NCBI RefSeq assembly: GCF_000012985.1
Contig: NC_007645.1
Span: 62,001-126,000 of the forward strand
DNA: 64,000 bases
Direction of reading: 5' to 3'
DNA from: Hahella chejuensis KCTC 2396
GTDB lineage: Bacteria; Pseudomonadota; Gammaproteobacteria; Pseudomonadales; Oleiphilaceae
The notes below the pieces were generated by a model. The model had not been told where the DNA came from. It worked only from the letters and a program-made list of their open reading frames with translations, and did no database searches. How positions within the stretch are numbered: position 1 is the stretch's first letter; each line of letters opens with the position of its first letter. Positions 1 through 64,000 of this stretch are shown here, piece by piece. Made by a program: the position numbers and the translations under genes.

Positions 1-178
1 TGGCCTGACGCAGGTAACCGTCCAGCACTACGCCATGAAAGTTGGCGTTGGGCGGCGGCGGTTGCTCCGGCTCGCGAGGGTCGCGCAGTGTGGATACATC
101 GGATTTCTCGCCGCCGCAGGCGCTCAGAAGCGGCGTCAGCAGGCTGACGATAAGCAGTGCGCCACAGTGGATTCGCAT
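1..178 (-). CDS. N-terminal part of a lipoprotein (runs off window)
   Basis: The first 59 residues of a gene that continues past the left edge. The start is an ATG with AAGGACAGGG upstream. The N-terminus is a lipoprotein signal: Met-Arg, a hydrophobic stretch, and the lipobox LLSAC with the lipidated Cys at residue 21, followed by GG. After it comes a Pro-rich linker (EQPPPPN, residues 38-44) and the beginning of a globular part (FHGVVLDGYL). The family cannot be told from this fragment. A membrane-anchored lipoprotein is well supported; a function is not. Confidence 0.75.
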   Translation of the reverse strand, partial: MRIHCGALLIVSLLTPLLSACGGEKSDVSTLRDPREPEQPPPPNANFHGVVLDGYLRQA

Positions 179-640
179 GGTGGTCCCTGTCCTTTTTGTT
201 TTTGTGAGCGAGTCAATCTAGCGGGGAGCAAGAGGAAATTCGTTGATAGGTTTAACAAATGTTTACAAAGGATAAGAGGAGAGTGGCGGTATCCGCCGCG
301 CAGACAAAAAAATGCCTCGCTTCCGGGGTGTCCCTATTAAAAAGTCCATCCTGGTCCCATCGCGAGGCTTAAGGCACGAGCGTAGAGGTAACAGTCGTTG
401 TACAAAAGAAGTACCCTGACTATTGATGAAGAAACGTTAAGCCTGTAACAACTTAGCGAAATCTCTTCACCCTGTTTATCGCACAGATTGTGCCAATTTC
501 GACTTTTTATTTAACGTATTGATAATTAAGTGTTTTATTTTCATTTCAGTAAAAAATACGGAAAGCTAAGGGAAGATTTCATGCCCTAAATCTAATCCAG
601 GCTGCTCCATTGCGGTGCATTTTGGCCGTCTGGACAGGTT
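179..640. other. Intergenic region, no gene seen
   Basis: A 460-base stretch between two minus-strand genes. The last 150 bases are AT-rich and could carry a promoter for the leftward lipoprotein gene or simply be spacer. A 7-bp inverted repeat (GCCTCGC at 314-320, GCGAGGC at 362-368) encloses a 41-base loop and is too weak to call. I see no RNA gene and no coding frame with a ribosome binding site. Confidence 0.5.
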
Positions 641-1342
641 TTAGCGGGAAGAGGCATCCAGATGGGGACGCTGACGATAGCCCAGACGTCGCCAGATCAT
701 GGCGGTGAAAGCGAAGTACGTGGTCATACTTAAGGCGAAGAACCACTCAATGACGTTCTCCCATCTGTCCTTGGCGGGGTTTTCCAGCAACAGGCTGTTG
801 GCGACGCTGGCCAGCCCCAGGGCCAGCATCCACCAGCACAGCCAGGTTTTCGCCCGCAGCCATTTCTGAACGCCGGTGGCGGCATGCAATGCGGGCGAGC
901 GAAAAAGCGTCAGGAGGCTGCGCAAAAGCAGCATTTGCGCCAGCACGGTGAAAGAGAAATAAATGGTGACGCCATACTGCCGCAGTAACCGGTAGACGCG
1001 TCCGTCCACGCCGAGGAAATCGGCGTATAACACCAGAAACAGCGCGCCGATCGCCCCCAGGCACTGCATGGCGCGTACAGCGCCTGTCGAAGCCTGATTA
1101 AGCTTGAGAAAAGCGCCCGCCTGGAACCAGAAGACGAGCAACAACACAGCGTGGATAATCATGCCGGCGCGAAACAGATACAGGGCGTCGCTGGAGCGCG
1201 CCGCCTTGCTGATGGACACGCAACCGTCCCAGTACGGCAAACAGCCGTCGATAGCGCCGACCAGACTACTCCAGAGCCAGGCGGCATGAGCCACCAGCAC
1301 AGGCAGTAAAAAGTTGCTCCAGGCGATTCGCTGCGGTTGCAT
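641..1342 (-). CDS. Multi-pass inner-membrane protein of unknown function
   Basis: 233 residues with about five or six hydrophobic segments: near 10-30, 58-75, 90-106, 125-143, 165-185 and 200-216. The loop after the first segment (DGCLPYWDGCVSISKAAR) holds two cysteines and resembles the first loop of Frag1/DRAM/Sfk1-type six-helix proteins. I treat that as a weak similarity and do not assign the family. It is transcribed divergently from the hydrolase gene to its right, about 100 bases away. A GTAGG precedes the ATG. Membrane location is clear from the sequence; the role is unknown. Confidence 0.7.
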   Translation of the reverse strand: MQPQRIAWSNFLLPVLVAHAAWLWSSLVGAIDGCLPYWDGCVSISKAARSSDALYLFRAGMIIHAVLLLVFWFQAGAFLKLNQASTGAVRAMQCLGAIGALFLVLYADFLGVDGRVYRLLRQYGVTIYFSFTVLAQMLLLRSLLTLFRSPALHAATGVQKWLRAKTWLCWWMLALGLASVANSLLLENPAKDRWENVIEWFFALSMTTYFAFTAMIWRRLGYRQRPHLDASSR

Positions 1343-1442
1343 GACGGCCTACTTTGGCATCGCGTTTAGCTGACACTTTAATGCTATAGTGCGCAATTGA
1401 CGACTGCGCTATTAAGGCATGGATTTTATTCAGAGGTGAATG

Positions 1443-2576
1443 ATGCGAACCGAGCGTATTCAATTGATGAGCCCGTCCCCCGGCACCCGTCGGGAGTTGC
1501 TTGTCCATCGACTGGGACAGGCGGATGCGCGCCCGAAAGTGTATTTCCAAGCGGGTCTGCATGCGGATGAGTGGCCCGGTCTGCTGGTGCTGCAACATCT
1601 GCTGGCGTTATTGCAGGATGCAGAGCGTCGGAACGCGATCCCAGGGGAGATCATTGTGGTCCCCTACGCCAACCCCATTGGTCTTTCCCAGAATGTATTC
1701 GGCTATGTGGCGGGTCGATTCGACCTGACCGGCACCGGCAATTTCAACCGCAACTTTGCGGATCTTTACCTGGATACCCGCGACAGCGTGGAAGGTCGAC
1801 TTGGCTCTGACCTGGAAACCAACAATGAGCTGGTGCGCAACGCTTTACGCGCCGCGGTGGCGGCGGAGCTGGCGGAAGATGAAACCACAGCATTGAAGAA
1901 AACCTTGCTCGCCTTGTCCATCGATGCGGATTATGTCTTCGACCTGCATTGCGACGACCACTCCAGCGCCCATGTCTATTCCGTCAAACGTCAGGCGGAC
2001 AAGGCGCAGGATCTGTGCCGTCATATCGGCGCCCGTTATCTGTTGACGGAGGATCTGGACGGAGTCGTTGCGTTTGACGGCTCGCATTTGCAACCCTGGC
2101 ATTGGCTGCAAAAGGACTTTCCCGATAACCCCATGGAAATGCCGAAGCTGGCGGTGACGGTGGAGTATCGCGGTCAATATGACGTGTCGGATGAGTTAGC
2201 CGCCGTCGACGCCGCCAATCTGTTCAACTATCTGGTCGGCGAAGGTCTGATTCAGGGGGATGCGCAGCCGCCGCAACTGGAGGACGTCCATGTCAGCGCA
2301 TTGGAGTCAGTGGATTCCATGAAGGCGGAGGCGGCGGGATTGCTGGTGTTTCAAAAGCCGTTGGACGCCTGGTTGGAGCAAGGGGATGTTTTCGCTGAGA
2401 TCGTCTGCCTGGACGGCGACCAGCCCAATCAGCGCACGCCTGTGCGGGCGCGCACGGCGGGATATCTGATGGCGCGCACCCACCGCCGGCTGGTGCGACC
2501 CGGAGATCAGATCGCCAAGGTGTGCGGTGAAAAACCGCTGCCTCATCGCAAAATTGGCAATTTGTTGCAACTTTAA
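1443..2576 (+). CDS. M14-family succinylglutamate desuccinylase/aspartoacylase-like hydrolase
   Basis: 377 residues. It looks like a zinc hydrolase of the AstE/AspA branch of the M14 carboxypeptidase fold. The N-terminal part has the metal motif H-x-x-E (GLHADEWPG, about residues 39-47) and the third ligand appears in FDLHCDDHS (about 166-174). NxNR-type substrate contacts are visible in NFNRNFADL. The C-terminal 100 residues (LLVFQKPLDAWLEQGDVFAEIV) are the beta-barrel domain usual for this group. Two ATGs are adjacent; AGAGG at 1432-1436 is better spaced from the second. Close relatives act on N-acyl amino acids, but this clade is usually annotated only as an M14 or succinylglutamate desuccinylase family protein, so the substrate is unassigned. 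Confidence 0.8.
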   Translation: MRTERIQLMSPSPGTRRELLVHRLGQADARPKVYFQAGLHADEWPGLLVLQHLLALLQDAERRNAIPGEIIVVPYANPIGLSQNVFGYVAGRFDLTGTGNFNRNFADLYLDTRDSVEGRLGSDLETNNELVRNALRAAVAAELAEDETTALKKTLLALSIDADYVFDLHCDDHSSAHVYSVKRQADKAQDLCRHIGARYLLTEDLDGVVAFDGSHLQPWHWLQKDFPDNPMEMPKLAVTVEYRGQYDVSDELAAVDAANLFNYLVGEGLIQGDAQPPQLEDVHVSALESVDSMKAEAAGLLVFQKPLDAWLEQGDVFAEIVCLDGDQPNQRTPVRARTAGYLMARTHRRLVRPGDQIAKVCGEKPLPHRKIGNLLQL

Positions 2577-2748
2577 GCGGCATTGCCGACACTTAAATTA
2601 CAACTATTTATTTGGCTGTGAACGCTTAAACGCGGTAAAAGGCTGCGTAAGGCGAAGGAACACTCCGACTCCGCTCATGAAGTGTATGGCGGATCGGGAC
2701 ACAATAACGGGGAGTTTAAGCGTTTTGACGATGTGATTCTGATCAGGT

Positions 2749-4233
2749 GTGGAGTCAGTGACGGTAAGGGTTGTCTGGTTTAAACGTGACCTCAGGGTCA
2801 CCGATCATGGGCCGCTTTATCACGCCGCCCGACAAGGTCCGGTGGCGCCGCTGTATGTGGCGGAGCCGGAGTATTGGGCGCAGCCTGACGCCGGCGAACG
2901 GCGTTGGGGATTTGTGCGGGAAACGCTGCAGGAGTTGGACCAGACGCTGAGCAAGCTGGGCCAGCCCCTGTGGTTCATGCATGACAGCATGATCAACGTG
3001 CTTGAGTACCTGAAAGACCGGTTTGGCGTTTTTGAGCTGTATTCCCACCAGGAAACCGGGGTGCAGTGGTGCAATCGGCGCAATCAGATCGTTCGCGAAT
3101 GGTGTCGCCGTAATGGCGTGCTGTGGCGGGAGTGGCCAGTCTGCGGCGTGCTGCGTCGCGCTACGGCCGCTGAGCGCTGGCAGGCCGCCTGGAAAGACTT
3201 CATGGCGCAGACCCGCTACCCCAGTCCCAAGTCTCTGCCGATGCTGGGCACGTCGCCGCTCAAGCCGGAAGCCTGGCCTGAGACCATCGGCGCAGACCCC
3301 ACGCCTTGCGTGCTGCGACAGGCGGGCGGACGCGCCGCCGCCGCCCAGGAGCTGAAGAGTTTCCTGCAGACGCGGGGTATAAACTATTTTCGCGACACCC
3401 ATTATCCCGCCACCTCCTTTGAAGGCGGCTCACGTCTGAGCCCTTATCTGTCCCATGGCGTCATCAGCTTGCGAGAGGCGGTGCAGCAGTCGCGGCGCGC
3501 CTTGCAGATCTACCATACCCACCGCTCCGCGGATTGGGTGAAGTCTATGACCGAGTTTCTGTCCCGGCTCTATTTGCGCAGCCATTACATGCAGCAGATG
3601 GAGGACGAGCCGGGCATGGAGTCCATCAATCTGCACAAAAGCTTCAACGGATTGCGTGAGCATCAGTTCGATGAGGCCAAATTCGAAGCCTGGAAGAACG
3701 GTGAAACAGGCTTTCCCCTTATCGACGCCGCCATGAAGGCGCTGATCAACTACGGTTGGATCAACTACCAGTTACGCGGGCTTCTGATGTCCTTCGCCGC
3801 CAATCAGTTGTGGTTGCACTGGCGTGAGCCGGCGCTGCATATGGCGCGTCTGTCCACGGATTATGACCCGGCGGTGCATTTTCCGCTGACGCAACAGTTC
3901 GCGGGCACCACAGGGATGTTCGAGCAGAAGATTTACAATCCGGTCACTGAGTCGCACCGGCTCGATCCCGCCGGCAAATTTATCCGGGCGGAATGTTCCG
4001 CGTTGCGGGAGGTGAGCGACGCTTATTTGCACGCGCCGTGGAAAATGCCGCATGCGGAGCAGATCATGTCCGGATGCGTATTGGGACAGGATTATCCTAT
4101 GCCTATCATTAATAACGAAGACGCTTCGCTTATCGCCGGCCAACGCCTGAAAGCCCATCTGGAAGAGCGGCTCGATCCGATGGAGACCGCTCGCGTACGC
4201 GCTGCTCACCTGCGCTCCATCAAGCTGGACTGA
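2749..4233 (+). CDS. Cryptochrome/deoxyribodipyrimidine photolyase family protein
   Basis: 494 residues, the normal size for the family. The N-terminal alpha/beta antenna domain starts at once with VVWFKRDLRVTDHGPL, the photolyase signature region. The C-terminal FAD-binding helical domain (about 200-480) has the expected blocks: SRLSPYLSHGVISLREAV, ETGFPLIDAAMKAL, and YNPVTESHRLDPAGKFIR. It is predicted to be a flavoprotein that repairs UV-induced pyrimidine dimers or senses blue light; sequence inspection cannot separate these. The start is a GTG; another GTG lies three codons in and no ATG is available, since an upstream in-frame ATG is followed immediately by a stop. It stands alone and converges on the spy-like gene. 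Confidence 0.85.
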   Translation: MESVTVRVVWFKRDLRVTDHGPLYHAARQGPVAPLYVAEPEYWAQPDAGERRWGFVRETLQELDQTLSKLGQPLWFMHDSMINVLEYLKDRFGVFELYSHQETGVQWCNRRNQIVREWCRRNGVLWREWPVCGVLRRATAAERWQAAWKDFMAQTRYPSPKSLPMLGTSPLKPEAWPETIGADPTPCVLRQAGGRAAAAQELKSFLQTRGINYFRDTHYPATSFEGGSRLSPYLSHGVISLREAVQQSRRALQIYHTHRSADWVKSMTEFLSRLYLRSHYMQQMEDEPGMESINLHKSFNGLREHQFDEAKFEAWKNGETGFPLIDAAMKALINYGWINYQLRGLLMSFAANQLWLHWREPALHMARLSTDYDPAVHFPLTQQFAGTTGMFEQKIYNPVTESHRLDPAGKFIRAECSALREVSDAYLHAPWKMPHAEQIMSGCVLGQDYPMPIINNEDASLIAGQRLKAHLEERLDPMETARVRAAHLRSIKLD

Positions 4234-4245
4234 GCACGCAAAAAA

Positions 4246-4270
4246 GCCGGCGCGCCCTGGGGCGGCCGGC
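4246..4270 (-). terminator. Hairpin terminator between photolyase and spy-like gene
   Basis: A GC-rich stem (GCCGGC...GCCGGC, arms 4246-4255 and 4261-4270) with a short loop. On the minus strand it is followed by a run of six T residues, so it is a good Rho-independent terminator for the spy-like gene. On the plus strand there is no T run, so for the photolyase it is at best a weak stop. Confidence 0.75.
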
Positions 4271-4300
4271 GAAAAAGGGGAGCCTGCAACGGACGTAGCG

Positions 4301-4687
4301 TTATGCTTCTTCGTCGCCTTCTTTGTCGCAGTTTTCAGGGTGACGGCGACGTTCTTTGTGCTGACCGCGCGCCTCGTGCATTTCTTTCAGCTTTTCCATT
4401 TGCTCTGCGTTCAGCACCGTGGCCAGTTTGGCGTCAGTTTGCGTGCGCAGATTTTCCATCGCAGTGTGCATCTCTTCACGCTGGGGCTTGTATTGCTCCT
4501 TCAGGCTGTGACGTTGCTCGCGGCTCTCTTCCATGATGGTCTGGAACTGTGCTTTCTGTTCTTCCGTCAGCGACAGTTTTTCCGCCAGACGGTCAATGTT
4601 CGGGCCTTGGTGGGGGCCGCCCTTGGCCAGTGCGAATCCGCTGGCGGCGATTAAACATGTCAGGGTGAATGCAGCGAATTTTTTCAT
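4301..4687 (-). CDS. Spy/CpxP family periplasmic chaperone
   Basis: 128 residues. A Sec signal peptide (MKKFAAFTLTCLIAASGFALA) is followed by a small all-helical, highly charged protein with the two LTxxQ-type motifs of the Spy/CpxP family: LSLTEEQ near residue 40 and LNAEQM near 93. Family members are periplasmic ATP-independent chaperones induced by envelope stress, and CpxP also damps its own sensor. The ATG at 4687 has GAGG nine bases upstream; the frame is open slightly further but only with a TTG. It lies 103 bases behind baeR on the same strand. In enterobacteria spy is a known BaeR target, so control by the adjacent pair is a reasonable inference. Confidence 0.85.
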   Translation of the reverse strand: MKKFAAFTLTCLIAASGFALAKGGPHQGPNIDRLAEKLSLTEEQKAQFQTIMEESREQRHSLKEQYKPQREEMHTAMENLRTQTDAKLATVLNAEQMEKLKEMHEARGQHKERRRHPENCDKEGDEEA

Positions 4688-4790
4688 AACCGTTTTCCTC
4701 AATTTCCTGTTTGGCTTTATGTGATTATCAATCTATGCCCGAAATGTGCAGGAAATGAGGAGGCATTAAGGAATAGAGATTACAACGCCG

Positions 4791-5459
4791 TCATCCTTCG
4801 TATTTATAGCCCAGACCGTAAACGGAATGGATGTAATCCTGGTCGGGAAACAGCTCGGTCATTTTCTTGCGCAGCTTCTTGATGTGGCTGTCCACGGTGC
4901 GGTCGCTGACGATGCGATGATCTTGATAAATACCGTCCATAAGCTGGCTGCGGGAAAAGATGCGGCCGGGTTCGTCCGCCAGTATTTTCAGCAACTGAAA
5001 CTCAATGGCGGTCAGCTCCAACGGTTTGCCCCGCAGGACTGCGCGATAGCGCGAGGGGTCCAGCATCAGCGCGCGTTCTTCTACGGGCGCGCCGCGCACA
5101 CGGCGCAGGATGGCCTTGACCCGCGCCACCACTTCACGAGGGCTGAAAGGCTTGCAGACATAGTCGTCCGCGCCCAGCTCCAGGCCGAGCAGCCGGTCGA
5201 TTTCCTCCACCCGGGCGGTCACCATAATAATGGGCGCGTCAGTGAAGCGACGCGCTTCCCGGCACACGGACAGGCCGTCCAGACCCGGCAGCATCAGATC
5301 CAGCAGAATCAGGTCCGGGGCCTCGGCGCGGATACGCTCCAACGCCTGCTGACCGTCGCCAATGATGTCGCATTGGTAGCCTTCCTGCTGCAGATAGTCT
5401 TTGAGCAGACTGGCGAGCTTGGGTTCATCTTCCACGATGAGTATGCTGGCTTGAGGCAT
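4791..5459 (-). CDS. baeR: BaeR-type OmpR-family response regulator
   Basis: 222 residues. The receiver domain (1-115) has the acidic pocket IVEDEP, the phospho-acceptor in [10 protein letters not shown] (Asp near 54), and the Lys in [11 protein letters not shown]. The C-terminal winged helix (about 130-222) ends [14 protein letters not shown]. The stretch [16 protein letters not shown] and the linker to [14 protein letters not shown] match E. coli BaeR closely as I remember it, more than CpxR or PhoB. It is encoded 40 bases behind its cognate kinase gene. It presumably activates envelope-stress and efflux genes, including the adjacent spy-like gene. Confidence 0.88.
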
Positions 5460-5499
5460 GTGCGTTGTCTCCGCTGTCGTTCAGATAAGGGGGCCGGCT

Positions 5500-6882
5500 T
5501 CACTCTTTACCGGCTGGCAGCGTCACGTCTATGGCCAGTCCGCCAAGAGGAGAACGGGACGCGCTGATTTCGCCGTCATGAGCCTCGACGATTTTACGGC
5601 AAATCGCCAGTCCAAGCCCTGAGCCGCCGGTGTTGCGGTTACGTGAGTTTTCGACGCGATAAAGATGGTCGAACAGCTTGGGCAGGGCGTCATCCGGCGC
5701 GCCCGGACCGGAGTCTTCGATGCGCAGTCGGACCTGATTATGGTCAGTACTGAGGGCAACGCGCACCTGAGCGCCGGGGTCGGCGTATTTGCACGTGTTG
5801 CTGAGCAGATTATCCAGCAACTGGCTTAAGCGTGTGGCGTCCGCCCACACTATGGCGGGGCTGGGCGCCAGGTCGCTGATCAACTGAAAGCCGGCGGCGG
5901 CGAAACTGGATTGGTGTCTGTCCAGGGCGTGTTGCAGAATCAGGCGCAGATCTTCCTCGTCTTTCTGGTAGCGCAGGGCGCCCACTTCGGCGTTGGTCAG
6001 CTCATACAGGTCGTTAATCAGTTTCTGCAGGTGTTCAATTTCCTGCTGGATGGAGAGCAGGTTGTCCCGATTGGTCGGGCGAACGCCGTCCACCAGCGCC
6101 TCCAGCTCGCCTTTGGCGATGGCCAGGGGCGTACGCAATTCATGGGAAATATCCGCAATCCAGCGTCTCCGGGCGGTTTCATTGGATTTGAGCGTTTGCG
6201 CCAGTTGATGGAAATCCCGCGCCAGTTGTCCCAGTTCGTCTTTGCCCGAAATTTTCAGCTCCATGTCATAAGCACCCTGCGCCAGTTGCCGGGTGGCGGT
6301 TGCGAGGCGTTTGATGGGCGTTACGAACTGGCGCGCCAAAGGCAATGCGATCAACAGCGAAATGGCCACCATCAGTGCGCTGATGACCAGAAAGGCCTTG
6401 TCCTGGCTCTTGCTGAACGCCAGGTCGTTTTGCTCCGTCACCCGCACCCGCGGCGGCAGCGCCAGCCAGCCGATGGTCTGATCGCCGAGCTTTATCGGCG
6501 CCATGATGAAGTCACTGCGATAGCGGCCGGTCACCACCTGCTTGTCTGCGTCCAGCAAGGTAGGCGGACGTGGCGGATGCGGGCGGTCAGGGCGATTATC
6601 GCCGCCGCGCCGAGGCGGACGCCAGGGTTGCTGGTCGTCTTCATCGGCTTCCAGCAGGCGCCGCCACAAATTGTGATCGCGACGCAGGGGCTCCCAGCTG
6701 CCGGTTTGTCGATAGAAGCGTTGGAGATTATTGATCAGCGTCTCCTGCCGTTGCAGATCGCGGCGATTGACGTAATCCAGGAAACCCCGGTCGAAGCTCC
6801 ACTGCATGAGAGAATACATGGCGGCGAACATCGCCGTGGTGGCGATCAGCAGCGCCAGAATAAGCTTGGTTTGAATGCGCAC
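5500..6882 (-). CDS. baeS: BaeS-type sensor histidine kinase
   Basis: 460 residues. The first transmembrane helix is at about 8-27, followed by a periplasmic domain with a striking Pro/Arg/Asp-rich loop (RPPRRGGDNRPDRPHPPRPP, about 88-107). The second helix is about 163-183, then HAMP (about 184-240). The HisKA H-box is ISHELRTPLAIAKGELEAL, and the HATPase domain has N (LLDNLLSNTCKYA), G1 (IEDSGPG) and G2 (GGSGLGLAI). The H-box followed by GELEALVDG is typical of BaeS. The start is a GTG with a poor ribosome site; no better start is seen. It is the first gene of a baeS-baeR-spy run and senses envelope damage by family knowledge. Confidence 0.87.
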   Translation of the reverse strand: MRIQTKLILALLIATTAMFAAMYSLMQWSFDRGFLDYVNRRDLQRQETLINNLQRFYRQTGSWEPLRRDHNLWRRLLEADEDDQQPWRPPRRGGDNRPDRPHPPRPPTLLDADKQVVTGRYRSDFIMAPIKLGDQTIGWLALPPRVRVTEQNDLAFSKSQDKAFLVISALMVAISLLIALPLARQFVTPIKRLATATRQLAQGAYDMELKISGKDELGQLARDFHQLAQTLKSNETARRRWIADISHELRTPLAIAKGELEALVDGVRPTNRDNLLSIQQEIEHLQKLINDLYELTNAEVGALRYQKDEEDLRLILQHALDRHQSSFAAAGFQLISDLAPSPAIVWADATRLSQLLDNLLSNTCKYADPGAQVRVALSTDHNQVRLRIEDSGPGAPDDALPKLFDHLYRVENSRNRNTGGSGLGLAICRKIVEAHDGEISASRSPLGGLAIDVTLPAGKE

Positions 6883-7119
6883 GTTGGTGTCCGGTTGGCC
6901 TGGTCGGGATAGGTCGCTTCACCGATTAATCTAGCGGCTTTTCCCGACGCCGTTAAGCGCAGGGACGCTATGAGGGCGTTATTTCCTAAGTTTTTTCACA
7001 TTCGTCCGCTGGTGACGGGAGTGTGAAGAAGGTCATAAACCCAATGTCTGGCGTTATTTACCAAAAATTAATTTTTCTCTAAGATACGCCGGTTTTTTTA
7101 CCTACCTTGTGGAATCCCC

Positions 7120-8463
7120 ATGCGCAATTTATCAATTGGATTGATATCCATCCTGACAGGCCTTGTCCTGACTGTTGTCGTCACCTGGAACAGTATCTTT
7201 TACGCCGAGCCCGGCTATGTGTATCACGTCAGAACGATTTTGGGCGATGAACACGTGGTGTCTGACGTCGGTTACCAGTTTTATCTGTGGGGTCGCTGGA
7301 ACGCCTGGAAACGCGCGTTGACCGTGCAGGCGGTGAAAGGCGGCGACAGCACCGTTTCCTACGTCGAAGTGGAGAACTCGGAAACCAGCGCTGCGTTGCC
7401 GCCGCTGAAAATCATGTTTCTGGACCAGGTGGACGCCGCGGCGGAAGCCACCGTCCGCTTCAGCATTCCCACCGATCAGGAAGGCTTCACCCGTCTGGCC
7501 CATGAATACCGTACTCCCGCCAACCTGCTGCGCACGGCGCTGATTCCGGCGTTCAAGGAAACCCTGCAGGCCACCGCATCGCTGATGAGCGCGGAGGACT
7601 ACTACAGCGGCGGCCGCACCGAGTTCAACACGGAATTTGAAAACCAGATGTCCAACGGCATCTACATCGTCAAGCGTGAGGAAATGCTGGTGAGCTCGCA
7701 GCGTAAAATTTCCGGCTCCGCCAATGTGTCGCTGGGCGCCTCTCAGGAAGAATACGGTGACGAAGCCAAAGCGGTATTCGTTGTGCGCAAAGTCACGGAC
7801 GCCAACGGAACTCCCCGGCGTAAGGATCAGAAGTTCACCCAGTTCGGCATCAGTGTGGTGGATGCGCGCATTACTGACATGACGCCCAACAATCGTTTCA
7901 TTGAGCGCATGCAGTTGAAGCAGAAAGCCAGCGCCGACCGCGCCATCGCCCGTGAGCAGCGGATTCAGGAAGAAGAACAGCGTCTGTTGGCGATCGCCCG
8001 CGGCGAGCGCGAAGTGGCGGAGCGTCAGGCCAAGGCCAAGGTGGACCAGATTCAGAAAACCACCGAAGCGGAAACGGACAAACAGTTGGCTGTGACGTCT
8101 GCGACCAAACTCAAAGAACAGGCGCGCATCGAAAAGGAAACCGCTGAGATCAATCTGGAAAAGGCCCGCATTGAAGCGGAAACCAAGCGCACTCTGGCGG
8201 AAGCGGAAGCCTACCAGAAAGAAGTGATCCTGAAAGCGGATAACGCGCTGGCGCAGAAGCTGGATGCGGAAATCGAAATTCACAAACTGTGGGCGGACGC
8301 CTTCGCACGCCGTTCCGTTCCGACCAACGTCTTTGGCGGAGGCGCCGCCGGTGGCGCGCCGCAGGGTTCCGATACGGAAGTCACCGCCTTTATGCAAATG
8401 CTGACGCTGGACGCCGCCAAACGTCTGGCGTACGAACGGGAGATCGGCAAGGGCGCCGACTGA
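7120..8463 (+). CDS. SPFH/Band 7 (prohibitin-like) membrane protein
   Basis: 447 residues. One N-terminal membrane helix (about 7-27) is followed by an SPFH/Band 7 domain (about 30-270; for example SIPTDQEGFTRLAHEY and GISVVDARITDM). A long charged coiled coil follows (about 275-400) with repeated Glu/Lys/Ala heptads such as EKETAEINLEKARIEAE. The tail is Gly/Ala-rich (FGGGAAGGAPQGS). Proteins of this class oligomerise at the membrane and organise proteins or lipids; the specific role is unknown. It is transcribed away from baeS across a 237-base shared upstream region and ends in a good terminator, so it is probably a single-gene unit. Confidence 0.85.
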   Translation: MRNLSIGLISILTGLVLTVVVTWNSIFYAEPGYVYHVRTILGDEHVVSDVGYQFYLWGRWNAWKRALTVQAVKGGDSTVSYVEVENSETSAALPPLKIMFLDQVDAAAEATVRFSIPTDQEGFTRLAHEYRTPANLLRTALIPAFKETLQATASLMSAEDYYSGGRTEFNTEFENQMSNGIYIVKREEMLVSSQRKISGSANVSLGASQEEYGDEAKAVFVVRKVTDANGTPRRKDQKFTQFGISVVDARITDMTPNNRFIERMQLKQKASADRAIAREQRIQEEEQRLLAIARGEREVAERQAKAKVDQIQKTTEAETDKQLAVTSATKLKEQARIEKETAEINLEKARIEAETKRTLAEAEAYQKEVILKADNALAQKLDAEIEIHKLWADAFARRSVPTNVFGGGAAGGAPQGSDTEVTAFMQMLTLDAAKRLAYEREIGKGAD

Positions 8464-8490
8464 TCGGTGCAGCTGACAGCCGTCGTGAAA

Positions 8491-8523
8491 GGGGCGCCCG
8501 CCAAGCGGAGCGCCCCTTTTTTT
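8491..8523 (+). terminator. Rho-independent terminator after the SPFH gene
   Basis: GGGGCGC (8491-8497) pairs with GCGCCCC (8510-8516) and is followed directly by seven T residues. It is strong on the plus strand and lies 27 bases after the SPFH stop codon. Confidence 0.85.
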
Positions 8524-8544
8524 ATGGTTAAACCTCAACAAATC

Positions 8545-9153
8545 CTAGCGCGAGAGCGGCAGGGCGAGACCGATGAGGATAAAAAGGCCGCCGCAAAATC
8601 GATTGAAGCGTTCGCCATGGGTTTGCAGTTTCGGGCCGATGTGATGCGCGGACAGCGCCAGCATCGCCTCCACACTGAATTCGATGACTGCGAAGGTCAG
8701 CGCCATCGTCGCAAACTGACCTGACAGCGGCCGCTGCGGATCGACGAACTGGGGTAAAAAGGCGGCGAAGAAAATCAGCACTTTCGGGTTGGACAGCGCC
8801 GCCAGGGCGCCTTGGCGAAACAACATGACATTGTTGTGCGACGACCCGCCATTCGGGTTGAGGCGAAGTCCCGGCGCGCGCCATTGCTGGATTCCCAGCC
8901 ACACCAGATACGCTCCCCCCAACCACTGCAACGCTGTCAAAGCCGTGACGGAAGACTGCAGTAACGCGCCAACGCCGAACATGGACAGCATCATCAGCAA
9001 TAGAAACCCCAACACGCCGCCAAGAATTGTGAACACGGCCCGGGCGCGCCCATAAACCGCGCCATGGGTGAGCGCGAGCAGTCCGTTAGGGCCGGGAGAG
9101 AACGACAGGCCGGCGGTGGCGGCCAGAAACAGAAGCCAAGTTTGCAGAGTCAT
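8545..9153 (-). CDS. LysE/RhtB-family amino-acid exporter
   Basis: 202 residues, the usual size, and mostly hydrophobic with about six helices. The N-terminus carries the LysE/RhtB signature: helix 1 leads into SFSPGPNGLLALTHGAVYGR. Mid-protein LSNPKVLIFFAAFLPQFVDP is the second characteristic block. Family members export amino acids or homoserine lactone-like compounds; the substrate is not predictable. It is divergent from the GlxA-type regulator gene 126 bases away, a common arrangement when the regulator controls the exporter, though nothing else here proves that link. Confidence 0.87.
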   Translation of the reverse strand: MTLQTWLLFLAATAGLSFSPGPNGLLALTHGAVYGRARAVFTILGGVLGFLLLMMLSMFGVGALLQSSVTALTALQWLGGAYLVWLGIQQWRAPGLRLNPNGGSSHNNVMLFRQGALAALSNPKVLIFFAAFLPQFVDPQRPLSGQFATMALTFAVIEFSVEAMLALSAHHIGPKLQTHGERFNRFCGGLFILIGLALPLSR

Positions 9154-9279
9154 TGCTAACGCCTTGGTGAATGGGGGATGTGAGCAGTTTAAGGCGTAAG
9201 AGTGGATTTAAATGGTAATAATTAGACATATTGGGGTAGATTCTAGTCATTAGGAATTAAGGAAACACTACGTCTGAAT

Positions 9280-10266
9280 ATGACTCAACCTGCCCCATCC
9301 GCACCGGACGTACGCTTTCTATTGTTGCCGCTGCCGGAGTTCACCATGCTGCCTTTCGGTGGATTTCTGGATAAGCTGCGCTTCAGCGCCGACGACGAGG
9401 ATTACAGCGCGCAACGCTATTGCGCCTGGCGCGTGCTGGGCCTGGAGCCGGGCAGTATTGTCTCCAGCAGCGGCGTCGCCATTGAAGTGCAGGAAATCGC
9501 GGCGCAGACGCGGCTCACTGATTTTGATTACCTGGTGGTGTTCGGGGGACGCACCGCCCGCCGCAGCATGGCGCTGGCCAGTGAATACGGACCACTGTTG
9601 CGTAAGGCGGCGGCGCAGGGGCTGTCTCTGGTCAGTATCGACAACGCCTGTTTCCTGCTGGCCGCCGCAGGATTATTGCAGGGGGCCAAAGTGGCGATGC
9701 ATTGGCGTCATGTGCAGGAGTTTCAGGTTGCTTTTCCCCATATTGAAGTTCGCACCGGGCAGCTGTATTGCTTTGACGGTAAGCGCATCAGTTGTGGGGG
9801 AGGCGTCGCTGCGGTGGACCTGGCGGTGGAGTTACTGGCGCGACATTGCGGGAGAACCCGGGCGCTGAAAGGCCTGGCGGATATGCTGGTGGACGAGGCC
9901 CGCAGTGAAACCCATCCGCTGAAATCCCTGGCGCAGGAGAGCGGGCTCGGTCGTAACGTCGGGCGTGCTGCGAGCCTGATGCGGCATTGGCTGGGAGACG
10001 CCTTCACCGTTGAAGACATTGCGGCCGCCATCGGCGTCAGCCGCCGTCAATTGGATCGTCTCTTTATCACGGAGTTTGACTGCACGGCGCGAGCCTATTG
10101 GCGGGAAATGCGTTTGCAGCATGTGCGCTGGCGCTTGCTGAACTCCCACCACAGTCTGGCTGCGCTGGCTGATGAAATCGGCGCGCAGGACGTCAGTCAT
10201 CTCTGCAAACTATTCCGCCAGCGTTTCGGCGTCAGCCCGGACGCTTTCCGCAAAAGCGGCGGTTGA
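9280..10266 (+). CDS. GlxA-family transcriptional regulator (DJ-1/PfpI domain plus AraC HTH)
   Basis: 328 residues. The N-terminal DJ-1/PfpI-like domain (about 10-190) has a Cys in the nucleophile-elbow region (SIDNACFLLAAAGLL). The C-terminal AraC/XylS pair of helix-turn-helix motifs (about 220-325) includes FTVEDIAAAIGVSRRQLDRLF and the second signature DVSHLCKLFRQRFGVSPDAFR. Relatives regulate choline, carnitine, arginine or glycine-betaine metabolism, often with the DJ-1 domain as the ligand-binding part. It is divergent from the LysE-type exporter, which is a plausible target. Confidence 0.87.
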   Translation: MTQPAPSAPDVRFLLLPLPEFTMLPFGGFLDKLRFSADDEDYSAQRYCAWRVLGLEPGSIVSSSGVAIEVQEIAAQTRLTDFDYLVVFGGRTARRSMALASEYGPLLRKAAAQGLSLVSIDNACFLLAAAGLLQGAKVAMHWRHVQEFQVAFPHIEVRTGQLYCFDGKRISCGGGVAAVDLAVELLARHCGRTRALKGLADMLVDEARSETHPLKSLAQESGLGRNVGRAASLMRHWLGDAFTVEDIAAAIGVSRRQLDRLFITEFDCTARAYWREMRLQHVRWRLLNSHHSLAALADEIGAQDVSHLCKLFRQRFGVSPDAFRKSGG

Positions 10267-10391
10267 GACCGCTGTTCATGCTTAGGTCCTTTCCCTTTAT
10301 TCGAACCTTTTAACGCAATTTTTAAGCTTTTTATTCAAGGATATAGCTTCTAAGGTGAGGTTTTGGCCGGTTCACCGGGAGGAGATGGGTT

Positions 10392-11360
10392 ATGGGTTTG
10401 CTGGTTGACGGAGTCTGGCGCGATCAATGGTACGACACCGCTAAAAGCGGAGGCAGGTTTGAGCGGGAAGCGTCTCGTTTTCGTCGCCGCGTCAGCGCTC
10501 AAGGGGAAGATGGATTTCCGGCTGAGTCGGGTCGTTACCATCTGTATGTCAGTCTGGCCTGCCCCTGGGCGCACCGCACTCTGATCTTTCGTAAGTTGAA
10601 AGGACTGGAGCCTCATATCAGCGTTTCCGCCGTATCTCCGGATATGATGAATAACGGATGGGAGTTTGACGCCGCCAAGGGGCTGCCGGATCATCTGTAC
10701 GACGCTGACTACCTGTACCAGCTCTACCTGAAAGCCCATGCGCAATACAGCGGTCGCGTCACCGTGCCGGTGTTGTGGGACAAGCAGACTCAGACCATCG
10801 TCAATAATGAGTCGGCGGAGATTATTCGCATGTTCAATGAGGCGTTTAACGGTCTGACCGACAATCACGCCGACTTTTACCCCGAACCGCTGCGGGAACG
10901 CATCGACGCCGTCAACGAATGGGTGTACGCCCAGATCAACAACGGCGTGTATCGCTGCGGCTTCGCCACCACGCAGGAAGCCTACGAAGAAGCGTTCAAC
11001 GGACTCTTCGCCGCCCTCGACAGAGTGGAGGACATTCTGGCGCGGCAGCCTTTTCTGGCGGGCGACTATCTGACGGAGGCGGACTGGCGTCTATTCACTA
11101 CGCTGATCCGTTTCGACACCGTTTACTATGGGCACTTCAAATGCAACCTGCGTCGGATCGCCGACTTTCCGAATCTGAGCCAATACATGCGTCAGTTGTA
11201 CCAGCATGAGCAGGTGGCGGACACCGTCGATCTGCATCATATCAAGCGTCATTACTACTATAGCCACGCCGCCATCAATCCCACGCGCATCGTTCCTCTG
11301 GGGCCGGAGTGCGTTTTGAACGGGCCTCATCATCGTGGTTCGGTGCGGATCATGGAATAA
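10392..11360 (+). CDS. yqjG: Glutathionyl-hydroquinone reductase (YqjG/ECM4/PcpF type)
   Basis: 322 residues. It is a Xi-class glutathione transferase. The catalytic Cys lies in the diagnostic SLACPWAHRTLIFRKLKGL (about residues 53-71), and the C-terminal helical domain contains EADWRLFTTLIRFDTVYYGHF and NLSQYMRQLY, typical of this clade. The enzyme reduces glutathionyl-hydroquinones to hydroquinones using glutathione, in the cytoplasm. The ATG has GGGAGGAG at 10377-10384. It is followed 37 bases later by the two-hairpin repeat element described separately. Confidence 0.9.
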   Translation: MGLLVDGVWRDQWYDTAKSGGRFEREASRFRRRVSAQGEDGFPAESGRYHLYVSLACPWAHRTLIFRKLKGLEPHISVSAVSPDMMNNGWEFDAAKGLPDHLYDADYLYQLYLKAHAQYSGRVTVPVLWDKQTQTIVNNESAEIIRMFNEAFNGLTDNHADFYPEPLRERIDAVNEWVYAQINNGVYRCGFATTQEAYEEAFNGLFAALDRVEDILARQPFLAGDYLTEADWRLFTTLIRFDTVYYGHFKCNLRRIADFPNLSQYMRQLYQHEQVADTVDLHHIKRHYYYSHAAINPTRIVPLGPECVLNGPHHRGSVRIME

Positions 11361-11397
11361 GTCTGCGGGTGGCCGGATGCGACAACAGGGTCTAGGC

Positions 11398-11478
11398 TAT
11401 TAATCAGGCAGACTAATAGCTTCCTTCTATTTGTCTGCAACGACAGGGCCTGCCCATGTCAGGTCCTGTCTCCCGCGG
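11398..11478 (+). repeat. Two-hairpin interspersed element, copy 1
   Basis: 81 bp that recur in reverse orientation at 26345-26425 with only three differences. Read on this strand it starts TATTAATCAGGCAG, then an imperfect small stem (AATAG...CTATT, 11415-11431). A large stem follows: GACAGGGCCTG (11442-11452), a seven-base loop, and CAGGTCCTGTC (11460-11470). The single change in the large stem relative to copy 2 leaves a G-U pair, so pairing is preserved. It lies 3' of the hydroquinone reductase gene. No T run follows, so it is not a standard terminator. Confidence 0.85.
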
Positions 11479-11615
11479 CTCTCCGCCGCGCAGGCGCATC
11501 CATGCGCCAGATATTAACATGTCAATATCATTGCCATATTAATATTAGCGGTTACCTGAAATCATACGGAGCGGCGCAATCATCCTCTGCGTCGCCTGGA
11601 GGGCGAAATGGCGCT

Positions 11616-12863
11616 ATGTTAGGTAAGGATAGAAGATGGTTATTCGCGTTCCTGTGGCTGGCGTTTGGAGTTTCGATGCAGATCGCCGCCGCGCAGGCGC
11701 AGGAACTCAAAGTGGCGCTGATGGTGTTCAGCGGCGATCAGCGGGCGGCGTTCAATGAATTGTCCCGCCAGTTTGAGAAAGAAAATCCTGGCGTCAGCGT
11801 ACGTTGGCTGGCCTACGACGAGGATGCATATAAAAGCGGCATTGAGCGCTGGCTGAGCAAGAACGAGCCCGCCGACGTGCTGTATTGGCAGGCGGGGGAG
11901 CGATTGCTGCAATACGTGCGCAGAGGCTTTGTCGAGCCTATTGATGATTTGTGGGAAGCGCAAAACTTCGATGCGGATTACACCGAGGCGATCAAGGATA
12001 TTGTCTCCTGGCGCGGCCGCGTTTATGCGGTTCCCTACTCCTACTATCAGTGGGGTCTGTACTACCGGCAGTCCGTGTTTCTTCGCCTGGGACTGCAACC
12101 GCCCCAGGACTGGGACGGCTTGCTGAAAATGTGCGACGACATGCGCAAAGCCGACGTCGCTCCCTTCACTATCGGCACCCATTATCACTGGACCTCCGCC
12201 GCCTGGTTCGACTATCTCAACCTGCGCATCAACGGGTTGGCCTTTCATCGGGAGCTGACCAGCGGAATCGCTTCCTACACGGACCCTCGCGTGCGCAGTG
12301 TATTCGAGCACTGGAAAACCCTGTTGGACAGAGACTGTTTTATCGACCACAAACTGCACCGCGAGTGGGATTGGAAACAATCGTTGCCGCTGCTCTATCG
12401 CGGGCGCGCCGGCATGCTGCTGATGGGTAATTTTTTCAGCAGCACCCTGCCGGGGGATCTGGCGGAGGATTTTCGCTTTGCGCCTTTCCCTGTCATCAAT
12501 CCCGATTTGCCGCGCTACGAAGAAGCGCCGACGGATGTTTTCCTGCTGCCGGTTAATTCCGCCAACAAAGAATTGGCGAGAAGATTCCTGGCTTTTATGG
12601 GCAGGGCGGACGTACAGGCGGCCTTGAATGATAAGGTCGGCAAAATCTCCACCAATCTGCGCGCTGTCCATGGCGACGATTATTTCATTCGCGCCGGCGC
12701 GCAATTATTGCAATCCGCGGCGGGCATCTCACAATTTTTCGACCGCGACTCTCCCAAAGCCATGGCGGATGACGCGGTGAGAATCTTTACCGAATTTATG
12801 GTGGTGCGGGATGTTGATCGCACCCTGACCGCCCTGGAGCGGGCCCGGGAAAAACATTATTGA
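11616..12863 (+). CDS. Extracellular solute-binding protein, sugar-type ABC transporter family 1
   Basis: 415 residues from the chosen ATG, which has GGAGGG 12 bases upstream. The frame is open 38 codons further, but that leader is not protein-like and would bury the signal peptide. The N-terminus is a Sec signal (MLGKDRRWLFAFLWLAFGVS... to AQA). The mature part has family 1 features: NELSRQFEKENPGVSVRWL, PADVLYWQAGERLLQYV, and the ligand-cleft region GMLLMGNFFSS. Periplasmic capture of an oligosaccharide is the usual role. No permease or ATPase genes adjoin it, so it may serve a distant transporter or act as a sensor's binding protein. It converges on hypE with only 11 bases between. Confidence 0.8.
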   Translation: MLGKDRRWLFAFLWLAFGVSMQIAAAQAQELKVALMVFSGDQRAAFNELSRQFEKENPGVSVRWLAYDEDAYKSGIERWLSKNEPADVLYWQAGERLLQYVRRGFVEPIDDLWEAQNFDADYTEAIKDIVSWRGRVYAVPYSYYQWGLYYRQSVFLRLGLQPPQDWDGLLKMCDDMRKADVAPFTIGTHYHWTSAAWFDYLNLRINGLAFHRELTSGIASYTDPRVRSVFEHWKTLLDRDCFIDHKLHREWDWKQSLPLLYRGRAGMLLMGNFFSSTLPGDLAEDFRFAPFPVINPDLPRYEEAPTDVFLLPVNSANKELARRFLAFMGRADVQAALNDKVGKISTNLRAVHGDDYFIRAGAQLLQSAAGISQFFDRDSPKAMADDAVRIFTEFMVVRDVDRTLTALERAREKHY

Positions 12864-12874
12864 CGGGCCAAGCC

Positions 12875-13903
12875 TTAGCAAATGCGCGGCAGCGGGTCGC
12901 CGCTGCGCCAGTCCACCACACGCTCCCCGCCGAACCCTGTACGCAGTCGAACGAAGCAACGCGGGTCCTCAATCACCTCGCCGATGATGGCGGCGTCGCG
13001 CCCTTTCGGGTGCGACCGCATTGCCTGTAACAGGGCGTCAGCCTGCTCCGGCGCACAGAAGGCGATTAATTTGCCCTCGTTGGCGATGTATAAGGGGTCC
13101 AGCCCCAGGAACTCACAGGCGGCGCGCACTTCCTGGCGAACAGGGATAGCGTTTTCGCGCAGACGCATGCCCACTTGCGCCTGTTGTGCGATTTCATTGA
13201 GCGTCGCAGCGAGACCGCCGCGGGTGGGATCGCGCATGCAATGCAAACCGGGGTCTACGGCGATCATTGTCGCCACCAGGTCGTGCAGGCTTTGGCTGTC
13301 GGAGCGCAGATCGGCTTCAAACTCCAGGTTTTCCCGCTGTGACAGGATCGCAACGCCATGATCGCCAAGGCAGCCGCTTACCAGAATACGGTCGCCGATC
13401 GCCACCCGCGCCACGCTACAGCTAACGTTCTCAGGCAGGCGTCCAACCCCGGTGGTGGTGATGAAGACGCCGTCGCCTTTGCCCCGCTCCACGACCTTGG
13501 TGTCGCCGGTGACGATGGCGACGCCCGCCTCCCGCGCCGCTTCCGCCATGGACAAGACAATGCGGCGCAAGTCGCTCAGCGGAAACCCTTCTTCCAGAAT
13601 GAAAGCGGCGGACAGATACAGGGGGACCGCGCCAGCCATACAGACGTCGTTGACTGTGCCGTGCACGGCGAGAGCGCCGATATCGCCGCCTGGAAAGAAC
13701 AAGGGGGAGATCACATGACTGTCGGTAGTCATGACCATGCGGCCCGGAGCGACCTGAAAACAGGCCTGGTCGTCGCCTGCGCGCAGCAGAGGATTATCAA
13801 AGGCCTGCAGGAACAGGGCGTCAATCAATCGCCGCATGGCGCGGCCGCCGCCGCCATGAATCAACTCCACGCAGCCGTGGCGAAAGTCGGGGTCCAGGCT
13901 CAT
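12875..13903 (-). CDS. hypE: Hydrogenase maturation protein HypE
   Basis: 342 residues. It dehydrates the carbamoyl group delivered by HypF to a thiocyanate on its own C-terminal Cys, which becomes the CN ligand of the [NiFe] site. The sequence ends in the required PRIC. The PurM-like ATP-binding fold is visible in IHGGGGRAMRRLIDALF and VHGTVNDVCMAGAVPLYLSA, with DPTRGGLAATLNEIA in the second half. It starts directly after the hypD stop codon (no gap), so it is translated as part of the hypBFCDE operon, of which it is the last gene. Confidence 0.95.
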   Translation of the reverse strand: MSLDPDFRHGCVELIHGGGGRAMRRLIDALFLQAFDNPLLRAGDDQACFQVAPGRMVMTTDSHVISPLFFPGGDIGALAVHGTVNDVCMAGAVPLYLSAAFILEEGFPLSDLRRIVLSMAEAAREAGVAIVTGDTKVVERGKGDGVFITTTGVGRLPENVSCSVARVAIGDRILVSGCLGDHGVAILSQRENLEFEADLRSDSQSLHDLVATMIAVDPGLHCMRDPTRGGLAATLNEIAQQAQVGMRLRENAIPVRQEVRAACEFLGLDPLYIANEGKLIAFCAPEQADALLQAMRSHPKGRDAAIIGEVIEDPRCFVRLRTGFGGERVVDWRSGDPLPRIC

Positions 13904-15016
13904 TTAGCGAGTATGTCCGTAACTGTAGTGGGCGGCGCAGGCGCCTTCGGAAGACACCATGCAGGCGCCGATGGGATTGTCGGGGGTGCAGACGGTGGCG
14001 AACAGTTTGCAGTCGGTCGGCGCTTTGGCGCCGCGCAGCACCGCCGGACATTCGCAGGCTTTGTTCTCACGCGCTTCGCTGGGACTTAATTCAAAACGCC
14101 TCTCCGCATCGTAATCCGCGAATTCCGGCCTGATTCGCAAGGCGCTGTGCGGCATCCATCCCAGCCCGCGCCATTCGAAGCTATCGCGCAGCGTCATGGT
14201 CCGCGCCGCCATGGATTGGGCTTTGGCGTTGCCGGATGCCGTCACTGCGCGGGAGTATTGGTTCTCAACGTCGTAGCGACCTGCGTTGCACTGGCGCACC
14301 AGCAACAGGATCGAGTGCAGAATGTCGAGGGGTTCAAAGCCGGCGATGACGATGGGGGTGCGATAACGTCGCGCCAGCGAGTCGTAGGCGCCGCCGCCGG
14401 TAATGACGCTGACGTGGCCGGGTCCGACCAGTCCCTCGATGATGCGTTCGCCGGCCTGTTGCGCCGGCTCCAGGATGCCGGTGATCGCAGGGGGGGTGAG
14501 CACATGATTGCAGAACACCGAAAAGTTGCGCAGCTTCAGTTCCTGCGCTTTCAGCAGCACCGCTGCAGTGGGCGGCGTAGTGGTTTCAAAACCGATAGCG
14601 AAAAACACCACCTGGCGCTGCGGGTTTTCCAGGGCGATGCGCAATGCATCCGCCGGGGAGTACAGCATGCGCACGTCGGCGCCTTGAGATTTTGCTTTCT
14701 GCAGACTGGTGCGATGGGCCCCGGGAACGCGCAGCATGTCCCCGTAACTGCATAGAACGACCTGATGCCTTACCGCCAGTTCAATGGCGGCGTCGATGCG
14801 CGCCATGGGCAGGACGCAGACGGGGCAACCGGGTCCGTGAATCATCTTCACATTGGCGGGCAGCAGGTCAGGGATGCCGTAACGGAACAGGGTGTGGGTA
14901 TGGCCGCCGCAGAACTCCATGAAGCGATAGCGCCTTTCCGGATCGGCTTCTGCGTGGATGCGGCGCGCCACTTCGGCGGCGTAATCGCCATTGCGGAATT
15001 CGTCGATGTATTTCAT
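13904..15016 (-). CDS. hypD: Hydrogenase maturation protein HypD
   Basis: 370 residues. It is the iron-sulfur scaffold on which the Fe(CN)2CO unit is assembled together with HypC. The conserved blocks are all present: MEFCGGHTHTLFRYGI (the active-site Cys, about 35), IHGPGCPVCVLPMARID, the FAIGFETTTPPTA block, and the C-terminal cluster cysteines in NKACECPAVLRGAKAP and CMVSSEGACAAHYSYG. The start overlaps the hypC stop (ATGA), implying coupled translation. Confidence 0.95.
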   Translation of the reverse strand: MKYIDEFRNGDYAAEVARRIHAEADPERRYRFMEFCGGHTHTLFRYGIPDLLPANVKMIHGPGCPVCVLPMARIDAAIELAVRHQVVLCSYGDMLRVPGAHRTSLQKAKSQGADVRMLYSPADALRIALENPQRQVVFFAIGFETTTPPTAAVLLKAQELKLRNFSVFCNHVLTPPAITGILEPAQQAGERIIEGLVGPGHVSVITGGGAYDSLARRYRTPIVIAGFEPLDILHSILLLVRQCNAGRYDVENQYSRAVTASGNAKAQSMAARTMTLRDSFEWRGLGWMPHSALRIRPEFADYDAERRFELSPSEARENKACECPAVLRGAKAPTDCKLFATVCTPDNPIGACMVSSEGACAAHYSYGHTR

Positions 15017-15279
15017 CAGTCGCCGCTCCCGTCGGACTCCAGACTTGCGCCGAGCTCCTCTTGCAGCGCCTGCATCTGGTCGAATAACTCTAACGTGCGC
15101 AGGGCTTCGTCCTCATCGATTTTACTGAGCGCGTAACCCACGTGCAGGATGACGTAATCGCCAACGCATACGTCGTCCACCAGCGCCAGGGAGATGCGTT
15201 TTTTCAAGCCGCCGATATCCACCAGGGCTTCGTCGTTGTCCAGCAGGCTTTCCACCTGCACCGGTATGGCTAGACACAT
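15016..15279 (-). CDS. hypC: Hydrogenase maturation chaperone HypC/HupF family
   Basis: 87 residues. It begins MCLAIPVQV, with the essential Cys2 that shuttles the iron centre between HypD and the hydrogenase large subunit. The beta-barrel core runs to about residue 70 ([21 protein letters not shown]) and the tail is acidic. The start overlaps the end of hypF by ten bases and the end overlaps hypD, so it sits inside a tightly coupled operon. It presumably serves the Hox large subunit encoded at 52.6-54.1 kb. Confidence 0.95.
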
Positions 15280-17627
15280 GTGGGTTGGTCCGTCTCGATG
15301 ACTGCGTTAGGCGCAGGGGGTTGATGTTGGGCGCGGAGATAAGCATACCAGACCTGGCCCAGGCTGATCCCGCTGTCGTTGGGCGGCATTTGGCGAGGCG
15401 CGTGAACTTGCATGCCCCGCGCGCGTAATCCGCACGTCAGCGACTCGCGCAGCACCCGGTTAAGAAAGCAACCGCCGCCCAGCGCAATGCGGCCTACGCC
15501 AGTTTTGGCGCGAGCCCAGTCGACCCAGGCGAGCAGCCCGCGAACCAGCACGTCGTGAAACAGGCGCGCGCCGGCGTGCGGCTCGCAGGTCGTCAGCGCG
15601 TCCAATAGAGGATAAAGATCCAGAGCGCCTTCAGAGGTGATTTCAAACAAGAATGACGCGTCTGACGTCGGCGGCGTTTGTCGGCACAGGGTCTCCAGCG
15701 CCATCGCGGCGTGAGCTTCGTGATCTGTATGATGGCGTACGCCCAGAATTGCGGCGGCGGCGTCAAAGTAACGCCCGGCGCTGCTGGTGCGGGGACAATT
15801 GACGTTCTTCGCCAGCATTTGGCGTAGCATCGCGTAACCCGGATGTGCGCCGAACAGGCGCTCGGCGTCCTCCTCTCGGCCCTGTGACAGCAAGGCGGCG
15901 ACGCCAAGACGCCAGGGTTCGCGCACGGCGCTGTCGCCGCCGGGAAGCGGCAGCGGACGCAGTCCCCCGAGACGCCGATAATCGGCGCCGTTCATCCACA
16001 GCAGCTCTCCGCCCCAGATGCCGCCGTCGTCGCCCAGTCCAAAGCCGTCCAGCGCCAGCCCCAAGACCGGGCCGCGCAGCCCCGCTTCCGCCATGGTCGC
16101 CAGACAGTGGGCGTGGTGATGCTGCACTTGCAGCAGCGGAACGTCCAGGCGTTCGCTATAACGGCGGGCGGCCTGGGTGCTGTAAAAATCGGGATGCAGA
16201 TCGCAGGCGATCAGGTCGGGCTGTATGGCCAGGGTCTCCAATAGGCGCTCCACGGTGAGATCGAGATCGCGGCAGGCGGCGGCGCGATCCAGGTCGCCGA
16301 TATAAGGCGAAACGAATGCGCGATTCCCCTGGCTGACGCAAAGGGTATTCTTCAGAAATCCGCCGAAGGCCAGCACTGAGGGTCCTTCCTGGGCCAGCTC
16401 AATCACGTTGGGCGCCAGCCCGCGACCGCGTCTGACATAGATGGCGGGCTGGGAGTTCTGCAGGACGGAGTCATCGCTACGCGCGAGGATATCTCGGTTG
16501 TGCAGCAGAAAGCCGTCGGCGACGCCCTGTAAATCCCGCAGGCATTGCGCGTTGTCGGTGATCAGCGGCTCGCCGCTGAGGTTGGCGCTGGTGACCACCA
16601 GGGTCAGAGGCTGCGCCTGCTCCAGCCAGGTCGTATCCGCGGGGCATCGCAGGGCCTGGTGAAACAACAGGTAATGAATTGGCGCATAGGGATACATGAC
16701 GCCGATATCCGCGCATTGCGGCGCTACGCCGGACAAACGGCGGTCGCAATCAGGGCCTTTGCGCGTCAACGCGATAGGCGCATCGGCGCCCTGCAGCAAT
16801 TGTTCCGTGTGATCGTCAATTTCCGCCATCCCGGCAAGCGAAGCGCGGTTCAACGTCATGATTGCGAAGGGTTTATGGGGGCGCTGCTTGCGCTGACGCA
16901 GGTCCGCCACCGCGCGCGCATTACCGGCGTCGCATAGCAGGTGGACGCCGCCGACGCCTTTGACGGCGATAATTTGTCCCTGACTCAGCCCTTGCCAGGC
17001 TGCGGCGATGGGGTCGATGTTCTGGTGAAGATCTCCGTGTTTGTCATACCACTGCAAGGCAGGGCCGCAGGCGGCGCAACTGTTGGTTTGCGCATGGTGG
17101 CGACGCTGCTCTGGATCATTGTATTCATGCAGACATGCCGGACACTGTGGAAACGCATCCATACTGGTGCGGGCGCGATCGAACGGCAACCTTCGGATCA
17201 AACTGTAGCGGGGGCCGCATTCAGCGCAGGTGATGAAAGGATAGCGATAACGGCGATGATGAGGATCGAACAGTTCGTTCAGGCACTGGGCGCACAAACG
17301 CAAATCCACGGGGATGGCGCCCTGAACGGCTCCGGGGGTGGAGTCGACGATGGCGAAGTCATGTCGATGAGGAATCACTGTCGCCGTGTCGGCGGCGAGG
17401 GCGCGCACCTGCGCCTGTGTCGGTTTATTCGCCAGTAGCTGCGTTTTATAAGCCTGTAACTGACTGGGCGAACCCTGGATATCGATCAGCAGATCTCCGC
17501 CTTGATTCCAGACTTTACCGACGAGTCCCAGCGAGGTGGCCAGACGGTACGCGAAAGGACGAAAACCGACGCCTTGCACCACCCCGCTAAGGGTCAGGAT
17601 TTCCCGGGCAGGCGCTGCTGTAGCCAT
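15270..17627 (-). CDS. hypF: Carbamoyltransferase HypF
   Basis: 785 residues from the selected ATG. The frame is open about 85 codons further upstream, but that stretch lies inside hypB in another frame. Domains in order: acylphosphatase-like ([16 protein letters not shown], about 8-95); two Cys4 zinc fingers ([11 protein letters not shown] with CAECG, and CPACLHEY with CAACG, about 105-185); YrdC-like carbamoyl-adenylate domain (about 200-385); and a Kae1-like carbamoyltransferase domain with the metal-binding HHHAH and [10 protein letters not shown] near the end. It makes a thiocarbamate on HypE from carbamoyl phosphate. It overlaps hypB by 34 bases and hypC by 10. Confidence 0.95.
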
Positions 17628-18343
17628 TGTCGCCACTGCTCCATTCCAGCGCCGGTTTTGGCGGACAGATGGATGATTTCCATGTTCGGATTGACCCGAC
17701 GGGCGTATTCCTGCGCCTTGTCCACATCGAAGTCGACATAAGGCGCCAGATCGATTTTGTTGATCAGCATCAGCTGGGAGGCGTGGAATATATCCGGGTA
17801 TTTTAGCGGTTTGTCTTCGCCCTCGGTGACGGACAGAATCGCCACCTTGGCGGCTTCCCCCAGATCGAAGCCGGCGGGACACACCAGGTTGCCGACATTT
17901 TCGATAAACAGAATATCCAGCTCCGGCAGCGGCAGGCGCTCCAGGGCGTGGCCCACCATATGCGCATCCAGATGGCAGCCTTTGCCGGTATTGATTTGCA
18001 CTGCTTCGACGCCGGTGGCGCGAATGCGTTCGGCGTCGAATTCCGTCTGCTGATCGCCTTCGATCACTGCGATATGCAGCGATTCTCTGAGCTCGGCGAT
18101 GGTGCGGGTCAGCAAGGTCGTCTTACCGGCGCCGGGACTGGATACCAGATTGAGCGTCAGCACCTGATGGACGCCGAGCAGATCTCGGTTGGCCATGGCG
18201 AACTGGTTGTTCTTGTTCATGACGTCCTGCTCGATCAGCACCATACGCGTCTGAGACAGGCCGGACGCGTGGGCGTGAGCCGGCGCCAAAGGACTGCCGT
18301 TGAGGCTGGCGTGTTCATCGCCGCATCCGCAAACGCCACACAT
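17594..18343 (-). CDS. hypB: Nickel-insertion GTPase HypB
   Basis: 249 residues. The N-terminus [10 protein letters not shown] carries the high-affinity nickel site found in E. coli-type HypB. A short spacer with a few His residues follows (HAHAS), not the long His-rich nickel store seen in rhizobial proteins. The GTPase domain has the P-loop [13 protein letters not shown], the switch region with the metal ligands GCHLDAHMV and [12 protein letters not shown], and the guanine motif NKIDL. With HypA (encoded near the hox genes) it loads nickel into the hydrogenase large subunit. AGGGAG precedes the ATG; it is the first gene of hypBFCDE. Confidence 0.95.
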
Positions 18344-18469
18344 GTTTTTCTCCCTCTGATTAGCTATTACCGGGTGATGATGTCACATTGTAGCTCCGGT
18401 GAGTGAATTTTGGCGCAGCATCTGGTTGCATCTTGCCCCAAGTCAAACCCCTCGTCATGACGGCGACGC

Positions 18470-19243
18470 TCACAGGCCGGCGAAGGTATCCGGCTGCGCC
18501 TGAAACAGAGATTCGAACTGCGGTTTGCAATAGTAATAACCCTGCTGAAGATAAATCCCCAGATCCCGCAGCGCCTTGGCTTCGTCCAGGGTCTCCACGC
18601 CCTCGGCGATGATGGTGATATCCAGTTCGCGGCAAACTTCTGCGATGGCTTTGACGATAGACTGGCGCGGCTTGTGACGAGGCAGGTCGCGCACCAGCTG
18701 CATGTCCAGTTTGATGATGTCGGTCGCCAGTTCCGCCAGCAGATTCAGGCCGGAATAGCCGGAGCCAAAATCATCAATGGCCACCAGAAAGCCCTGTTTT
18801 TTATATTCGTGCACGATTTCGCTTACGTGTGGCAAATCCTTGATTTGCTCGCCCTCGGTGAATTCGAAAATGATGCGCGATGTGGGAATGTTGTGCTCGC
18901 GTGCGGATTCCAGGGTGGTGCGGATGCAGAGTTCGGCGCGATACACGGCGTTGGGCATGAAGTTAATACTGACCCGCGTATCCAGGTTCAGCTTGGCGGT
19001 CAGCTCAATGGCCTTCACCCGGCAGGCCTGATCGAAGCGGTAGCGGTTGTCGTAATCGACTTGTCCCAATATAGCGCCTGCGCTTTCGTTGTTGACGCCG
19101 CGCACCAGCGCTTCATGGGCGTACACGCTGTGTTCGTTTAGGTCGACGATAGGTTGGAACGCCATGGAAAAGTCAAAGCTCAAACCCGCCCCATGGGCGC
19201 ATTCCGAACAGTTCAACGGCTTGAAATTATGTTGCGCCTTCAT
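18470..19243 (-). CDS. EAL-domain protein, probable cyclic-di-GMP phosphodiesterase
   Basis: 257 residues, a stand-alone EAL domain with a short N-terminus holding two Cys (CSECAHG). Catalytic motifs are present: EALVRG for EAL, SINFMPNA with the metal-binding Asn, FEFTEGE, IAIDDFGSGYSGLN (DDFG), IKLDMQLV, and AEGVET. It should therefore be an active cytoplasmic phosphodiesterase lowering cyclic-di-GMP. An oddity is that GGAGG directly abuts the ATG with no spacer, and no other in-frame start precedes the domain. It lies 126 bases upstream of hypB on the same strand, so read-through into hyp is possible but not shown. Confidence 0.88.
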   Translation of the reverse strand: MKAQHNFKPLNCSECAHGAGLSFDFSMAFQPIVDLNEHSVYAHEALVRGVNNESAGAILGQVDYDNRYRFDQACRVKAIELTAKLNLDTRVSINFMPNAVYRAELCIRTTLESAREHNIPTSRIIFEFTEGEQIKDLPHVSEIVHEYKKQGFLVAIDDFGSGYSGLNLLAELATDIIKLDMQLVRDLPRHKPRQSIVKAIAEVCRELDITIIAEGVETLDEAKALRDLGIYLQQGYYYCKPQFESLFQAQPDTFAGL

Positions 19244-19306
19244 CCTCCGGCAGCCTCCCTTGGTTAGTCGCGATCTGTTGTCAGTTTAGTACAGACGGCG
19301 TGTTTT

Positions 19307-20176
19307 TCAGGTCTGCTCCCAGCTTTCCGCGCGCAAGGCGGCGGCGCGGGCGAACTGGTCATCGAAGCGACGGGGGAAAGGGAGGAAGCGGTGCTTATGT
19401 CGATATGGCTGTAACTGGCGCACGGTGTTAAAGCCGCAAGCGCTGAAGATGCGCTGCGCTTTGGCGAACCAGGGCGTGGCGGGGTACACGCAGCGATGGA
19501 CCACGTCAGCCGGCAGAGCGGTCGGGCGCTGCGGCGACAGCAGCACAAGCTGCGGGGACACGCCCTCCAGGGCGGCGCTATCCCGGGCCAATGCGATCAG
19601 CTCCAGAATTTCCTCTGTAGAGCCTGCGTGCACAATCAGCCATAGCGGCGCGGAGGATAGAGCGTCTTGTGGTGAGGGCCGGACTGGATCAAGAGGCGGA
19701 TCGTCCAGATGCAGAGAATCGATGCGGTCGCAGCAGGCAGTCAGCGCAGCGGCGTGATCCCCGCTGAGGGTCTCCAGCTGAAAACAGCGTTGATAGCGCG
19801 GCAAGGCGCCCTTGAGCATGGGGGCGTACACCGGCCAGCGCAGCAGGCGGGCGCAATGGATCAGCTCGGCGTCAGCAGGAAAAGGAAAGTCGCACAATTC
19901 TCCCAGCAGGCCGCCGGGAAAGGCGTCGATGATGATGCGTCGGTAGGTTTTCTGCGCCAGGGCTGCGGACAGCCACCGGCGCACGCCATCTGGATCTTTG
20001 CTGAGCCCCTGCGGGGCCCGTAGTGTGAGGAACTGTTGGGATAAAGGCGGCTCTGTGTCATTCCAGGCGGAACTCATCGCAAGTGTGACGGGTTCTTCCA
20101 GCCCCAGGGTATGAATCAACGCCTGGGCGCGGGTGATGTGTCCGAGGCCGCCTCCCAGCGCGTAGAAAAAAATCAT
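19307..20176 (-). CDS. Predicted glycosyltransferase-like (GT-B/MurG-type) protein
   Basis: 289 residues. The N-terminus IFFYALGGGLGHITRAQALI is the Gly-rich loop of GT-B enzymes such as MurG. The C-terminal half has HRCVYPATPWFAKAQRIFSACGFNTVRQLQPY, a donor-binding-like arrangement (position of the GGxxT/N motif). It is short for a GT-B enzyme and lacks an obvious complete donor site, so catalytic activity is uncertain. It ends a minus-strand cluster of glycosyltransferases and hypothetical proteins and starts two bases after the preceding gene. It is probably involved in a surface glycan or glycolipid. Confidence 0.6.
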   Translation of the reverse strand: MIFFYALGGGLGHITRAQALIHTLGLEEPVTLAMSSAWNDTEPPLSQQFLTLRAPQGLSKDPDGVRRWLSAALAQKTYRRIIIDAFPGGLLGELCDFPFPADAELIHCARLLRWPVYAPMLKGALPRYQRCFQLETLSGDHAAALTACCDRIDSLHLDDPPLDPVRPSPQDALSSAPLWLIVHAGSTEEILELIALARDSAALEGVSPQLVLLSPQRPTALPADVVHRCVYPATPWFAKAQRIFSACGFNTVRQLQPYRHKHRFLPFPRRFDDQFARAAALRAESWEQT

Positions 20177-20178
20177 GG

Positions 20179-20793
20179 CTATTGCCGCATCAGAATTTCC
20201 GCCATCAGGATATAGCGATGCTCAGGCCGGATGCGTTCGTCCAGCAACAGGCCATAGGCGGAGGACAGGCGATAGTCATTGATGCGATAGCGCTCGTCCT
20301 TGTCCGCGTCTTTGACTTTCACTTCCTTCTTGTCCTGACTCAGCTGGGCCTGACCGATAAAGATCTCCGTTTCGCCGGACACCCGATACACTTTGAGCTT
20401 GTCGCCCTTCGCTTTGATCTTCACCGGACGCGCTTCGTCGCCGTTGACGACGATTTTCAGCTTTTCAATGTCCCCTTTGACTTTGATTTCTCCGTTGAGG
20501 TCGTCCGCCCTCAGTTTGAAGTCGTCGCCCTTGCTTTTGACTTCCGCCACCAGCACGCCGTTTGGGCCGTAATACTTACGTTTGTCATCCTTCAGTCGGG
20601 AACTGAGGCGAGTCATGACGCCGTGATCCCGATAGCGGATGGAGAGGTCGTCATAGGACAGCGTGAACTCCACTACCAGATCGCCGCGGTCGTCTTCGAC
20701 CTTGAGCGCCTGCGCTGCGGCGGCTTGCGTCCAGAGAGCGGTCAGGAACAACAGCCATAGCATGCGCCAGGACTGTAAAAGCGGGTGAGACAT
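20179..20793 (-). CDS. Exported protein of unknown function
   Basis: 204 residues. The ATG at 20793 has GAGG nine bases before it; upstream only a TTG is open. A Sec signal (MSHPLLQSWRMLWLLFLTALW... cleaved after AAAAQA) is followed by a Lys/Asp-rich, beta-repeat-like mature part with phrases such as VAEVKSKGDDFKLRADDL, EIKVKGDIEKLKIVV and IKAKGDKLKVYRVSGE. It therefore looks like a small periplasmic or outer-membrane beta-sheet protein. No family recognised. It is packed between two glycosyltransferase-like genes and overlaps nothing. Confidence 0.7.
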   Translation of the reverse strand: MSHPLLQSWRMLWLLFLTALWTQAAAAQALKVEDDRGDLVVEFTLSYDDLSIRYRDHGVMTRLSSRLKDDKRKYYGPNGVLVAEVKSKGDDFKLRADDLNGEIKVKGDIEKLKIVVNGDEARPVKIKAKGDKLKVYRVSGETEIFIGQAQLSQDKKEVKVKDADKDERYRINDYRLSSAYGLLLDERIRPEHRYILMAEILMRQ

Positions 20794-20804
20794 ACAGATA
20801 TTCC

Positions 20805-21968
20805 TCAAAGGCTGTGCAGATGACTGACTTTCTGTTCCAGGCTGATGACCTCACGGAACAGAATCTCATAACGGCTGATTTCCGCATCCAGGTTCAGGCG
20901 TCGCGCGGCCAGCTCGCGACAGGCGTCGGCCATTTCTTCCCGTTGCGCCGGCGCGACGGCGAAAGCGCGTCTGATGGCGGCGACGCAGGCGTCGGTCTGA
21001 CCGGAATCAAACAAGAAGCCGTGCTGGTTGTCTTCCAACACGTCGGCCATGCCGCCGGCGCGGGACGCCAGCATAGGAACGCCGAGCGCGGCGGCCTCCA
21101 GCATGACGTTGGGCATGCCGTCGTAATAGGACGGAATGCACACGTAATCGCAGGCGAGATAGTAGGGCGGCAGAGCGTAGCGGTCCGCGAAGGGAACGTG
21201 GCTGTAATCCAGTTCAGGCGCGTTCTCAAGGCGCTCCTGCAGCGTCGGTTCCATATCGCCCACCACCAGCAGGTGCGACTTGTCCGCCAGGCCGGAGCGC
21301 AACAGCGCGTCGATGAAGTAGTCGCCGCCCTTTTTGCGCTTGATATGGCCGAACATCCCCAGTATCAGACGGCTTTCTCCGCCGATGCGCTGCCGGCGCA
21401 ACGTCTGCGCCTGTTCGTAGTCGGACTGGATCGGGCTCCAGGAGGCGAGATCAATGCCGTTGGCGACCCATTCCACGGCGGCGCCCGGCCATAAGCGCTG
21501 AATCTTGGCGACTTTATCGCGGCTGACCGCCGCTACCCGGGCGCTGGCGCGGATCGCTTTGTCCAGCACGGCGGAGCGCTTGGGATCGAACACGGCGGCG
21601 TCAAAATCGTTGCCGCGAATCAGTACCGACAGCGGCTTTTGCAGCCAGGCGGCGTAGACCGGCCCGGCCAGCATCGGCGCATAGCCGCCGAAGGCGACTA
21701 CGGCGTCGTAGCTTTCGGCGCCGAGGTGGGGCAGGGCGCACCAAAGCCGGTTCAGGGTATGGCTGACGTCCGCTTCCAGTGGGCAACGGATGTTGACCCC
21801 GCCCAGCTTGCGCTGCGCATTCAGGTCGCGCCACTTGCTGCTGAAGTGGACCAGATCAATGCGCCAGCCGCGGCGGCGTAATTCAGACACAATGCGGTCG
21901 CAGCTTTGCGCCATACCGCCCTGTTGCGGGAAGTGGTTCTGGGTCAGCCAGAGTAAGGTTCCGGTCAT
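20805..21968 (-). CDS. Family 4 glycosyltransferase
   Basis: 387 residues. A GT-B retaining glycosyltransferase: the N-terminal acceptor domain begins LLWLTQNHFPQQGGMAQSCD, and the C-terminal donor domain has the family 4 motif EAAALGVPMLASRAGGMADV with the catalytic E7-type Glu, followed by GFLFDSGQ. It transfers a sugar from a nucleotide donor; the sugar cannot be told. The ATG at 21968 has GAAGG upstream; the extra 13 codons before it are open but lack a ribosome site. Part of a compact cluster 19.3-24.4 kb. Confidence 0.82.
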   Translation of the reverse strand: MTGTLLWLTQNHFPQQGGMAQSCDRIVSELRRRGWRIDLVHFSSKWRDLNAQRKLGGVNIRCPLEADVSHTLNRLWCALPHLGAESYDAVVAFGGYAPMLAGPVYAAWLQKPLSVLIRGNDFDAAVFDPKRSAVLDKAIRASARVAAVSRDKVAKIQRLWPGAAVEWVANGIDLASWSPIQSDYEQAQTLRRQRIGGESRLILGMFGHIKRKKGGDYFIDALLRSGLADKSHLLVVGDMEPTLQERLENAPELDYSHVPFADRYALPPYYLACDYVCIPSYYDGMPNVMLEAAALGVPMLASRAGGMADVLEDNQHGFLFDSGQTDACVAAIRRAFAVAPAQREEMADACRELAARRLNLDAEISRYEILFREVISLEQKVSHLHSL

Positions 21969-21978
21969 AGGCGCGCCT

Positions 21979-22392
21979 TCAGCTGTCGAACAGGTCGGCG
22001 GAATCATCGTCGCCGCCCAGGTCGTCCTGCATATCCAGCATATCGGCGGCGCCGACGAAAGCGGCGACTTCGTCCGCGCCGAATCCGTGGTCTTGCGTCA
22101 GCATGTCGGCGTCGCCGGTCTCGGTGTAGTAATGTTGGCGATAGTAATAAAACCAACGGGCGGAATTACCGCCGTCATCGTCCATGTAGGCATCGTCTTC
22201 CATATAGCCTTCGTCATCGCCAGTGTCGCTATCCCCTTGTACGGCGGCGCATTCAGTGCATAGCAACTCGCCTTCCACTGTCATACTGTGCCGGAGGCAC
22301 ATAGGACGCGAGCAGATGGAGCAAGTCATAGCGGAGGGCGCTTCACATGGGCGCAGTACGAAAAACCCGGCTTTTACTTTACATTCAATCAT
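21979..22392 (-). CDS. Small acidic protein with an N-terminal zinc-binding Cys cluster
   Basis: 137 residues. The first third looks like a compact zinc module: CSICSRPMCLRHS then LLCTECAA (CxxC ... CxxH ... CxxC). The rest is extremely acidic (GDSDTGDDEGYMEDDAYMDD) with a short aromatic patch RWFYYYRQHYYTE, and the C-terminus is again acidic (DDLGGDDDSADLFDS). I recognise no family. It sits between a glycosyltransferase and a membrane protein, four bases from the latter, so it belongs to the same operon and may be an adaptor or regulatory subunit. Confidence 0.7.
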   Translation of the reverse strand: MIECKVKAGFFVLRPCEAPSAMTCSICSRPMCLRHSMTVEGELLCTECAAVQGDSDTGDDEGYMEDDAYMDDDGGNSARWFYYYRQHYYTETGDADMLTQDHGFGADEVAAFVGAADMLDMQDDLGGDDDSADLFDS

Positions 22393-22396
22393 TGCA

Positions 22397-23248
22397 TCAC
22401 CCTACCGGTTTTAAGCTTTTATAAATCGCGGACACGCTGACCAGAAGCTCTTTGAGAGCCATTTTTTCCCCCGGACGAGCGCCGCCCGGCGCCTGGCGGC
22501 GACATCTGAGCACGCTTCTGCGTTCTCCTTCTTTCTTAACCTGCGGCGCTGTGGCGCCGGGCCTGATCTGAGCCTGATAACAGTCGTTCTTATAGCTCAG
22601 ACTGACGTCCATGCGAGTTTTGATCTTGTACTTGGTTTTCATTTTGATTTTGCCGCGGGGGTTGCGCTTGCGTATGTTGCGGCGGCGCACCATATCCAGC
22701 ACCTCCCAGTTCAGTACGCTGCCGTCGGCGAGGCTGAGGCTGCCCTGAAACCAGGGATCGCTGAACATGGACTCCTCCACTTTGGGATATTTGTTCCCGG
22801 CTTTGACAAAGTTGATGCGCTTTGACAGCAACTCTGGTCCCAGCAAATCCACTTTCAGCTTCAAGGGGGTTTCCGGATTGGCGTCCTGGCGCAGAATCGT
22901 CAGCAGAGGCAGCACGGAATCACGCAGTCGATTGGGAATATCTTTGCTTTTTAAGGAAAAGAAGGCGATAAGACTGAACACGAAGGCGACCGCAAAGCCT
23001 GCGGCGGCGGGGGGAAACTCAGCGACGAGCGAGCCGATAAAGCCCACCACCCAGAGGGCGATGGAGACGCCTACCCATTTCCTGACGCTATCCCCGCTTT
23101 TATCGCGGGCGGCCATAAAGCGTATGCGCTTGAGCCACTCGTCGATACTGAATTCCCCTTCGAGCTTTTTCGTGCGCATGGCTTCACGAAAGTATTTTTT
23201 TAACTCTGGGGTGGGCGCTGGCGCCCTGTGTTGCTTTGCTTTAGCCAT
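22397..23248 (-). CDS. Membrane-associated protein of unknown function
   Basis: 283 residues. A basic N-terminal region (about 1-58) precedes two adjacent hydrophobic helices (about 62-79 and 83-100). After these comes a soluble basic domain with runs such as RRRNIRKRNPRGKIKMKTKYK, seemingly a beta-rich domain exposed to the cytoplasm or periplasm. No catalytic motif recognised. Stop and start codons are tightly packed with both neighbours (none to a few bases), so it is co-transcribed with the two glycosyltransferases. Confidence 0.65.
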   Translation of the reverse strand: MAKAKQHRAPAPTPELKKYFREAMRTKKLEGEFSIDEWLKRIRFMAARDKSGDSVRKWVGVSIALWVVGFIGSLVAEFPPAAAGFAVAFVFSLIAFFSLKSKDIPNRLRDSVLPLLTILRQDANPETPLKLKVDLLGPELLSKRINFVKAGNKYPKVEESMFSDPWFQGSLSLADGSVLNWEVLDMVRRRNIRKRNPRGKIKMKTKYKIKTRMDVSLSYKNDCYQAQIRPGATAPQVKKEGERRSVLRCRRQAPGGARPGEKMALKELLVSVSAIYKSLKPVG

Positions 23249-24427
23249 CTACTTCCCCGCTATCAGTTCTTCATGAATGTGTTGCAGCGCGGCATTGGCG
23301 TGGGACCACTGCAACCCCTCCGCGATTTTGCGCTGCGCCGCGACGCCCATTTGCGTCACGATGTCAGGATAATCCAACAACACCCGCAGTCCGCGAGCCA
23401 ATTCCGCCGGCCGTTCCGGCGCCACCAGATAGCCGTTCTCACGGTGCTCCACCAGCTCCCGCACCACCGGCAGATCGGAGGCGATCACCGGAACGCCCGC
23501 TCCCATGGATTCCAGAATCTTTAAAGGGCAGCAGCCCTGATCGATATTGCGCGGGCACTCCGTCAGCGGCGCCACGCTGATATAAGCGTTGCTGACCCAG
23601 GGCGCCAGCTCTTCCCTGCTGAGACGATGCAGCCAGGTGGTCCGTTCCGCCACGTCTAATTTTTCCGCCAGCTTCTGGTATCCCTTGGCGCGTCGGGATT
23701 TCACCGAACAACAGATCACCAGGTGCAGGTCCGGGATATCCTGTAGCCGTTGCAGCGCCCGTAACAGAACATCCAGTCCCTGCCACGGCTGCACCGCCCC
23801 AAAATATAAAATATAGCGCTTTGGCGCGGCTTCGGGGCGCGCATGGCCATAGTTAAGCTCCGTTCCGTTGGGAATCACGCTGACGCGTTCCGGCGCTACC
23901 CCGCGTCGCGCCAGATTGTCGCGGATGACGCCGGAGGGGACCACGATGCGGTCCGCCCGGCTCAGGCACTCGTCTTCCAGCGCGCGGATTTTCGCCAACG
24001 TGGCGGCCCCGACATTGGGATACGCCATGGGCAACTCTACGGAGGGCAGGCCATTGACCTCGTAAAGGGTGCGGTAGCGTCCGGCGGCGCGACGCACCAG
24101 CGGCAGGCCGCCCCAGGGATCGCGGAATTGCGCGACTTTCAGGCTGTCCTGCAACCCTCTTTCCAGCACGCCCTGTAGTTCGCTGCTGTAAGCCAGCGCG
24201 CGATGCAGATAGTTATCCAGCAAGCGTCCGAAGCGCAGGATTTCCACGGCGCCTTCCCGTTGAAAGCGAGGTAGGCGCTCATTTCCCAGCACATAGAGAA
24301 GTCCCCCTCCCGCGGCGTCAAACAAGGTTTGCGCTGCCTGCTGAATGTGCGTGGCGGCGCCTTTGGCGGAAGGATAAACATCGAAAGCGGCGTACAGTGC
24401 GGGATGAGATTGCAGAGGTAAATTCAC
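23249..24427 (-). CDS. Family 4/1 glycosyltransferase
   Basis: 392 residues from a GTG at 24427. This start places the Rossmann fold immediately (ALYAAFDVYPSAKGAATHI, the nucleotide-sugar-enzyme type glycine region). Upstream the frame stays open 47 codons but without an ATG preceded by a ribosome site, so the start is uncertain. The donor domain carries KRYILYFGAVQPWQGLD and LESMGAGVPVIASDLPVV with the catalytic Glu, then ENGYLVAP. It should transfer a hexose-type sugar in glycan assembly. It is the first gene of the 19.3-24.4 kb cluster, whose promoter probably lies in the 268-base gap shared with the chemoreceptor gene. Confidence 0.8.
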   Translation of the reverse strand: MNLPLQSHPALYAAFDVYPSAKGAATHIQQAAQTLFDAAGGGLLYVLGNERLPRFQREGAVEILRFGRLLDNYLHRALAYSSELQGVLERGLQDSLKVAQFRDPWGGLPLVRRAAGRYRTLYEVNGLPSVELPMAYPNVGAATLAKIRALEDECLSRADRIVVPSGVIRDNLARRGVAPERVSVIPNGTELNYGHARPEAAPKRYILYFGAVQPWQGLDVLLRALQRLQDIPDLHLVICCSVKSRRAKGYQKLAEKLDVAERTTWLHRLSREELAPWVSNAYISVAPLTECPRNIDQGCCPLKILESMGAGVPVIASDLPVVRELVEHRENGYLVAPERPAELARGLRVLLDYPDIVTQMGVAAQRKIAEGLQWSHANAALQHIHEELIAGK

Positions 24428-24695
24428 GTTGTTGCGCTTATTCCATGAGGCGGTTGCTGAGCGTTTTGTTCTGAGGCTGGTTGACGTGTTTTCACGCCCG
24501 CGCATGAGAGCGTTAGCGGATACTAGCAGAAACCGGCGCCGCGTCTCTACTCCGGGCGCATAGAGCAAGAACCTCTCACTGGGATACGTTTTTTCACAAG
24601 AGATATTTGTTTTTCCAGCAAATTCGGCTTTAAGAAACCAAATCCCTGTCTAGACTTAGAGAAAACGCTCATATTTTTTTTCCGGGGTTGTGAAC

Positions 24696-26321
24696 ATGCA
24701 CTTCAGACGTTTCAAAATCGGTCATCGCACCGCCGCCGGGTTTGTGGTCGCCCTCGCTTTCATTCTTGGACTGGGCTTGTTTTCATTGAAGCAGATGTCG
24801 GCCATCGCGCAATCTTCCGCTGAAATTGCGGAGGACTGGTTACCCCGTCAACGGGTGTTGGGAGAGATACAATCCTCCCTTAATTTCTTCCGCACCCAGG
24901 AGCTGTTACATGTGATGGCGGAGTTCAATCAGGAAATCATCGATGCGGATGAACGCATGAAAGCGGCGCAGAATAAGCTGGAAGGGTTGATGGCGGACTA
25001 CAAGAAAATTCTGGAGTCCGAACAGGAGAAAAACCTCTTTGAAACCCTCACCGCCTCCTGGAAGAGCTATCTGGAAACCCACGACGAAATGATTGGTTTA
25101 TCCCGGGTGAAATTCAAGGAAGAGGCCCGCGAAATGATGACCGGCCCCAGCAATGAAAGACTGGAGCAGCTACGCAAGGTCTATGTGGACCTGTCCGACT
25201 TTGTGGCGTCCGGCGCCGATTCCGCCAAAGGCCGCGCCAGCGAGCTGTATTCCGCGACCAAAGAACTGATGATTATCGCGATCGCCCTGGCGGCGGTGAT
25301 TACTTTCACCTTCGCGCTGGTGCTGACCCGCAGTATCAACAAGCCGTTGAAATCCGTGCTGTCCGCTGCGCGCCGCATCGCCCGTAACGATCTGACCCAG
25401 ACGATCGAAGTGGAAGGCCAGGATGAGATTTCCGACCTGCAGAAAGCGCTGGCGGAAATGCAGGATCGCTTACGTAAAACCCTGCAGAAAGTGACCTCCG
25501 CCGCCGCTCAGGTGGCCTCCGCGTCGGAAAATCTGAATGCGCTGACGGAGGACGCCACCAACGCCTTGAACATGCAGAACAGCGAGATTCAGATGGCCGC
25601 CACCGCCGTTACCGAAATGTCTACGGCGGTGGACGATGTGGCCAAGCACGCCAACGATGCCTCTGAGGCTTCGCAAGCGGCGGAGTCGGCCTCGACCAGC
25701 GGGCGTAAACAGGTCGGCGAAACCAAACAGTCTCTGGAAGAGCTGACCAACTCCGTCACCAGCACGGGGGGGGAGATTCAGGCTCTGGCCAATCAGGTGG
25801 GGGAAATCAGCCGCGTACTCGATGTGATTGGCTCCATCGCCGACCAGACCAACCTGCTGGCGCTTAACGCCGCCATTGAAGCGGCGCGGGCGGGAGAGCA
25901 GGGACGCGGCTTCTCGGTGGTGGCGGACGAAGTGCGCGCTTTGGCTCATCGCACGCAGGAGTCCACCCGGGAAATCACCCAGATGATCGACAATATCCAA
26001 AGCGTCACCCGCAAAGCCGTGAACTCCATGACCGCCAGTAACGAGCACACGCATAAAACCCTGTCACTGGCGGAAGCGGCGGATGGCGCGCTTGAAGAAA
26101 TCATGCGTATGGTGGGACGCATCAACGAGATGAACCTGAGCATCGCCAGCGCGTCGGAAGAACAGGCCCATGTGGCCCGGGAAGTGGACCGCAATCTGGT
26201 GAATATCCGCGATGTGGCGGACCACACCGCGGAGGGCGCGCAGAAAACGTCGGCGGCCAGTCATGAGCTGGCGGATCTTGCGCATGATCTCAACGGCATC
26301 GTCGCCGGCTTTAAGCTGTAG
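24696..26321 (+). CDS. Methyl-accepting chemotaxis protein
   Basis: 541 residues. First membrane helix at about 12-30, a periplasmic four-helix-bundle sensor domain (about 35-185), second helix about 188-210, HAMP (about 212-265), then a long cytoplasmic coiled coil. The hairpin tip reads IADQTNLLALNAAIEAARAG followed by GRGFSVVADEVRALA, which contacts CheA/CheW. No pentapeptide for methyltransferase tethering is present (it ends AGFKL). The ligand is unknown. The ATG at 24696 has GGGG eight bases upstream; a GTG two codons earlier is less well placed. A single gene, convergent with the GH9 gene. Confidence 0.92.
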   Translation: MHFRRFKIGHRTAAGFVVALAFILGLGLFSLKQMSAIAQSSAEIAEDWLPRQRVLGEIQSSLNFFRTQELLHVMAEFNQEIIDADERMKAAQNKLEGLMADYKKILESEQEKNLFETLTASWKSYLETHDEMIGLSRVKFKEEAREMMTGPSNERLEQLRKVYVDLSDFVASGADSAKGRASELYSATKELMIIAIALAAVITFTFALVLTRSINKPLKSVLSAARRIARNDLTQTIEVEGQDEISDLQKALAEMQDRLRKTLQKVTSAAAQVASASENLNALTEDATNALNMQNSEIQMAATAVTEMSTAVDDVAKHANDASEASQAAESASTSGRKQVGETKQSLEELTNSVTSTGGEIQALANQVGEISRVLDVIGSIADQTNLLALNAAIEAARAGEQGRGFSVVADEVRALAHRTQESTREITQMIDNIQSVTRKAVNSMTASNEHTHKTLSLAEAADGALEEIMRMVGRINEMNLSIASASEEQAHVAREVDRNLVNIRDVADHTAEGAQKTSAASHELADLAHDLNGIVAGFKL

Positions 26322-26344
26322 TCATCGTCGTTTTGCCATAGCCG

Positions 26345-26425
26345 CCGCGGGAGACAGGGCCTGACATGGGCAGGCCCTGTCGTTGCAGACAAATAGAAGG
26401 AAGCTATTTGGCTGCCTGATTAATA
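26345..26425 (-). repeat. Two-hairpin interspersed element, copy 2
   Basis: The inverted partner of 11398-11478, 78 of 81 positions identical. On the minus strand it begins with the last Tyr codon and stop codon of the GH9 gene (TATTAA), then TCAGGCAG. A 7-bp stem follows (CAAATAG, loop CTTCCTT, CTATTTG), then a perfect 11-bp stem (GACAGGGCCTG / CAGGCCCTGTC, loop of seven). It therefore lies at the 3' end of a gene in the same relative orientation as copy 1. No T run follows the large hairpin. Confidence 0.85.
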
Positions 26426-28813
26426 ATGGCAGACGTTCCCTGACACCGTCGGCGTTTGCGCGGTGGCGGACCCTTTCTGACCAACCATGCCAAACTCCAC
26501 ATAAGCGCCGGGCTGGATGGTTTTATTCCAATCCAGAGGGCTCGCCTTATAGGGATTTTGCCCGGATAAATTGGCGTTCCAGTGATTGTCAATCAGCGTG
26601 CCGTCGCTGTACTCCCAGTTGACTTCCCAACCGTCCAACGGCGTTGATCCCTGGTTGTGAATGCGGATCAGGGCAACGAAACCGCTGTTCCACTCATTCT
26701 GTATGATGTATTCGCAAGCCCCTTGCGAGTCGCCGTCGTCGAGGATCGCCTGTTGCGTCAAACTGGCTTCGCCGCCGCGACCGTCCGTCACTTTGAGCGT
26801 GACGTTATACACGCCGGGCGCAGCATACTCATGGCTGGCGGTTTTACCTGAACCGACGGCGCCGTCGCCGAAGTCCCATTGATAGTTGAGCGTGTCGCCG
26901 TCAGGGTCATTGGAGGCGCTGGCGTCAAGACTCAAAGTCAGACCGGCGGCGTTCGTGGTGAAAGCCGCCACCGGATCATGATTGGGGTCTGGATCGGGTC
27001 CATCGCCTGCTTCCGCCAAGTCATTGACGAAGGCCAGGGTCCACACCAGGGCGCCGTTCCAGTTGATGGTGATCTCATTGGTGGACCAGGAGCCGATGTC
27101 GTCGATGAAACACGTCTGCGGTTTGCTTTCGCAGCCGGATAACGCCGCTTTCGCCACATCATCCTCCAGTCCGGGGTTTGGTCCTCCCGCCAGCGCGCCG
27201 GGGGGCGCCCAGGGATAACTGCTATTGAGAACGCCGGCCCAAAAACGATGGTGAGGCTGTTTGACCGCATGGGCGCCATGCCCGGTGACGTAGGACAAAG
27301 ACAAGGCGTTGCGGCCGAACAGGTAATCCACGGATTTCAGCGTGGCCTGGGCGTATTTGTCCTCGCCGGTGAAATCATAAGCCAGGGCGGTGATGGCCAG
27401 TTTGTTGGCCAATACATTATTGGAGCCCCAGTAATATTCCTCGTTCCCCAATGGCAGCAGGTACCCTTGCGAATCAATGACCGCGACCAGTTTGTCCGCT
27501 AATGACACCAGCGTTCCCCGGGCCCGCTCGCGCAAGGTCGCGCTGTGATCGGCGGGAACCATGGCCAGGGACATCAGGGCGGGAATGCGGGTTTGCGGCC
27601 AGGCCCAGTCAGGCGCCAGATCCTCATCCCATTGAATGTCGTGCTTGTAGCTGGCGTCGCCGGTGGTGACGAACAGCTCCGCCGCCGCCCACACGAATTC
27701 ATCGCTGACGTCCTGGTCGCCGTATCCACCGCCGCCATTGTTGAAGTCGTCTTTGTAGATGACGTCAGGGTGCTGCTTGGCGGCTTGCCAGGCCCGTTGC
27801 GCCGCGGTCAAACAGCGGGCTGCGAAATCCGGGTCGATGTCTTTCCATATCCGCGCGCTTTGCGCCGCGGTGGCGGCCAGGTTCAGGGTGGCGGCGGTGG
27901 AGGGAGGAACCAGATAGCGCTGGCGCGGGTCTTCATGGGGCGCCAGCGGTAGACCGGTCCAGTTTTCATCATGCATTTTGTGATGAACCATGCCAGCCAG
28001 GGCTTCGCCTTCCGGAACCTGCATCGCCAGCAGGAATTCCATCTGCCAGCGGGCTTCGTCCAGCAGGTCGGGCACGCCGTTGCCGCTTTCGGGGATATTC
28101 AGGGTTCCGTCGGCGAAAGCGTCCTTATGCTTGCCGAAATGTTGATTGCGTTCATAGGCGTTCAACAGCTTCCACACGGAAATGCCGCCATTGACGACAT
28201 ATTTGCCGTGATCGCCGGCGTCATACCAGCCCTTGGAAACGTCCAGCGAGTAATTGCAGGTTCCCGGCCAGCAGGGGACGTTGTAATCGCCCAGGTTAGG
28301 CGCGACGCCGATGTGCCCCGCCGGGCGCGCCAGTTTGGCGTCCGGCGCATAGCTACTGCGTCCGCCGCCGGTAAACTGGGGTTCGATCTCAATGCCGCTG
28401 CGATTGTGGTAGTAGTAACGGATGGCGTCATACAACGGGCCGGTAAAAACCTGGTCGTCAATGGCGAAGGGATAACTGCGATCGCCGCCGACCTTCAGTT
28501 CGTAGCCTTCTCCTTCAATATCCACATTGGAAAAATCGATGTGATGCAGACGCTCGCCGGAAGCGGCGTCGGCGCCTTTACGTGCGGTCATGCCTGAAGC
28601 CACCAGGGCGCCATTGCGCCATAATTCCCAGCTTTGCGCGGCGTCATTGGCGGTGGCGTACACAGCGACTTTGGGCGCCTCCGGCAGATAACCGCGCTGG
28701 TTGACGCGAGGATTGCCGTCGGCGGAATACGCCTGGATCGGGGTCATGGCGGCGGCCAGTGCGGCGGCCAGGGCCAGGCTCATGGAACTTAATAAAAACA
28801 TTGGCGTGCGCAT
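26420..28813 (-). CDS. Secreted GH9 cellulase with N-terminal Ig-like, PKD and CBM2 domains
   Basis: 797 residues. Sec signal to about residue 30, then the CelD N-terminal Ig-like domain (NPRVNQRGYLPEAPKVAVY, about 34-120). The GH9 catalytic domain (about 125-590) has the base pair in GWYDAGDHGKYVVNG (DAGD), the His motif in VTGHGAHAVKQPHHRFW, and the acid in DDIGSWSTNEITINWN. A PKD domain (about 620-690, YQWDFGDG) leads to a C-terminal family 2 carbohydrate-binding module (about 700-797) with Cys at both ends (CEYIIQNEW, NVCHY). The enzyme hydrolyses beta-1,4-glucans outside the cell. The ATG at 28813 has AAGGAG. Last of three linked hydrolase genes. Confidence 0.93.
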   Translation of the reverse strand: MRTPMFLLSSMSLALAAALAAAMTPIQAYSADGNPRVNQRGYLPEAPKVAVYATANDAAQSWELWRNGALVASGMTARKGADAASGERLHHIDFSNVDIEGEGYELKVGGDRSYPFAIDDQVFTGPLYDAIRYYYHNRSGIEIEPQFTGGGRSSYAPDAKLARPAGHIGVAPNLGDYNVPCWPGTCNYSLDVSKGWYDAGDHGKYVVNGGISVWKLLNAYERNQHFGKHKDAFADGTLNIPESGNGVPDLLDEARWQMEFLLAMQVPEGEALAGMVHHKMHDENWTGLPLAPHEDPRQRYLVPPSTAATLNLAATAAQSARIWKDIDPDFAARCLTAAQRAWQAAKQHPDVIYKDDFNNGGGGYGDQDVSDEFVWAAAELFVTTGDASYKHDIQWDEDLAPDWAWPQTRIPALMSLAMVPADHSATLRERARGTLVSLADKLVAVIDSQGYLLPLGNEEYYWGSNNVLANKLAITALAYDFTGEDKYAQATLKSVDYLFGRNALSLSYVTGHGAHAVKQPHHRFWAGVLNSSYPWAPPGALAGGPNPGLEDDVAKAALSGCESKPQTCFIDDIGSWSTNEITINWNGALVWTLAFVNDLAEAGDGPDPDPNHDPVAAFTTNAAGLTLSLDASASNDPDGDTLNYQWDFGDGAVGSGKTASHEYAAPGVYNVTLKVTDGRGGEASLTQQAILDDGDSQGACEYIIQNEWNSGFVALIRIHNQGSTPLDGWEVNWEYSDGTLIDNHWNANLSGQNPYKASPLDWNKTIQPGAYVEFGMVGQKGSATAQTPTVSGNVCHY

Positions 28814-28924
28814 AATCAGCGTCTCCTTTTCAGGTTTTTGTTGGTCCTCAGGCGATCCTCCCTGATCGCCTGGTTTCAGGTTCGTGCAAGCGGACCGGAT
28901 CACCGGCCCAGCGTTTTATGCGAT

Positions 28925-31159
28925 TTATTCAATCGGCGGATAAGCGTTCTCCACCAGCATGCGGAACTGCTCATGGAACCAGTGTCCCGCCGCCGGCGCG
29001 CCGTCTTTCGCTCCAGTGGGGTAGCCGGACTTGCCGATGTAGTCGGGGCTGCACATGGGATCGAAGCTCTTGCCCTCGTCATCGGGCGTGGTTTGTGATG
29101 GATCGCTGGTGCCGTCAGACTCGCCGGGGGGCTTGATCCAGACGAACGCATCCACTGGCGCACCGGCGCCGAAGGGCGCAGCGCGGGGACGTTCGCCCAC
29201 CCCGGCGCCGTCAGCGTTGCACCAGTTGCCGCGATGGAAACGACGATCCAGGCGCGCGGCGGTGACATAGTTGTCTACCGTGTCGGCGGAGGCGTCCGGT
29301 CCGGTGGGGCGCTCGTCTCCACCCCAACCGTTGCGGCTGGTGTCGATCAGCAGGCCGAGATCGCTGGGGAAACCGGCGTTGACGAAGGCTTGGTGCAGAT
29401 TTTCGGCAAAGCCTTTTTCGTCGAACTGAGGGTTCCACTCATAAAACTTGGAGGAGCGAATTTCCTGCCCGTTAATGCGCAAGCTCGGATCAGGCAGATA
29501 GACTTCTTCGGTGGGCGTGTAGTTGGAGACGTTGGAAACGAATCCGTCAATGACGCTCAAATCGCCGCCGGAAGCCTCTTTCACCACCTGCGTAAACAGC
29601 TGTACGGTGGGGCCGAAGTTGCTTTCCCAACCCAGCCAGCCGGAGTGGGCGATATCCAGATAGAGATAGACATTGGGCAATTGCGACAAACGGCTGATCG
29701 CATACTGCACGCCGTCGACGTAAACACCGTTTTGAGCCACTTTGGCGCACTCGGGGATGTCGCGGTTGGTGACCAGGTTCGGCAACGAGTCCGGCTCGAT
29801 TACTGTGACAATGCGGATGTCGCGGAAGCGAGGGTCGGACATGACGTCATAGATCACGTCAATGTAGTCTGACTTGTAAATCGCCAGGCCATTCTGATCT
29901 GAATGCAGCGTGCCGTTGGAGGCCAGTGCGGCGCAGTCCCGATCTGGCAGGTTGTACACCACAAAGGTGGCGGTGATGGGCGCATCGCCGACTTTTTGCG
30001 TCAGCGCCGCTTCCAAATGCTGTTCAAGGCTCAGACGACCGCCGTTGAGGTCGCCGCCGTAGATGGCGTCGATACGATCCAGCCAGACCGCGGTGGGCGT
30101 GTCTTTCAATGTCGCCATTTTTGCGGCCAGAGAGGCGTCGACCTTGGCCATGGAAGCGTCCACCTGTTTCGCATAATCCGGGTTGATATAGGCTTTGGCG
30201 CCGGCGAAGGGGTTGTTGACGTGTGCATGATCGTCGCCGGGATCGGTATCGCCTTCCTCCACAGTGACGCTTTTGCTGGCGCTATCGCTTTGTTCGCCGT
30301 CGCTGACAGTGAGCTGGATGCTGTAGGTTCCCGCTTCCGCATAGGTATGGCTGGCGCTGACGCCAGAGGCCGTGGTCCCGTCGCCGAAATCCCAGATATA
30401 GGTGAGATTGTCGCCCGTCGACGCGGCGGCGTTAACGCTGACGGTTTTATCCACCACGCTGCTGGAGAAGCTGGCGGTGACCGGGTCCGCCGTATCCGGC
30501 TGTTTCACGCGAATGCTGCGGGAAGCCGTGACGGACGCTGCGCCATCGCTGACAGTCAGAGTGACGTTGTAGTCGCCGGGGTCTGCGTAGCTGTGGGAAA
30601 CCTTGACGCCTGTCGCGCTGGAGCCGTCGCCAAAGTCCCACTGATAGCTGAGCGCATCGTTGTCCGGATCGCTGGAGGTGGAGGCATCGAAAACCACCGG
30701 CAGCGGCGCGTCGCCAACGCTGACGGAAGCGGTGAAGGCGGCGACAGGGGGACGGTTATCCGGCGCACCGTCATCATCGCAAACGTCTCCGGTGACGACG
30801 GGAATCGGGGCGGCAGCGGCGCCTTTAGCGCCCTGCATGCCGAACTCGATGGTCTGGCCGGGAGCGATACGCCCGTTCCAGCTCATATTGGCGGCCCGAT
30901 AGGGATTGGTTCCCGATAACTGGGCGCTCCAGGAGTTGCTTAGCAGCGAGCCGTCGTCATAACGCCAGGCGACGTCCCAGCCGTTGATTTCGCTGGCGCC
31001 GGTGTTGGTGATCTTGATCAGCGCTACGAATCCGCTGTTCCATTCATTCTGCACGACATATTCGCACTTGGCGGCCTGTGCGAGGGGGCTCTGCACGGCG
31101 GCGAATCCCAGGGAAAGAGCGGCGGCAAGGCCGTATCCCGATTTCATTGAAAGTTTCAT
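28925..31159 (-). CDS. Secreted GH6 cellulase/cellobiohydrolase with CBM2 and two PKD domains
   Basis: 744 residues. Signal peptide to about 29 (ending AQA). N-terminal CBM2 (about 30-130, CEYVVQNEWNSGF to DVCDDD), PKD repeats at about 138-220 and 230-300 (each with WDFGDG), then a GH6 catalytic domain (about 315-744). GH6 landmarks are present: VIEPDSLPNLVTN with the catalytic Asp, LYLDIAHSGWLGW, LLIDTSRNGWGG, and VWIKPPGESDG. Long loop insertions near the C-terminus suggest the tunnel-forming cellobiohydrolase type, but that is inference. AGGGAA precedes the ATG. It lies between the GH9 and GH5 genes, all on the same strand. Confidence 0.92.
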   Translation of the reverse strand: MKLSMKSGYGLAAALSLGFAAVQSPLAQAAKCEYVVQNEWNSGFVALIKITNTGASEINGWDVAWRYDDGSLLSNSWSAQLSGTNPYRAANMSWNGRIAPGQTIEFGMQGAKGAAAAPIPVVTGDVCDDDGAPDNRPPVAAFTASVSVGDAPLPVVFDASTSSDPDNDALSYQWDFGDGSSATGVKVSHSYADPGDYNVTLTVSDGAASVTASRSIRVKQPDTADPVTASFSSSVVDKTVSVNAAASTGDNLTYIWDFGDGTTASGVSASHTYAEAGTYSIQLTVSDGEQSDSASKSVTVEEGDTDPGDDHAHVNNPFAGAKAYINPDYAKQVDASMAKVDASLAAKMATLKDTPTAVWLDRIDAIYGGDLNGGRLSLEQHLEAALTQKVGDAPITATFVVYNLPDRDCAALASNGTLHSDQNGLAIYKSDYIDVIYDVMSDPRFRDIRIVTVIEPDSLPNLVTNRDIPECAKVAQNGVYVDGVQYAISRLSQLPNVYLYLDIAHSGWLGWESNFGPTVQLFTQVVKEASGGDLSVIDGFVSNVSNYTPTEEVYLPDPSLRINGQEIRSSKFYEWNPQFDEKGFAENLHQAFVNAGFPSDLGLLIDTSRNGWGGDERPTGPDASADTVDNYVTAARLDRRFHRGNWCNADGAGVGERPRAAPFGAGAPVDAFVWIKPPGESDGTSDPSQTTPDDEGKSFDPMCSPDYIGKSGYPTGAKDGAPAAGHWFHEQFRMLVENAYPPIE

Positions 31160-31240
31160 TGGCGTTCCCTTTTTGGAGAATTAAGTCAGTCCAATATTCA
31201 AGATTTTCGCTTTGTCGTTAGGGGCGCTGTGCGCCGGAAA

Positions 31241-31256
31241 AGCGCCATAAGGCGCT
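31241..31256 (-). terminator. Hairpin between the GH5 and GH6 genes (weak terminator)
   Basis: AGCGCC, loop ATAA, GGCGCT. On the minus strand, which is the direction of the GH5 gene, it is followed only by TTTCC. It could partly separate GH5 from GH6 or protect an mRNA end. Confidence 0.4.
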
Positions 31257-31321
31257 ATGGGCGGCGGCGATACCGCTGAACCTGCCGCCGTAAATTCGCA
31301 TTCAGCAAAAATGCCGCTGCC

Positions 31322-32920
31322 TTAGCCCGGTCCGCACTGGATGAGGCGGGGTGCGCTGGCGGCGTCGACTTTGACGCCTTGCATACCGAACTCCACGCTG
31401 GCGCCGGGAGGGATCTCCGCATTCCAGCTCATACTGGAGACGTGATAAGGGTTCTCGCCGGATAACTCGCCATTCCATACGTTGACGATGCGGGTTGCGT
31501 CTTCGTAGGCCCAGTCCACTTCCCAGCCGTTTAAAGGCGTTGTGCTTGTATTGGTGATGCGCATGGATGCGATAAAACCGGCGCCCCACTCATTGACGAG
31601 CGTATAGTCGCAGCTGGCTTTGGCGTCGGTTGACGCTTCCACGCGTATGTCCACGCGCGCGGGAGCCGAACGCAAGCCGTCGTCGTCAAACGCGATGTAG
31701 GTGAAGCTATCCTCGCCGACAAAACCGGGCGTGGGAGTGTAAGTCCAGGAGCGGCCAGCGCCGACGAGCACTCCGTGGCGGGGTTGGGCGTCAATTTGAA
31801 AGGCGGCGACAGTTCCGTCCGTATCGCTACCGAAAAGCGTTATATCGAGAGGGTGTCCCTGTGTGACTTGCAGGGACTGAGGAAGCGTTTTGGGAGGCTG
31901 TGGCTCGGTTTCTCCAGCGGTGAAAACGCTGGCTGGTTTGGCGGTGGCGCGGATGCCGTAGGCGCTGTTGATGAGGAAATCTCCCCAGGGCGTCAGGCGG
32001 CTGGCGTCAAAATCATGGGTAATGTCCAGTGATTCCGTACCCCCGCTGTTGCCCGACCAGGACCAGCCCAGGTAGCCGACGCGGTAAAAATCCGCCAGTT
32101 CCATGATGGCGGCTTCATCCACCTCTTCTCCTTGATGGTCGGCGCCAAACTCTCCCACCACCAGGGGTAACTTGTGGACATTGACGAAGGTGGACAGGTA
32201 GTTGTCGATTTTGCTGCGCTCGGCGTACACCTGATACATGTGCACGCTGAACACCAGGTTTTGCAGCGGATCTGTGGCGAAGACCTCTGGCGCCTGCTGC
32301 AGCATGGTTTCCCGCCAGTCCTGGCCCCAGGTGGGAGCGTCGATCATCAGCGTGTGGGTGAAGCCTGCATCGCGCAGACGCTGTATCGCTTCTTTATGAA
32401 TCTGCGCCCAGGCGGTGGTGGGAACATTGTTGCCCAGGGGTTCATTGCCAATGTTAATGATGACGTAATCTTCCTGGCCCATGAGCGTGTCTTGAATACT
32501 CAACCAGTAATCCACGGCGGCGGATAACGGCGCCGCTTCCGGTTTTTCGCCGTAACCGGTGACGTCATGCACTTCCAGCACCGCGATCATCTTTTTGGCT
32601 TTGCACTGGGCGATGATGCGCGCCACTTCTTCTGCGGGGGTGCTGGGCCATTGATGGCCGGACCCCAGAACAATACGCACAGTGTTGGCGCCTACGGCGG
32701 AGATATCGTTTAAAGCTTGTTCCGTACGGTAGGTGTACCAGACATGAGGATGGTTGATCCCGCGCATGACGAAAGGCTTGTTGAAGCCATCCAGCAATTG
32801 CCCTTCCTGTACGTGAAAGCCCGCGTAAGCGACTGGCGAAGCCAGCGTGGCCGCCAGACAGCTGAGCAGTAATCGGCGAGGTTTGTGACAGATCAGACTT
32901 CTTAAACGCTTTCCTTTCAT
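31322..32920 (-). CDS. Secreted GH5 (subfamily 8-like) beta-mannanase with Ig-like and CBM2 domains
   Basis: 532 residues. Signal peptide to about 33. The GH5 barrel (about 34-330) has the acid/base Glu in VIINIGNEPLGN and the nucleophile in LPLVVGEFGADHQG. The surrounding wording (AVLEVHDVTGYGE, AVDYWLSIQDTLMGQEDYV, TLMIDAPTWGQD, YLGWSWSGN) closely follows bacterial GH5_8 endo-1,4-beta-mannanases, so mannan is the likely substrate, not cellulose. A tandem-type Ig/cadherin-like domain follows (about 345-430), then CBM2 (about 435-532; CDYTLVNEWGAGF). GAGG precedes the ATG. It is the first gene of the hydrolase cluster and has LacI-type palindromes upstream. Confidence 0.9.
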   Translation of the reverse strand: MKGKRLRSLICHKPRRLLLSCLAATLASPVAYAGFHVQEGQLLDGFNKPFVMRGINHPHVWYTYRTEQALNDISAVGANTVRIVLGSGHQWPSTPAEEVARIIAQCKAKKMIAVLEVHDVTGYGEKPEAAPLSAAVDYWLSIQDTLMGQEDYVIINIGNEPLGNNVPTTAWAQIHKEAIQRLRDAGFTHTLMIDAPTWGQDWRETMLQQAPEVFATDPLQNLVFSVHMYQVYAERSKIDNYLSTFVNVHKLPLVVGEFGADHQGEEVDEAAIMELADFYRVGYLGWSWSGNSGGTESLDITHDFDASRLTPWGDFLINSAYGIRATAKPASVFTAGETEPQPPKTLPQSLQVTQGHPLDITLFGSDTDGTVAAFQIDAQPRHGVLVGAGRSWTYTPTPGFVGEDSFTYIAFDDDGLRSAPARVDIRVEASTDAKASCDYTLVNEWGAGFIASMRITNTSTTPLNGWEVDWAYEDATRIVNVWNGELSGENPYHVSSMSWNAEIPPGASVEFGMQGVKVDAASAPRLIQCGPG

Positions 32921-32982
32921 AAAAGATTCCTCATTTCCAGGTCGCCCCCGACCAACAGATATATTAGGAGGAGCGACAGATA

Positions 32983-32996
32983 TGAAAATGTTTTCA
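32983..32996. promoter_or_regulatory. Candidate LacI-family operator, proximal
   Basis: TGAAAATGTTTTCA, a palindrome with one broken central pair, 63 bases before the GH5 mannanase start. It matches the 33143-33158 site, so the two likely bind the same repressor. Confidence 0.6.
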
Positions 32997-33142
32997 AAAT
33001 AACGTCATGAACTATCCGCATTTGGCGCGCTTTTTCAGCCTTATCGGCAGACTTCCCATAGATACTGAAATTACTGACAGGCCATTGTTGTCAGACTATT
33101 TGCCTATGCCGATCAAGGCGCTTAGTCTAAATAGTTGCACAT

Positions 33143-33158
33143 TTGAAAACGTTTTCAA
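33143..33158. promoter_or_regulatory. Candidate LacI-family operator, distal
   Basis: TTGAAAACGTTTTCAA is a perfect 16-bp palindrome with the central CG step typical of LacI/GalR operators. It lies about 220 bases upstream of the GH5 gene and about 160 bases from the proximal copy, a spacing that would allow looping. Confidence 0.65.
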
Positions 33159-33266
33159 GTTTGTTGCAAAAAATACCCAAATCGAAGGGCTTTAGCAGTA
33201 AAAATCCTAGACCCAGGTCCCCCATCCCGCAATAGACACTTTGGGTTAGGTTTTATGGGGGGCGCT

Positions 33267-33283
33267 TGAGAGATCTCTCACAG
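33267..33283. promoter_or_regulatory. GacA/UvrY-type activator box upstream of sRNA 1
   Basis: TTGAGAGATCTCTCACA, containing a perfect 14-bp palindrome (33268-33281). It closely resembles the UvrY/GacA binding sequence upstream of csrB-type RNA genes (known pattern TGTGAGAGATCTCTTACA). Its centre is about 64 bases before the predicted RNA start, the same as for the second sRNA. Confidence 0.7.
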
Positions 33284-33338
33284 GCTTTGCAGACAAGTCG
33301 GCTATCTCCCCTACGGCGAGATGACTAATATAGAAAGC

Positions 33339-33466
33339 GTAGGGACACGGATGCCAAAGTAAGGAAACGCAGCAAGGAGGCGACAAGGACGATCTTAATC
33401 AAAAGGAATGGATCAGGAAGGCATCAAAATCAAAAGGCGCGGCAAGGAGCTGCGCCTTTTCTTTTG
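33339..33466 (+). ncRNA. CsrB/RsmZ-like CsrA-sequestering small RNA 1
   Basis: About 128 nt, predicted from a TAATAT -10 box (33327-33332) to a terminator. It carries nine GGA motifs, several as AAGGA or CAAGGA, the mark of RNAs that titrate CsrA/RsmA. The terminator stem (GGCGCGGC / GCTGCGCC, one G-U pair, about 33437-33460) presents AAGGA in its loop and ends TTTTCTTTT. The block GACTAATATAGAAAGCGTAG and the following GGGACAC are shared with sRNA 2, 3.3 kb away. No protein frame is plausible. Boundaries are approximate. Confidence 0.8.
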
Positions 33467-33628
33467 GCGTCCAAAAACGTCAGCTTGACGTTTTCTCCCA
33501 GCCGTATTCCCTTCGCCATATTTCGTCATAATTCATCCTTTCCCATGCCTTAATTGGCCCGGCGGCCGCCTTTTGAGCGCCACATACTGCAGGCACGCTT
33601 CGCTCTACAAGAAAAAAGGTACGCCTGC

Positions 33629-35830
33629 ATGCTAACGCTAAACGCAACCCATATCCTGTCCCGCCCGGCACGGGTCTGGACGCTGTTTTTTCTACTATTG
33701 TCGACCTTGTGTTGGGCCGGTTTCGCCCGCGCCCTGAACGACGACTGGTCGGATGTCGGCTCCGGCGAGTTGTTTTTCCTGCAAGATAACGCCTCCGCAT
33801 CCCCCAGCTATCTTCCCGCCATCACTTTGTCCACCAGTTATGAAGCCAACGTGGCGGGTCTGATCGCTACCACGGAGATGACGCAAACATTCCGCAATGA
33901 CTCTCAGCAGTGGCGGGAGGCGGTGTATGTGTTTCCATTGCCCGAAGACGCCGCGGTATACAGCATGGACATGCAGGTGGGAGACCGGCTGATTGTCGGC
34001 AAGATCGAAGAAAAGCAGAAAGCCGAAAAAGTGTATCAGCAGGCGAAAGCAGACGGAAAAAGGGCTGCGGTCGTGCATCAGCAGCGTCCGAACCTGTTCA
34101 CGCACAAGGTGGCGAATATCGGCCCTGGTGAAATGATCACGCTGACGCTGCGTTATCAGCAGAATATTAGTTATCGCTCGGGCGCATTCTCTCTGGCTTT
34201 ACCGTTGACGGTGACGCCGCGTTACATACCCGGCTCGTCAGCGACGCCAGCCTGGTCGGAAGAAGACAAAACCCGTCTGCGCAACGAGTTACGCAGCCAT
34301 GAGCGCACGCTGATCAACGATAGTGGTTGGGCGCCGGCGACGAATCAGGTGGCGGACGCGCCGGAAATTACTCCGCCGACAGTAGCTAAAGAAGACTTAT
34401 TGACCCCCAGCCATCAAGCTCGTATCCGGGTTCATCTGAATCCAGGTTTACCTGTGGAATCGATAGAAAGCGTCACGCACCGCATTCAATGGACGCAACA
34501 AACCAATGGATACGAAGTCTCTCTGGAATCTAATAAAGATGTACCAATGGACAAGGACTTCACGCTTACCTGGCGCGTGCGCCAGGGTTCGGAGCCGGAG
34601 GCGGCGTTATTTAAAGAAATTGTGGGCGATGATGTTTACGCACAATTGTTGTTGATGCCGCCGCAGTTTTCCGATGAGGGACTGAGCCTGCCGCGAGAGC
34701 TGATCTGGGTGGTTGATACCTCCGGCTCCATGGAGGGCGTATCCATCCAACAGGCGCGCGATGCGGTGCTGCAAGCGTTGGATACATTGACGCCCAGAGA
34801 TCGTTTTAACGTGATTGAGTTCAATTCCCACGCCCGCAAACTGTTTCCACAAGCGGTCCCCGCCCAGGAGCGCGCATTGCAACAGGCGCGACGATTTGTG
34901 CGCGGCCTTAAGGCTGACGGGGGCACTGAAATCGCTGAGGCGTTGGATCGCGCGCTGAGCGATGCGGCGCCGGAAGGATACGTGCGTCAGGTTGTGTTTC
35001 TGACCGACGGCAGCGTTGGCAATGAACTGGCGTTGTTCAAGCAGATCGACCAGCAATTAGGCGATTCGCGCTTATTCACTGTAGGCATCGGTCCTTCGCC
35101 TAATCGCTTTTTCATGCGCAAGGCGGCGCAATTCGGCCGCGGCGCGTACAGCCATATCAACGATACAGCGGAAGTCAGCGACAAAATTGCGGAACTGACC
35201 GCCGCATTACGTCAGCCTGCGTTGCGGGATGTGCGCCTGGATGTGCAGTCGGCGCTGAACGCCGAAGTCTATCCTGTGGCGATTCCTGATCTCTATCGCG
35301 GCGAGCCGGTGCAACTGCTGTTCAAAGTGGAAGATGGCGCAGCGGCGTCGGAGCTACCCGCCTCGATCCAAGGATACGGCGTGGGCCTGTTGCAGGATGA
35401 GCAGCCCTTGTGGATGCGTAGCCTGGACTTGCAACAGGCAGCGCCGAGTCAGGGCGTGGCGCGGGCTTGGGCGCGTCACAAAATCGACCACTGGTTAGAT
35501 CGTAAGAGCATGGGCGAGCCGGAAGAAAACGTGAGAGACGTCGTGCTGCCGCTGGCATTGGATTTCGCCTTAATGAGCCCCTATACCAGCTTCGTGGCGG
35601 TGGAGGAGACGCCGGCGCGTCCCAGAGACGGTGAGCTGGAGAGCGACGCCATTCCCAACTTGTCGCCACAGGGTTTGTCTCCGAACCTGGCGCGTATGCC
35701 CAGAACTGCGACAGCTTCGCCTCTGATGATACATGTAGGCGTCTTCTGCCTGACGGTGGCGGGCTTGTTGGGATGGAGAGATTTGCGGGAGTTGAGAAAT
35801 CGCAAGCATCGTTTCGGGAGGCGCGTATGA
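33629..35830 (+). CDS. Marine proteobacterial sortase target protein (VIT and VWA domains)
   Basis: 733 residues. The ATG at 33629 has AAGG; the frame is open further only from a TTG. Signal peptide to about 35 (ARA), then a VIT domain (about 55-185; PLPEDAAVYSMDMQVGDRLI). A VWA domain (about 360-530) has an intact MIDAS (WVVDTSGSMEGVS). The C-terminus carries a sorting signal: MPRTATASP, a hydrophobic helix, and the basic tail RNRKHRFGRRV, with Met in place of the usual first Leu. The protein is exported and processed by the partner sortase, whose gene overlaps by ATGA. Members of this family pair one-to-one with a class GN sortase. Flanked on both sides by CsrB-like sRNA genes. Confidence 0.9.
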   Translation: MLTLNATHILSRPARVWTLFFLLLSTLCWAGFARALNDDWSDVGSGELFFLQDNASASPSYLPAITLSTSYEANVAGLIATTEMTQTFRNDSQQWREAVYVFPLPEDAAVYSMDMQVGDRLIVGKIEEKQKAEKVYQQAKADGKRAAVVHQQRPNLFTHKVANIGPGEMITLTLRYQQNISYRSGAFSLALPLTVTPRYIPGSSATPAWSEEDKTRLRNELRSHERTLINDSGWAPATNQVADAPEITPPTVAKEDLLTPSHQARIRVHLNPGLPVESIESVTHRIQWTQQTNGYEVSLESNKDVPMDKDFTLTWRVRQGSEPEAALFKEIVGDDVYAQLLLMPPQFSDEGLSLPRELIWVVDTSGSMEGVSIQQARDAVLQALDTLTPRDRFNVIEFNSHARKLFPQAVPAQERALQQARRFVRGLKADGGTEIAEALDRALSDAAPEGYVRQVVFLTDGSVGNELALFKQIDQQLGDSRLFTVGIGPSPNRFFMRKAAQFGRGAYSHINDTAEVSDKIAELTAALRQPALRDVRLDVQSALNAEVYPVAIPDLYRGEPVQLLFKVEDGAAASELPASIQGYGVGLLQDEQPLWMRSLDLQQAAPSQGVARAWARHKIDHWLDRKSMGEPEENVRDVVLPLALDFALMSPYTSFVAVEETPARPRDGELESDAIPNLSPQGLSPNLARMPRTATASPLMIHVGVFCLTVAGLLGWRDLRELRNRKHRFGRRV

Positions 35831-36450
35831 CACTTCCGAAGCGCGCTGCAGCGTTGATGTTTCTACTTGTCGGCGCGGTGAGTCTGGGCGGTGGCGGATA
35901 CATCCAGGCCAAAGCCTGGCTGGCTCAAATATTGTTGGAACAGGCGTGGCGGGATACCCTGGCGGCCCGCGCTTTCTCAGGAGAAGACGCTGTGACCCAC
36001 AAACCCTGGCCTTGGGCGGACACTTATCCCGTGGGACTTATGGAGGCGCCGCGATTGGCGGCGCGCTGGGTGGTGCTGGAAGGCGCCAGTGGACGTAACC
36101 TGGCGTTTGGCCCGGCCCATATGGAAGCCAGCGCGGTAGTGGGGGAGCCTGGCATGGCCGTGGTCAGCGGCCACCGCGACACTCACTTTCTGGCCCTGCG
36201 CGAGCTTCGTGAAGGCGATGTCGTACGCTGGCAGACGCCCGCAGGCCACTGGCTGGAATTCAATGTCACCGGGGCCCAGGTGGTGAATGCGGAGGAAGTC
36301 ATGCTGGCGTTGCCCGGAGCGGATTCAGCGTCGTCCGCTATGCCGCCGCAGCTGGTGCTGACGACCTGTTACCCCTTTGACGGCCCGGTAGGAGGGCCGC
36401 TGAGGAAGCTGTTCTATTTGGAGCCCTCCCCTCAGACTGTTGCGTTATAA
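35827..36450 (+). CDS. Class GN (proteobacterial) sortase
   Basis: 207 residues. An N-terminal membrane helix (about 10-27) is followed by the sortase barrel. Catalytic His in VVSGHRDTHFLAL, Cys in LVLTTCYPFDG, and the Arg in GGPLRKLFYL. ATG overlaps the target's stop (ATGA) with GGGAGG upstream, so translation is coupled. Its sole likely substrate is the adjacent VIT/VWA protein. The other usual members of the dedicated system (the OmpA-like PdsO and the two-component pair PdsR/PdsS) are not adjacent. An inverted repeat (CTTACG...CGTAAG, 36466-36484) follows the gene. Confidence 0.9.
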   Translation: MTLPKRAAALMFLLVGAVSLGGGGYIQAKAWLAQILLEQAWRDTLAARAFSGEDAVTHKPWPWADTYPVGLMEAPRLAARWVVLEGASGRNLAFGPAHMEASAVVGEPGMAVVSGHRDTHFLALRELREGDVVRWQTPAGHWLEFNVTGAQVVNAEEVMLALPGADSASSAMPPQLVLTTCYPFDGPVGGPLRKLFYLEPSPQTVAL

Positions 36451-36502
36451 ATGAAAAAACAGGGGCTTACGGTCGCTTCGTAAGAGATGGCGCTGGCGAT
36501 GG

Positions 36503-36516
36503 TGAGACATGTCTCA
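36503..36516. promoter_or_regulatory. Palindrome upstream of sRNA 2
   Basis: TGAGACATGTCTCA, a perfect 14-bp palindrome with the same outer TGAGA/TCTCA as the box at 33268-33281. It lies about 86 bases before the predicted RNA start and may be a second activator site. Confidence 0.5.
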
Positions 36517-36522
36517 AGGCGA

Positions 36523-36539
36523 TGAGAGAATGTCTTACA
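36523..36539. promoter_or_regulatory. GacA/UvrY-type activator box upstream of sRNA 2
   Basis: TGAGAGAATGTCTTACA. It matches the known UvrY/GacA site except for one extra base and one substitution, with a good right half (CTTACA). Centre about 64 bases before the predicted RNA start, matching the geometry of sRNA 1. Confidence 0.65.
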
Positions 36540-36595
36540 ACAGATAGCGGATATGTAGCCTGTTGCGTCCCAGGGCTGCTGACTAATATAGAAAG

Positions 36596-36720
36596 CGTAG
36601 GGACACACATCAGACGTAAGGACACGATGCAGGGAAGCAACAAGGATGAATAACGAGCCATAAGGAACGGCAAGGGAAGCATCTGATACGAAAGCGCGGC
36701 ACGGAAGCCGCGTTTTTTAT
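36596..36720 (+). ncRNA. CsrB/RsmZ-like CsrA-sequestering small RNA 2
   Basis: About 124 nt behind a TAATAT -10 box (36584-36589). Seven GGA motifs (GGGA, AAGGA, AGGGA, CAAGGA types) are spread along it, one in the terminator loop: stem CGCGGC / GCCGCG (36695-36712) with loop ACGGAA, followed by six T residues. The start region GACTAATATAGAAAGCGTAG and GGGACAC match sRNA 1; the rest diverges apart from the GGA spacing. A group II intron begins two bases after the terminator. Confidence 0.8.
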
Positions 36721-36722
36721 TT

Positions 36723-38647
36723 GTGCGCCAGGCATGGCGCGTAGTGCCTTGACGGGCGCTGTTCCGGTTCAGGTGGTGCTGGCCGGATGACTTGGGGGTG
36801 CAAGTCCCCTGTGGGCCCGGCAAGGGGAACCACTAGCCGAACGGCAAGGGTGTCCATCGTGAGGTGGAATCTGAAGGAAGCCGTAGGCAAAGCACTGGCC
36901 TGACGAACAGGAATCGCATACGAGGCGGCCACACTGGGTAAGGCGGCAAATACCGTCAAAGCCCGTACTTGCACGGAAGGTGTGGACGTAGATGCGGCGG
37001 GCATAAGTGTGAAGGTCACGCGTCTTACCCTGGGAAGTCTGGTTCTCTGCCGTTGTGCTACTCACCTCGTGAGGGGTGGGGATGGAGCGCCAGAACTCAG
37101 CCGAGGTCATAGTAGGTGCGTTACCGCGTACTGAAGGACTGAACATGGTTGACCGCCAGTAGGCGGTGAGTTCTCGTGATGTGCTTATGAAGACAGAAGC
37201 GATCCGGATGGGTCAGGGTATTCAGGGAGACGTCGGACGGTATCCGGCAGAGACTGAAGCCCGTGTTGAGGCAGACACGGGGGCTCACTCGTGGACGAAC
37301 GCGGAGCCGAATACGCTGATGGAACAGGTGCTTGAGCGCCCGAACCTGATGCATGCGTATCAGCGGGTGATGTCCAACAAGGGCGCCGCCGGTGTCGATC
37401 AGATGCCGGTGGCGGCCCTGAAAGGCCACCTGCAACAGCATTGGCCAACGCTGCGAGAGCGGCTGTTGGCCGGAGACTACCATCCTCAACCAGTACGCCG
37501 GGTCAGTATCCCCAAACCGCAAGGCGGAGAACGGATACTGGGCATCCCAACGGTACAGGATCGCCTGATCCAACAAGCCCTGCACCAAGTGCTGAGCCCG
37601 ATGCTGGAGCCGATCTTCTCGGACCACAGTTACGGGTTCCGCCCCGGGCGAAGCGCCCATCAGGCGGTTAGGGCGATGCAACGGCACATCAACGACGGTC
37701 ACCGCTGGGTGGTCGATCTGGATCTGGAGCAGTTCTTTGACCGGGTCAACCACGATGTGCTGATGGGCCTGCTGGCCCGCCGCATCGCCGACCGACGGAT
37801 GCTCACCCTGATCCGCCGATACCTGCAAGCCGGTATGCTGGACGGTGGGCTGGTCAGCCCAAGGCGGGAAGGCGCGCCGCAAGGCGGCCCCCTGTCACCT
37901 CTGCTCTCTAATGTGCTCCTGACCGAACTGGACCGGGAGCTGGAGCGCCGGGGCCACCGGTTCTGCCGCTACGCGGACGACTGCAATATCTACGTCCGAA
38001 GCGAGCGGGCCGGTCACCGGGTCATGACTAGCATTACCCATTACCTGAAAATGCACCTTCGCCTGAAAGTGAACGCGGAGAAAAGTGTTGTGGATCGACC
38101 ATGGCGCCGGAGCTATCTGGGTTACAGCGTGAGCTGGCGCAAGCAGGTACGGCTGAGGATCGCGCCGAAGAGCCTGAAGCGCTACCAGGCCAAACTGCGT
38201 CAGTTGCTCAGACAATCACGAGGGCGACCGCTGCAGACCACCATTGCGCGACTGAATCCGGCACTCCGGGGCTGGGCGAACTACTATCGCCTGACGACCT
38301 CGAAGCGCCCAGTGGAAGGACTCGATGGCTGGGTGCGACGGCGGTTGCGCCTGTTGCTCTGGCGACAGTGGAAACGGACTTACACCCGAGCCCGTAATCT
38401 AATGCGACTAGGACTGTCCGAGCAGAGGGCTTGGAGTAGCGCAAGCAATGGTCGGGGACCTTGGTGGAATAGTGGCGCGTCCCATATGAACGCGGCGCTT
38501 CCCAAGAGGATGTTCGACCGCCTGTCTCTGGTAAGCTTGCTGGATACGATGAACCGGCTTCAGCGCCAATCATGAACCGCCGTGGTACGGAACCGTATGC
38601 CCGGTGGTGTGAGAGGACGGGGGAGGTAACTCCCCCTCCTACTCGAT
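36723..38647 (+). mobile_element. Complete group IIC-type intron with maturase ORF
   Basis: The 5' end is GTGCGCC, the GUGYG form of group II introns. Domain I carries the conserved text around 36810-36960 (CTAGCCGAACGGCAAGGG, GGTGGAATCTGAAGG). The 3' part after the ORF forms a domain V-like hairpin (about 38575-38626) and a domain VI stem (GGGGGAG / CTCCCCC), ending CTACTCGAT. Insertion is directly after a hairpin plus T tract (the sRNA 2 terminator), the target preference known for group IIC introns. AAATA at 36948-36952 could be EBS1, pairing with TATTT of the 5' exon. Boundaries are inferred from these motifs. Confidence 0.88.
37166..38575 (+). CDS. ltrA: Group II intron reverse transcriptase/maturase (LtrA-like)
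   Basis: 469 residues from a GTG, or 462 from the ATG at 37187; neither has a strong ribosome site. Reverse-transcriptase blocks are intact: [53 protein letters not shown], and the catalytic [11 protein letters not shown]. The maturase X domain follows ([17 protein letters not shown]). The protein ends soon after, without an HNH endonuclease, as usual for group IIC. It splices and mobilises the surrounding intron. The frame is uninterrupted, so the element may still be active. Confidence 0.93.
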
Positions 38648-39057
38648 CAGCCTGATACGGGCGGCTTTTATTGTCACGTTTTAGCTTTTCGCAAAGCTCT
38701 TATTTATATGCCCTGAGAGAACCGCTTCCCATTCCTGTCATTTTTAATCTTCCTTCTGTAGAGTTAATGTAAGTTTTCGTTAACTTTTTTGACGCCTTTG
38801 CATACAATCCCTCGCTATAGGTGATTGATAAAGCCACTAATTTAAAAGTGGCGGTTGCTATAGCCGGTTTAATCAATCGGTTACGGAGTGTGGTGACAAT
38901 ACGGAAGTTGAAGGGTTAATCACTTTATCGCCCTCAAAATAATCACAATTTCAGTTCACACTCATTTTCCACCCTGCAAGACGAGGCCGCGCCAGCATGG
39001 CGGGTTTTTCTGCGGGCGCGCGCCGCCACAACAAATAGTTTTAGATCAGGGTGTCAG
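38648..39057. other. Intergenic region between intron and autotransporter gene
   Basis: 410 bases. The first part is the 3' exon of the intron site. GCCACT...AGTGGC (38835-38855) forms a modest hairpin, and CGCC/GGCG near 38992-39005 is followed by TTTTT, a possible weak terminator. The AT-rich stretch 38755-38830 could hold the promoter for the gene at 39058, which has AGGGTG before its ATG. No coding frame seen. Confidence 0.5.
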
Positions 39058-40665
39058 ATGATCAGATTCGTATCTCGTGTATTGCATGCCGGTTTGACTT
39101 CCAGAAGCGCCATTCTCGTGGGCTCATGCATTGTGTCGCAGTCATTGTGGGCGGCCCCTCCCAGCGCGGTGGATGACTCGCGCACCATGGCCTCTGACAG
39201 CAGGCTTACTATCAATGTAATGGCGAATGACTTTGACTCCGATGGCGATGCTATCCGACTGGTCAGCGTCGGTTCGCCGGACAACGGCTCCACCGCCGCC
39301 AACGCCGACGGCAGCGTACGCTATATCCCCAATTCCGGCTTTATCGGCACTGATACTTTCACATATGTCATTGAAGACGACGCGGAGCCCGCCACCCGCT
39401 CTACCGCAACCGTCACCGTCACTGTCGTAGACAGCTCCGTGACGCCTTTGGCGGAGGGAGATAATGATCGCAAGGTCGCACAAGTGTTTGAGAGCGCTTG
39501 TGGCAGTTTGAACTCCCAGACGGACGATGAAATCTCAGTCGGCGGTAGCCTGTTGCTGGCCCGATGCGAAGGGCTATCCCAGTTGGGCATCAACAATCCT
39601 GAATTAGTGGCGGAAGCGCTGAATAAGATTGCGCCGGAAGAGACTTCTTCGCAAATGCGTAATTCCGCGTCCTCCAGCCGCTCGCAAAGCAGCGCAGTCA
39701 GTCAGCGGCAAAAATTATTGCAGAATGGCGCTACGGGATTTTCATTAAACGGCGTGGCCTGGAATGGCGCCGCCAGTGGCGGCGCAGCGGGTGAAGAATC
39801 TAGCCCCTGGTCGCGAGTGGGCGTGTTCGCCAACATTCAAAGAGAAGGGGGTGAATACGATAAAACCGGCCTGGAAAGCGGCTATGACTATTCTGGCGTA
39901 GTACTGACCTTAGGCGCGGACTATGCGCTGCGTCGCGATCTATTTGTCGGCGGCGCTTTTGGTTGGACGCACACTGGCGTTGATTACGCCAACCAGGGCG
40001 GCGAACTGGATACGGATATTTATACCTTCCTCGGCTACGCCAGCTATTTTGTGGGCGATTTCAGTTTTGACGTTCAGATGGGGTATGGCGCAACCCGTTT
40101 TGACTCCAAACGCCACATCGCCTACACCGACCCGACTGGTGATGTCGACGTCACTGCTGTCGGCGATACCAGCGGCGACCAGTTTCTTTTCAACACCCGC
40201 GCGGAATGGCAGTGGTCACACAATGCGCTGACCCTAAGCCCCTATGTGCGCTTGGATTACCTGAACAGCAACATCGACGGCTATGGTGAGAATGGCGCAG
40301 GCGGTCTCAATATGACCCTCAGCGAGCAACGCATTGATCAGCTGACGCTGGCGGCTGGCGTGCAGGGAACCTACGCCATCAGTCGTGATTGGGGGGTATT
40401 GATTCCTTCCTTCCAACTGAGCGCGTTGAGCGAGATTCATTCTGATCGCGATGCGGTGACAGGACGCTTTTCCTACGACCCAGACCCGAACAACCACTTT
40501 GATCTGCAAGCGGACTCCGAAGAGTCGTTGTTTTATCAGGCTGGCGTAGGAGCCACGGCTGTGTTGCCTCATGGCCTGTCAGTGTTTTTAGAATACCAAC
40601 AGATATTTGGATACGAGCATCTCACCGCCTATCAAGTGCAGACCGGTGTGAGATACGAGCTATAA
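39058..40665 (+). CDS. Autotransporter-type outer-membrane barrel protein with Ig/cadherin-like domain
   Basis: 535 residues. A long signal peptide (cleaved near SLWA, about 32) is followed by one tandem cadherin-like Ig domain (about 34-125; NVMANDFDSDGDAIRLVS, FIGTDTFTYVIEDD). A helical/Ser-rich linker comes next (about 145-235; SSQMRNSASSSRSQSSAVS). The C-terminal autotransporter-type barrel (about 255-535) has strands such as GYDYSGVVLTLGADYALRRD and GVGATAVLPHGLSVFLEYQQ. There is hardly any passenger, so it is a surface porin-like anchor or a minimal autotransporter. It ends YEL, not the common aromatic residue. It is 13 bases upstream of the giant lipoprotein gene and probably co-transcribed. 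Confidence 0.82.
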   Translation: MIRFVSRVLHAGLTSRSAILVGSCIVSQSLWAAPPSAVDDSRTMASDSRLTINVMANDFDSDGDAIRLVSVGSPDNGSTAANADGSVRYIPNSGFIGTDTFTYVIEDDAEPATRSTATVTVTVVDSSVTPLAEGDNDRKVAQVFESACGSLNSQTDDEISVGGSLLLARCEGLSQLGINNPELVAEALNKIAPEETSSQMRNSASSSRSQSSAVSQRQKLLQNGATGFSLNGVAWNGAASGGAAGEESSPWSRVGVFANIQREGGEYDKTGLESGYDYSGVVLTLGADYALRRDLFVGGAFGWTHTGVDYANQGGELDTDIYTFLGYASYFVGDFSFDVQMGYGATRFDSKRHIAYTDPTGDVDVTAVGDTSGDQFLFNTRAEWQWSHNALTLSPYVRLDYLNSNIDGYGENGAGGLNMTLSEQRIDQLTLAAGVQGTYAISRDWGVLIPSFQLSALSEIHSDRDAVTGRFSYDPDPNNHFDLQADSEESLFYQAGVGATAVLPHGLSVFLEYQQIFGYEHLTAYQVQTGVRYEL

Positions 40666-40678
40666 CAGGGAGTCAGTC

Positions 40679-43600
40679 ATGCTTAAGAAATGCCTATCCT
40701 TTTTCTCATTATTGATATTACTGCTGTCGCTGTCCGCCTGCGGCGGCTCTTCCAGCTCGACGGACGACGCGCCGGCGACGGATGGCGGCGCGACGCCGAC
40801 AGAACCTACGGACCCGACAGATCCCGACACACCCTCGCCGGGCGGCGATTCTGGCGCAGCGCCTAAAGTCAGCGCCGGCGGCAATCAGTATGCCGACCCC
40901 AATGTCGTATTGTCTCTCGCGGGGACGGCGGAAGCGCTGGAAGGCGCTGAAATCGTAAGCACTACCTGGGCTCAGGTGTCCGGACCGACGGTTTATCTGT
41001 CCACGCCTAACAGCCTGAGCAATATGATTCTGGCCCCTGACGTCACTAAAACCCAGACTTTGAGTTTTAAACTGACGGCGAAAGACACCAAGGGCAAAGA
41101 AAGCTCGGATATCGCCAGTATTGTGGTGGAACCGCTCGCCAGTTTCGTGCGTGTAACCGGTTCCAGCGTCGATGAGGCGGCGGGTCAGGCGACATTGAAG
41201 CTGATTCTGAACAGAGCCTCTAATGCGCCGGTCACGGTGCAATACATGACCCAGAATGGCGCCGCCGCCAGTGGCGTGGATTATGTCGCCGCTTCCGGCG
41301 CTGTCACCTTCGAGCCCGGTGAAACCGAAAAGACAATCGCCATTGAAATCATTGATGACGAAGATGAAGAGGCGGACGAGCCCTTTACTGTTCGTATCAC
41401 CGCAACGGAAAACGGCGTGGTCGCTTCCGCCGTCGGTACGGTCGTAATTCGTAATGGAATGGATACCGCGCCAGAATTGAAAGAGCAAAATATCGCCTTT
41501 ACTTCCGCTGGTCCTTTGACCGGGTTGATCGGCGATAGTCTCACTAATGTGATCGACGAAGAAACGGCGCCAGGTAGCGGAGTGGTCACCTATGCGTCAG
41601 CTGACGAAAGTATCGCGACCGTGGATATTTCCTCCGGCGTAGTGCAACTGAAGTCCGCAGGCTCCACAGTGATTACCGCCGTTAAGGCGGCGGATTCTGA
41701 ATATCAAACCGCGCAGGCGACGTATACCGTGGTCGTTGAAAAACGCCTTGGCGCGGTCACTTTCGCGACGCCTGGACCCTACGCCGTCGCTTATGAGGAT
41801 ACCTTCACCAATATCGCTACAGGCATCGGTTCTGGTGAAGTGCGTTACGCATCCAGCAATACATCCGTCGCCAGTGTGACCTCTGGCGGCGTCGTGACGA
41901 TTGTAGGTGTGGGAAGCGCTGTCATCACCTCCACGCAGCTGGCGGATGACGTTTATCTGGAGGCGACCGCCACCTACGCTATAGAAGCAGACAGAAAAAA
42001 ACTGGATCTTTCTTTCAAAGATGTCGGCCCTGTAGCGGGCGTCATCGGCGGAACTTATACCAACACCTTATTGGGTAATAAGGGCTCTGGAGCATTAACC
42101 TATTCTAGCGACAATACCGAGGTCGCCACCGTGAACGCTGAAACCGGCGTTGTGTCCTACGTTGGAGAGGGCAATGCGCATATTTCGGTAGTCAGAGCGG
42201 ATGATGAACTCTATAAAGCAGCGACGGCCACTTACTCCGTTTCGGTGGGTAGAAAAATCCAGAGTATTGCCTTTGTAAACCCTGGCCCAGTGGAAGGCGT
42301 CTATGGCGAAACGGTGAATAACCCGATCGCAGAAGGCGCTCCTGGCAGCGGCTCCGTCACTTACTCTTCCAGCAACAGCTCGGTAGCGTCCGTTAATAGC
42401 GAAAGCGGCGTCGTACAGCTTGTTGGCGCTGGCTCGGCGGTGATTACCGCGGAAAAGGCGGGCGACTCCGTCTATAGCAGCGCAATCGCCAAGTACTCCT
42501 TGACCGTCAATAAAAAGGCGCAGACGCTCTTGTTAAGAAATCCTGGCCCTATTGAAACCAGCGTTGGCGAAGTGGTTATAAACGGTGTGACGGTCGTTGA
42601 AGGCGGCTCCGGCGCGTTGTCCTACAGCGCTGATGCGGAAACAGCGATTGAACTGGATAGAGAGACCGGTGAGGTTCACGCCGTCAGCGTAGGCGAAGCC
42701 CTGATTACAGTGACCAAAGCCGGCGACGCCAACTATAACGCAGCCTCCGTGAGCTATCGGGTTATCGTTGGCAAAGGCGTGCAGTCGATCGCCTTTATGA
42801 CGCCAGGTCCGGTTGAATCCATCTATGGCGATACCTACACCAACGTCATTACCGGCGCGGCCCCAGGGACTGGCGCTGTTACCTATGCGTCCGGCAACGA
42901 AAGTATTGCAACGGTAAATAGCGCCTCAGGCGAGGTGAACATGGTCGGTGTCGGCAGTGTCGTGATTACCGCCACCAAGGCGGCGGACACTAATTATGAA
43001 AGTGCGGAAGCCAGTTACACCATTAATGTGGCGAAGAAAACGCCGACCCTTACTTTTGACAGCGCTGGCCCTCTCAGCCTGACCATCGGAGAAACCCTGA
43101 CCAACGTCGCTACCAGTACTTCTACCGGGGCGGTGACTTATAGCGTCGGCGACGCCGCTATCGCATCAGTCGATTCGGAAAGCGGGCTGGCGACAGCGCT
43201 GGCGGTTGGAAGCACATCGGTTATGGCGACTCAGGCGGCGGATGCGAATCACAACGCCGCAAGCGCCAAATATTCACTGAATGTCACCAAGAAAACGCAA
43301 ACTATCGCTTTCACACAGCCAGGTCCTCTGGATGGCGTTTATGGCGATACGCTGACCAACGCCATTAAAGACGGCGCGCCAGGAACAGGCGCTGTTCTCT
43401 ACGCTTCCAACAATACCAGCGTTGCGACGGTAAATAGCGAAACCGCTGTGGTGCAATTGGTAGGTGTTGGAACGGCGACGATCACCGCCACCAAAGAAGC
43501 CGATGCGACCTATGAAGCCGCTACCGCCAGCTATACGATCACCGTGGCCAAGAAGAACCAGGTCATTGCTTTCCTTAACCCAGGGCCGATATACGCTAAC

Positions 43601-45022
43601 GTGGAAGAGGCGGTCAATAACCCTGCTTCCACCGTCGAGGGCGGTGTGGGCGTCATTACCTACAGCGTCGATAATGCTGATGTAGCTGTAGCCGCTGCAG
43701 GTGAAGGCGTATTCAACATTGTTGGGATTGGCGAGGCCGTGGTGACCGCGACTAAAGCGGGAGATGCGAATCATAATCCCGTGTCTCTTCAATACCGAAT
43801 CTCTGCAATAGAGGTGGACGTGGGAGCAGCGGCTTTTGTCGGCGCCGCAGATACGCAGGTGCAGCTGACATATGGCGCTGGCAGTTCCGTAAGCGACCTG
43901 TCGCTTATCAGTTCGACTAATCCAGAGTGCGATATCGCCAATTACAGTCTGTGTGAAAATGGAGCGATGACGCTGATTAATAGCGATACCGTGACTGAGA
44001 GTGCGGCATTGTTAGACAGAACCGCCTATTACTGGCTGATACATGGAGAAAGAAATAGCGCGTCAGCCACCATTAGGCAAGGAATCGGGGACTCAGGGAG
44101 CGAAGTTACGACGATTCGCGCCGCGCTTCCGCGTCGCTATGATCATCAGCTCGTTGAGTTCAACGGGACTCTGTGGATGATTGGCGGAATGGCGTTTGAT
44201 GGTGAAGTCAGCGTAGCCAACGCTGAGGTTTGGAACTCCACTGATGGCGTGCTTTGGACCCGGAGAGCGATTATTGAATCGGAAGGAATGAACCAGCACA
44301 AAGTCGTTGTTTTCGACAGTAAGCTGTTTGTTTATAACGAAGGGGTGATTTGGTACTCCACCGATGGAGTGGCTTGGAATAAACACTCTGCGACCCCTGC
44401 TTTTGGCGTTAGGGAGGCGCAAGGATTTGCGGAGTTTCAGGGCGCACTCTGGTCTATTGGTTACGTTTCCGGGGATGACTTCCCCTCCATGTGGAGAAGC
44501 ATCGATGGAGTTGAGTGGATATTGCAAGGCGACATCGACGGAGTGGGCTTGCGCAGCGACTATCAGATGGCTGTGCATAATGATCAAATATGGCTAGTGG
44601 CGGATGCTGAGGGAAGTCCATTACTGCAAAACGATGTGTGGGCCACATCCGATGGCGTTAATTGGAGTTCGATCCTGGCGGCGGGTGAGACGCCCTTCAC
44701 TGGCAGGACAGACCACACTTTGTTTGAGCACGATGGAAAGCTCTGGATTATCGGCGGTAAGGGGTATGAGTTCGCCGTGTTCAACGACATCTGGACTTCC
44801 GTGGATGGTAAAACGTGGACGTCTGCGGATGCTCCGGCCTTTACTGCAAGGTTTTCCCATCAGGCGCTAGTCTTCGGCGGGCAGCTATGGCTATTCGGCG
44901 GCAGGTCCGACTCAACTGAAATGGTTCCGCTTAGCGATACGTGGCGCTCAGCAGAGGGTAGTAACTGGCGCAGATTAGTGAGAGCTAAATTCTCACTCTT
45001 GGCGGAATCTACACCCATGTAA
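40679..45022 (+). CDS. Giant lipoprotein with PKD-like, Calx-beta, nine Ig-like repeats and Kelch-like end
   Basis: 1447 residues. A lipoprotein signal (lipobox LSAC, Cys about 21) is followed by a Ser/Asp/Thr/Pro linker. Then come a PKD/REJ-like domain (about 60-155; WAQVSGPTVYLS), a Calx-beta domain (about 160-262; ITFEPGETEKTI-type motif, DDEDEEADEPF), nine tandem bacterial Ig-like repeats of about 85-88 residues (about 272-1043), and a C-terminal region (about 1120-1440) with Kelch-like blades: LWMIGGMAFDGEV, LWIIGGKGYEFAV, LWLFGGRSDSTEM. AGGGAG precedes the ATG. Likely a surface-exposed adhesin or binding protein working with the barrel protein encoded just upstream. Binding partner unknown. 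Confidence 0.85.
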   Translation: MLKKCLSFFSLLILLLSLSACGGSSSSTDDAPATDGGATPTEPTDPTDPDTPSPGGDSGAAPKVSAGGNQYADPNVVLSLAGTAEALEGAEIVSTTWAQVSGPTVYLSTPNSLSNMILAPDVTKTQTLSFKLTAKDTKGKESSDIASIVVEPLASFVRVTGSSVDEAAGQATLKLILNRASNAPVTVQYMTQNGAAASGVDYVAASGAVTFEPGETEKTIAIEIIDDEDEEADEPFTVRITATENGVVASAVGTVVIRNGMDTAPELKEQNIAFTSAGPLTGLIGDSLTNVIDEETAPGSGVVTYASADESIATVDISSGVVQLKSAGSTVITAVKAADSEYQTAQATYTVVVEKRLGAVTFATPGPYAVAYEDTFTNIATGIGSGEVRYASSNTSVASVTSGGVVTIVGVGSAVITSTQLADDVYLEATATYAIEADRKKLDLSFKDVGPVAGVIGGTYTNTLLGNKGSGALTYSSDNTEVATVNAETGVVSYVGEGNAHISVVRADDELYKAATATYSVSVGRKIQSIAFVNPGPVEGVYGETVNNPIAEGAPGSGSVTYSSSNSSVASVNSESGVVQLVGAGSAVITAEKAGDSVYSSAIAKYSLTVNKKAQTLLLRNPGPIETSVGEVVINGVTVVEGGSGALSYSADAETAIELDRETGEVHAVSVGEALITVTKAGDANYNAASVSYRVIVGKGVQSIAFMTPGPVESIYGDTYTNVITGAAPGTGAVTYASGNESIATVNSASGEVNMVGVGSVVITATKAADTNYESAEASYTINVAKKTPTLTFDSAGPLSLTIGETLTNVATSTSTGAVTYSVGDAAIASVDSESGLATALAVGSTSVMATQAADANHNAASAKYSLNVTKKTQTIAFTQPGPLDGVYGDTLTNAIKDGAPGTGAVLYASNNTSVATVNSETAVVQLVGVGTATITATKEADATYEAATASYTITVAKKNQVIAFLNPGPIYANVEEAVNNPASTVEGGVGVITYSVDNADVAVAAAGEGVFNIVGIGEAVVTATKAGDANHNPVSLQYRISAIEVDVGAAAFVGAADTQVQLTYGAGSSVSDLSLISSTNPECDIANYSLCENGAMTLINSDTVTESAALLDRTAYYWLIHGERNSASATIRQGIGDSGSEVTTIRAALPRRYDHQLVEFNGTLWMIGGMAFDGEVSVANAEVWNSTDGVLWTRRAIIESEGMNQHKVVVFDSKLFVYNEGVIWYSTDGVAWNKHSATPAFGVREAQGFAEFQGALWSIGYVSGDDFPSMWRSIDGVEWILQGDIDGVGLRSDYQMAVHNDQIWLVADAEGSPLLQNDVWATSDGVNWSSILAAGETPFTGRTDHTLFEHDGKLWIIGGKGYEFAVFNDIWTSVDGKTWTSADAPAFTARFSHQALVFGGQLWLFGGRSDSTEMVPLSDTWRSAEGSNWRRLVRAKFSLLAESTPM
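41492..43808 (+). repeat. Nine tandem coding repeats of about 260 bp
   Basis: Each unit encodes an Ig-like domain with a recognisable skeleton: AFxxPGP at the start, YGDTxTN near 12-20, GAVTYASxNxSVATV in the middle, and GSAVITATKAAD with YTIxVAKK at the end. Units 4, 6 and 8 are the most alike; units 5, 7 and 9 have drifted. Alternation of the similar units suggests past duplication of pairs. Confidence 0.85.
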
Positions 45023-45045
45023 TCGAAAGGGTAATAACCTTCAAG

Positions 45046-45070
45046 AAACGCCGGCCCTGCGCCGGCGTTT
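45046..45070. terminator. Bidirectional terminator between convergent operons
   Basis: AAACGCCGGC, loop CCTGC, GCCGGCGTTT, followed by a T-rich tail on both strands. It serves the giant lipoprotein gene (plus) and the DUF692 operon (minus). Confidence 0.85.
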
Positions 45071-45074
45071 TCAT

Positions 45075-45818
45075 TTAAACCAGACGCAAGGCCCGTTCAG
45101 AGATCAGTCTTTCCACCACGCGAATTTTATGTGGGCCTTTCTCTAACAGGCTGTCCAGAGGCTGTGGCGCTGCGCATTGATGCAGAACCTCCCTTTCCAT
45201 TGTAGTGGCGGCGCGCCAGTATTTTCTTACGCCAGGGGCGACCAACACAGGATGGGGTCCCTCAGCATTAGGAAGGGGCTGATTCAACATCAGGGCGCAG
45301 AGTAGCTTTTCCGGCGCTGCGGGAAACTCTATCAATTGCGACATGGGGGCGACGGTTACGGAAAAGTTGCGGCAGCGATTGCTGCTTGGCTCCATAGGGC
45401 TGACTGGAGAAAGCCGATATTCGTGAATCGCTTTCAGCGCGCTCTCGAACATGGTCAGCGCATGTAGCAGGGGGTCCTTGGTATGCTCGCAGATGAAAGT
45501 TTTGAACGACATCGCCTCCGGTACAAAATAGAGTGAACGGCAAGGCGTCGCGCGCATGTATTCCTCCACCAGCGCTTGCAACTGTAGGCGATCCAGCAGA
45601 CGCAGGGTCAGCGGCGCGGCGATTTGTAGTCTGGCTTTACGCCACCATTTTTGCACATCGCAGGTGACCTTAAATCCCTTTGACGCCTTTAGGGCATGTA
45701 GCCAGGTACGTTCCTCCGCGCTTAAATCCAGCCGGTTTAGATCCATGTTGTCGGCGGCGTCGGAGGTGTGGGAGTGAATCATCTCCACCATCGCGATTTG
45801 TAGATCATGTAACGGCAT
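45075..45818 (-). CDS. Partner protein of the DUF692 enzyme (RiPP recognition/maturation type)
   Basis: 247 residues. The N-terminal half is helical with conserved Trp/Leu/Arg positions (LSAEERTWLHALKASKGF, VQKWWRKARLQIAAPLTLRLL). The C-terminal half (about 170-247) looks like a winged-helix peptide-binding domain of the kind fused to DUF692 partners (PVLVAPGVRKYWRAATTME, VVERLISERALRLV). The stop-distal end overlaps the DUF692 gene by 14 bases, so the pair is translationally coupled. By analogy with HvfC/BufC/MbnC partners it should bind the precursor and present it to the enzyme. I recognise the arrangement more than the sequence, so the family assignment is tentative. Confidence 0.65.
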   Translation of the reverse strand: MPLHDLQIAMVEMIHSHTSDAADNMDLNRLDLSAEERTWLHALKASKGFKVTCDVQKWWRKARLQIAAPLTLRLLDRLQLQALVEEYMRATPCRSLYFVPEAMSFKTFICEHTKDPLLHALTMFESALKAIHEYRLSPVSPMEPSSNRCRNFSVTVAPMSQLIEFPAAPEKLLCALMLNQPLPNAEGPHPVLVAPGVRKYWRAATTMEREVLHQCAAPQPLDSLLEKGPHKIRVVERLISERALRLV

Positions 45819-46737
45819 AGCGGCGCTCCTCTATGACTGGTTGACGGTGGCGCAGCCAGATATCCCGGGCGGTCGCCAATTGTTTCTGAATGCCTCGTTC
45901 ACCGACGATATCCAGCGCCTGTTCCAGCAACTCATAGATAATCGCATTGGCGTTTGGCGCGCGCTGGAGGGTCCAGTCCAGCAATTCCCACACCGGCTGA
46001 GGGGGTTCATCGCTGTGTACGTCCAGTTGCAGGCCGTCATGGATGGCGCCGCCCGCCACATGTATTTCCACTACTTTACTCATGTCCAGGCGGCCCAGCG
46101 CCTCATAGACGTCAAAGCCGAAATTGATGGCATTGCAGTACAGGTTATAGAGATCCAGTAAGAGACCACAGGAGGTTCGTTCGGTGATGCGATTGAGAAA
46201 CTCAATCTCGTCCATTCCCGCGTCATTCGGCATATTGGGGAGGTAATAAGTCGTGTTCTCCAATAAAAACGGGGTCTGATAACGCTGCTGGATCGCCTCT
46301 ATTCGCGGACAAATAATGTTCAATGCTTCCTCCGTGAACGGCACGGGCAATTGCACGCCGGCGTGTAAGCCGACGCCGTCAGCCGTGCGTATTTGCAGAA
46401 ATCCCAGGTGCTCGCTGTGCCAATGGAACGTCTGCACGTCCGCAAAGCTATCCAGAATACGGATGTAGTCCTGATTCCAACCGCTAGCCGAGCCGATTGA
46501 CAGCCCGAGGCCATGCACGACGACGGGATACAACCGGCACCATTCGATGACTGCGCTGAGTCGATCAGGGCTAAACCCAGTCCGCCGTTGCGCGCCGTCC
46601 CAGTACTCCTGACACAGGATGTCCGGGCTGACTTCGATGAAGTCGACTGCGTCGCCACAGGCCCGTAGCAGGGGGATAAACTCAGGCTGATAGTTAATAC
46701 CGACGCCCAACTTGGGCAAGGAAGTTAAAGCGTTCAT
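45805..46737 (-). CDS. DUF692 multinuclear non-haem iron oxidase (MNIO) family protein
   Basis: 310 residues, a TIM-barrel enzyme of the family that includes MbnB, TglH and BufB, which modify cysteine in precursor peptides. Family landmarks: VGINYQPEF at the start, HGLGLSIGS, the metal-binding HWHSEHLGF, FLLENTTYYLPN, LLLDLYNLYCNAINFG, and VVEIHVAGGAIHDG. The sequence has the His, Glu, Asp and Asn residues expected for a two- or three-iron site. It lies between the putative precursor gene upstream (65 bases) and the overlapping partner gene downstream. Predicted reaction: oxidative rearrangement of Cys in the 120-residue precursor. Confidence 0.85.
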   Translation of the reverse strand: MNALTSLPKLGVGINYQPEFIPLLRACGDAVDFIEVSPDILCQEYWDGAQRRTGFSPDRLSAVIEWCRLYPVVVHGLGLSIGSASGWNQDYIRILDSFADVQTFHWHSEHLGFLQIRTADGVGLHAGVQLPVPFTEEALNIICPRIEAIQQRYQTPFLLENTTYYLPNMPNDAGMDEIEFLNRITERTSCGLLLDLYNLYCNAINFGFDVYEALGRLDMSKVVEIHVAGGAIHDGLQLDVHSDEPPQPVWELLDWTLQRAPNANAIIYELLEQALDIVGERGIQKQLATARDIWLRHRQPVIEERRYAVT

Positions 46738-46802
46738 GGTAAAGGCTCCGGCTGCTGTATCGCCGGCCCGGAAAGCCCCGGACCGGCCAAAGTGATTGGC
46801 GC

Positions 46803-47165
46803 TTATCCACCGTACAGAGTGACGTTGACGGGAATCTTGGACTGGATTTTTACCACAGGGTCCAATCCCAGACGCAGATCAAGGCCGACTAACCCGCAGG
46901 TGGGACAGCCGGACTGATTGAGAATCTGTTCCAGGATGTTCTGCAGATCCCAGATACTGACTTCGTACTGGGGATCGAATGAAGCGCTGACCGTTTTACG
47001 ATCGCGTGAAACACCGCTGTCGGTTGCAGCCGTTGCAGCGCTGGAAAAGCTGGCGATAGAAGCGGCGCCGGTTACTAACGCGGCATTGCGAAGGAAGGCG
47101 CGGCGATCGCTTTCGCGGGTTTGTGGAGGAGTGCTTGCGGATACATCATTAGTTGTGTCGGACAT
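46803..47165 (-). CDS. Putative MNIO substrate: Tat-signal precursor with a CPTC motif
   Basis: 120 residues. The N-terminus has a twin-arginine signal (SDRRAFLRNAALVTGAAS, RR at 21-22), a hydrophobic stretch, and an A-x-A site (AATAAT, about 44-49). The mature part of about 70 residues contains exactly two cysteines, 87 and 90, in SGCPTCGLVGLDLRLGLDP, and ends LYGG. There are no other Cys in the protein. A short secreted protein with a conserved-looking Cys pair directly before a DUF692 gene fits a RiPP substrate. GGAGAG precedes the ATG. It might instead be a small Tat-exported metal-binding protein. Confidence 0.7.
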   Translation of the reverse strand: MSDTTNDVSASTPPQTRESDRRAFLRNAALVTGAASIASFSSAATAATDSGVSRDRKTVSASFDPQYEVSIWDLQNILEQILNQSGCPTCGLVGLDLRLGLDPVVKIQSKIPVNVTLYGG

Positions 47166-47390
47166 CGTGTCTCTCCTTTGCGGTTGTGTTGTCTGGCGGG
47201 GCCGGGCGTAAAACGGAAAGTCCCGTTTAACAACCCCTGAACATAGAGCTTAAATCCAGAGAGACGACCGAGCAGCGCAATGCGGCGCAAAGGAATTGTG
47301 AAATACTCACGTTTGCAGGCTGATGCGAAGAAGGTAAAGATGGCGTTAAGACCCGTTGAGGTCGTGGAAACTGCAACGGGTCCTTTGCAA

Positions 47391-48017
47391 TCAGGCGAGT
47401 AGCTGCTTAATGCGCGCCTTCAGCATCTCAATGGCGACGCGGTTTTTGCCGCCCTTGGGGACGATAATGTCAGCATACTGTTTGGTGGGTTCTACAAACT
47501 CAAGAAACATAGGGCGGACAGTGGATTTGTACTGCTTGATGACCGACTCCATGGTTCTGCCGCGCTCTTCTATGTCACGCTGCAAACGTCTCAGCAGACA
47601 GATATCCAGGGGCGTGTCGACAAAAATACTGGTATCCAGGCGACTGCGGATATTCTTATCCGACAACAGCAGGATGCCTTCGATAATGATGACCCGACGC
47701 GGCTCCATGGAGATCGAATCCTTGGCCCGGTTGTGCTCTTTATAATCATAAACCGGCACGTCGATAGCGCGCTTTTCCTTGAGCTGGTCCATGTGACGCA
47801 CCAACAGACCGTGGTCGAATGCGGATGGATGATCGTAATTGGTCTTCAGCCTTTCCTCCATGGAAAGGTGGGTTTGGTCCTTGTAGTAAGAATCTTCTTT
47901 GATAATGCCGATGTGGTGGGCGCCGACTTCTTCTTTCAGTTCGTCATAGATAGTGACGGATAAAAGGCTCTTGCCGGATGCGGAGGCTCCGGTGATGCCA
48001 ATAAAAATGGGAGACAT
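47391..48017 (-). CDS. udk: Uridine kinase family protein
   Basis: 208 residues from the ATG at 48017. The P-loop [14 protein letters not shown] is at the start, followed by [30 protein letters not shown], the nucleoside-binding [12 protein letters not shown], and [10 protein letters not shown]. It phosphorylates uridine and cytidine in pyrimidine salvage. It is somewhat shorter than, and in places different from, E. coli Udk, so a specialised role is possible. The upstream ribosome site is poor. It lies on the same strand as the MNIO operon, with a 225-base gap that should hold that operon's promoter. Confidence 0.85.
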
Positions 48018-48217
48018 GCAGGAAATATCCAAATGTGGTCAGACCCGCCTAGTTTAATGCCTTGCCCCTGAACTGTCATGAACAGGGTTCAATATTCCTG
48101 CCAGATCGCTTGTTCTCTGGTCCGGACTATATGGCGTTTTAGCCTCCAATAACTCCACGTCTTTTAAGTATTGGCCTGATTCAAGACTAAAAGCCTTTTC
48201 TCGCATGTCTTATCACC

Positions 48218-48370
48218 TTGGGCCAGATAACAACGATTGGGGGCGGAAACGGCCATAATTATTATTCAATTGAGTTCCCTTACAATATCAACCCAAATGC
48301 GATAATCGAGTTTGATTATTTGAGCGATGTTGAAGCTGAGATATATGAAAAGGAAACATCCGCTCAATAA
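48218..48370 (+). pseudogene. Orphan reading frame, possible 3' gene remnant
   Basis: The frame is open from 48191 to a TAA at 48368-48370 and reads as plausible protein from a TTG at 48218 (50 residues): a Gly-rich turn IGGGNGHNYYSIEF, then EFDYLSDVEAEIYEKETSAQ. There is no ATG and no ribosome site. An overlapping frame to its left is also protein-like and ends at a stop within this ORF, so a frameshifted older gene is possible. A terminator follows 86 bases later. Low confidence; I do not recognise the family. Confidence 0.3.
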
Positions 48371-48455
48371 TATGCGCAATTACGCTGTTTAATCATTTCA
48401 ATGACATTTGTTTTTAATCATTGACGGCGATAATCAGCGTTAGCCATACATAAAC

Positions 48456-48504
48456 AAAAGCGCCTCTGATGTTGGCAATTAGCCTGCGCCAGAGGCGCTT
48501 TTTT
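48456..48504 (+). terminator. Strong hairpin terminator in the gene-poor region
   Basis: AAAAGCGCCTCTG (48456-48468) pairs with CAGAGGCGCTTTT (48490-48502) around a 21-base loop and is followed by more T residues. No intact gene precedes it on the plus strand, which supports a decayed gene or an unrecognised RNA upstream. Confidence 0.75.
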
Positions 48505-48765
48505 AATGTTGGGAATAACGTGGGAAACCGATGAAAAACAGGTCGTAATGTAAAGAAATGTTTCAGAATTGATTTAAATGTTACTTAACAGCGTTAATCT
48601 CAATAAATTCTGTTATTTCAGTTGATCTGCACGCATCAATTGTTTTATTAATGTTCGCCACGAAGTATCACGTTAGATGACGTGGCTTCGTACTCTCTGC
48701 AATCATAACGGACGCGTGCAGCTCTGTGAGCGGCGCGCTTTTTATTAATGGAAACGAGGATATAG

Positions 48766-48849
48766 ATGGACTTGCCCATGGACAGAATGCTCTCGACCTT
48801 GCCCCTGACCGGTTTCGCTCACTCAAGCTTTTCCAGATTGACCATTTAG
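48766..48849 (+). CDS. Possible 27-residue small protein
   Basis: ATG with GAGGATATAG just upstream and a TAG stop: MDLPMDRMLSTLPLTG and so on, moderately hydrophobic. It lies 205 bases before the rhodanese gene. Nothing but the ribosome site supports it. Confidence 0.25.
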   Translation: MDLPMDRMLSTLPLTGFAHSSFSRLTI

Positions 48850-49054
48850 TCCGTACGGCTGCCCTGGACTCATAGCGGCTCGGCTAATTTCCCGGCGTTT
48901 TCGCTGCGCAGGCGCTCAGTCTGTGCGAGTGTTGATACATAAACGCGCCGCCCTCCGCGTAGAGAAAAGGAAGCCTGAAGACTCGCCTGTTCGCGCTTGA
49001 TGTTTGCAAACATAAGTTCGGTATAAACAGCTTTATAACAAAGGACGTCATAAG

Positions 49055-49858
49055 ATGTTTACATGTTCGCCACGCAATCTGGCATATATTGTATTTCTTC
49101 TTTTCACTCTTTCGGCCTACGCGGAAGAAGACGAATTTCCCGGTCGTCGCCAATACCCGGCCGTAGATTTCATTGAACTCCAGGAGTTCTATCAGCAATT
49201 GGCTGCTGGCGAAATCGTCGCCGTCGACGTACGTACGGACTATGAGTACAACACCCTGCATATAAAGGGCGCTTTTAACGTCTCATATACCTCTCATAAC
49301 TTCGCAGAGGAAATGCAGGCGCTGCAAAAGCAGCATCCCGGCAAGAAACTGGCGTTGTACTGCAACGGCAAAACCTGTCTCAAATCCTACAAAGCCGCCA
49401 GCAAATGCCGTAAATACGGTATCGAGAACGTCATCGTCTACGACGCTGGCGTATTTGATTACGCCAAAGCCTATCCGCAAGACACCAATCTTTTCGGGGA
49501 AGTCCTGGGCGACCCAGGGCGCCTTATCGGTAAGGACAAACTCAAGGCTCACACGATCACTGTGGCGGAGTTTGAAGATAAAATCATCAAAACTGACGGC
49601 ATTGTTCTGGATGTGCGCGACAAGCAGCAAAGGGAAGGCATCGCTATCTTCTTTATGCGGGAAAAGCGCGCCCCGTTGGACCGTCCGGATTTAATCGATC
49701 GCTATATCAATCAGGCGAAGAAGCGTAACGTGCCGCTGCTTATCTACGATCAGGCGGGCAAGCAGATCCGGTGGCTGCAGTATTATCTGGAAAAGCAGAA
49801 CGTATCTTCCTACTACTTCATGGCCGGAGGAATCGACGAATATTATAAAACGCTCTAG
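49055..49858 (+). CDS. Periplasmic rhodanese-domain protein (two domains)
   Basis: 267 residues. Sec signal to about residue 23 (AYA-EE). The first rhodanese domain (about 33-140) has IVAVDVRTDYEYNTLHIKGA and the Cys loop LALYCNGKTCLKSYKAA. The second rhodanese-like domain (about 165-265; GIVLDVRDKQQREGI, PLLIYDQAGKQIRW) has no Cys at its active loop and is probably inactive. AAAGGA precedes the ATG. It stands 127 bases before the sulfite dehydrogenase genes on the same strand, so a role in periplasmic sulfur handling (making or receiving sulfite or persulfide) is a reasonable inference. Confidence 0.82.
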   Translation: MFTCSPRNLAYIVFLLFTLSAYAEEDEFPGRRQYPAVDFIELQEFYQQLAAGEIVAVDVRTDYEYNTLHIKGAFNVSYTSHNFAEEMQALQKQHPGKKLALYCNGKTCLKSYKAASKCRKYGIENVIVYDAGVFDYAKAYPQDTNLFGEVLGDPGRLIGKDKLKAHTITVAEFEDKIIKTDGIVLDVRDKQQREGIAIFFMREKRAPLDRPDLIDRYINQAKKRNVPLLIYDQAGKQIRWLQYYLEKQNVSSYYFMAGGIDEYYKTL

Positions 49859-49985
49859 GCGAGTCTGGCCGGCCGCGCGGAAAGGCCTTCCGGGCGTTTT
49901 CCGCGTCGCCTGAGCGTAAATCAGCGTTGATTCCAATTTATAAAACAAACCCTAGGCAAGGGACATAAAAAAGTGAGGAACCACC

Positions 49986-51302
49986 ATGACGGATGATAAG
50001 AAAGAACGGGGGCTGTATGAGTTGTACGCGGACGATCCGGAACGCGCGGATTATCTGGTGTTCGGACGACGCGCCCACTCCGATCGACGCGGTTTTCTGA
50101 AAGGCGCTGGCCTCGGCGCCATGGGCGCCATGTTGGGAATGGCGATTCCTTTTCATCGCAACTTTCCCTCAGGGCTGATACCCGCCGCCATGGCGGAAGA
50201 TACGGAAATTGGCCTGTTCAGCGGTAAAGACGGACTGACCCTGCTGAATGATCGCCCGATCAATGCGGAAACCCCCGCTCACCTGCTTGATGACGCGGTT
50301 ACGCCCACCAGCCGCCATTTCGTTCGTAATAACGGCGTAGTGCCGGATATTGCGCGCAGCATGGACGCGTCTGACTGGAAACTGACCATCGACGGCGAAG
50401 TGGAGAAAGTGCTGGAGCTGTCGCTGGATGAACTCAAGTCCAAGTTCAAACCGGTCACCTTGAAGCTGCAGTTGGAGTGTGGCGGTAATGGACGCGCGGC
50501 GTTCAATCCGCCGGCGAAAGGCAATCAGTGGACAGTGGGCGCTATCGGCAACGCCGAGTGGACTGGAGTGCGCTATGCGGACTTATTGAAAGCGGCGGGC
50601 GTCAAACCGTCGGCCATTTACACCGCGCATCATGGTCTGGACGGACATCTGTCCGGCGATCCCAGCAAAACCCCGATCTCCAGAGGCGTGCCCATTTCCA
50701 AGGCGATGGACCCTCACTCCATCATCGCCTACGCCATGAACGGCGAGCCTCTGCCGGCGCTGCATGGCTTCCCGGTGCGCACCATTTGTCCGGGCTGGCC
50801 GGGCTCCACCTCACAAAAATGGCTGAGCCGGATTCAGTTGCGGGACATCGTGCATGACGGCCCCAAAATGACCGGATCTTCCTACCGCGTGCCTAAATTC
50901 CCTGTGGCGCCGGGAACGCATGTTGCGGACGAGGACTACCAAATCATTGAGTCCATGCCCGTTAAATCACTGATCACCACGCCGCAAACCAACCAGACCA
51001 TCAAGACGCGCACACTGAAAGTGCACGGCCATGCCTGGGCGGGGGATAATGTGGTTAAGCGCATGGATATTTCCTATGACTTCGGCGTCACCTGGGTGCA
51101 GGCGGACCTGAAAGCGCCACCCAATCCCTACTCCTGGCAGGAGTGGTATGCGGAAGTGACTTTCCCCACCCGCGGTTATTATGAAATCTGGGCCAGAGCC
51201 ACGGATGACAAAGGCAACATGCAGCCTTTCGCGGTGAACTGGAATCCGAAAGGGTATCTGAACAACAGCATGCACCGTATTGCGGTGGTTGTGGACGCCT
51301 GA
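49986..51302 (+). CDS. sorA: SorA-type molybdopterin sulfite dehydrogenase/oxidase
   Basis: 438 residues. A twin-arginine signal (SDRRGFLKGAGLGAM, about 36-50) directs folded export. The sulfite-oxidase molybdopterin domain (about 120-320) has the molybdenum-ligating Cys in KLQLECGGNGRAAF, TGVRYADLLKAAGV, and FPVRTICPGWPGSTSQKWL. A C-terminal dimerisation domain follows (about 325-438, PQTNQTIKTRTLKVHGHAW). It oxidises sulfite to sulfate in the periplasm and hands electrons to the small c-type cytochrome encoded next. Confidence 0.92.
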   Translation: MTDDKKERGLYELYADDPERADYLVFGRRAHSDRRGFLKGAGLGAMGAMLGMAIPFHRNFPSGLIPAAMAEDTEIGLFSGKDGLTLLNDRPINAETPAHLLDDAVTPTSRHFVRNNGVVPDIARSMDASDWKLTIDGEVEKVLELSLDELKSKFKPVTLKLQLECGGNGRAAFNPPAKGNQWTVGAIGNAEWTGVRYADLLKAAGVKPSAIYTAHHGLDGHLSGDPSKTPISRGVPISKAMDPHSIIAYAMNGEPLPALHGFPVRTICPGWPGSTSQKWLSRIQLRDIVHDGPKMTGSSYRVPKFPVAPGTHVADEDYQIIESMPVKSLITTPQTNQTIKTRTLKVHGHAWAGDNVVKRMDISYDFGVTWVQADLKAPPNPYSWQEWYAEVTFPTRGYYEIWARATDDKGNMQPFAVNWNPKGYLNNSMHRIAVVVDA

Positions 51303-51457
51303 TCCGGGAAAGTGATCAGCGCCCAATGATGTTTGGATGCTGACAGAAGCGCCCTGGCTTTTCTCTCATCGGAAAGGGGAGTCAGCGGCGTAACTGTGTA
51401 ACCTTGGCCAGCCAAGATAATGACGTCCATAGTCCTCCCTCAAAAAGAGGAAAAACC

Positions 51458-51787
51458 ATGACAATAAAAACTCTGACTTCACTCCTGTTTGTCAGCGCAT
51501 TGAGCCTGACGAACTATGCAAACGGCGCGGAGTCCCCATTCGGCGCGGACTGGCCGGAAGGCCCCGGATCGCAGGAAGCCGGCGCGTTGTGCGGCGCCTG
51601 TCATTCCCTGGCGCTGGTGAAACAGCAGGGCCTCAGCAAAGAAAGCTGGGATGAAGTGCTTACCTGGATGCAGGAAGAGCAGGGCATGCCGGAACTCAAT
51701 GAGGAGTTGCGCAGCCTGATTCTGGAGTACCTGTCGAAAAACTTTAATCCGGAGACGCACGCTCAGCGTCGCAATAGCGCGCCGTGA
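51458..51787 (+). CDS. sorB: SorB-like c-type cytochrome
   Basis: 109 residues from the ATG at 51458, which has AAGAGGAAAAACC upstream. Sec signal to about 22 (ANGAES). One heme-binding CGACHS (about 42-47) and a candidate Met ligand in EEQGMPELNEE. Size and position directly after sorA (156 bases) fit the SorB electron acceptor of sulfite dehydrogenase. It converges on hypA with 12 bases between. Confidence 0.88.
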   Translation: MTIKTLTSLLFVSALSLTNYANGAESPFGADWPEGPGSQEAGALCGACHSLALVKQQGLSKESWDEVLTWMQEEQGMPELNEELRSLILEYLSKNFNPETHAQRRNSAP

Positions 51788-51799
51788 AAGCGTGCAAGC

Positions 51800-52141
51800 T
51801 TATTCCACTTCTACACTATGCACCCGCACTTCCATGCCAGCGGTGACTTGTACGCCAAACTTACCGCAGTGAGCGCAGGGGTCGTAGAGCTGGTGGAGTG
51901 GAGTGGTCTGGCGGCAGTGCGGGCATTGGCCTGCGCCGGGTATGGAGAGATATTCCAGTGTGGCGTTTTCAACAACAGTGCCTTTGGCGACGGCGCTGAA
52001 GCAGAAGTCCATAGCGCTGGTTTCGATATGGGACAGTTCGCCGATTTCCAATACGATTTTGACGACCCGTTGAAAGCCTTCCTTTGCCGCGCTGTCCTCA
52101 ATCAGTTGCACGACGTTCTCCATGACCGACAACTCATGCAT
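51800..52141 (-). CDS. hypA: Hydrogenase nickel-incorporation protein HypA
   Basis: 113 residues. It begins MHELSVMENV, with the N-terminal Met and His2 that bind nickel, and has the zinc module CPHC...CAHC (about residues 73-92). With HypB it delivers nickel to the hydrogenase large subunit. It overlaps the end of the endopeptidase gene by eight bases and is the last gene of the hox operon. Its usual partner hypB lies 33 kb away, so this is a split hyp set. Confidence 0.94.
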   Translation of the reverse strand: MHELSVMENVVQLIEDSAAKEGFQRVVKIVLEIGELSHIETSAMDFCFSAVAKGTVVENATLEYLSIPGAGQCPHCRQTTPLHQLYDPCAHCGKFGVQVTAGMEVRVHSVEVE

Positions 52142-52613
52142 GATCGCGATACTTCTCTCTGCTCTGCAACCAGCTCGCCAGATAGTCGAAGGCCTGGTTG
52201 AGATTGAGTTGAGCTTCTGGCGATAACGCCTCCTCGAAGCGATCGAACGCATAGCCGCGAATGCCCATCAGGAAGGCTTGCGTATTGGCGTCAAACAGGG
52301 TGCGTGACAAGGTCACCACCGCTTGCGGCGACAGTACGTGGCTGCCCATTTGGCGTTCGTCGTCGGCTTCAATTTGCTGCAGGAAAAAAGGCTTGCCGCC
52401 GCGCAGGCTGGCGTCGATAAACACGACTTGTTGATAGCGGCTTAATTCCAGAGCGTCTTCCACCGTTAGCTGGTAGTTGGTTTCCACCGTCACACCTGAC
52501 AGATTAAGTTCTGCAATGCGATCCGCGCAGGCGGGACCGAGTCCGTCGTCCTGGCGGCCAGGATTGCCGTAACCAATCACCAGAGTGGATAGATTGATGT
52601 CCTTGGTCATCAT
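52134..52613 (-). CDS. hoxW: Hydrogenase maturation endopeptidase (HoxW/HyaD family)
   Basis: 159 residues. The M52 peptidase signature LVIGYGNPGRQDDGLGPACA is at 11-30 (split here: GYGNPGRQDDGLG), with the Asp that senses nickel. EFDASLRGG-type and ELSRYQQVVFIDASL follow, and a third metal ligand is probably the His in GSHVLSPQAVV. It removes the C-terminal extension of HoxH once nickel is in place. It starts 18 bases after the hoxH stop and overlaps hypA. Confidence 0.9.
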   Translation of the reverse strand: MMTKDINLSTLVIGYGNPGRQDDGLGPACADRIAELNLSGVTVETNYQLTVEDALELSRYQQVVFIDASLRGGKPFFLQQIEADDERQMGSHVLSPQAVVTLSRTLFDANTQAFLMGIRGYAFDRFEEALSPEAQLNLNQAFDYLASWLQSREKYRDHA

Positions 52614-52631
52614 TGCTGGGCTCCTTTGAAC

Positions 52632-54104
52632 TCAGTCCGGGGGAATGTCCTGTCCCATATGCTGGCTATTGCTGTGAATCAGCGCGCCGTCGGCGTCGAA
52701 TAGCTCCACGGTCAGCGGCATTTGTCCCAGGGCGTGGGTGGCGCAGGACAGGCAGGGGTCATAGGCGCGTACGGCGACTTCCACATGGTTCAGCATGCCT
52801 TCCGTGATGCGTTTTTTCCCGCCCAGATATTTTTTCGCCACATCCGTAACCGCCCGGTTCATGCCGTTATTGTTGTGAGTGGTGGAAACGATCAGGTTGC
52901 AGTAAGTGATTTGATCGTTTTTGTCGACTTTGTAGTGGTGGAATAAAGAGCCGCGCGGCGCTTCGATAACGCCGACGCCTTCTTCCCGACGTTCTCCGCT
53001 GACTCGCAGATCGGCGCCTTGCAGGTCCGGGTCCAGCAGTAGCTCGTGAATCTTCTCCACGCAGTGCAGCACTTCAATCATGCGCGCCCAGTGATAGGCG
53101 AGACTCATGTGATTGGGTTTGTTGTGGGTCAACGCGCGGAATTCCTTATGCTCGGCGTTCGCCAGGGGCGTATCGATAAAGGCGACATTATTCAGACGGG
53201 ACAAGGGGCCGACGCGATACCAGCCGTCCAGCGCGCCGCGACTTTTTATGAAGGGGAATTTCATGTACGACCAGGGCCGCACTTCCTCCATGATGTAGTC
53301 GTTGAAATCCTGATAATCGACATGATCGAAGATAATATTGCCGGCGGCGTCAGTGGCGCGCAGGCCGCCGTGATACAGGTCCAGCGCGCCGTCTTCGCGC
53401 ACCAGGGACAAATGACTGGAGTTGAAGTTGGCGAACTGCTCCACCTGAGACAGGTGTTCAAGCGTATAACGCTTGGCGACGTCCACCGCGCCTTTGGCCC
53501 AGACTTTCATCTGCTCAATGTCCTGCAACAACAGATCTCTTTCCTGCAGCGACAGGTTCTTGTTGATGCCGCCGGGGATGGCGCCGGTGCCGTGAATTTT
53601 CTTGCCGGCGGTATGCAGAATCACTTCCTGGCCGTACTTGCGCATCAGCACGCCTTGTTTGGCCAGATCGGGAAACTCTTTGATGACATTGAAGATATTA
53701 CGCTTGCCGCGGGGCGCATCGAAGCCGAATAGCAGGTCCGGCGAACTCAGATGGAAGAAGTGCAGCACGTTGCTCTGCATCACCTGGCCATAGTGCATGA
53801 GGCGACGCATTTTCTCCGCTGTTGGCGGCAAAGCGTCGGCGCCGACGATCACATCCATCGCCTTGGCGGCGGCGATGTGGTGGCTGACCGGGCAGATGCC
53901 GCAAAGCCGCTGTACGATTACCGGCGCCTCCCACAACAGACGTCCGCGTATGAATCGCTCGAAGCCGCGGAACTCCACGATATGCAGGCGGGCTTCCGCT
54001 ACATTGTTGTCATCGTCCAGATGAATGGTGACCTTGCCGTGACCTTCCACGCGGGTGACCGGTTCGATTTCCACAATGCGGGTTTTGGGCTTATCAAGAT
54101 TCAT
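52632..54104 (-). CDS. hoxH: NAD-reducing hydrogenase HoxS, large subunit HoxH
   Basis: 490 residues. The [NiFe] active-site cysteines are complete: RLCGICPVSHH near 64-74 and DPCLSCATH near the C-terminus. The maturation protease should cut after that His, releasing about 34 residues ending QDIPPD. Motifs IEPVTRVEGHGKV and FGFDAPRGKRN place it in the group 3d bidirectional enzymes. It oxidises H2 or evolves it with NADH through the diaphorase module. It lies 11 bases behind hoxY. Confidence 0.95.
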   Translation of the reverse strand: MNLDKPKTRIVEIEPVTRVEGHGKVTIHLDDDNNVAEARLHIVEFRGFERFIRGRLLWEAPVIVQRLCGICPVSHHIAAAKAMDVIVGADALPPTAEKMRRLMHYGQVMQSNVLHFFHLSSPDLLFGFDAPRGKRNIFNVIKEFPDLAKQGVLMRKYGQEVILHTAGKKIHGTGAIPGGINKNLSLQERDLLLQDIEQMKVWAKGAVDVAKRYTLEHLSQVEQFANFNSSHLSLVREDGALDLYHGGLRATDAAGNIIFDHVDYQDFNDYIMEEVRPWSYMKFPFIKSRGALDGWYRVGPLSRLNNVAFIDTPLANAEHKEFRALTHNKPNHMSLAYHWARMIEVLHCVEKIHELLLDPDLQGADLRVSGERREEGVGVIEAPRGSLFHHYKVDKNDQITYCNLIVSTTHNNNGMNRAVTDVAKKYLGGKKRITEGMLNHVEVAVRAYDPCLSCATHALGQMPLTVELFDADGALIHSNSQHMGQDIPPD

Positions 54105-54115
54105 CGGCGCCAGTC

Positions 54116-54679
54116 CTAATCGTATTTGATCATGTGGTATTCCTGCGGCGCCGGCTCACCTTTGATCAGCGCCGCCAACGTGGCCCACAGCACTTCACCG
54201 GAAGGCGGGCAGCCGGGAATCTGGTAGTCGATTTTGACCACTTCCGCGCAGGTGTACACCTTGTCCAGCAACAACGGCAACGCGGCGTCATTGGGAATCT
54301 GATTGCTGGGGTTATACACCTTGGCGCTGCTGGAATAGGCTTCCTCCAGACATTCCCGCAACGGATCTTTTGAGTGCATGATGGCGTTGCGCATCACCGG
54401 CAGGCCGCCCATGATAGCGCACTGCCCCACCGCCACCAGCACATCGCAGTGCTTGCGGAACTCCTGCAGGGTATGGACGTTTTCTTCATTGCAGCAGCCG
54501 CCTTCTATGACGCCGATATCGCAACGGCGGGAAAACGTTTTGAAATCGGTCAGCGGCGAGCGGTCAAACTCCGCCAGCTCCATTAATTCCAGGATATGCT
54601 CGTCCATGTCCAGTAAAGACATGTGACAACCGAAACAGCCGGCCAGGGAAACCGTGGCGATGCGTTTTTTCCGCTTCAT
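54116..54679 (-). CDS. hoxY: NAD-reducing hydrogenase, small subunit HoxY
   Basis: 187 residues, the short form lacking a Tat signal, as in soluble group 3 enzymes. The proximal [4Fe-4S] ligands appear as SLAGCFGCHMSLLD at the start, VAVGQCAIMGG, and IPGCPPSGEV. ATGA overlap with hoxU shows coupled translation. It carries electrons between HoxH and the HoxFU diaphorase in the cytoplasm. Confidence 0.95.
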   Translation of the reverse strand: MKRKKRIATVSLAGCFGCHMSLLDMDEHILELMELAEFDRSPLTDFKTFSRRCDIGVIEGGCCNEENVHTLQEFRKHCDVLVAVGQCAIMGGLPVMRNAIMHSKDPLRECLEEAYSSSAKVYNPSNQIPNDAALPLLLDKVYTCAEVVKIDYQIPGCPPSGEVLWATLAALIKGEPAPQEYHMIKYD

Positions 54680-55434
54680 GACTGCTCCTCGGACGGATCG
54701 ATCTGATGCACGGCGATACGGTTTTTATGGCGGGCCTCGATTTCCCAGCCGATGGGCTTGTTGTCGAACTGGCGTTGGCCTATCGGGGCGAAAAAACCTT
54801 CGCGTTTACGGATAATGCAGCCTACCGGACAAACTTCCAGAGACATGGCGTAGTCGTCAATGGAGGCGTCGGTGGCGGCCAGGTTCTCTGCATTGACGCC
54901 AATCCTCTTGTGGATGCCGCGTCCCACATATTCAAAGATATTTTTGCCGTCCACATCACGTGAGGCTCGGATGCAGCGTCCACACAAGATGCAGCGGTTG
55001 GTGTCCAGGGCGATATCCGGATGAGAGGCGTCCACCGGACGCACCGGTTGCAGATAGGGATACAGACTGTCCTGGGATATCCCCAGGCGATACGCCATGG
55101 CTTGCAGCTCGCAGCGTCCGCTGGCCTCGCAGATCGGACACAGGTGGTTGCCCTCGTGAAACAGCATGCGCACTAGATCGCGACGATAGCCCTGAACCTG
55201 CGGCGTATCGTTTTCGACAGCGACGCCCGGCTCCGCTGGTTGAGTGCAGGCCGCTGCAGTGCGACCGTTGACCTTCACTGTACAGACGCGGCAACTGCCT
55301 TGCGGAACCAGTCCTTCCACGTCGCACAGACGGGGAATGTAAACGCCGGCGTCGTCGCAGGCGTCCATGATGGTCTGGCCGGGTTGGGCGACGACGGTTT
55401 CGCCGTCCACCGTAAATTCGAACTCTGTGCTCAT
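54676..55434 (-). CDS. hoxU: Diaphorase small subunit HoxU
   Basis: 252 residues, related to the N-terminal part of NuoG. A plant-type [2Fe-2S] domain (CDDAGVYIPRLCDVEGLVPQGS with CRVCTV), the His-Cys cluster region (HEGNHLCPICEASGRCELQ), and a [4Fe-4S] stretch (NRCILCGRCIRA). A second CxxVGC at VCPVGCII adds further ligands. It passes electrons from HoxF to HoxY. Both its ends overlap neighbours by ATGA, so hoxF-U-Y is one translational unit. Confidence 0.95.
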   Translation of the reverse strand: MSTEFEFTVDGETVVAQPGQTIMDACDDAGVYIPRLCDVEGLVPQGSCRVCTVKVNGRTAAACTQPAEPGVAVENDTPQVQGYRRDLVRMLFHEGNHLCPICEASGRCELQAMAYRLGISQDSLYPYLQPVRPVDASHPDIALDTNRCILCGRCIRASRDVDGKNIFEYVGRGIHKRIGVNAENLAATDASIDDYAMSLEVCPVGCIIRKREGFFAPIGQRQFDNKPIGWEIEARHKNRIAVHQIDPSEEQS

Positions 55435-57266
55435 TCCTTGTCTCCATAAGCCGGGTCATAGATGAGCGAGCGCCGCTTGGCGATGATTCTGGCTTCATCC
55501 AGCGCCTTTTGAATATTGAAGCCCGCCTGCATGCCTCCGGGTCGTTCTTTCACCATGGCGGAGTACACCAGAGGAAAATATTCCATAGTGGAGAGAATGG
55601 GATTGGGAGAAGTATGGCCGAGCCCGCAGCGACTGGTGGCGATGATGGTGTCGCTCAGGCTGCGCAGATAATCCAGATCCTCCGGTTCGCCTTCGCCATG
55701 CATGATTTTTTCCAGTCCTTTTTTCAGGAAAACATTGCCCACGCGACAAGGCGTGCAGTAGCCGCAGCTTTCTTCAATAAAGAAGTCCATGTAGTAGGCG
55801 GCGGCTTCAAGAATATTGCGGGAGCTGTTGAAGCAAACAATAGCGCCGGCGGAGGCGAGATCTTCAAAACACAGACGACGGTGAAACTCGGTGCGCCCGA
55901 CAATCTGGCCGCTGGCTCCGCCTACAACAATTGCAGCGGCGTCCTGTGCGCCCGCCTGCGTGAGAATTTCCGCCAGTGTGACGCCGAAAGCGATTTCGTA
56001 AATTCCGGGGCGGACGCAGTCTCCGCTGACACTGAGCAGCTTGGTTCCTGAACTGCCCGTGGTTCCCATGCCGCGGAACCATGGCGCGCCTTGCTCCATG
56101 ATGCGCGGAACGCAGCTCAGGGTTTCGACGTTATTAACAACAGTAGGGTGGCCCAGGTAGCCGGATTGCACAGGAAACGGCGGACGGTTTTTGGGCTCGC
56201 CGCGTTTGCCTTCGCAGGAGCTGATCAGAGAGCTTTCTTCCCCGCAAATATAGGCGCCGGCGCCCATCTGAATACGGATATCGAAAGAAAAATCGTCTCG
56301 CCCCAGAATGCCTGCGCCCAGTAAATTCTGTTCCCGGCGACGTTGCAGCGTTGCTTCCAGATAGGCGCGCAGATAGCGGTATTCACCGCGCAGATACAAG
56401 ATGCCGTGACGGGCCCCCACCGCATAGGCGGCGATCGTCATGCCGGCGAACAGCAGGTCGGGTTTCTCGGTCAGCAGTACGCGATCTTTGAACGTGCCGG
56501 GCTCGCCTTCATCCGCGTTGCAGATGACGTAACGTTCTTCGGCGGGAGTGTTCGCCGCCAGTCGCCATTTTCTGCCAGTAGGGAACCCGGCGCCGCCGCG
56601 TCCGCGCAGAAGCGACTCCTCGACCTGGGCGATCACCTCCAGCGGCGATAACTGCAAAGCGGCTTGTAGGCCCTGATCTGGGTTGGCGTCGGTCAAGAGG
56701 ACTGGTCCGGGCTGGCGAATGTTATTGCGCACCATGGCCTGGACCAGGGGATGGCTGTTGGCGCCATCGCCGGTTTTGCCGATCAGCGTTTGCGGATCTT
56801 TGGTCTTGCGCAGGGTTCGCAGAATATTTTTGACCTTGGCTGGCGTCAGACGGGTGACGACCACATCATTGATCAATACCGCAGGCGCCTGATCGCACAT
56901 GCCGATGCAGGGCGTAAACTCCAGGGAAAAAGCGCCGTCGGCGCTGGTTTCGCCCGGCTGGATTCCGAGAGCGTCGGAAAACGCCTCGGCCACGGCTTGG
57001 GCGCCGGCATGACGGTCAACGATGTCATCGCACAAGCGAATCGTGATATCGCCTTTGCGCTTGTCGGAAAAAAATGCATAGAAGCTGACAACGCCTTCCA
57101 CTTCCACCCGATAGGTCCCGGTTAGGGCGGCGATCAGCGACATAGCGTCGCCATCAATGCAGCGTAGTTTGTCCTGCACCTGCCACAGGATGTCCATCAT
57201 CCGGCGCGGATCGTTGTCATAGTCGGCGCAGGCTTGCTTGATGAGAGTTGCGTTATCGTTATCCAT
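55431..57266 (-). CDS. hoxF: Diaphorase large subunit HoxF with fused HoxE-like N-terminal domain
   Basis: 611 residues from the ATG at 57266. The N-terminal 150 residues are a NuoE/HoxE-like domain with CIGMC (120, 124) but only one Cys in the other half-site: CDDIVD (79 to 84), with Asp where the second Cys is usual. The NuoF-like part has the FMN loop GRGGAGFPTGRKW, the NAD loop NADEGEPGTFKDR, and a C-terminal [4Fe-4S] set ESCGYCTPCRVG plus SRCGLG. The fusion replaces a separate hoxE, as in Ralstonia-type soluble hydrogenase. First gene of hoxF-U-Y-H-W-hypA; the promoter should lie in the 146 bases upstream. Confidence 0.93.
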   Translation of the reverse strand: MDNDNATLIKQACADYDNDPRRMMDILWQVQDKLRCIDGDAMSLIAALTGTYRVEVEGVVSFYAFFSDKRKGDITIRLCDDIVDRHAGAQAVAEAFSDALGIQPGETSADGAFSLEFTPCIGMCDQAPAVLINDVVVTRLTPAKVKNILRTLRKTKDPQTLIGKTGDGANSHPLVQAMVRNNIRQPGPVLLTDANPDQGLQAALQLSPLEVIAQVEESLLRGRGGAGFPTGRKWRLAANTPAEERYVICNADEGEPGTFKDRVLLTEKPDLLFAGMTIAAYAVGARHGILYLRGEYRYLRAYLEATLQRRREQNLLGAGILGRDDFSFDIRIQMGAGAYICGEESSLISSCEGKRGEPKNRPPFPVQSGYLGHPTVVNNVETLSCVPRIMEQGAPWFRGMGTTGSSGTKLLSVSGDCVRPGIYEIAFGVTLAEILTQAGAQDAAAIVVGGASGQIVGRTEFHRRLCFEDLASAGAIVCFNSSRNILEAAAYYMDFFIEESCGYCTPCRVGNVFLKKGLEKIMHGEGEPEDLDYLRSLSDTIIATSRCGLGHTSPNPILSTMEYFPLVYSAMVKERPGGMQAGFNIQKALDEARIIAKRRSLIYDPAYGDKE

Positions 57267-57412
57267 GCTTCGTCCCGTCGGCGCGTGCGAGATTTCCCGG
57301 TTGGGTTGATGACGCTGAACGACGGATGCATGTCGCAACGCCACCCAGCGTATTCCATAGTATCGTCAGTCAGGGAAGAGACTTTGACTTGTGTCTGTTT
57401 TCCCCTGAAACA

Positions 57413-58090
57413 TCATAGCTTAAGGGATGCGATCCATTCAGGTACGCCGGCGCAGGCGGTTTTACGGATAATCGTGGCGCCTTTGACTTTCACATCCTCG
57501 CCGGGATCAATTACCGTTATTGGACAATTGGGCCGCGCGCAGTCAACCAATCCCGCGGCGGGATAGACCTGCAGGGAAGTACCCACCACTAACAGAACGT
57601 CCGCCGTGGCGACAATATCCGCAGCGGATTCCAGCATAGGAACCATTTCTCCGAACCAGACCACATGAGGGCGCATTTGTTTGCCTTGGGGGCAGAGGTC
57701 GCCCAGGGCGATATCCTGGTCATTCATTTCGACCAGGTAGGATTCATCCACGCTGCTGCGCGCCTTCATGATTTCACCGTGCAGATGCACCACGTTGCTG
57801 GACCCCGCGCGTTCGTGCAGGTCGTCGATGTTTTGCGTGATGATGGTGACGCGATGTTGCGACTCCAGCGCAGCGAGCGCCGTGTGCGCAGCATTGGGCT
57901 GGGCTTCCCGGGCCTGCTGGCGGCGGGTGTTGTAGAACTCCAGCACTAATTGCGGGTTGCGTTCCCAGCCGCCGGGAGACGCCAGATCATGTACGCTGTA
58001 TTGTTTCCATAGTCCGCCCACGTCCCGAAACGTAGGCAGGCCGCTTTCGGCGCTTATGCCAGCGCCGCTGAGCACGACGATATGAGCCAC
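57413..58090 (-). CDS. cobB: Sirtuin-type NAD-dependent protein deacylase lacking the zinc cysteines
   Basis: 225 residues. NAD-binding motifs are intact: LSGAGISAESGLPTFRD, ITQNIDDLHERAG, catalytic His in NVVHLHGEI, and LLVVGTSLQVYPAAGL. Between HGE and RPHVVWFGE the zinc module normally has four Cys; here there is only one (DLCPQGK), replaced by ARSSVDESYL. This Zn-less form is known in some bacterial sirtuins. It probably removes acyl groups from lysines. It lies upstream of the hox operon on the same strand, with no sign of functional connection. Confidence 0.85.
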   Translation of the reverse strand: MAHIVVLSGAGISAESGLPTFRDVGGLWKQYSVHDLASPGGWERNPQLVLEFYNTRRQQAREAQPNAAHTALAALESQHRVTIITQNIDDLHERAGSSNVVHLHGEIMKARSSVDESYLVEMNDQDIALGDLCPQGKQMRPHVVWFGEMVPMLESAADIVATADVLLVVGTSLQVYPAAGLVDCARPNCPITVIDPGEDVKVKGATIIRKTACAGVPEWIASLKL

Positions 58091-58225
58091 GAACTTTCCT
58101 CAGATTATATATAGCTGTGCGTTCGCCGGCGGAACCGGCCTGAACAGGGCCGCGTAAGGTAAGCGGCCCAATACGGCTAAACATAGCCCGCTGCGGCGCA
58201 GGGGTAAAGCATGGACGGCTCAGCT

Positions 58226-58768
58226 TTAGAGAACGCTTTCCACGGCGGCGATGAAGTCCGCATCTTCCGGTGTGGTGCGACTGGGAAATGCGGCGACGAC
58301 GCGACCTTCTTTGTCTACCACATATTTGTGAAAGTTCCATTGCGGAGGTTGCCCGGTTTGCTCCGCCAGGTTTCGGAACAAGGGATGCGCGTTGGGTCCT
58401 TTGACGGGATGGGCGTCTGTCATGGTGAAAGTCACGCCGTAATTGACGAAGCACACTTCGGCGGTTTTTTCTGCGTCATCGTCTTCTTGGTTGAAGTCGT
58501 CGGAAGGCATACCGATCACTTCCAGACCTTTCTCCTGATAACGCTTATACATCGCCTCCAAACCTTTGAACTGAGGCGTGAAGCCGCAATAGCTGGCGGT
58601 ATTGACGATCACCAGCGGCTTGCCGACGAAGCGCTCACATAAATTGATGGTCTGGCTGGTATGCAGCTTTTTGACCTCGCCGTCCAGTAAGGCGGGACAT
58701 CCCGCCAACGTTGAGGCGCTCTGGCAAAGTAGAAGACTCAATAGCGTGGGTTTTAATATTTTGGGCAT
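58226..58768 (-). CDS. Exported glutathione peroxidase family protein
   Basis: 180 residues. An N-terminal signal peptide ([19 protein letters not shown], about 1-22) sends it to the periplasm. The catalytic Cys is in [19 protein letters not shown], the conserved Trp in [10 protein letters not shown]. The usual Gln block is replaced by [12 protein letters not shown]. It should reduce peroxides, most likely with thioredoxin-like donors as for other non-seleno members. AAGGAAAACGG precedes the ATG. Single gene. Confidence 0.87.
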
Positions 58769-58964
58769 GACCGTTTTCCTTGTTAGTCAGTACTGAATGA
58801 TTGTGCGACAAGGAGTCGTGGAAAGTCTATTCCGGCGACAAGCGCCACTCCGCTGCGTTTAATCTCTACGGCGCATATCTTCATAGAGATTGCGAGAGCC
58901 ACTTGATCCTGTGAAAAAAGCGGGCATAGAATAACTGACCTTTGGTCATTACGAGGCGTTAGTC

Positions 58965-59735
58965 ATGTTCAACTCTCATAATTTTGATGTGCTGGGCTCT
59001 ACTCTTGCTTCCACTCTGCGACGTTGGCGAGGGACCATGGGGAGCCGGAAAACGGCGCAACCTGACAAAGCGCCGGAACTTTTTGATCGCGAAGGCTGTG
59101 CGCATTGTCGCCTGGTGCGGGAAGCGCTGACGGAGTTGAATCTTGACGCCATGATTTATCCGGTTCCACAAGGGGGCGTCAGACACCGTCAGCGTTTACA
59201 GGAACTTTCCGGTGGCGGGGCGGTCCCATTTCTGTACGATCCGAATACGGAAGAAAAAGTTACGGGCGCACAGGACATCGTCACTTACCTGTTTCGTCAA
59301 TATCGCGCTAAAGAGCCGCCTGCGGCGCTAAGGGAGTCCTTCATCAATCTGACTGGCTCCAGGCTGGCGACTATGGTGCGAAGAGGGAAAGGCCTGAAGG
59401 CGGCGCCGTCCAATACGCCGAAAAAACCGCTGGCGCTGTATAGTTTTGAATCCAGTCCATACTCGCGACTGGTTCGTGAACGCTTATGCGAACTGGAAAT
59501 ACCCTATCTACTGATCAATCTGAGCAAGCAGCAGCTGGCGGATATGGGGCCAGCTGTGCGACGGCTGCATTTTGGTGAATATAAACCTTTGCCGGGAAGC
59601 AAAAGGGACGCTTTTCTCAAGGAGCATGGGCGTGTACAGGCGCCGTTTCTGGTTGACCCGAATCGCAGCGAAGGCGCGGGACTGTTTGAATCCGCGGAAA
59701 TTCTTAAGTATTTGAACGCCGCCTATGCGGCTTGA
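58965..59735 (+). CDS. Tandem glutaredoxin/GST-N-like protein
   Basis: 256 residues with two thioredoxin-fold halves. The first (about 37-115) has a redox CxxC (DREGCAHCRLVREAL) and cis-Pro in GAVPFLYDPNTEEKV. The second (about 158-255) begins ALYSFESSPYSRLVRERL with Ser/Pro at the Cys position and no CxxC, and has APFLVDPNRSEG. The first half is probably a glutathione-dependent oxidoreductase; the second is probably a binding domain. Close to proteins annotated as glutathione S-transferase N-terminal domain proteins. Single gene, divergent from the peroxidase across 196 bases. Confidence 0.8.
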   Translation: MFNSHNFDVLGSTLASTLRRWRGTMGSRKTAQPDKAPELFDREGCAHCRLVREALTELNLDAMIYPVPQGGVRHRQRLQELSGGGAVPFLYDPNTEEKVTGAQDIVTYLFRQYRAKEPPAALRESFINLTGSRLATMVRRGKGLKAAPSNTPKKPLALYSFESSPYSRLVRERLCELEIPYLLINLSKQQLADMGPAVRRLHFGEYKPLPGSKRDAFLKEHGRVQAPFLVDPNRSEGAGLFESAEILKYLNAAYAA

Positions 59736-60055
59736 ACCTGCGGTTTGTGCTGATAATTACTTGAAAGCATTAACATTCCCACCGCGTTATACTGTCGCTC
59801 CGTGACCTATCGCACGTCCCTGTAACCTAGTGGAACGTGCGCCGCGTGTTCTATAAGGGAGAGTCCTTTCATTTGGGAGTGGGCGAAATGAGGAGGGCGT
59901 TTCGCAACAAACTCTCATGACTATATAAAATAGGCATTGAAGCCAACGCGGGCAATTGCCATGATTAGCAGCTCGGCCTGCGCCGCTTATCGCGGTCGGA
60001 TGCGCCAATTATGGAATCTCGAACAACTATCTGGATGAATGTGCTAAGGCTAGAA
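59736..60055. other. Intergenic region upstream of the lipoprotein gene
   Basis: 320 bases. An in-frame ATG at 60011 would extend the next gene by 15 codons but lacks a ribosome site. I see nothing else recognisable; the promoter for 60056 should be here. Confidence 0.4.
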
Positions 60056-61069
60056 ATGAAAACTAAGTTGTCTGCGAAGGACTTGTGCTTCTCTATTCCG
60101 CGTAATCTGCTGCTGGCGGGAGCGGTTGCTCTCAGCGGCTGTAACATGTCCTCAATTAAACCCTCAACGGACTCCGGCTCCAAGACGGAAGACAAGCAGT
60201 ACGCCACCTCCTCTACCTCTGAAACGACCCATGCGACAACGTCGCAAGACGTGGCGACGGCAACGACGCCCGCTATGACGGACGCGACGCCGGCAACGGG
60301 TTCCGTCACGATGGAAAGCGCCAGCGACGCTGATCAAACCAGCGCCAATAATGCTGCGCAGAAAACCACATCGACCGCTAAACAGAAAACCGCGACCTCC
60401 GCCGCTAAAAAGCCCGTAAAGGAAAAAACCGCGAGCAAGAAAACTTCCAGCTCTTCAAACGGGTCCTCCGTGAAAAAGAAAGAACCGGAAAAGACTCAGA
60501 CCAAATCGGTGGCGGCTAAAGAAAACGCAAAGAAAGAGTCAGCGAAAAAAGAGACAGTAGAAGCCAGCGCAGAGACAAAACCCGTCGTTGAGACCGCTAT
60601 GCTGTCGCAACCAAAAGATACATCAGGACTACAGATTACCGGCAGCATGTTGCCCTATGATTTTGGCGGCTGGATGCTGGAGAAGGATTGGGACAGCGCG
60701 CACATCGGCGTATGCCGGTTACGTTCTGAACGCCATCCGATATTCGACGGCTATGAAAACTCCAGCGTATGGATTGAGGTATTGGCCAAAGAGGTCAATG
60801 TATACACCCGATCGAATGTCGATCTCACCTATCCTGGCGTTGGCCTGCAATTAGCTGAACAGACCGTTCTGGACTTTAATGAAGTGTTTCAGGAAACAAA
60901 CGCGCGGATAAAAGGAGACCATACCCGCGCGCTGCAAAACGCCAGCAAACTGACGGTTAAAATAGGTTTTTGGCCCAGCTGGCCGCAAACCCAAACCCAG
61001 CAGGCGGTGATACCAGCGACGGTATTGAAGCAGGCGATACCGGTTTTTCTTAACTGCAAAAACCTGTAA
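60056..61069 (+). CDS. Lipoprotein with long low-complexity linker and unknown C-terminal domain
   Basis: 337 residues from the ATG at 60056 (AAGG upstream). A lipobox LSGCN puts the lipidated Cys near residue 29. Residues 35-190 are low-complexity Ser/Thr/Ala/Lys with basic repeats (KTATSAAKKPVKEKTASKK) resembling linkers of periplasm-spanning proteins. The C-terminal domain (about 200-337) starts SGLQITGSMLPYDFGGWML and contains a predicted beta-rich fold with two Cys; family unknown. It may anchor in the outer membrane and reach through the peptidoglycan. Followed at 100 bases by the heme/HAMP gene. Confidence 0.7.
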   Translation: MKTKLSAKDLCFSIPRNLLLAGAVALSGCNMSSIKPSTDSGSKTEDKQYATSSTSETTHATTSQDVATATTPAMTDATPATGSVTMESASDADQTSANNAAQKTTSTAKQKTATSAAKKPVKEKTASKKTSSSSNGSSVKKKEPEKTQTKSVAAKENAKKESAKKETVEASAETKPVVETAMLSQPKDTSGLQITGSMLPYDFGGWMLEKDWDSAHIGVCRLRSERHPIFDGYENSSVWIEVLAKEVNVYTRSNVDLTYPGVGLQLAEQTVLDFNEVFQETNARIKGDHTRALQNASKLTVKIGFWPSWPQTQTQQAVIPATVLKQAIPVFLNCKNL

Positions 61070-61169
61070 CACGCCGACCAGATACGGGATGAGCGGCGGC
61101 GTCAAAGGTAATTGCAACGACCGCCCGGCCTGACAATAAAGTAAATCATAGCTGAAGGATGTTTCGGGG

Positions 61170-62054
61170 ATGACCTTAAGACTTAAATTTAACCTTGTAT
61201 TAGGTTTGGCTTCTTGCGCCGGCATCGCCCTGGCGGCTTTCCTGGTGTATGAGCTATTGCAGAAAAACGCGCGGGAAGAGGTGCTCGACAGCGCCCGGAT
61301 CATGATGCAGAGCGCGTTCGCCGTTCGCGGCTATACCGTTGACGAAGTACGCCCGCTGCTGGCGTTGCAGCAAAAGCGTCAGTTTTTGCCGCAGACCGTG
61401 CCAGCTTACGCGGCGCACCGTTATATCGGCAAACTGCAGAAGGAATATCCTGAATACAGCTACCGGGAAGCCACATTGAACCCAACCAATCCCGCGGACC
61501 GCGCTTCGGATTGGGAGGCGGACATTATTAACCATTTCCGCAACAACGATGACGCGCCGGAACTGGTCGGCACTCGGGAAACGCCGACAGGCCCTTCACT
61601 GTACATGAGCCGCCCGATCAAGATCACCGACCCGAAGTGTCTGGCTTGTCACAGCACTCCCAGCGCGGCGCCGCAGACCATGATCGACATGTACGGCAGC
61701 TCCAACGGTTTCGGCTGGAAACAGGATGAAGTGGTCGGCGCCCAGATCGTGTCGGTGCCCATGTCGCTGCCGCTGCAACGGGCGGACGAAACCTTCAAAC
61801 TGTTCATTGGCTTGCTGGTGGGCGTGTTCCTGGTGATTGCGGTGCTGCTCAACGTTATGCTGGATTTCGTGGTTATCCGCCCGGTTAAGAAACTGTCGGA
61901 TAAAGCCAACGAGGTCAGCCTGGGCGCTTTGGAAGCGGAAGAAATGCCGGTGAAAGGCAACGATGAGATTTCTTCTCTGACGCAGTCCTTTAACCGTATG
62001 CACCGCAGTTTGGCTAACGCTGTCAGATTGTTGGACGAAACTGGCGAGCCTTGA
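61170..62054 (+). CDS. Heme-binding Tll0287-like (DUF3365) sensor with HAMP domain
   Basis: 294 residues. Membrane helix at about 8-29, a periplasmic Tll0287-like domain (about 35-195) with a c-type heme site DPKCLACHSTPS and a distal Tyr/His-rich face, a second helix (about 210-232), and a HAMP domain (about 233-285; VIRPVKKLSDKANEVSLGAL). No kinase, cyclase or chemotaxis output follows the HAMP. It may sense redox state, O2 or NO and signal to another protein, for which the kinase encoded 350 bases downstream on the same strand is the natural candidate. Confidence 0.85.
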   Translation: MTLRLKFNLVLGLASCAGIALAAFLVYELLQKNAREEVLDSARIMMQSAFAVRGYTVDEVRPLLALQQKRQFLPQTVPAYAAHRYIGKLQKEYPEYSYREATLNPTNPADRASDWEADIINHFRNNDDAPELVGTRETPTGPSLYMSRPIKITDPKCLACHSTPSAAPQTMIDMYGSSNGFGWKQDEVVGAQIVSVPMSLPLQRADETFKLFIGLLVGVFLVIAVLLNVMLDFVVIRPVKKLSDKANEVSLGALEAEEMPVKGNDEISSLTQSFNRMHRSLANAVRLLDETGEP

Positions 62055-62088
62055 ACATAAAGCAGTCAATTCAGGTGAGACGCCAGCG

Positions 62089-62110
62089 CGCCCGACGACT
62101 GTGTCGGGCG
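62089..62110 (+). terminator. Hairpin after the heme/HAMP gene
   Basis: CGCCCGAC, loop GACTGT, GTCGGGCG; a perfect 8-bp stem without a T run. It may be a weak or Rho-assisted terminator. Confidence 0.45.
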
Positions 62111-62404
62111 TGGGTTGATTACAACCTTTTAAGTGGCCGCTATGGCGATGACGTGAAGGTTCGCGCTATATTGGCCGCATTGTAAGTCAAGTCCGGGACC
62201 TCTTCTCAAGCTTACAAAAATCAACGAATTGGTTTGTATGGTTCGAGTAAGCGTAGAGTAAGCTTACCTATACTGAAGGACTTTTGGGGATACGCCGCAC
62301 TGCTCTGTGCGCAGGCGGGTTAAATCGGATGTTACACGGAAGACGGCTGTCGGCGCCCGCTCACCAGCGGCGCGGCGGTTTGCTTTGCTCAGTACGTAAG
62401 AACT

Positions 62405-63838
62405 ATGTCGACGAAACCACCATTTGACGTAATCGGAAAATATAGCGTTGAGTCCACCATCGGCCAGGGCGCAATGGGCGTGGTGTACAAAGGTCATGAC
62501 CCGGATATTGATCGCCCGGTCGCTATCAAAATGCTACACGCCCACCTGATGGTGGATCAGTCCGACGGAGGCCTGCTTGCCCGTTTCCGTCAGGAAGCCC
62601 AGGCGGCGGCCCGCTGTCTGCACACCAATATTGTTACTGTCTTCGATTTTGGCGTTTTCAAGAACTCGCCTTATATGGTGATGGAGTTCGTCGACGGCAT
62701 CGACCTGCGTTCTTTCCTGCGGGAAAACATGCAGCTTTCCGTGCGTCAGATCGGCGATTTGGTGATTCAGGTGCTGGAAGCCCTGGACTACGCGCATCTG
62801 AAAGGGGTGGTGCACCGCGACGTTAAACCCGCCAACATTCTTTTGCTGGAGTCCGGCCATGTGAAAGTGACGGATTTCGGCGTCGCTAAACTGGATACTT
62901 CAGAGCTGACCAACGTCGGCGACGTGATCGGCACACCCAGTTACATGTCCCCTGAAGCGTTGCGCGGCGACAGAGTGGATGGGCGCAGCGACTTGTTTTC
63001 CGCTGGCATCGTATTGCTTGAATTGATCGCCGGCAAACGTCCGCAAAAGGGCGGCTTGCCCTGGACGGAAAAAGAAATCCTGCAGTTCATCGCCGACAGT
63101 CCCACGCTGCCGGTGCAATTGGATCGCGCTTTCTCCAGCTTGTTGGCGAAAGCGTTGACCGCAGATCCAAGTGATCGTTATGAAACCGGGCAGGAATTCG
63201 CTATCGCGCTGAAGACGCTGCTGGCGCCTAATCAGGTGTACGTGCCGGATCTCAACGATCTCGCCGCTACGGTGATCCAAAGCAAGGTCACTTTCGCCGG
63301 CCGTCAGTCGGATCAACCTTCTACATACAGTTCGTCTTCAAGCTCCCAGATCGCGTTGTCGCCGGAAGTTTCTCTGATCCTGAGTCAGACGCTGGCGCCG
63401 TTTCTGGGGCCGGTTGCGCACCATATGATCCGCAACGCCGCCGCATCCTCTACGACATTACAGGAGATGATTGAGAAACTATCTCGCCATATTCCCAATG
63501 AAGTCGAGCGACGTAATTTCCTCAATACGTTGAATCGCACCGGGATTCGCTCTATGCCCAGCGAAACCACCGGTAGCGGCGCGTCGCGCATCACCACCAT
63601 TGGTTCGCGCTCGTCCATCAGGCCCGGACAAGCTGGTCCGCTGACGCTGAGCGGAGAAACATTGCAGAAGCTGACCCAGTTGCTGGCTCATCATGTTGGC
63701 CCGCTGGCTTCTCGGCTGGTGCGTAAGTCGGTGAAAAGCTCATCGGATATGGAGACGTTGTTCAAGGATTTGGCTAACAGCATTCCAGACGAATCGGAAC
63801 GCACCCAGTTTATCTCCAAGGCGCGTAAATCCATCTAA
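62405..63838 (+). CDS. Hanks-type serine/threonine protein kinase with duplicated C-terminal module
   Basis: 477 residues. Kinase domain at about 8-270: Gly loop STIGQGAMGVVYKGH, Lys in PVAIKML, catalytic loop VVHRDVKPANILL, DFGVAK, and the activation segment ending GTPSYMSPEAL. No membrane helix, so it is cytoplasmic. A Ser-rich linker (STYSSSSSSQ) leads to two copies of a helical module of about 60 residues: LSPEVSLILSQTLAPFLGPV... and LSGETLQKLTQLLAHHVGPL..., each ending in NEVER/DESERxxF. The modules are probably for regulation or oligomerisation. Upstream is a heme/HAMP protein lacking an output domain. Confidence 0.92.
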   Translation: MSTKPPFDVIGKYSVESTIGQGAMGVVYKGHDPDIDRPVAIKMLHAHLMVDQSDGGLLARFRQEAQAAARCLHTNIVTVFDFGVFKNSPYMVMEFVDGIDLRSFLRENMQLSVRQIGDLVIQVLEALDYAHLKGVVHRDVKPANILLLESGHVKVTDFGVAKLDTSELTNVGDVIGTPSYMSPEALRGDRVDGRSDLFSAGIVLLELIAGKRPQKGGLPWTEKEILQFIADSPTLPVQLDRAFSSLLAKALTADPSDRYETGQEFAIALKTLLAPNQVYVPDLNDLAATVIQSKVTFAGRQSDQPSTYSSSSSSQIALSPEVSLILSQTLAPFLGPVAHHMIRNAAASSTTLQEMIEKLSRHIPNEVERRNFLNTLNRTGIRSMPSETTGSGASRITTIGSRSSIRPGQAGPLTLSGETLQKLTQLLAHHVGPLASRLVRKSVKSSSDMETLFKDLANSIPDESERTQFISKARKSI

Positions 63839-63863
63839 CGCGGACCCTATCTAAAAAGACAGC

Positions 63864-63889
63864 ATCGCCGCTAGTGAGCCAGCGGCGAT
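63864..63889. terminator. Terminator between kinase and OmpA-family genes
   Basis: ATCGCCGCT, loop AGTGAGCC, AGCGGCGAT. On the minus strand it is followed by TCTTTTTAG, a good terminator for the OmpA-family gene; on the plus strand the tail is weak. Confidence 0.75.
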
Positions 63890-63895
63890 CGATTG

Positions 63896-64000
63896 TTATT
63901 TCGCGTCTTTACGCACCCAGACTTCCACCCGTCCATTACGGCTCGCGCCATGTTCGCCGCCGGTGGCGCCCACAGTCTTGTATTGGCCGTAGCCGGTAAC
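63896..64000 (-). CDS. C-terminal end of an OmpA-family protein (runs off window)
   Basis: The last 34 codons of a gene that starts beyond the right edge. The sequence VTGYGQYKTVGATGGEHG, then SRNGRVEVWVRKDAK, is the end of an OmpA-like peptidoglycan-binding domain, where the G-x-N-R-R-V-E-V pattern is diagnostic. The whole protein cannot be described. Confidence 0.8.
   Translation of the reverse strand, partial: VTGYGQYKTVGATGGEHGASRNGRVEVWVRKDAK

Follow-up and report, generated by a model that had tools for sequence, protein, structure and literature searches.

We identified a three-gene locus in Hahella chejuensis KCTC 2396 at which a 120-residue protein, carrying a predicted twin-arginine (Tat) signal and only two Cys residues, is very probably modified in a RiPP-type manner by the MNIO (DUF692) enzyme encoded next to it. 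The candidate pathway proposed by the first-pass annotation is well supported, because the operon is conserved, the mature domain of the small protein is constrained, its CxxC relatives lie beside MNIO-partner fusions and none was found without an MNIO. For the whole scheme, in which the three genes would give one exported small protein with oxidatively modified Cys, we estimate a probability of about 0.5.

Operon organization and conservation in Hahella

The window, i.e., the whole stretch of 64,000 nucleotides analysed here, belongs to a genome that consists of a single contig of 7,215,267 bp. The coordinates and lengths of the three co-directional genes, all on the minus strand, agree with those reported at first, and so does the 14-bp overlap between the partner and MNIO genes (45805-45818), which was found again in other Hahella species. 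The features of the operon and its flanks are as follows.

46803..47165, minus strand: putative precursor or substrate protein, 120 aa, only two Cys (sequence; orthologues in three other Hahella species)
45805..46737, minus strand: MNIO (DUF692, PF05114) enzyme, 310 aa (Pfam match and ligand alignment)
45075..45818, minus strand: DUF2063-like partner (PME-type 2), 247 aa (profile-profile comparison)
47172..47179, minus strand: Shine-Dalgarno sequence AAAGGAGA 5' of the precursor ATG (sequence; identical in four species)
47298..47310, minus strand: inverted repeat GTGAGTATTTCAC, possible operator (inside an upstream block identical in four Hahella species)
45046..45070, no strand assigned: terminator-like perfect 10-bp stem, conserved, between the operon and the convergent gene

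The inverted repeat upstream of the operon is possibly the site of a regulator. The terminator-like stem was absent from the output of one scan. A uridine kinase gene lies upstream of the operon, about 225 bp away, and the gene convergent with it (40679-45022) encodes a putative lipoprotein of 1447 aa in which Calx-beta and Kelch domains occur together with repeated Big_2 domains.

Of six further Hahella species that were examined, three (G001, G004 and G005) have orthologues of all three genes, and the order precursor-MNIO-partner is kept in these species and the window genome. G003 and G006 have the uridine kinase without the operon next to it. The three-gene set also occurs in Hahella sp. 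HN01, whose substrate and enzyme are sequence-identical to those of G004 and which is probably the same genome. Across four Hahella species, a 68-residue domain of the small protein is 100% identical and the signal region drifts.

46806..47009, minus strand: residues 53-120, identical in four Hahella species (alignment; dN about 0, dS 0.62-0.84)
46896..46907, minus strand: C87-P-T-C90 motif, proposed modification site (both Cys kept in all homologues)

Whereas dN is about 0 for residues 53-120, it reaches 0.04 in the enzyme, 0.09-0.10 in the partner and 0.09-0.12 in residues 1-52; no other part of the operon is thus as constrained as the mature domain. Since the gene order is kept in four species and the mature part has a dN of about 0, the operon is more than a chance arrangement, and we rejected chance adjacency.

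The MNIO enzyme and its partner

The assignment of the 310-aa protein to DUF692 was borne out by Pfam (PF05114, E 5.8e-56, 190 bits against a cut-off of 25), and the enzyme matches the solved structures of TglH (8hci) and 3bww. The iron ligands of TglH are H71, H107, E151, D184, N187, H216, D229, H231 and E258 (PMC10880893), and all nine align to identical residues.

45805..46737, minus strand: predicted Fe ligands of the 310-aa enzyme, H75, H110, E160, D195, N198, H226, D239, H241 and E269 (alignment to TglH)

For the catalytic Asn73 of TglH, the alignment shows no equivalent in the Hahella enzyme. Scores were far under the cut-off of every NCBIfam MNIO equivalog model, such as BufB (152.7 bits, cut-off 310), HvfB (148, cut-off 360) and ApyH (102, cut-off 400). 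In the maximum-likelihood tree the Hahella enzyme is on the side of TglH and the L036/Thiodiazotropha enzymes described below, and all bufferin-type enzymes lie across a branch with 92/87 support; it is outside the bufferin/captophorin clade. The branches of this tree are long and the place of the enzyme within the TglH/Thiodiazotropha side is uncertain. A single clade of the Hahella and Thiodiazotropha-type MNIOs received 38% support only and is not claimed.

For the 247-aa partner, DUF2063 membership fell below the Pfam cut-off (15.7 versus 27.2 bits) and was recovered by profile-profile comparison; the NCBIfam HvfC model gave 17.3 bits versus a cut-off of 142. When a profile of four partner orthologues was compared with 77 bufferin-type partners, residues 2-132 aligned (prob 94%, P 9e-8), the aligned region opening with the typical LHDLQ N-terminus. 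Thus, the partner is DUF2063-like by profile comparison only, and it fits what has been termed PME-type 2 (PMC12452194). A PDB sequence search with the partner profile returned no matches. AlphaFold models of the small protein and the partner rested on shallow alignments and were poor (pLDDT 42 for each; pTM 0.28 and 0.35, respectively); a PDB fold search with the partner model gave only noise, and no conclusion was drawn from either model.

The twin-arginine signal

The 120-aa protein has exactly two Cys residues, C87 and C90 of the CPTC motif, as well as the twin arginine noticed in the first-pass annotation.

47028..47165, minus strand: predicted twin-arginine signal region, residues 1-46 (SDRRAFLRNAALVTGAAS..., AxA before residue 47; sequence, rule-based scan)
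47100..47105, minus strand: twin arginine R21-R22 (sequence; RR conserved in four species)

The N-terminus shows the features of Tat substrates, i.e., RR-x-[FL]-L within SDRR(A/T)FLRN, a 22-residue uncharged stretch and an AxA site, and the motif is kept in all four Hahella species. A simple twin-arginine rule that the small protein fits was satisfied by 5 of 533 background ORFs, and tatC is present in the window genome. The sequence SDRRAFLRN is closely like SDRRGFLKG of the protein encoded at 49986-51302. The latter has a typical Tat signal and was assigned by eye to the sulfite dehydrogenases (SoxC-like). The TIGR01409 score of the small protein was 13.4 bits, under the cut-off of 16.7. Considering these features together, Tat export of the small protein seems quite probable.

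Signal-less relatives beside other MNIOs

A search for MNIOs within the class revealed a gammaproteobacterium (G189, locus L036) in which two signal-less small proteins (...ILDRLGCTACCSGWDIRFDI...) precede an extended MNIO. Thiodiazotropha (L099-L101 and L103) and a Chromatiales MAG (L102) came to light when genomes were scanned with the enzyme alignment; in each, an 80-81-aa protein (...VLDQLGC(S/G/A)NCHSGHDIRFDI...) overlaps or abuts an MNIO with a C-terminal extension. This extension aligns with DUF2063 partners (profile comparison, prob 88%), and therefore the partner is fused to the enzyme in loci of this type. The Hahella partner and the fusion domain each match DUF2063 partners separately; their direct profile comparison gave a prob of 0.5%, which is not significant. 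The relatives lack a signal, and export is not a trait of the wider family.

Several results support a remote homology between the Hahella protein and these signal-less proteins that would extend beyond CxxC itself. A profile built from the L036/L099-L103 proteins alone had a single match in the whole 7.2-Mb genome, the gene at 46803-47165, although with an E of 0.157 that is weak in itself; hhalign of the small protein against the relatives gave P 1e-5; and shuffles of the mature sequence reached the real score against the homologue profile in 0 of 20,000 cases, or in 3 of 20,000 with GCPTC fixed. Besides both Cys, G94, D96 and R98 (G-x-D-x-R after the motif) are kept in all homologues. Accordingly, the initial description of a CPTC core needs widening, as conservation is not limited to the motif: because only 3 of 20,000 shuffles with GCPTC fixed reached the score and the whole 68-residue domain is invariant in Hahella, the substrate looks like a modified small protein more than a short core.

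Gathering of homologous operons showed that the small protein is co-conserved with the MNIO in Hahella and that its relatives lie directly before MNIO-partner fusions. Homologues lacking a DUF692 gene, which had been named as evidence against the proposal, were not found in two draws of 369 genomes each, one from the class and one from the phylum, partly overlapping and both including the window genome. In these draws the window genome and G189 were the only ones with convincing matches to the joined-family profile, in each case next to an MNIO, and the family is rare. Weak matches (E 8.6e-4 to 0.05 in one draw, and others in the second draw) were set aside as chance; the three inspected were one secretion-type ATPase and two unrelated frames. 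A scan of 85k GTDB genomes with the small protein detected no close homologue, and none was found in plasmids or viral contigs.

In G189 (L134:5017-11407), a Buf2 operon (substrate, MNIO, DUF2063) is followed after about 0.9 kb by the related operon with its two CTACC substrates and MNIO-partner fusion, and an FTR1/cytochrome c iron-permease-like gene adjoins on the other strand. These neighbours are a weak hint of metals. Also observed was a Planctomycetota MNIO (L098:2937-4828) preceded by a membrane protein of 351 aa whose C-terminus is rich in Gly and Cys; this protein resembles the TIGR04222 type of MNIO-associated protein.

Proposed pathway and alternative explanations

We propose that the MNIO and its DUF2063-like partner would bind the 120-aa substrate in the cytoplasm, where one or both CPTC cysteines, at the end of a predicted helix in the 74-residue domain, would be oxidised. 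Directed by the N-terminal twin-arginine signal, the Tat translocon would then carry the folded, modified domain out, and cleavage by signal peptidase I after A46 would leave a mature 74-residue protein that may act in the periplasm on a soft metal, e.g., copper. Tat transports folded cargo only; therefore, the route itself would hold the substrate inside until it is modified. Within this scheme, we infer Cys as the target, the timing, the export and the metal, and we observe the operon, the family and ligands of the enzyme, the Tat-type N-terminus, the constraint and the homologues. Cys is the likely target of the MNIO, and metal handling has slightly less than an even chance; the strengths given here to modification, Cys target, Tat export and metal handling are judgements and not computed values. 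In its fuller form, which we hold tentatively, the proposal adds that the demand for folded cargo acts as a checkpoint, that Hahella gained the Tat signal within a rare family of cytoplasmic CxxC substrates, encoded separately from an MNIO-partner fusion, and that the Cys change is not a thiooxazole.

It is unlikely that the MNIO alters a residue other than Cys, e.g., the Asp or Arg of G-x-D-x-R, and that both Cys are disulfide or metal ligands of an ordinary CxxC protein. The conservation of G94, D96 and R98 and the position of the enzyme outside the bufferin clade agree with such a target, and modification of Asp, Asn or Phe has been described for small MNIO clusters (PMC12452194). On the other hand, most characterised MNIO systems act on Cys (PMC12452194), and C87 and C90, the sole Cys of the protein, are strictly conserved.

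An N-terminus of 50 residues that serves as an enzyme-recognition leader and merely resembles a Tat signal also appears unlikely; the product would then be cytoplasmic, as presumably in the signal-less relatives. The existence of these relatives, the TIGR01409 score and the description of adjamnio-2 precursors, discussed below, as lacking Sec signals in a 2025 survey (PMC12452194) are consistent with a leader. However, RR-x-F-L, the uncharged stretch and AxA are all there, the near-match to a typical Tat N-terminus occurs in the same window, and the N-terminal stretch changes faster (dN about 0.1), as is expected of a signal and not of a recognised leader.

A bufferin-like copper buffer, with both Cys converted to 5-thiooxazoles as in bufferins and other captophorins, is improbable. 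Bufferins, oxazolins and captophorins share with the Hahella locus the enzyme superfamily, the gene order and a signal-bearing, periplasm-directed substrate (PMC12452194, PMC13097082), and the same genome has two bufferin operons: a Buf2-type one with a 6-Cys, Sec-type substrate (C1:6731410-6735189, assigned by eye from the Cys pattern) and a Buf1-type one with a 4-Cys, DUF2282-like, Sec-type substrate (C1:635395-639180, also assigned by eye). However, captophorins are defined by PME1 partners and by DUF2282, Lys-Cys or Cys-Lys substrates (PMC13097082), and these systems differ in their Sec signal, PME-type 1 partner, several Cys and enzyme clade. The 120-aa substrate has no DUF2282 or Buf2 family match in Pfam or NCBIfam, and its Cys occur only in GCPTCG, without Lys-Cys or Cys-Lys. 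We rejected bufferin/captophorin membership on substrate type, partner type and enzyme clade. Since GCPTCG is neither Lys-Cys nor Cys-Lys and the enzyme is outside this clade, thiooxazole chemistry should not be assumed.

Finally, the small protein might be no substrate of the MNIO, but a metallochaperone or redox protein with a CxxC motif that is exported by Tat independently and has the MNIO as a chance neighbour. Many metal and redox proteins do contain CxxC. This reading is nevertheless very improbable, because the homologues immediately precede MNIO genes in unrelated genera and every homologue detected had an MNIO beside it.

Because Tat carries folded proteins, an MNIO-modified, Tat-tagged substrate would offer one answer to the problem of premature export and a direct way to test it. 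How signal-bearing MNIO substrates escape export before modification is a question posed by the 2025 survey (PMC12452194). The locus would also be a minimal system of three genes and two cysteines for learning the chemistry of this MNIO clade. If the proposal is true, the Tat signal gained in Hahella would have turned a cytosolic CxxC product into a periplasmic one.

Comparison with known MNIO systems

The TglHI/pearlin 3-thiaglutamate system resembles the Hahella locus in all Fe ligands, the HxAGGxxHxG...DxH stretch near the third iron and a PME-type 2 partner (PMC10880893). It differs in that TglH acts on an appended C-terminal Cys and has the catalytic Asn73 that the Hahella enzyme lacks (PMC10880893), and the Hahella operon has no PEARL or other tgl genes. 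TglH-type carbon excision by the Hahella enzyme was considered and rejected. The DAG-RiPPs of ChrH-like MNIOs also place MNIO substrates on a general export pathway via a swapped N-terminus, but theirs is the lipoprotein (Sec/Lgt) route and not Tat (PMC12636315); Tat would thus bring a third export route to the MNIO family, after Sec and the lipoprotein pathway. Adjamnio-7 has a CxxC motif beside an MNIO; it lacks a signal peptide and has a Novilysobacter representative, and was compared by description only (PMC12452194).

The closest system is adjamnio-2, i.e., the putative precursors of MNIO SSN cluster 2, whose representative is WP_127967852.1 of Hahella sp. KA22 and which have PME-type 2 partners and no predicted Sec signals (PMC12452194). 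It shares with our locus the genus, the gene order with a Cys-containing gene directly before the MNIO, the absence of a Sec signal and a partner that is DUF2063-like under the signature cut-off. Because the window genome has two further MNIO loci, a Buf1 and a Buf2 operon, the H. chejuensis locus is very likely adjamnio-2 by elimination, with WP_127967852.1 compared by description only. The suggestion of an undescribed product in the first-pass annotation therefore probably does not stand, as the locus is almost certainly listed already as this putative precursor family (PMC12452194). The main text of the survey, in contrast, mentions neither Tat or twin-arginine nor the CPTC motif (PMC12452194), and a literature search among open-licence papers found none describing a Tat-routed MNIO substrate. 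Signal-bearing MNIO substrates pair with PME-type 1 partners (PMC12452194); the combination of a Tat signal on the substrate and a PME-type 2 partner would therefore be an exception to this rule. Thus, the locus itself is rare and known in kind, and its Tat signal is probably a new feature for MNIO substrates.
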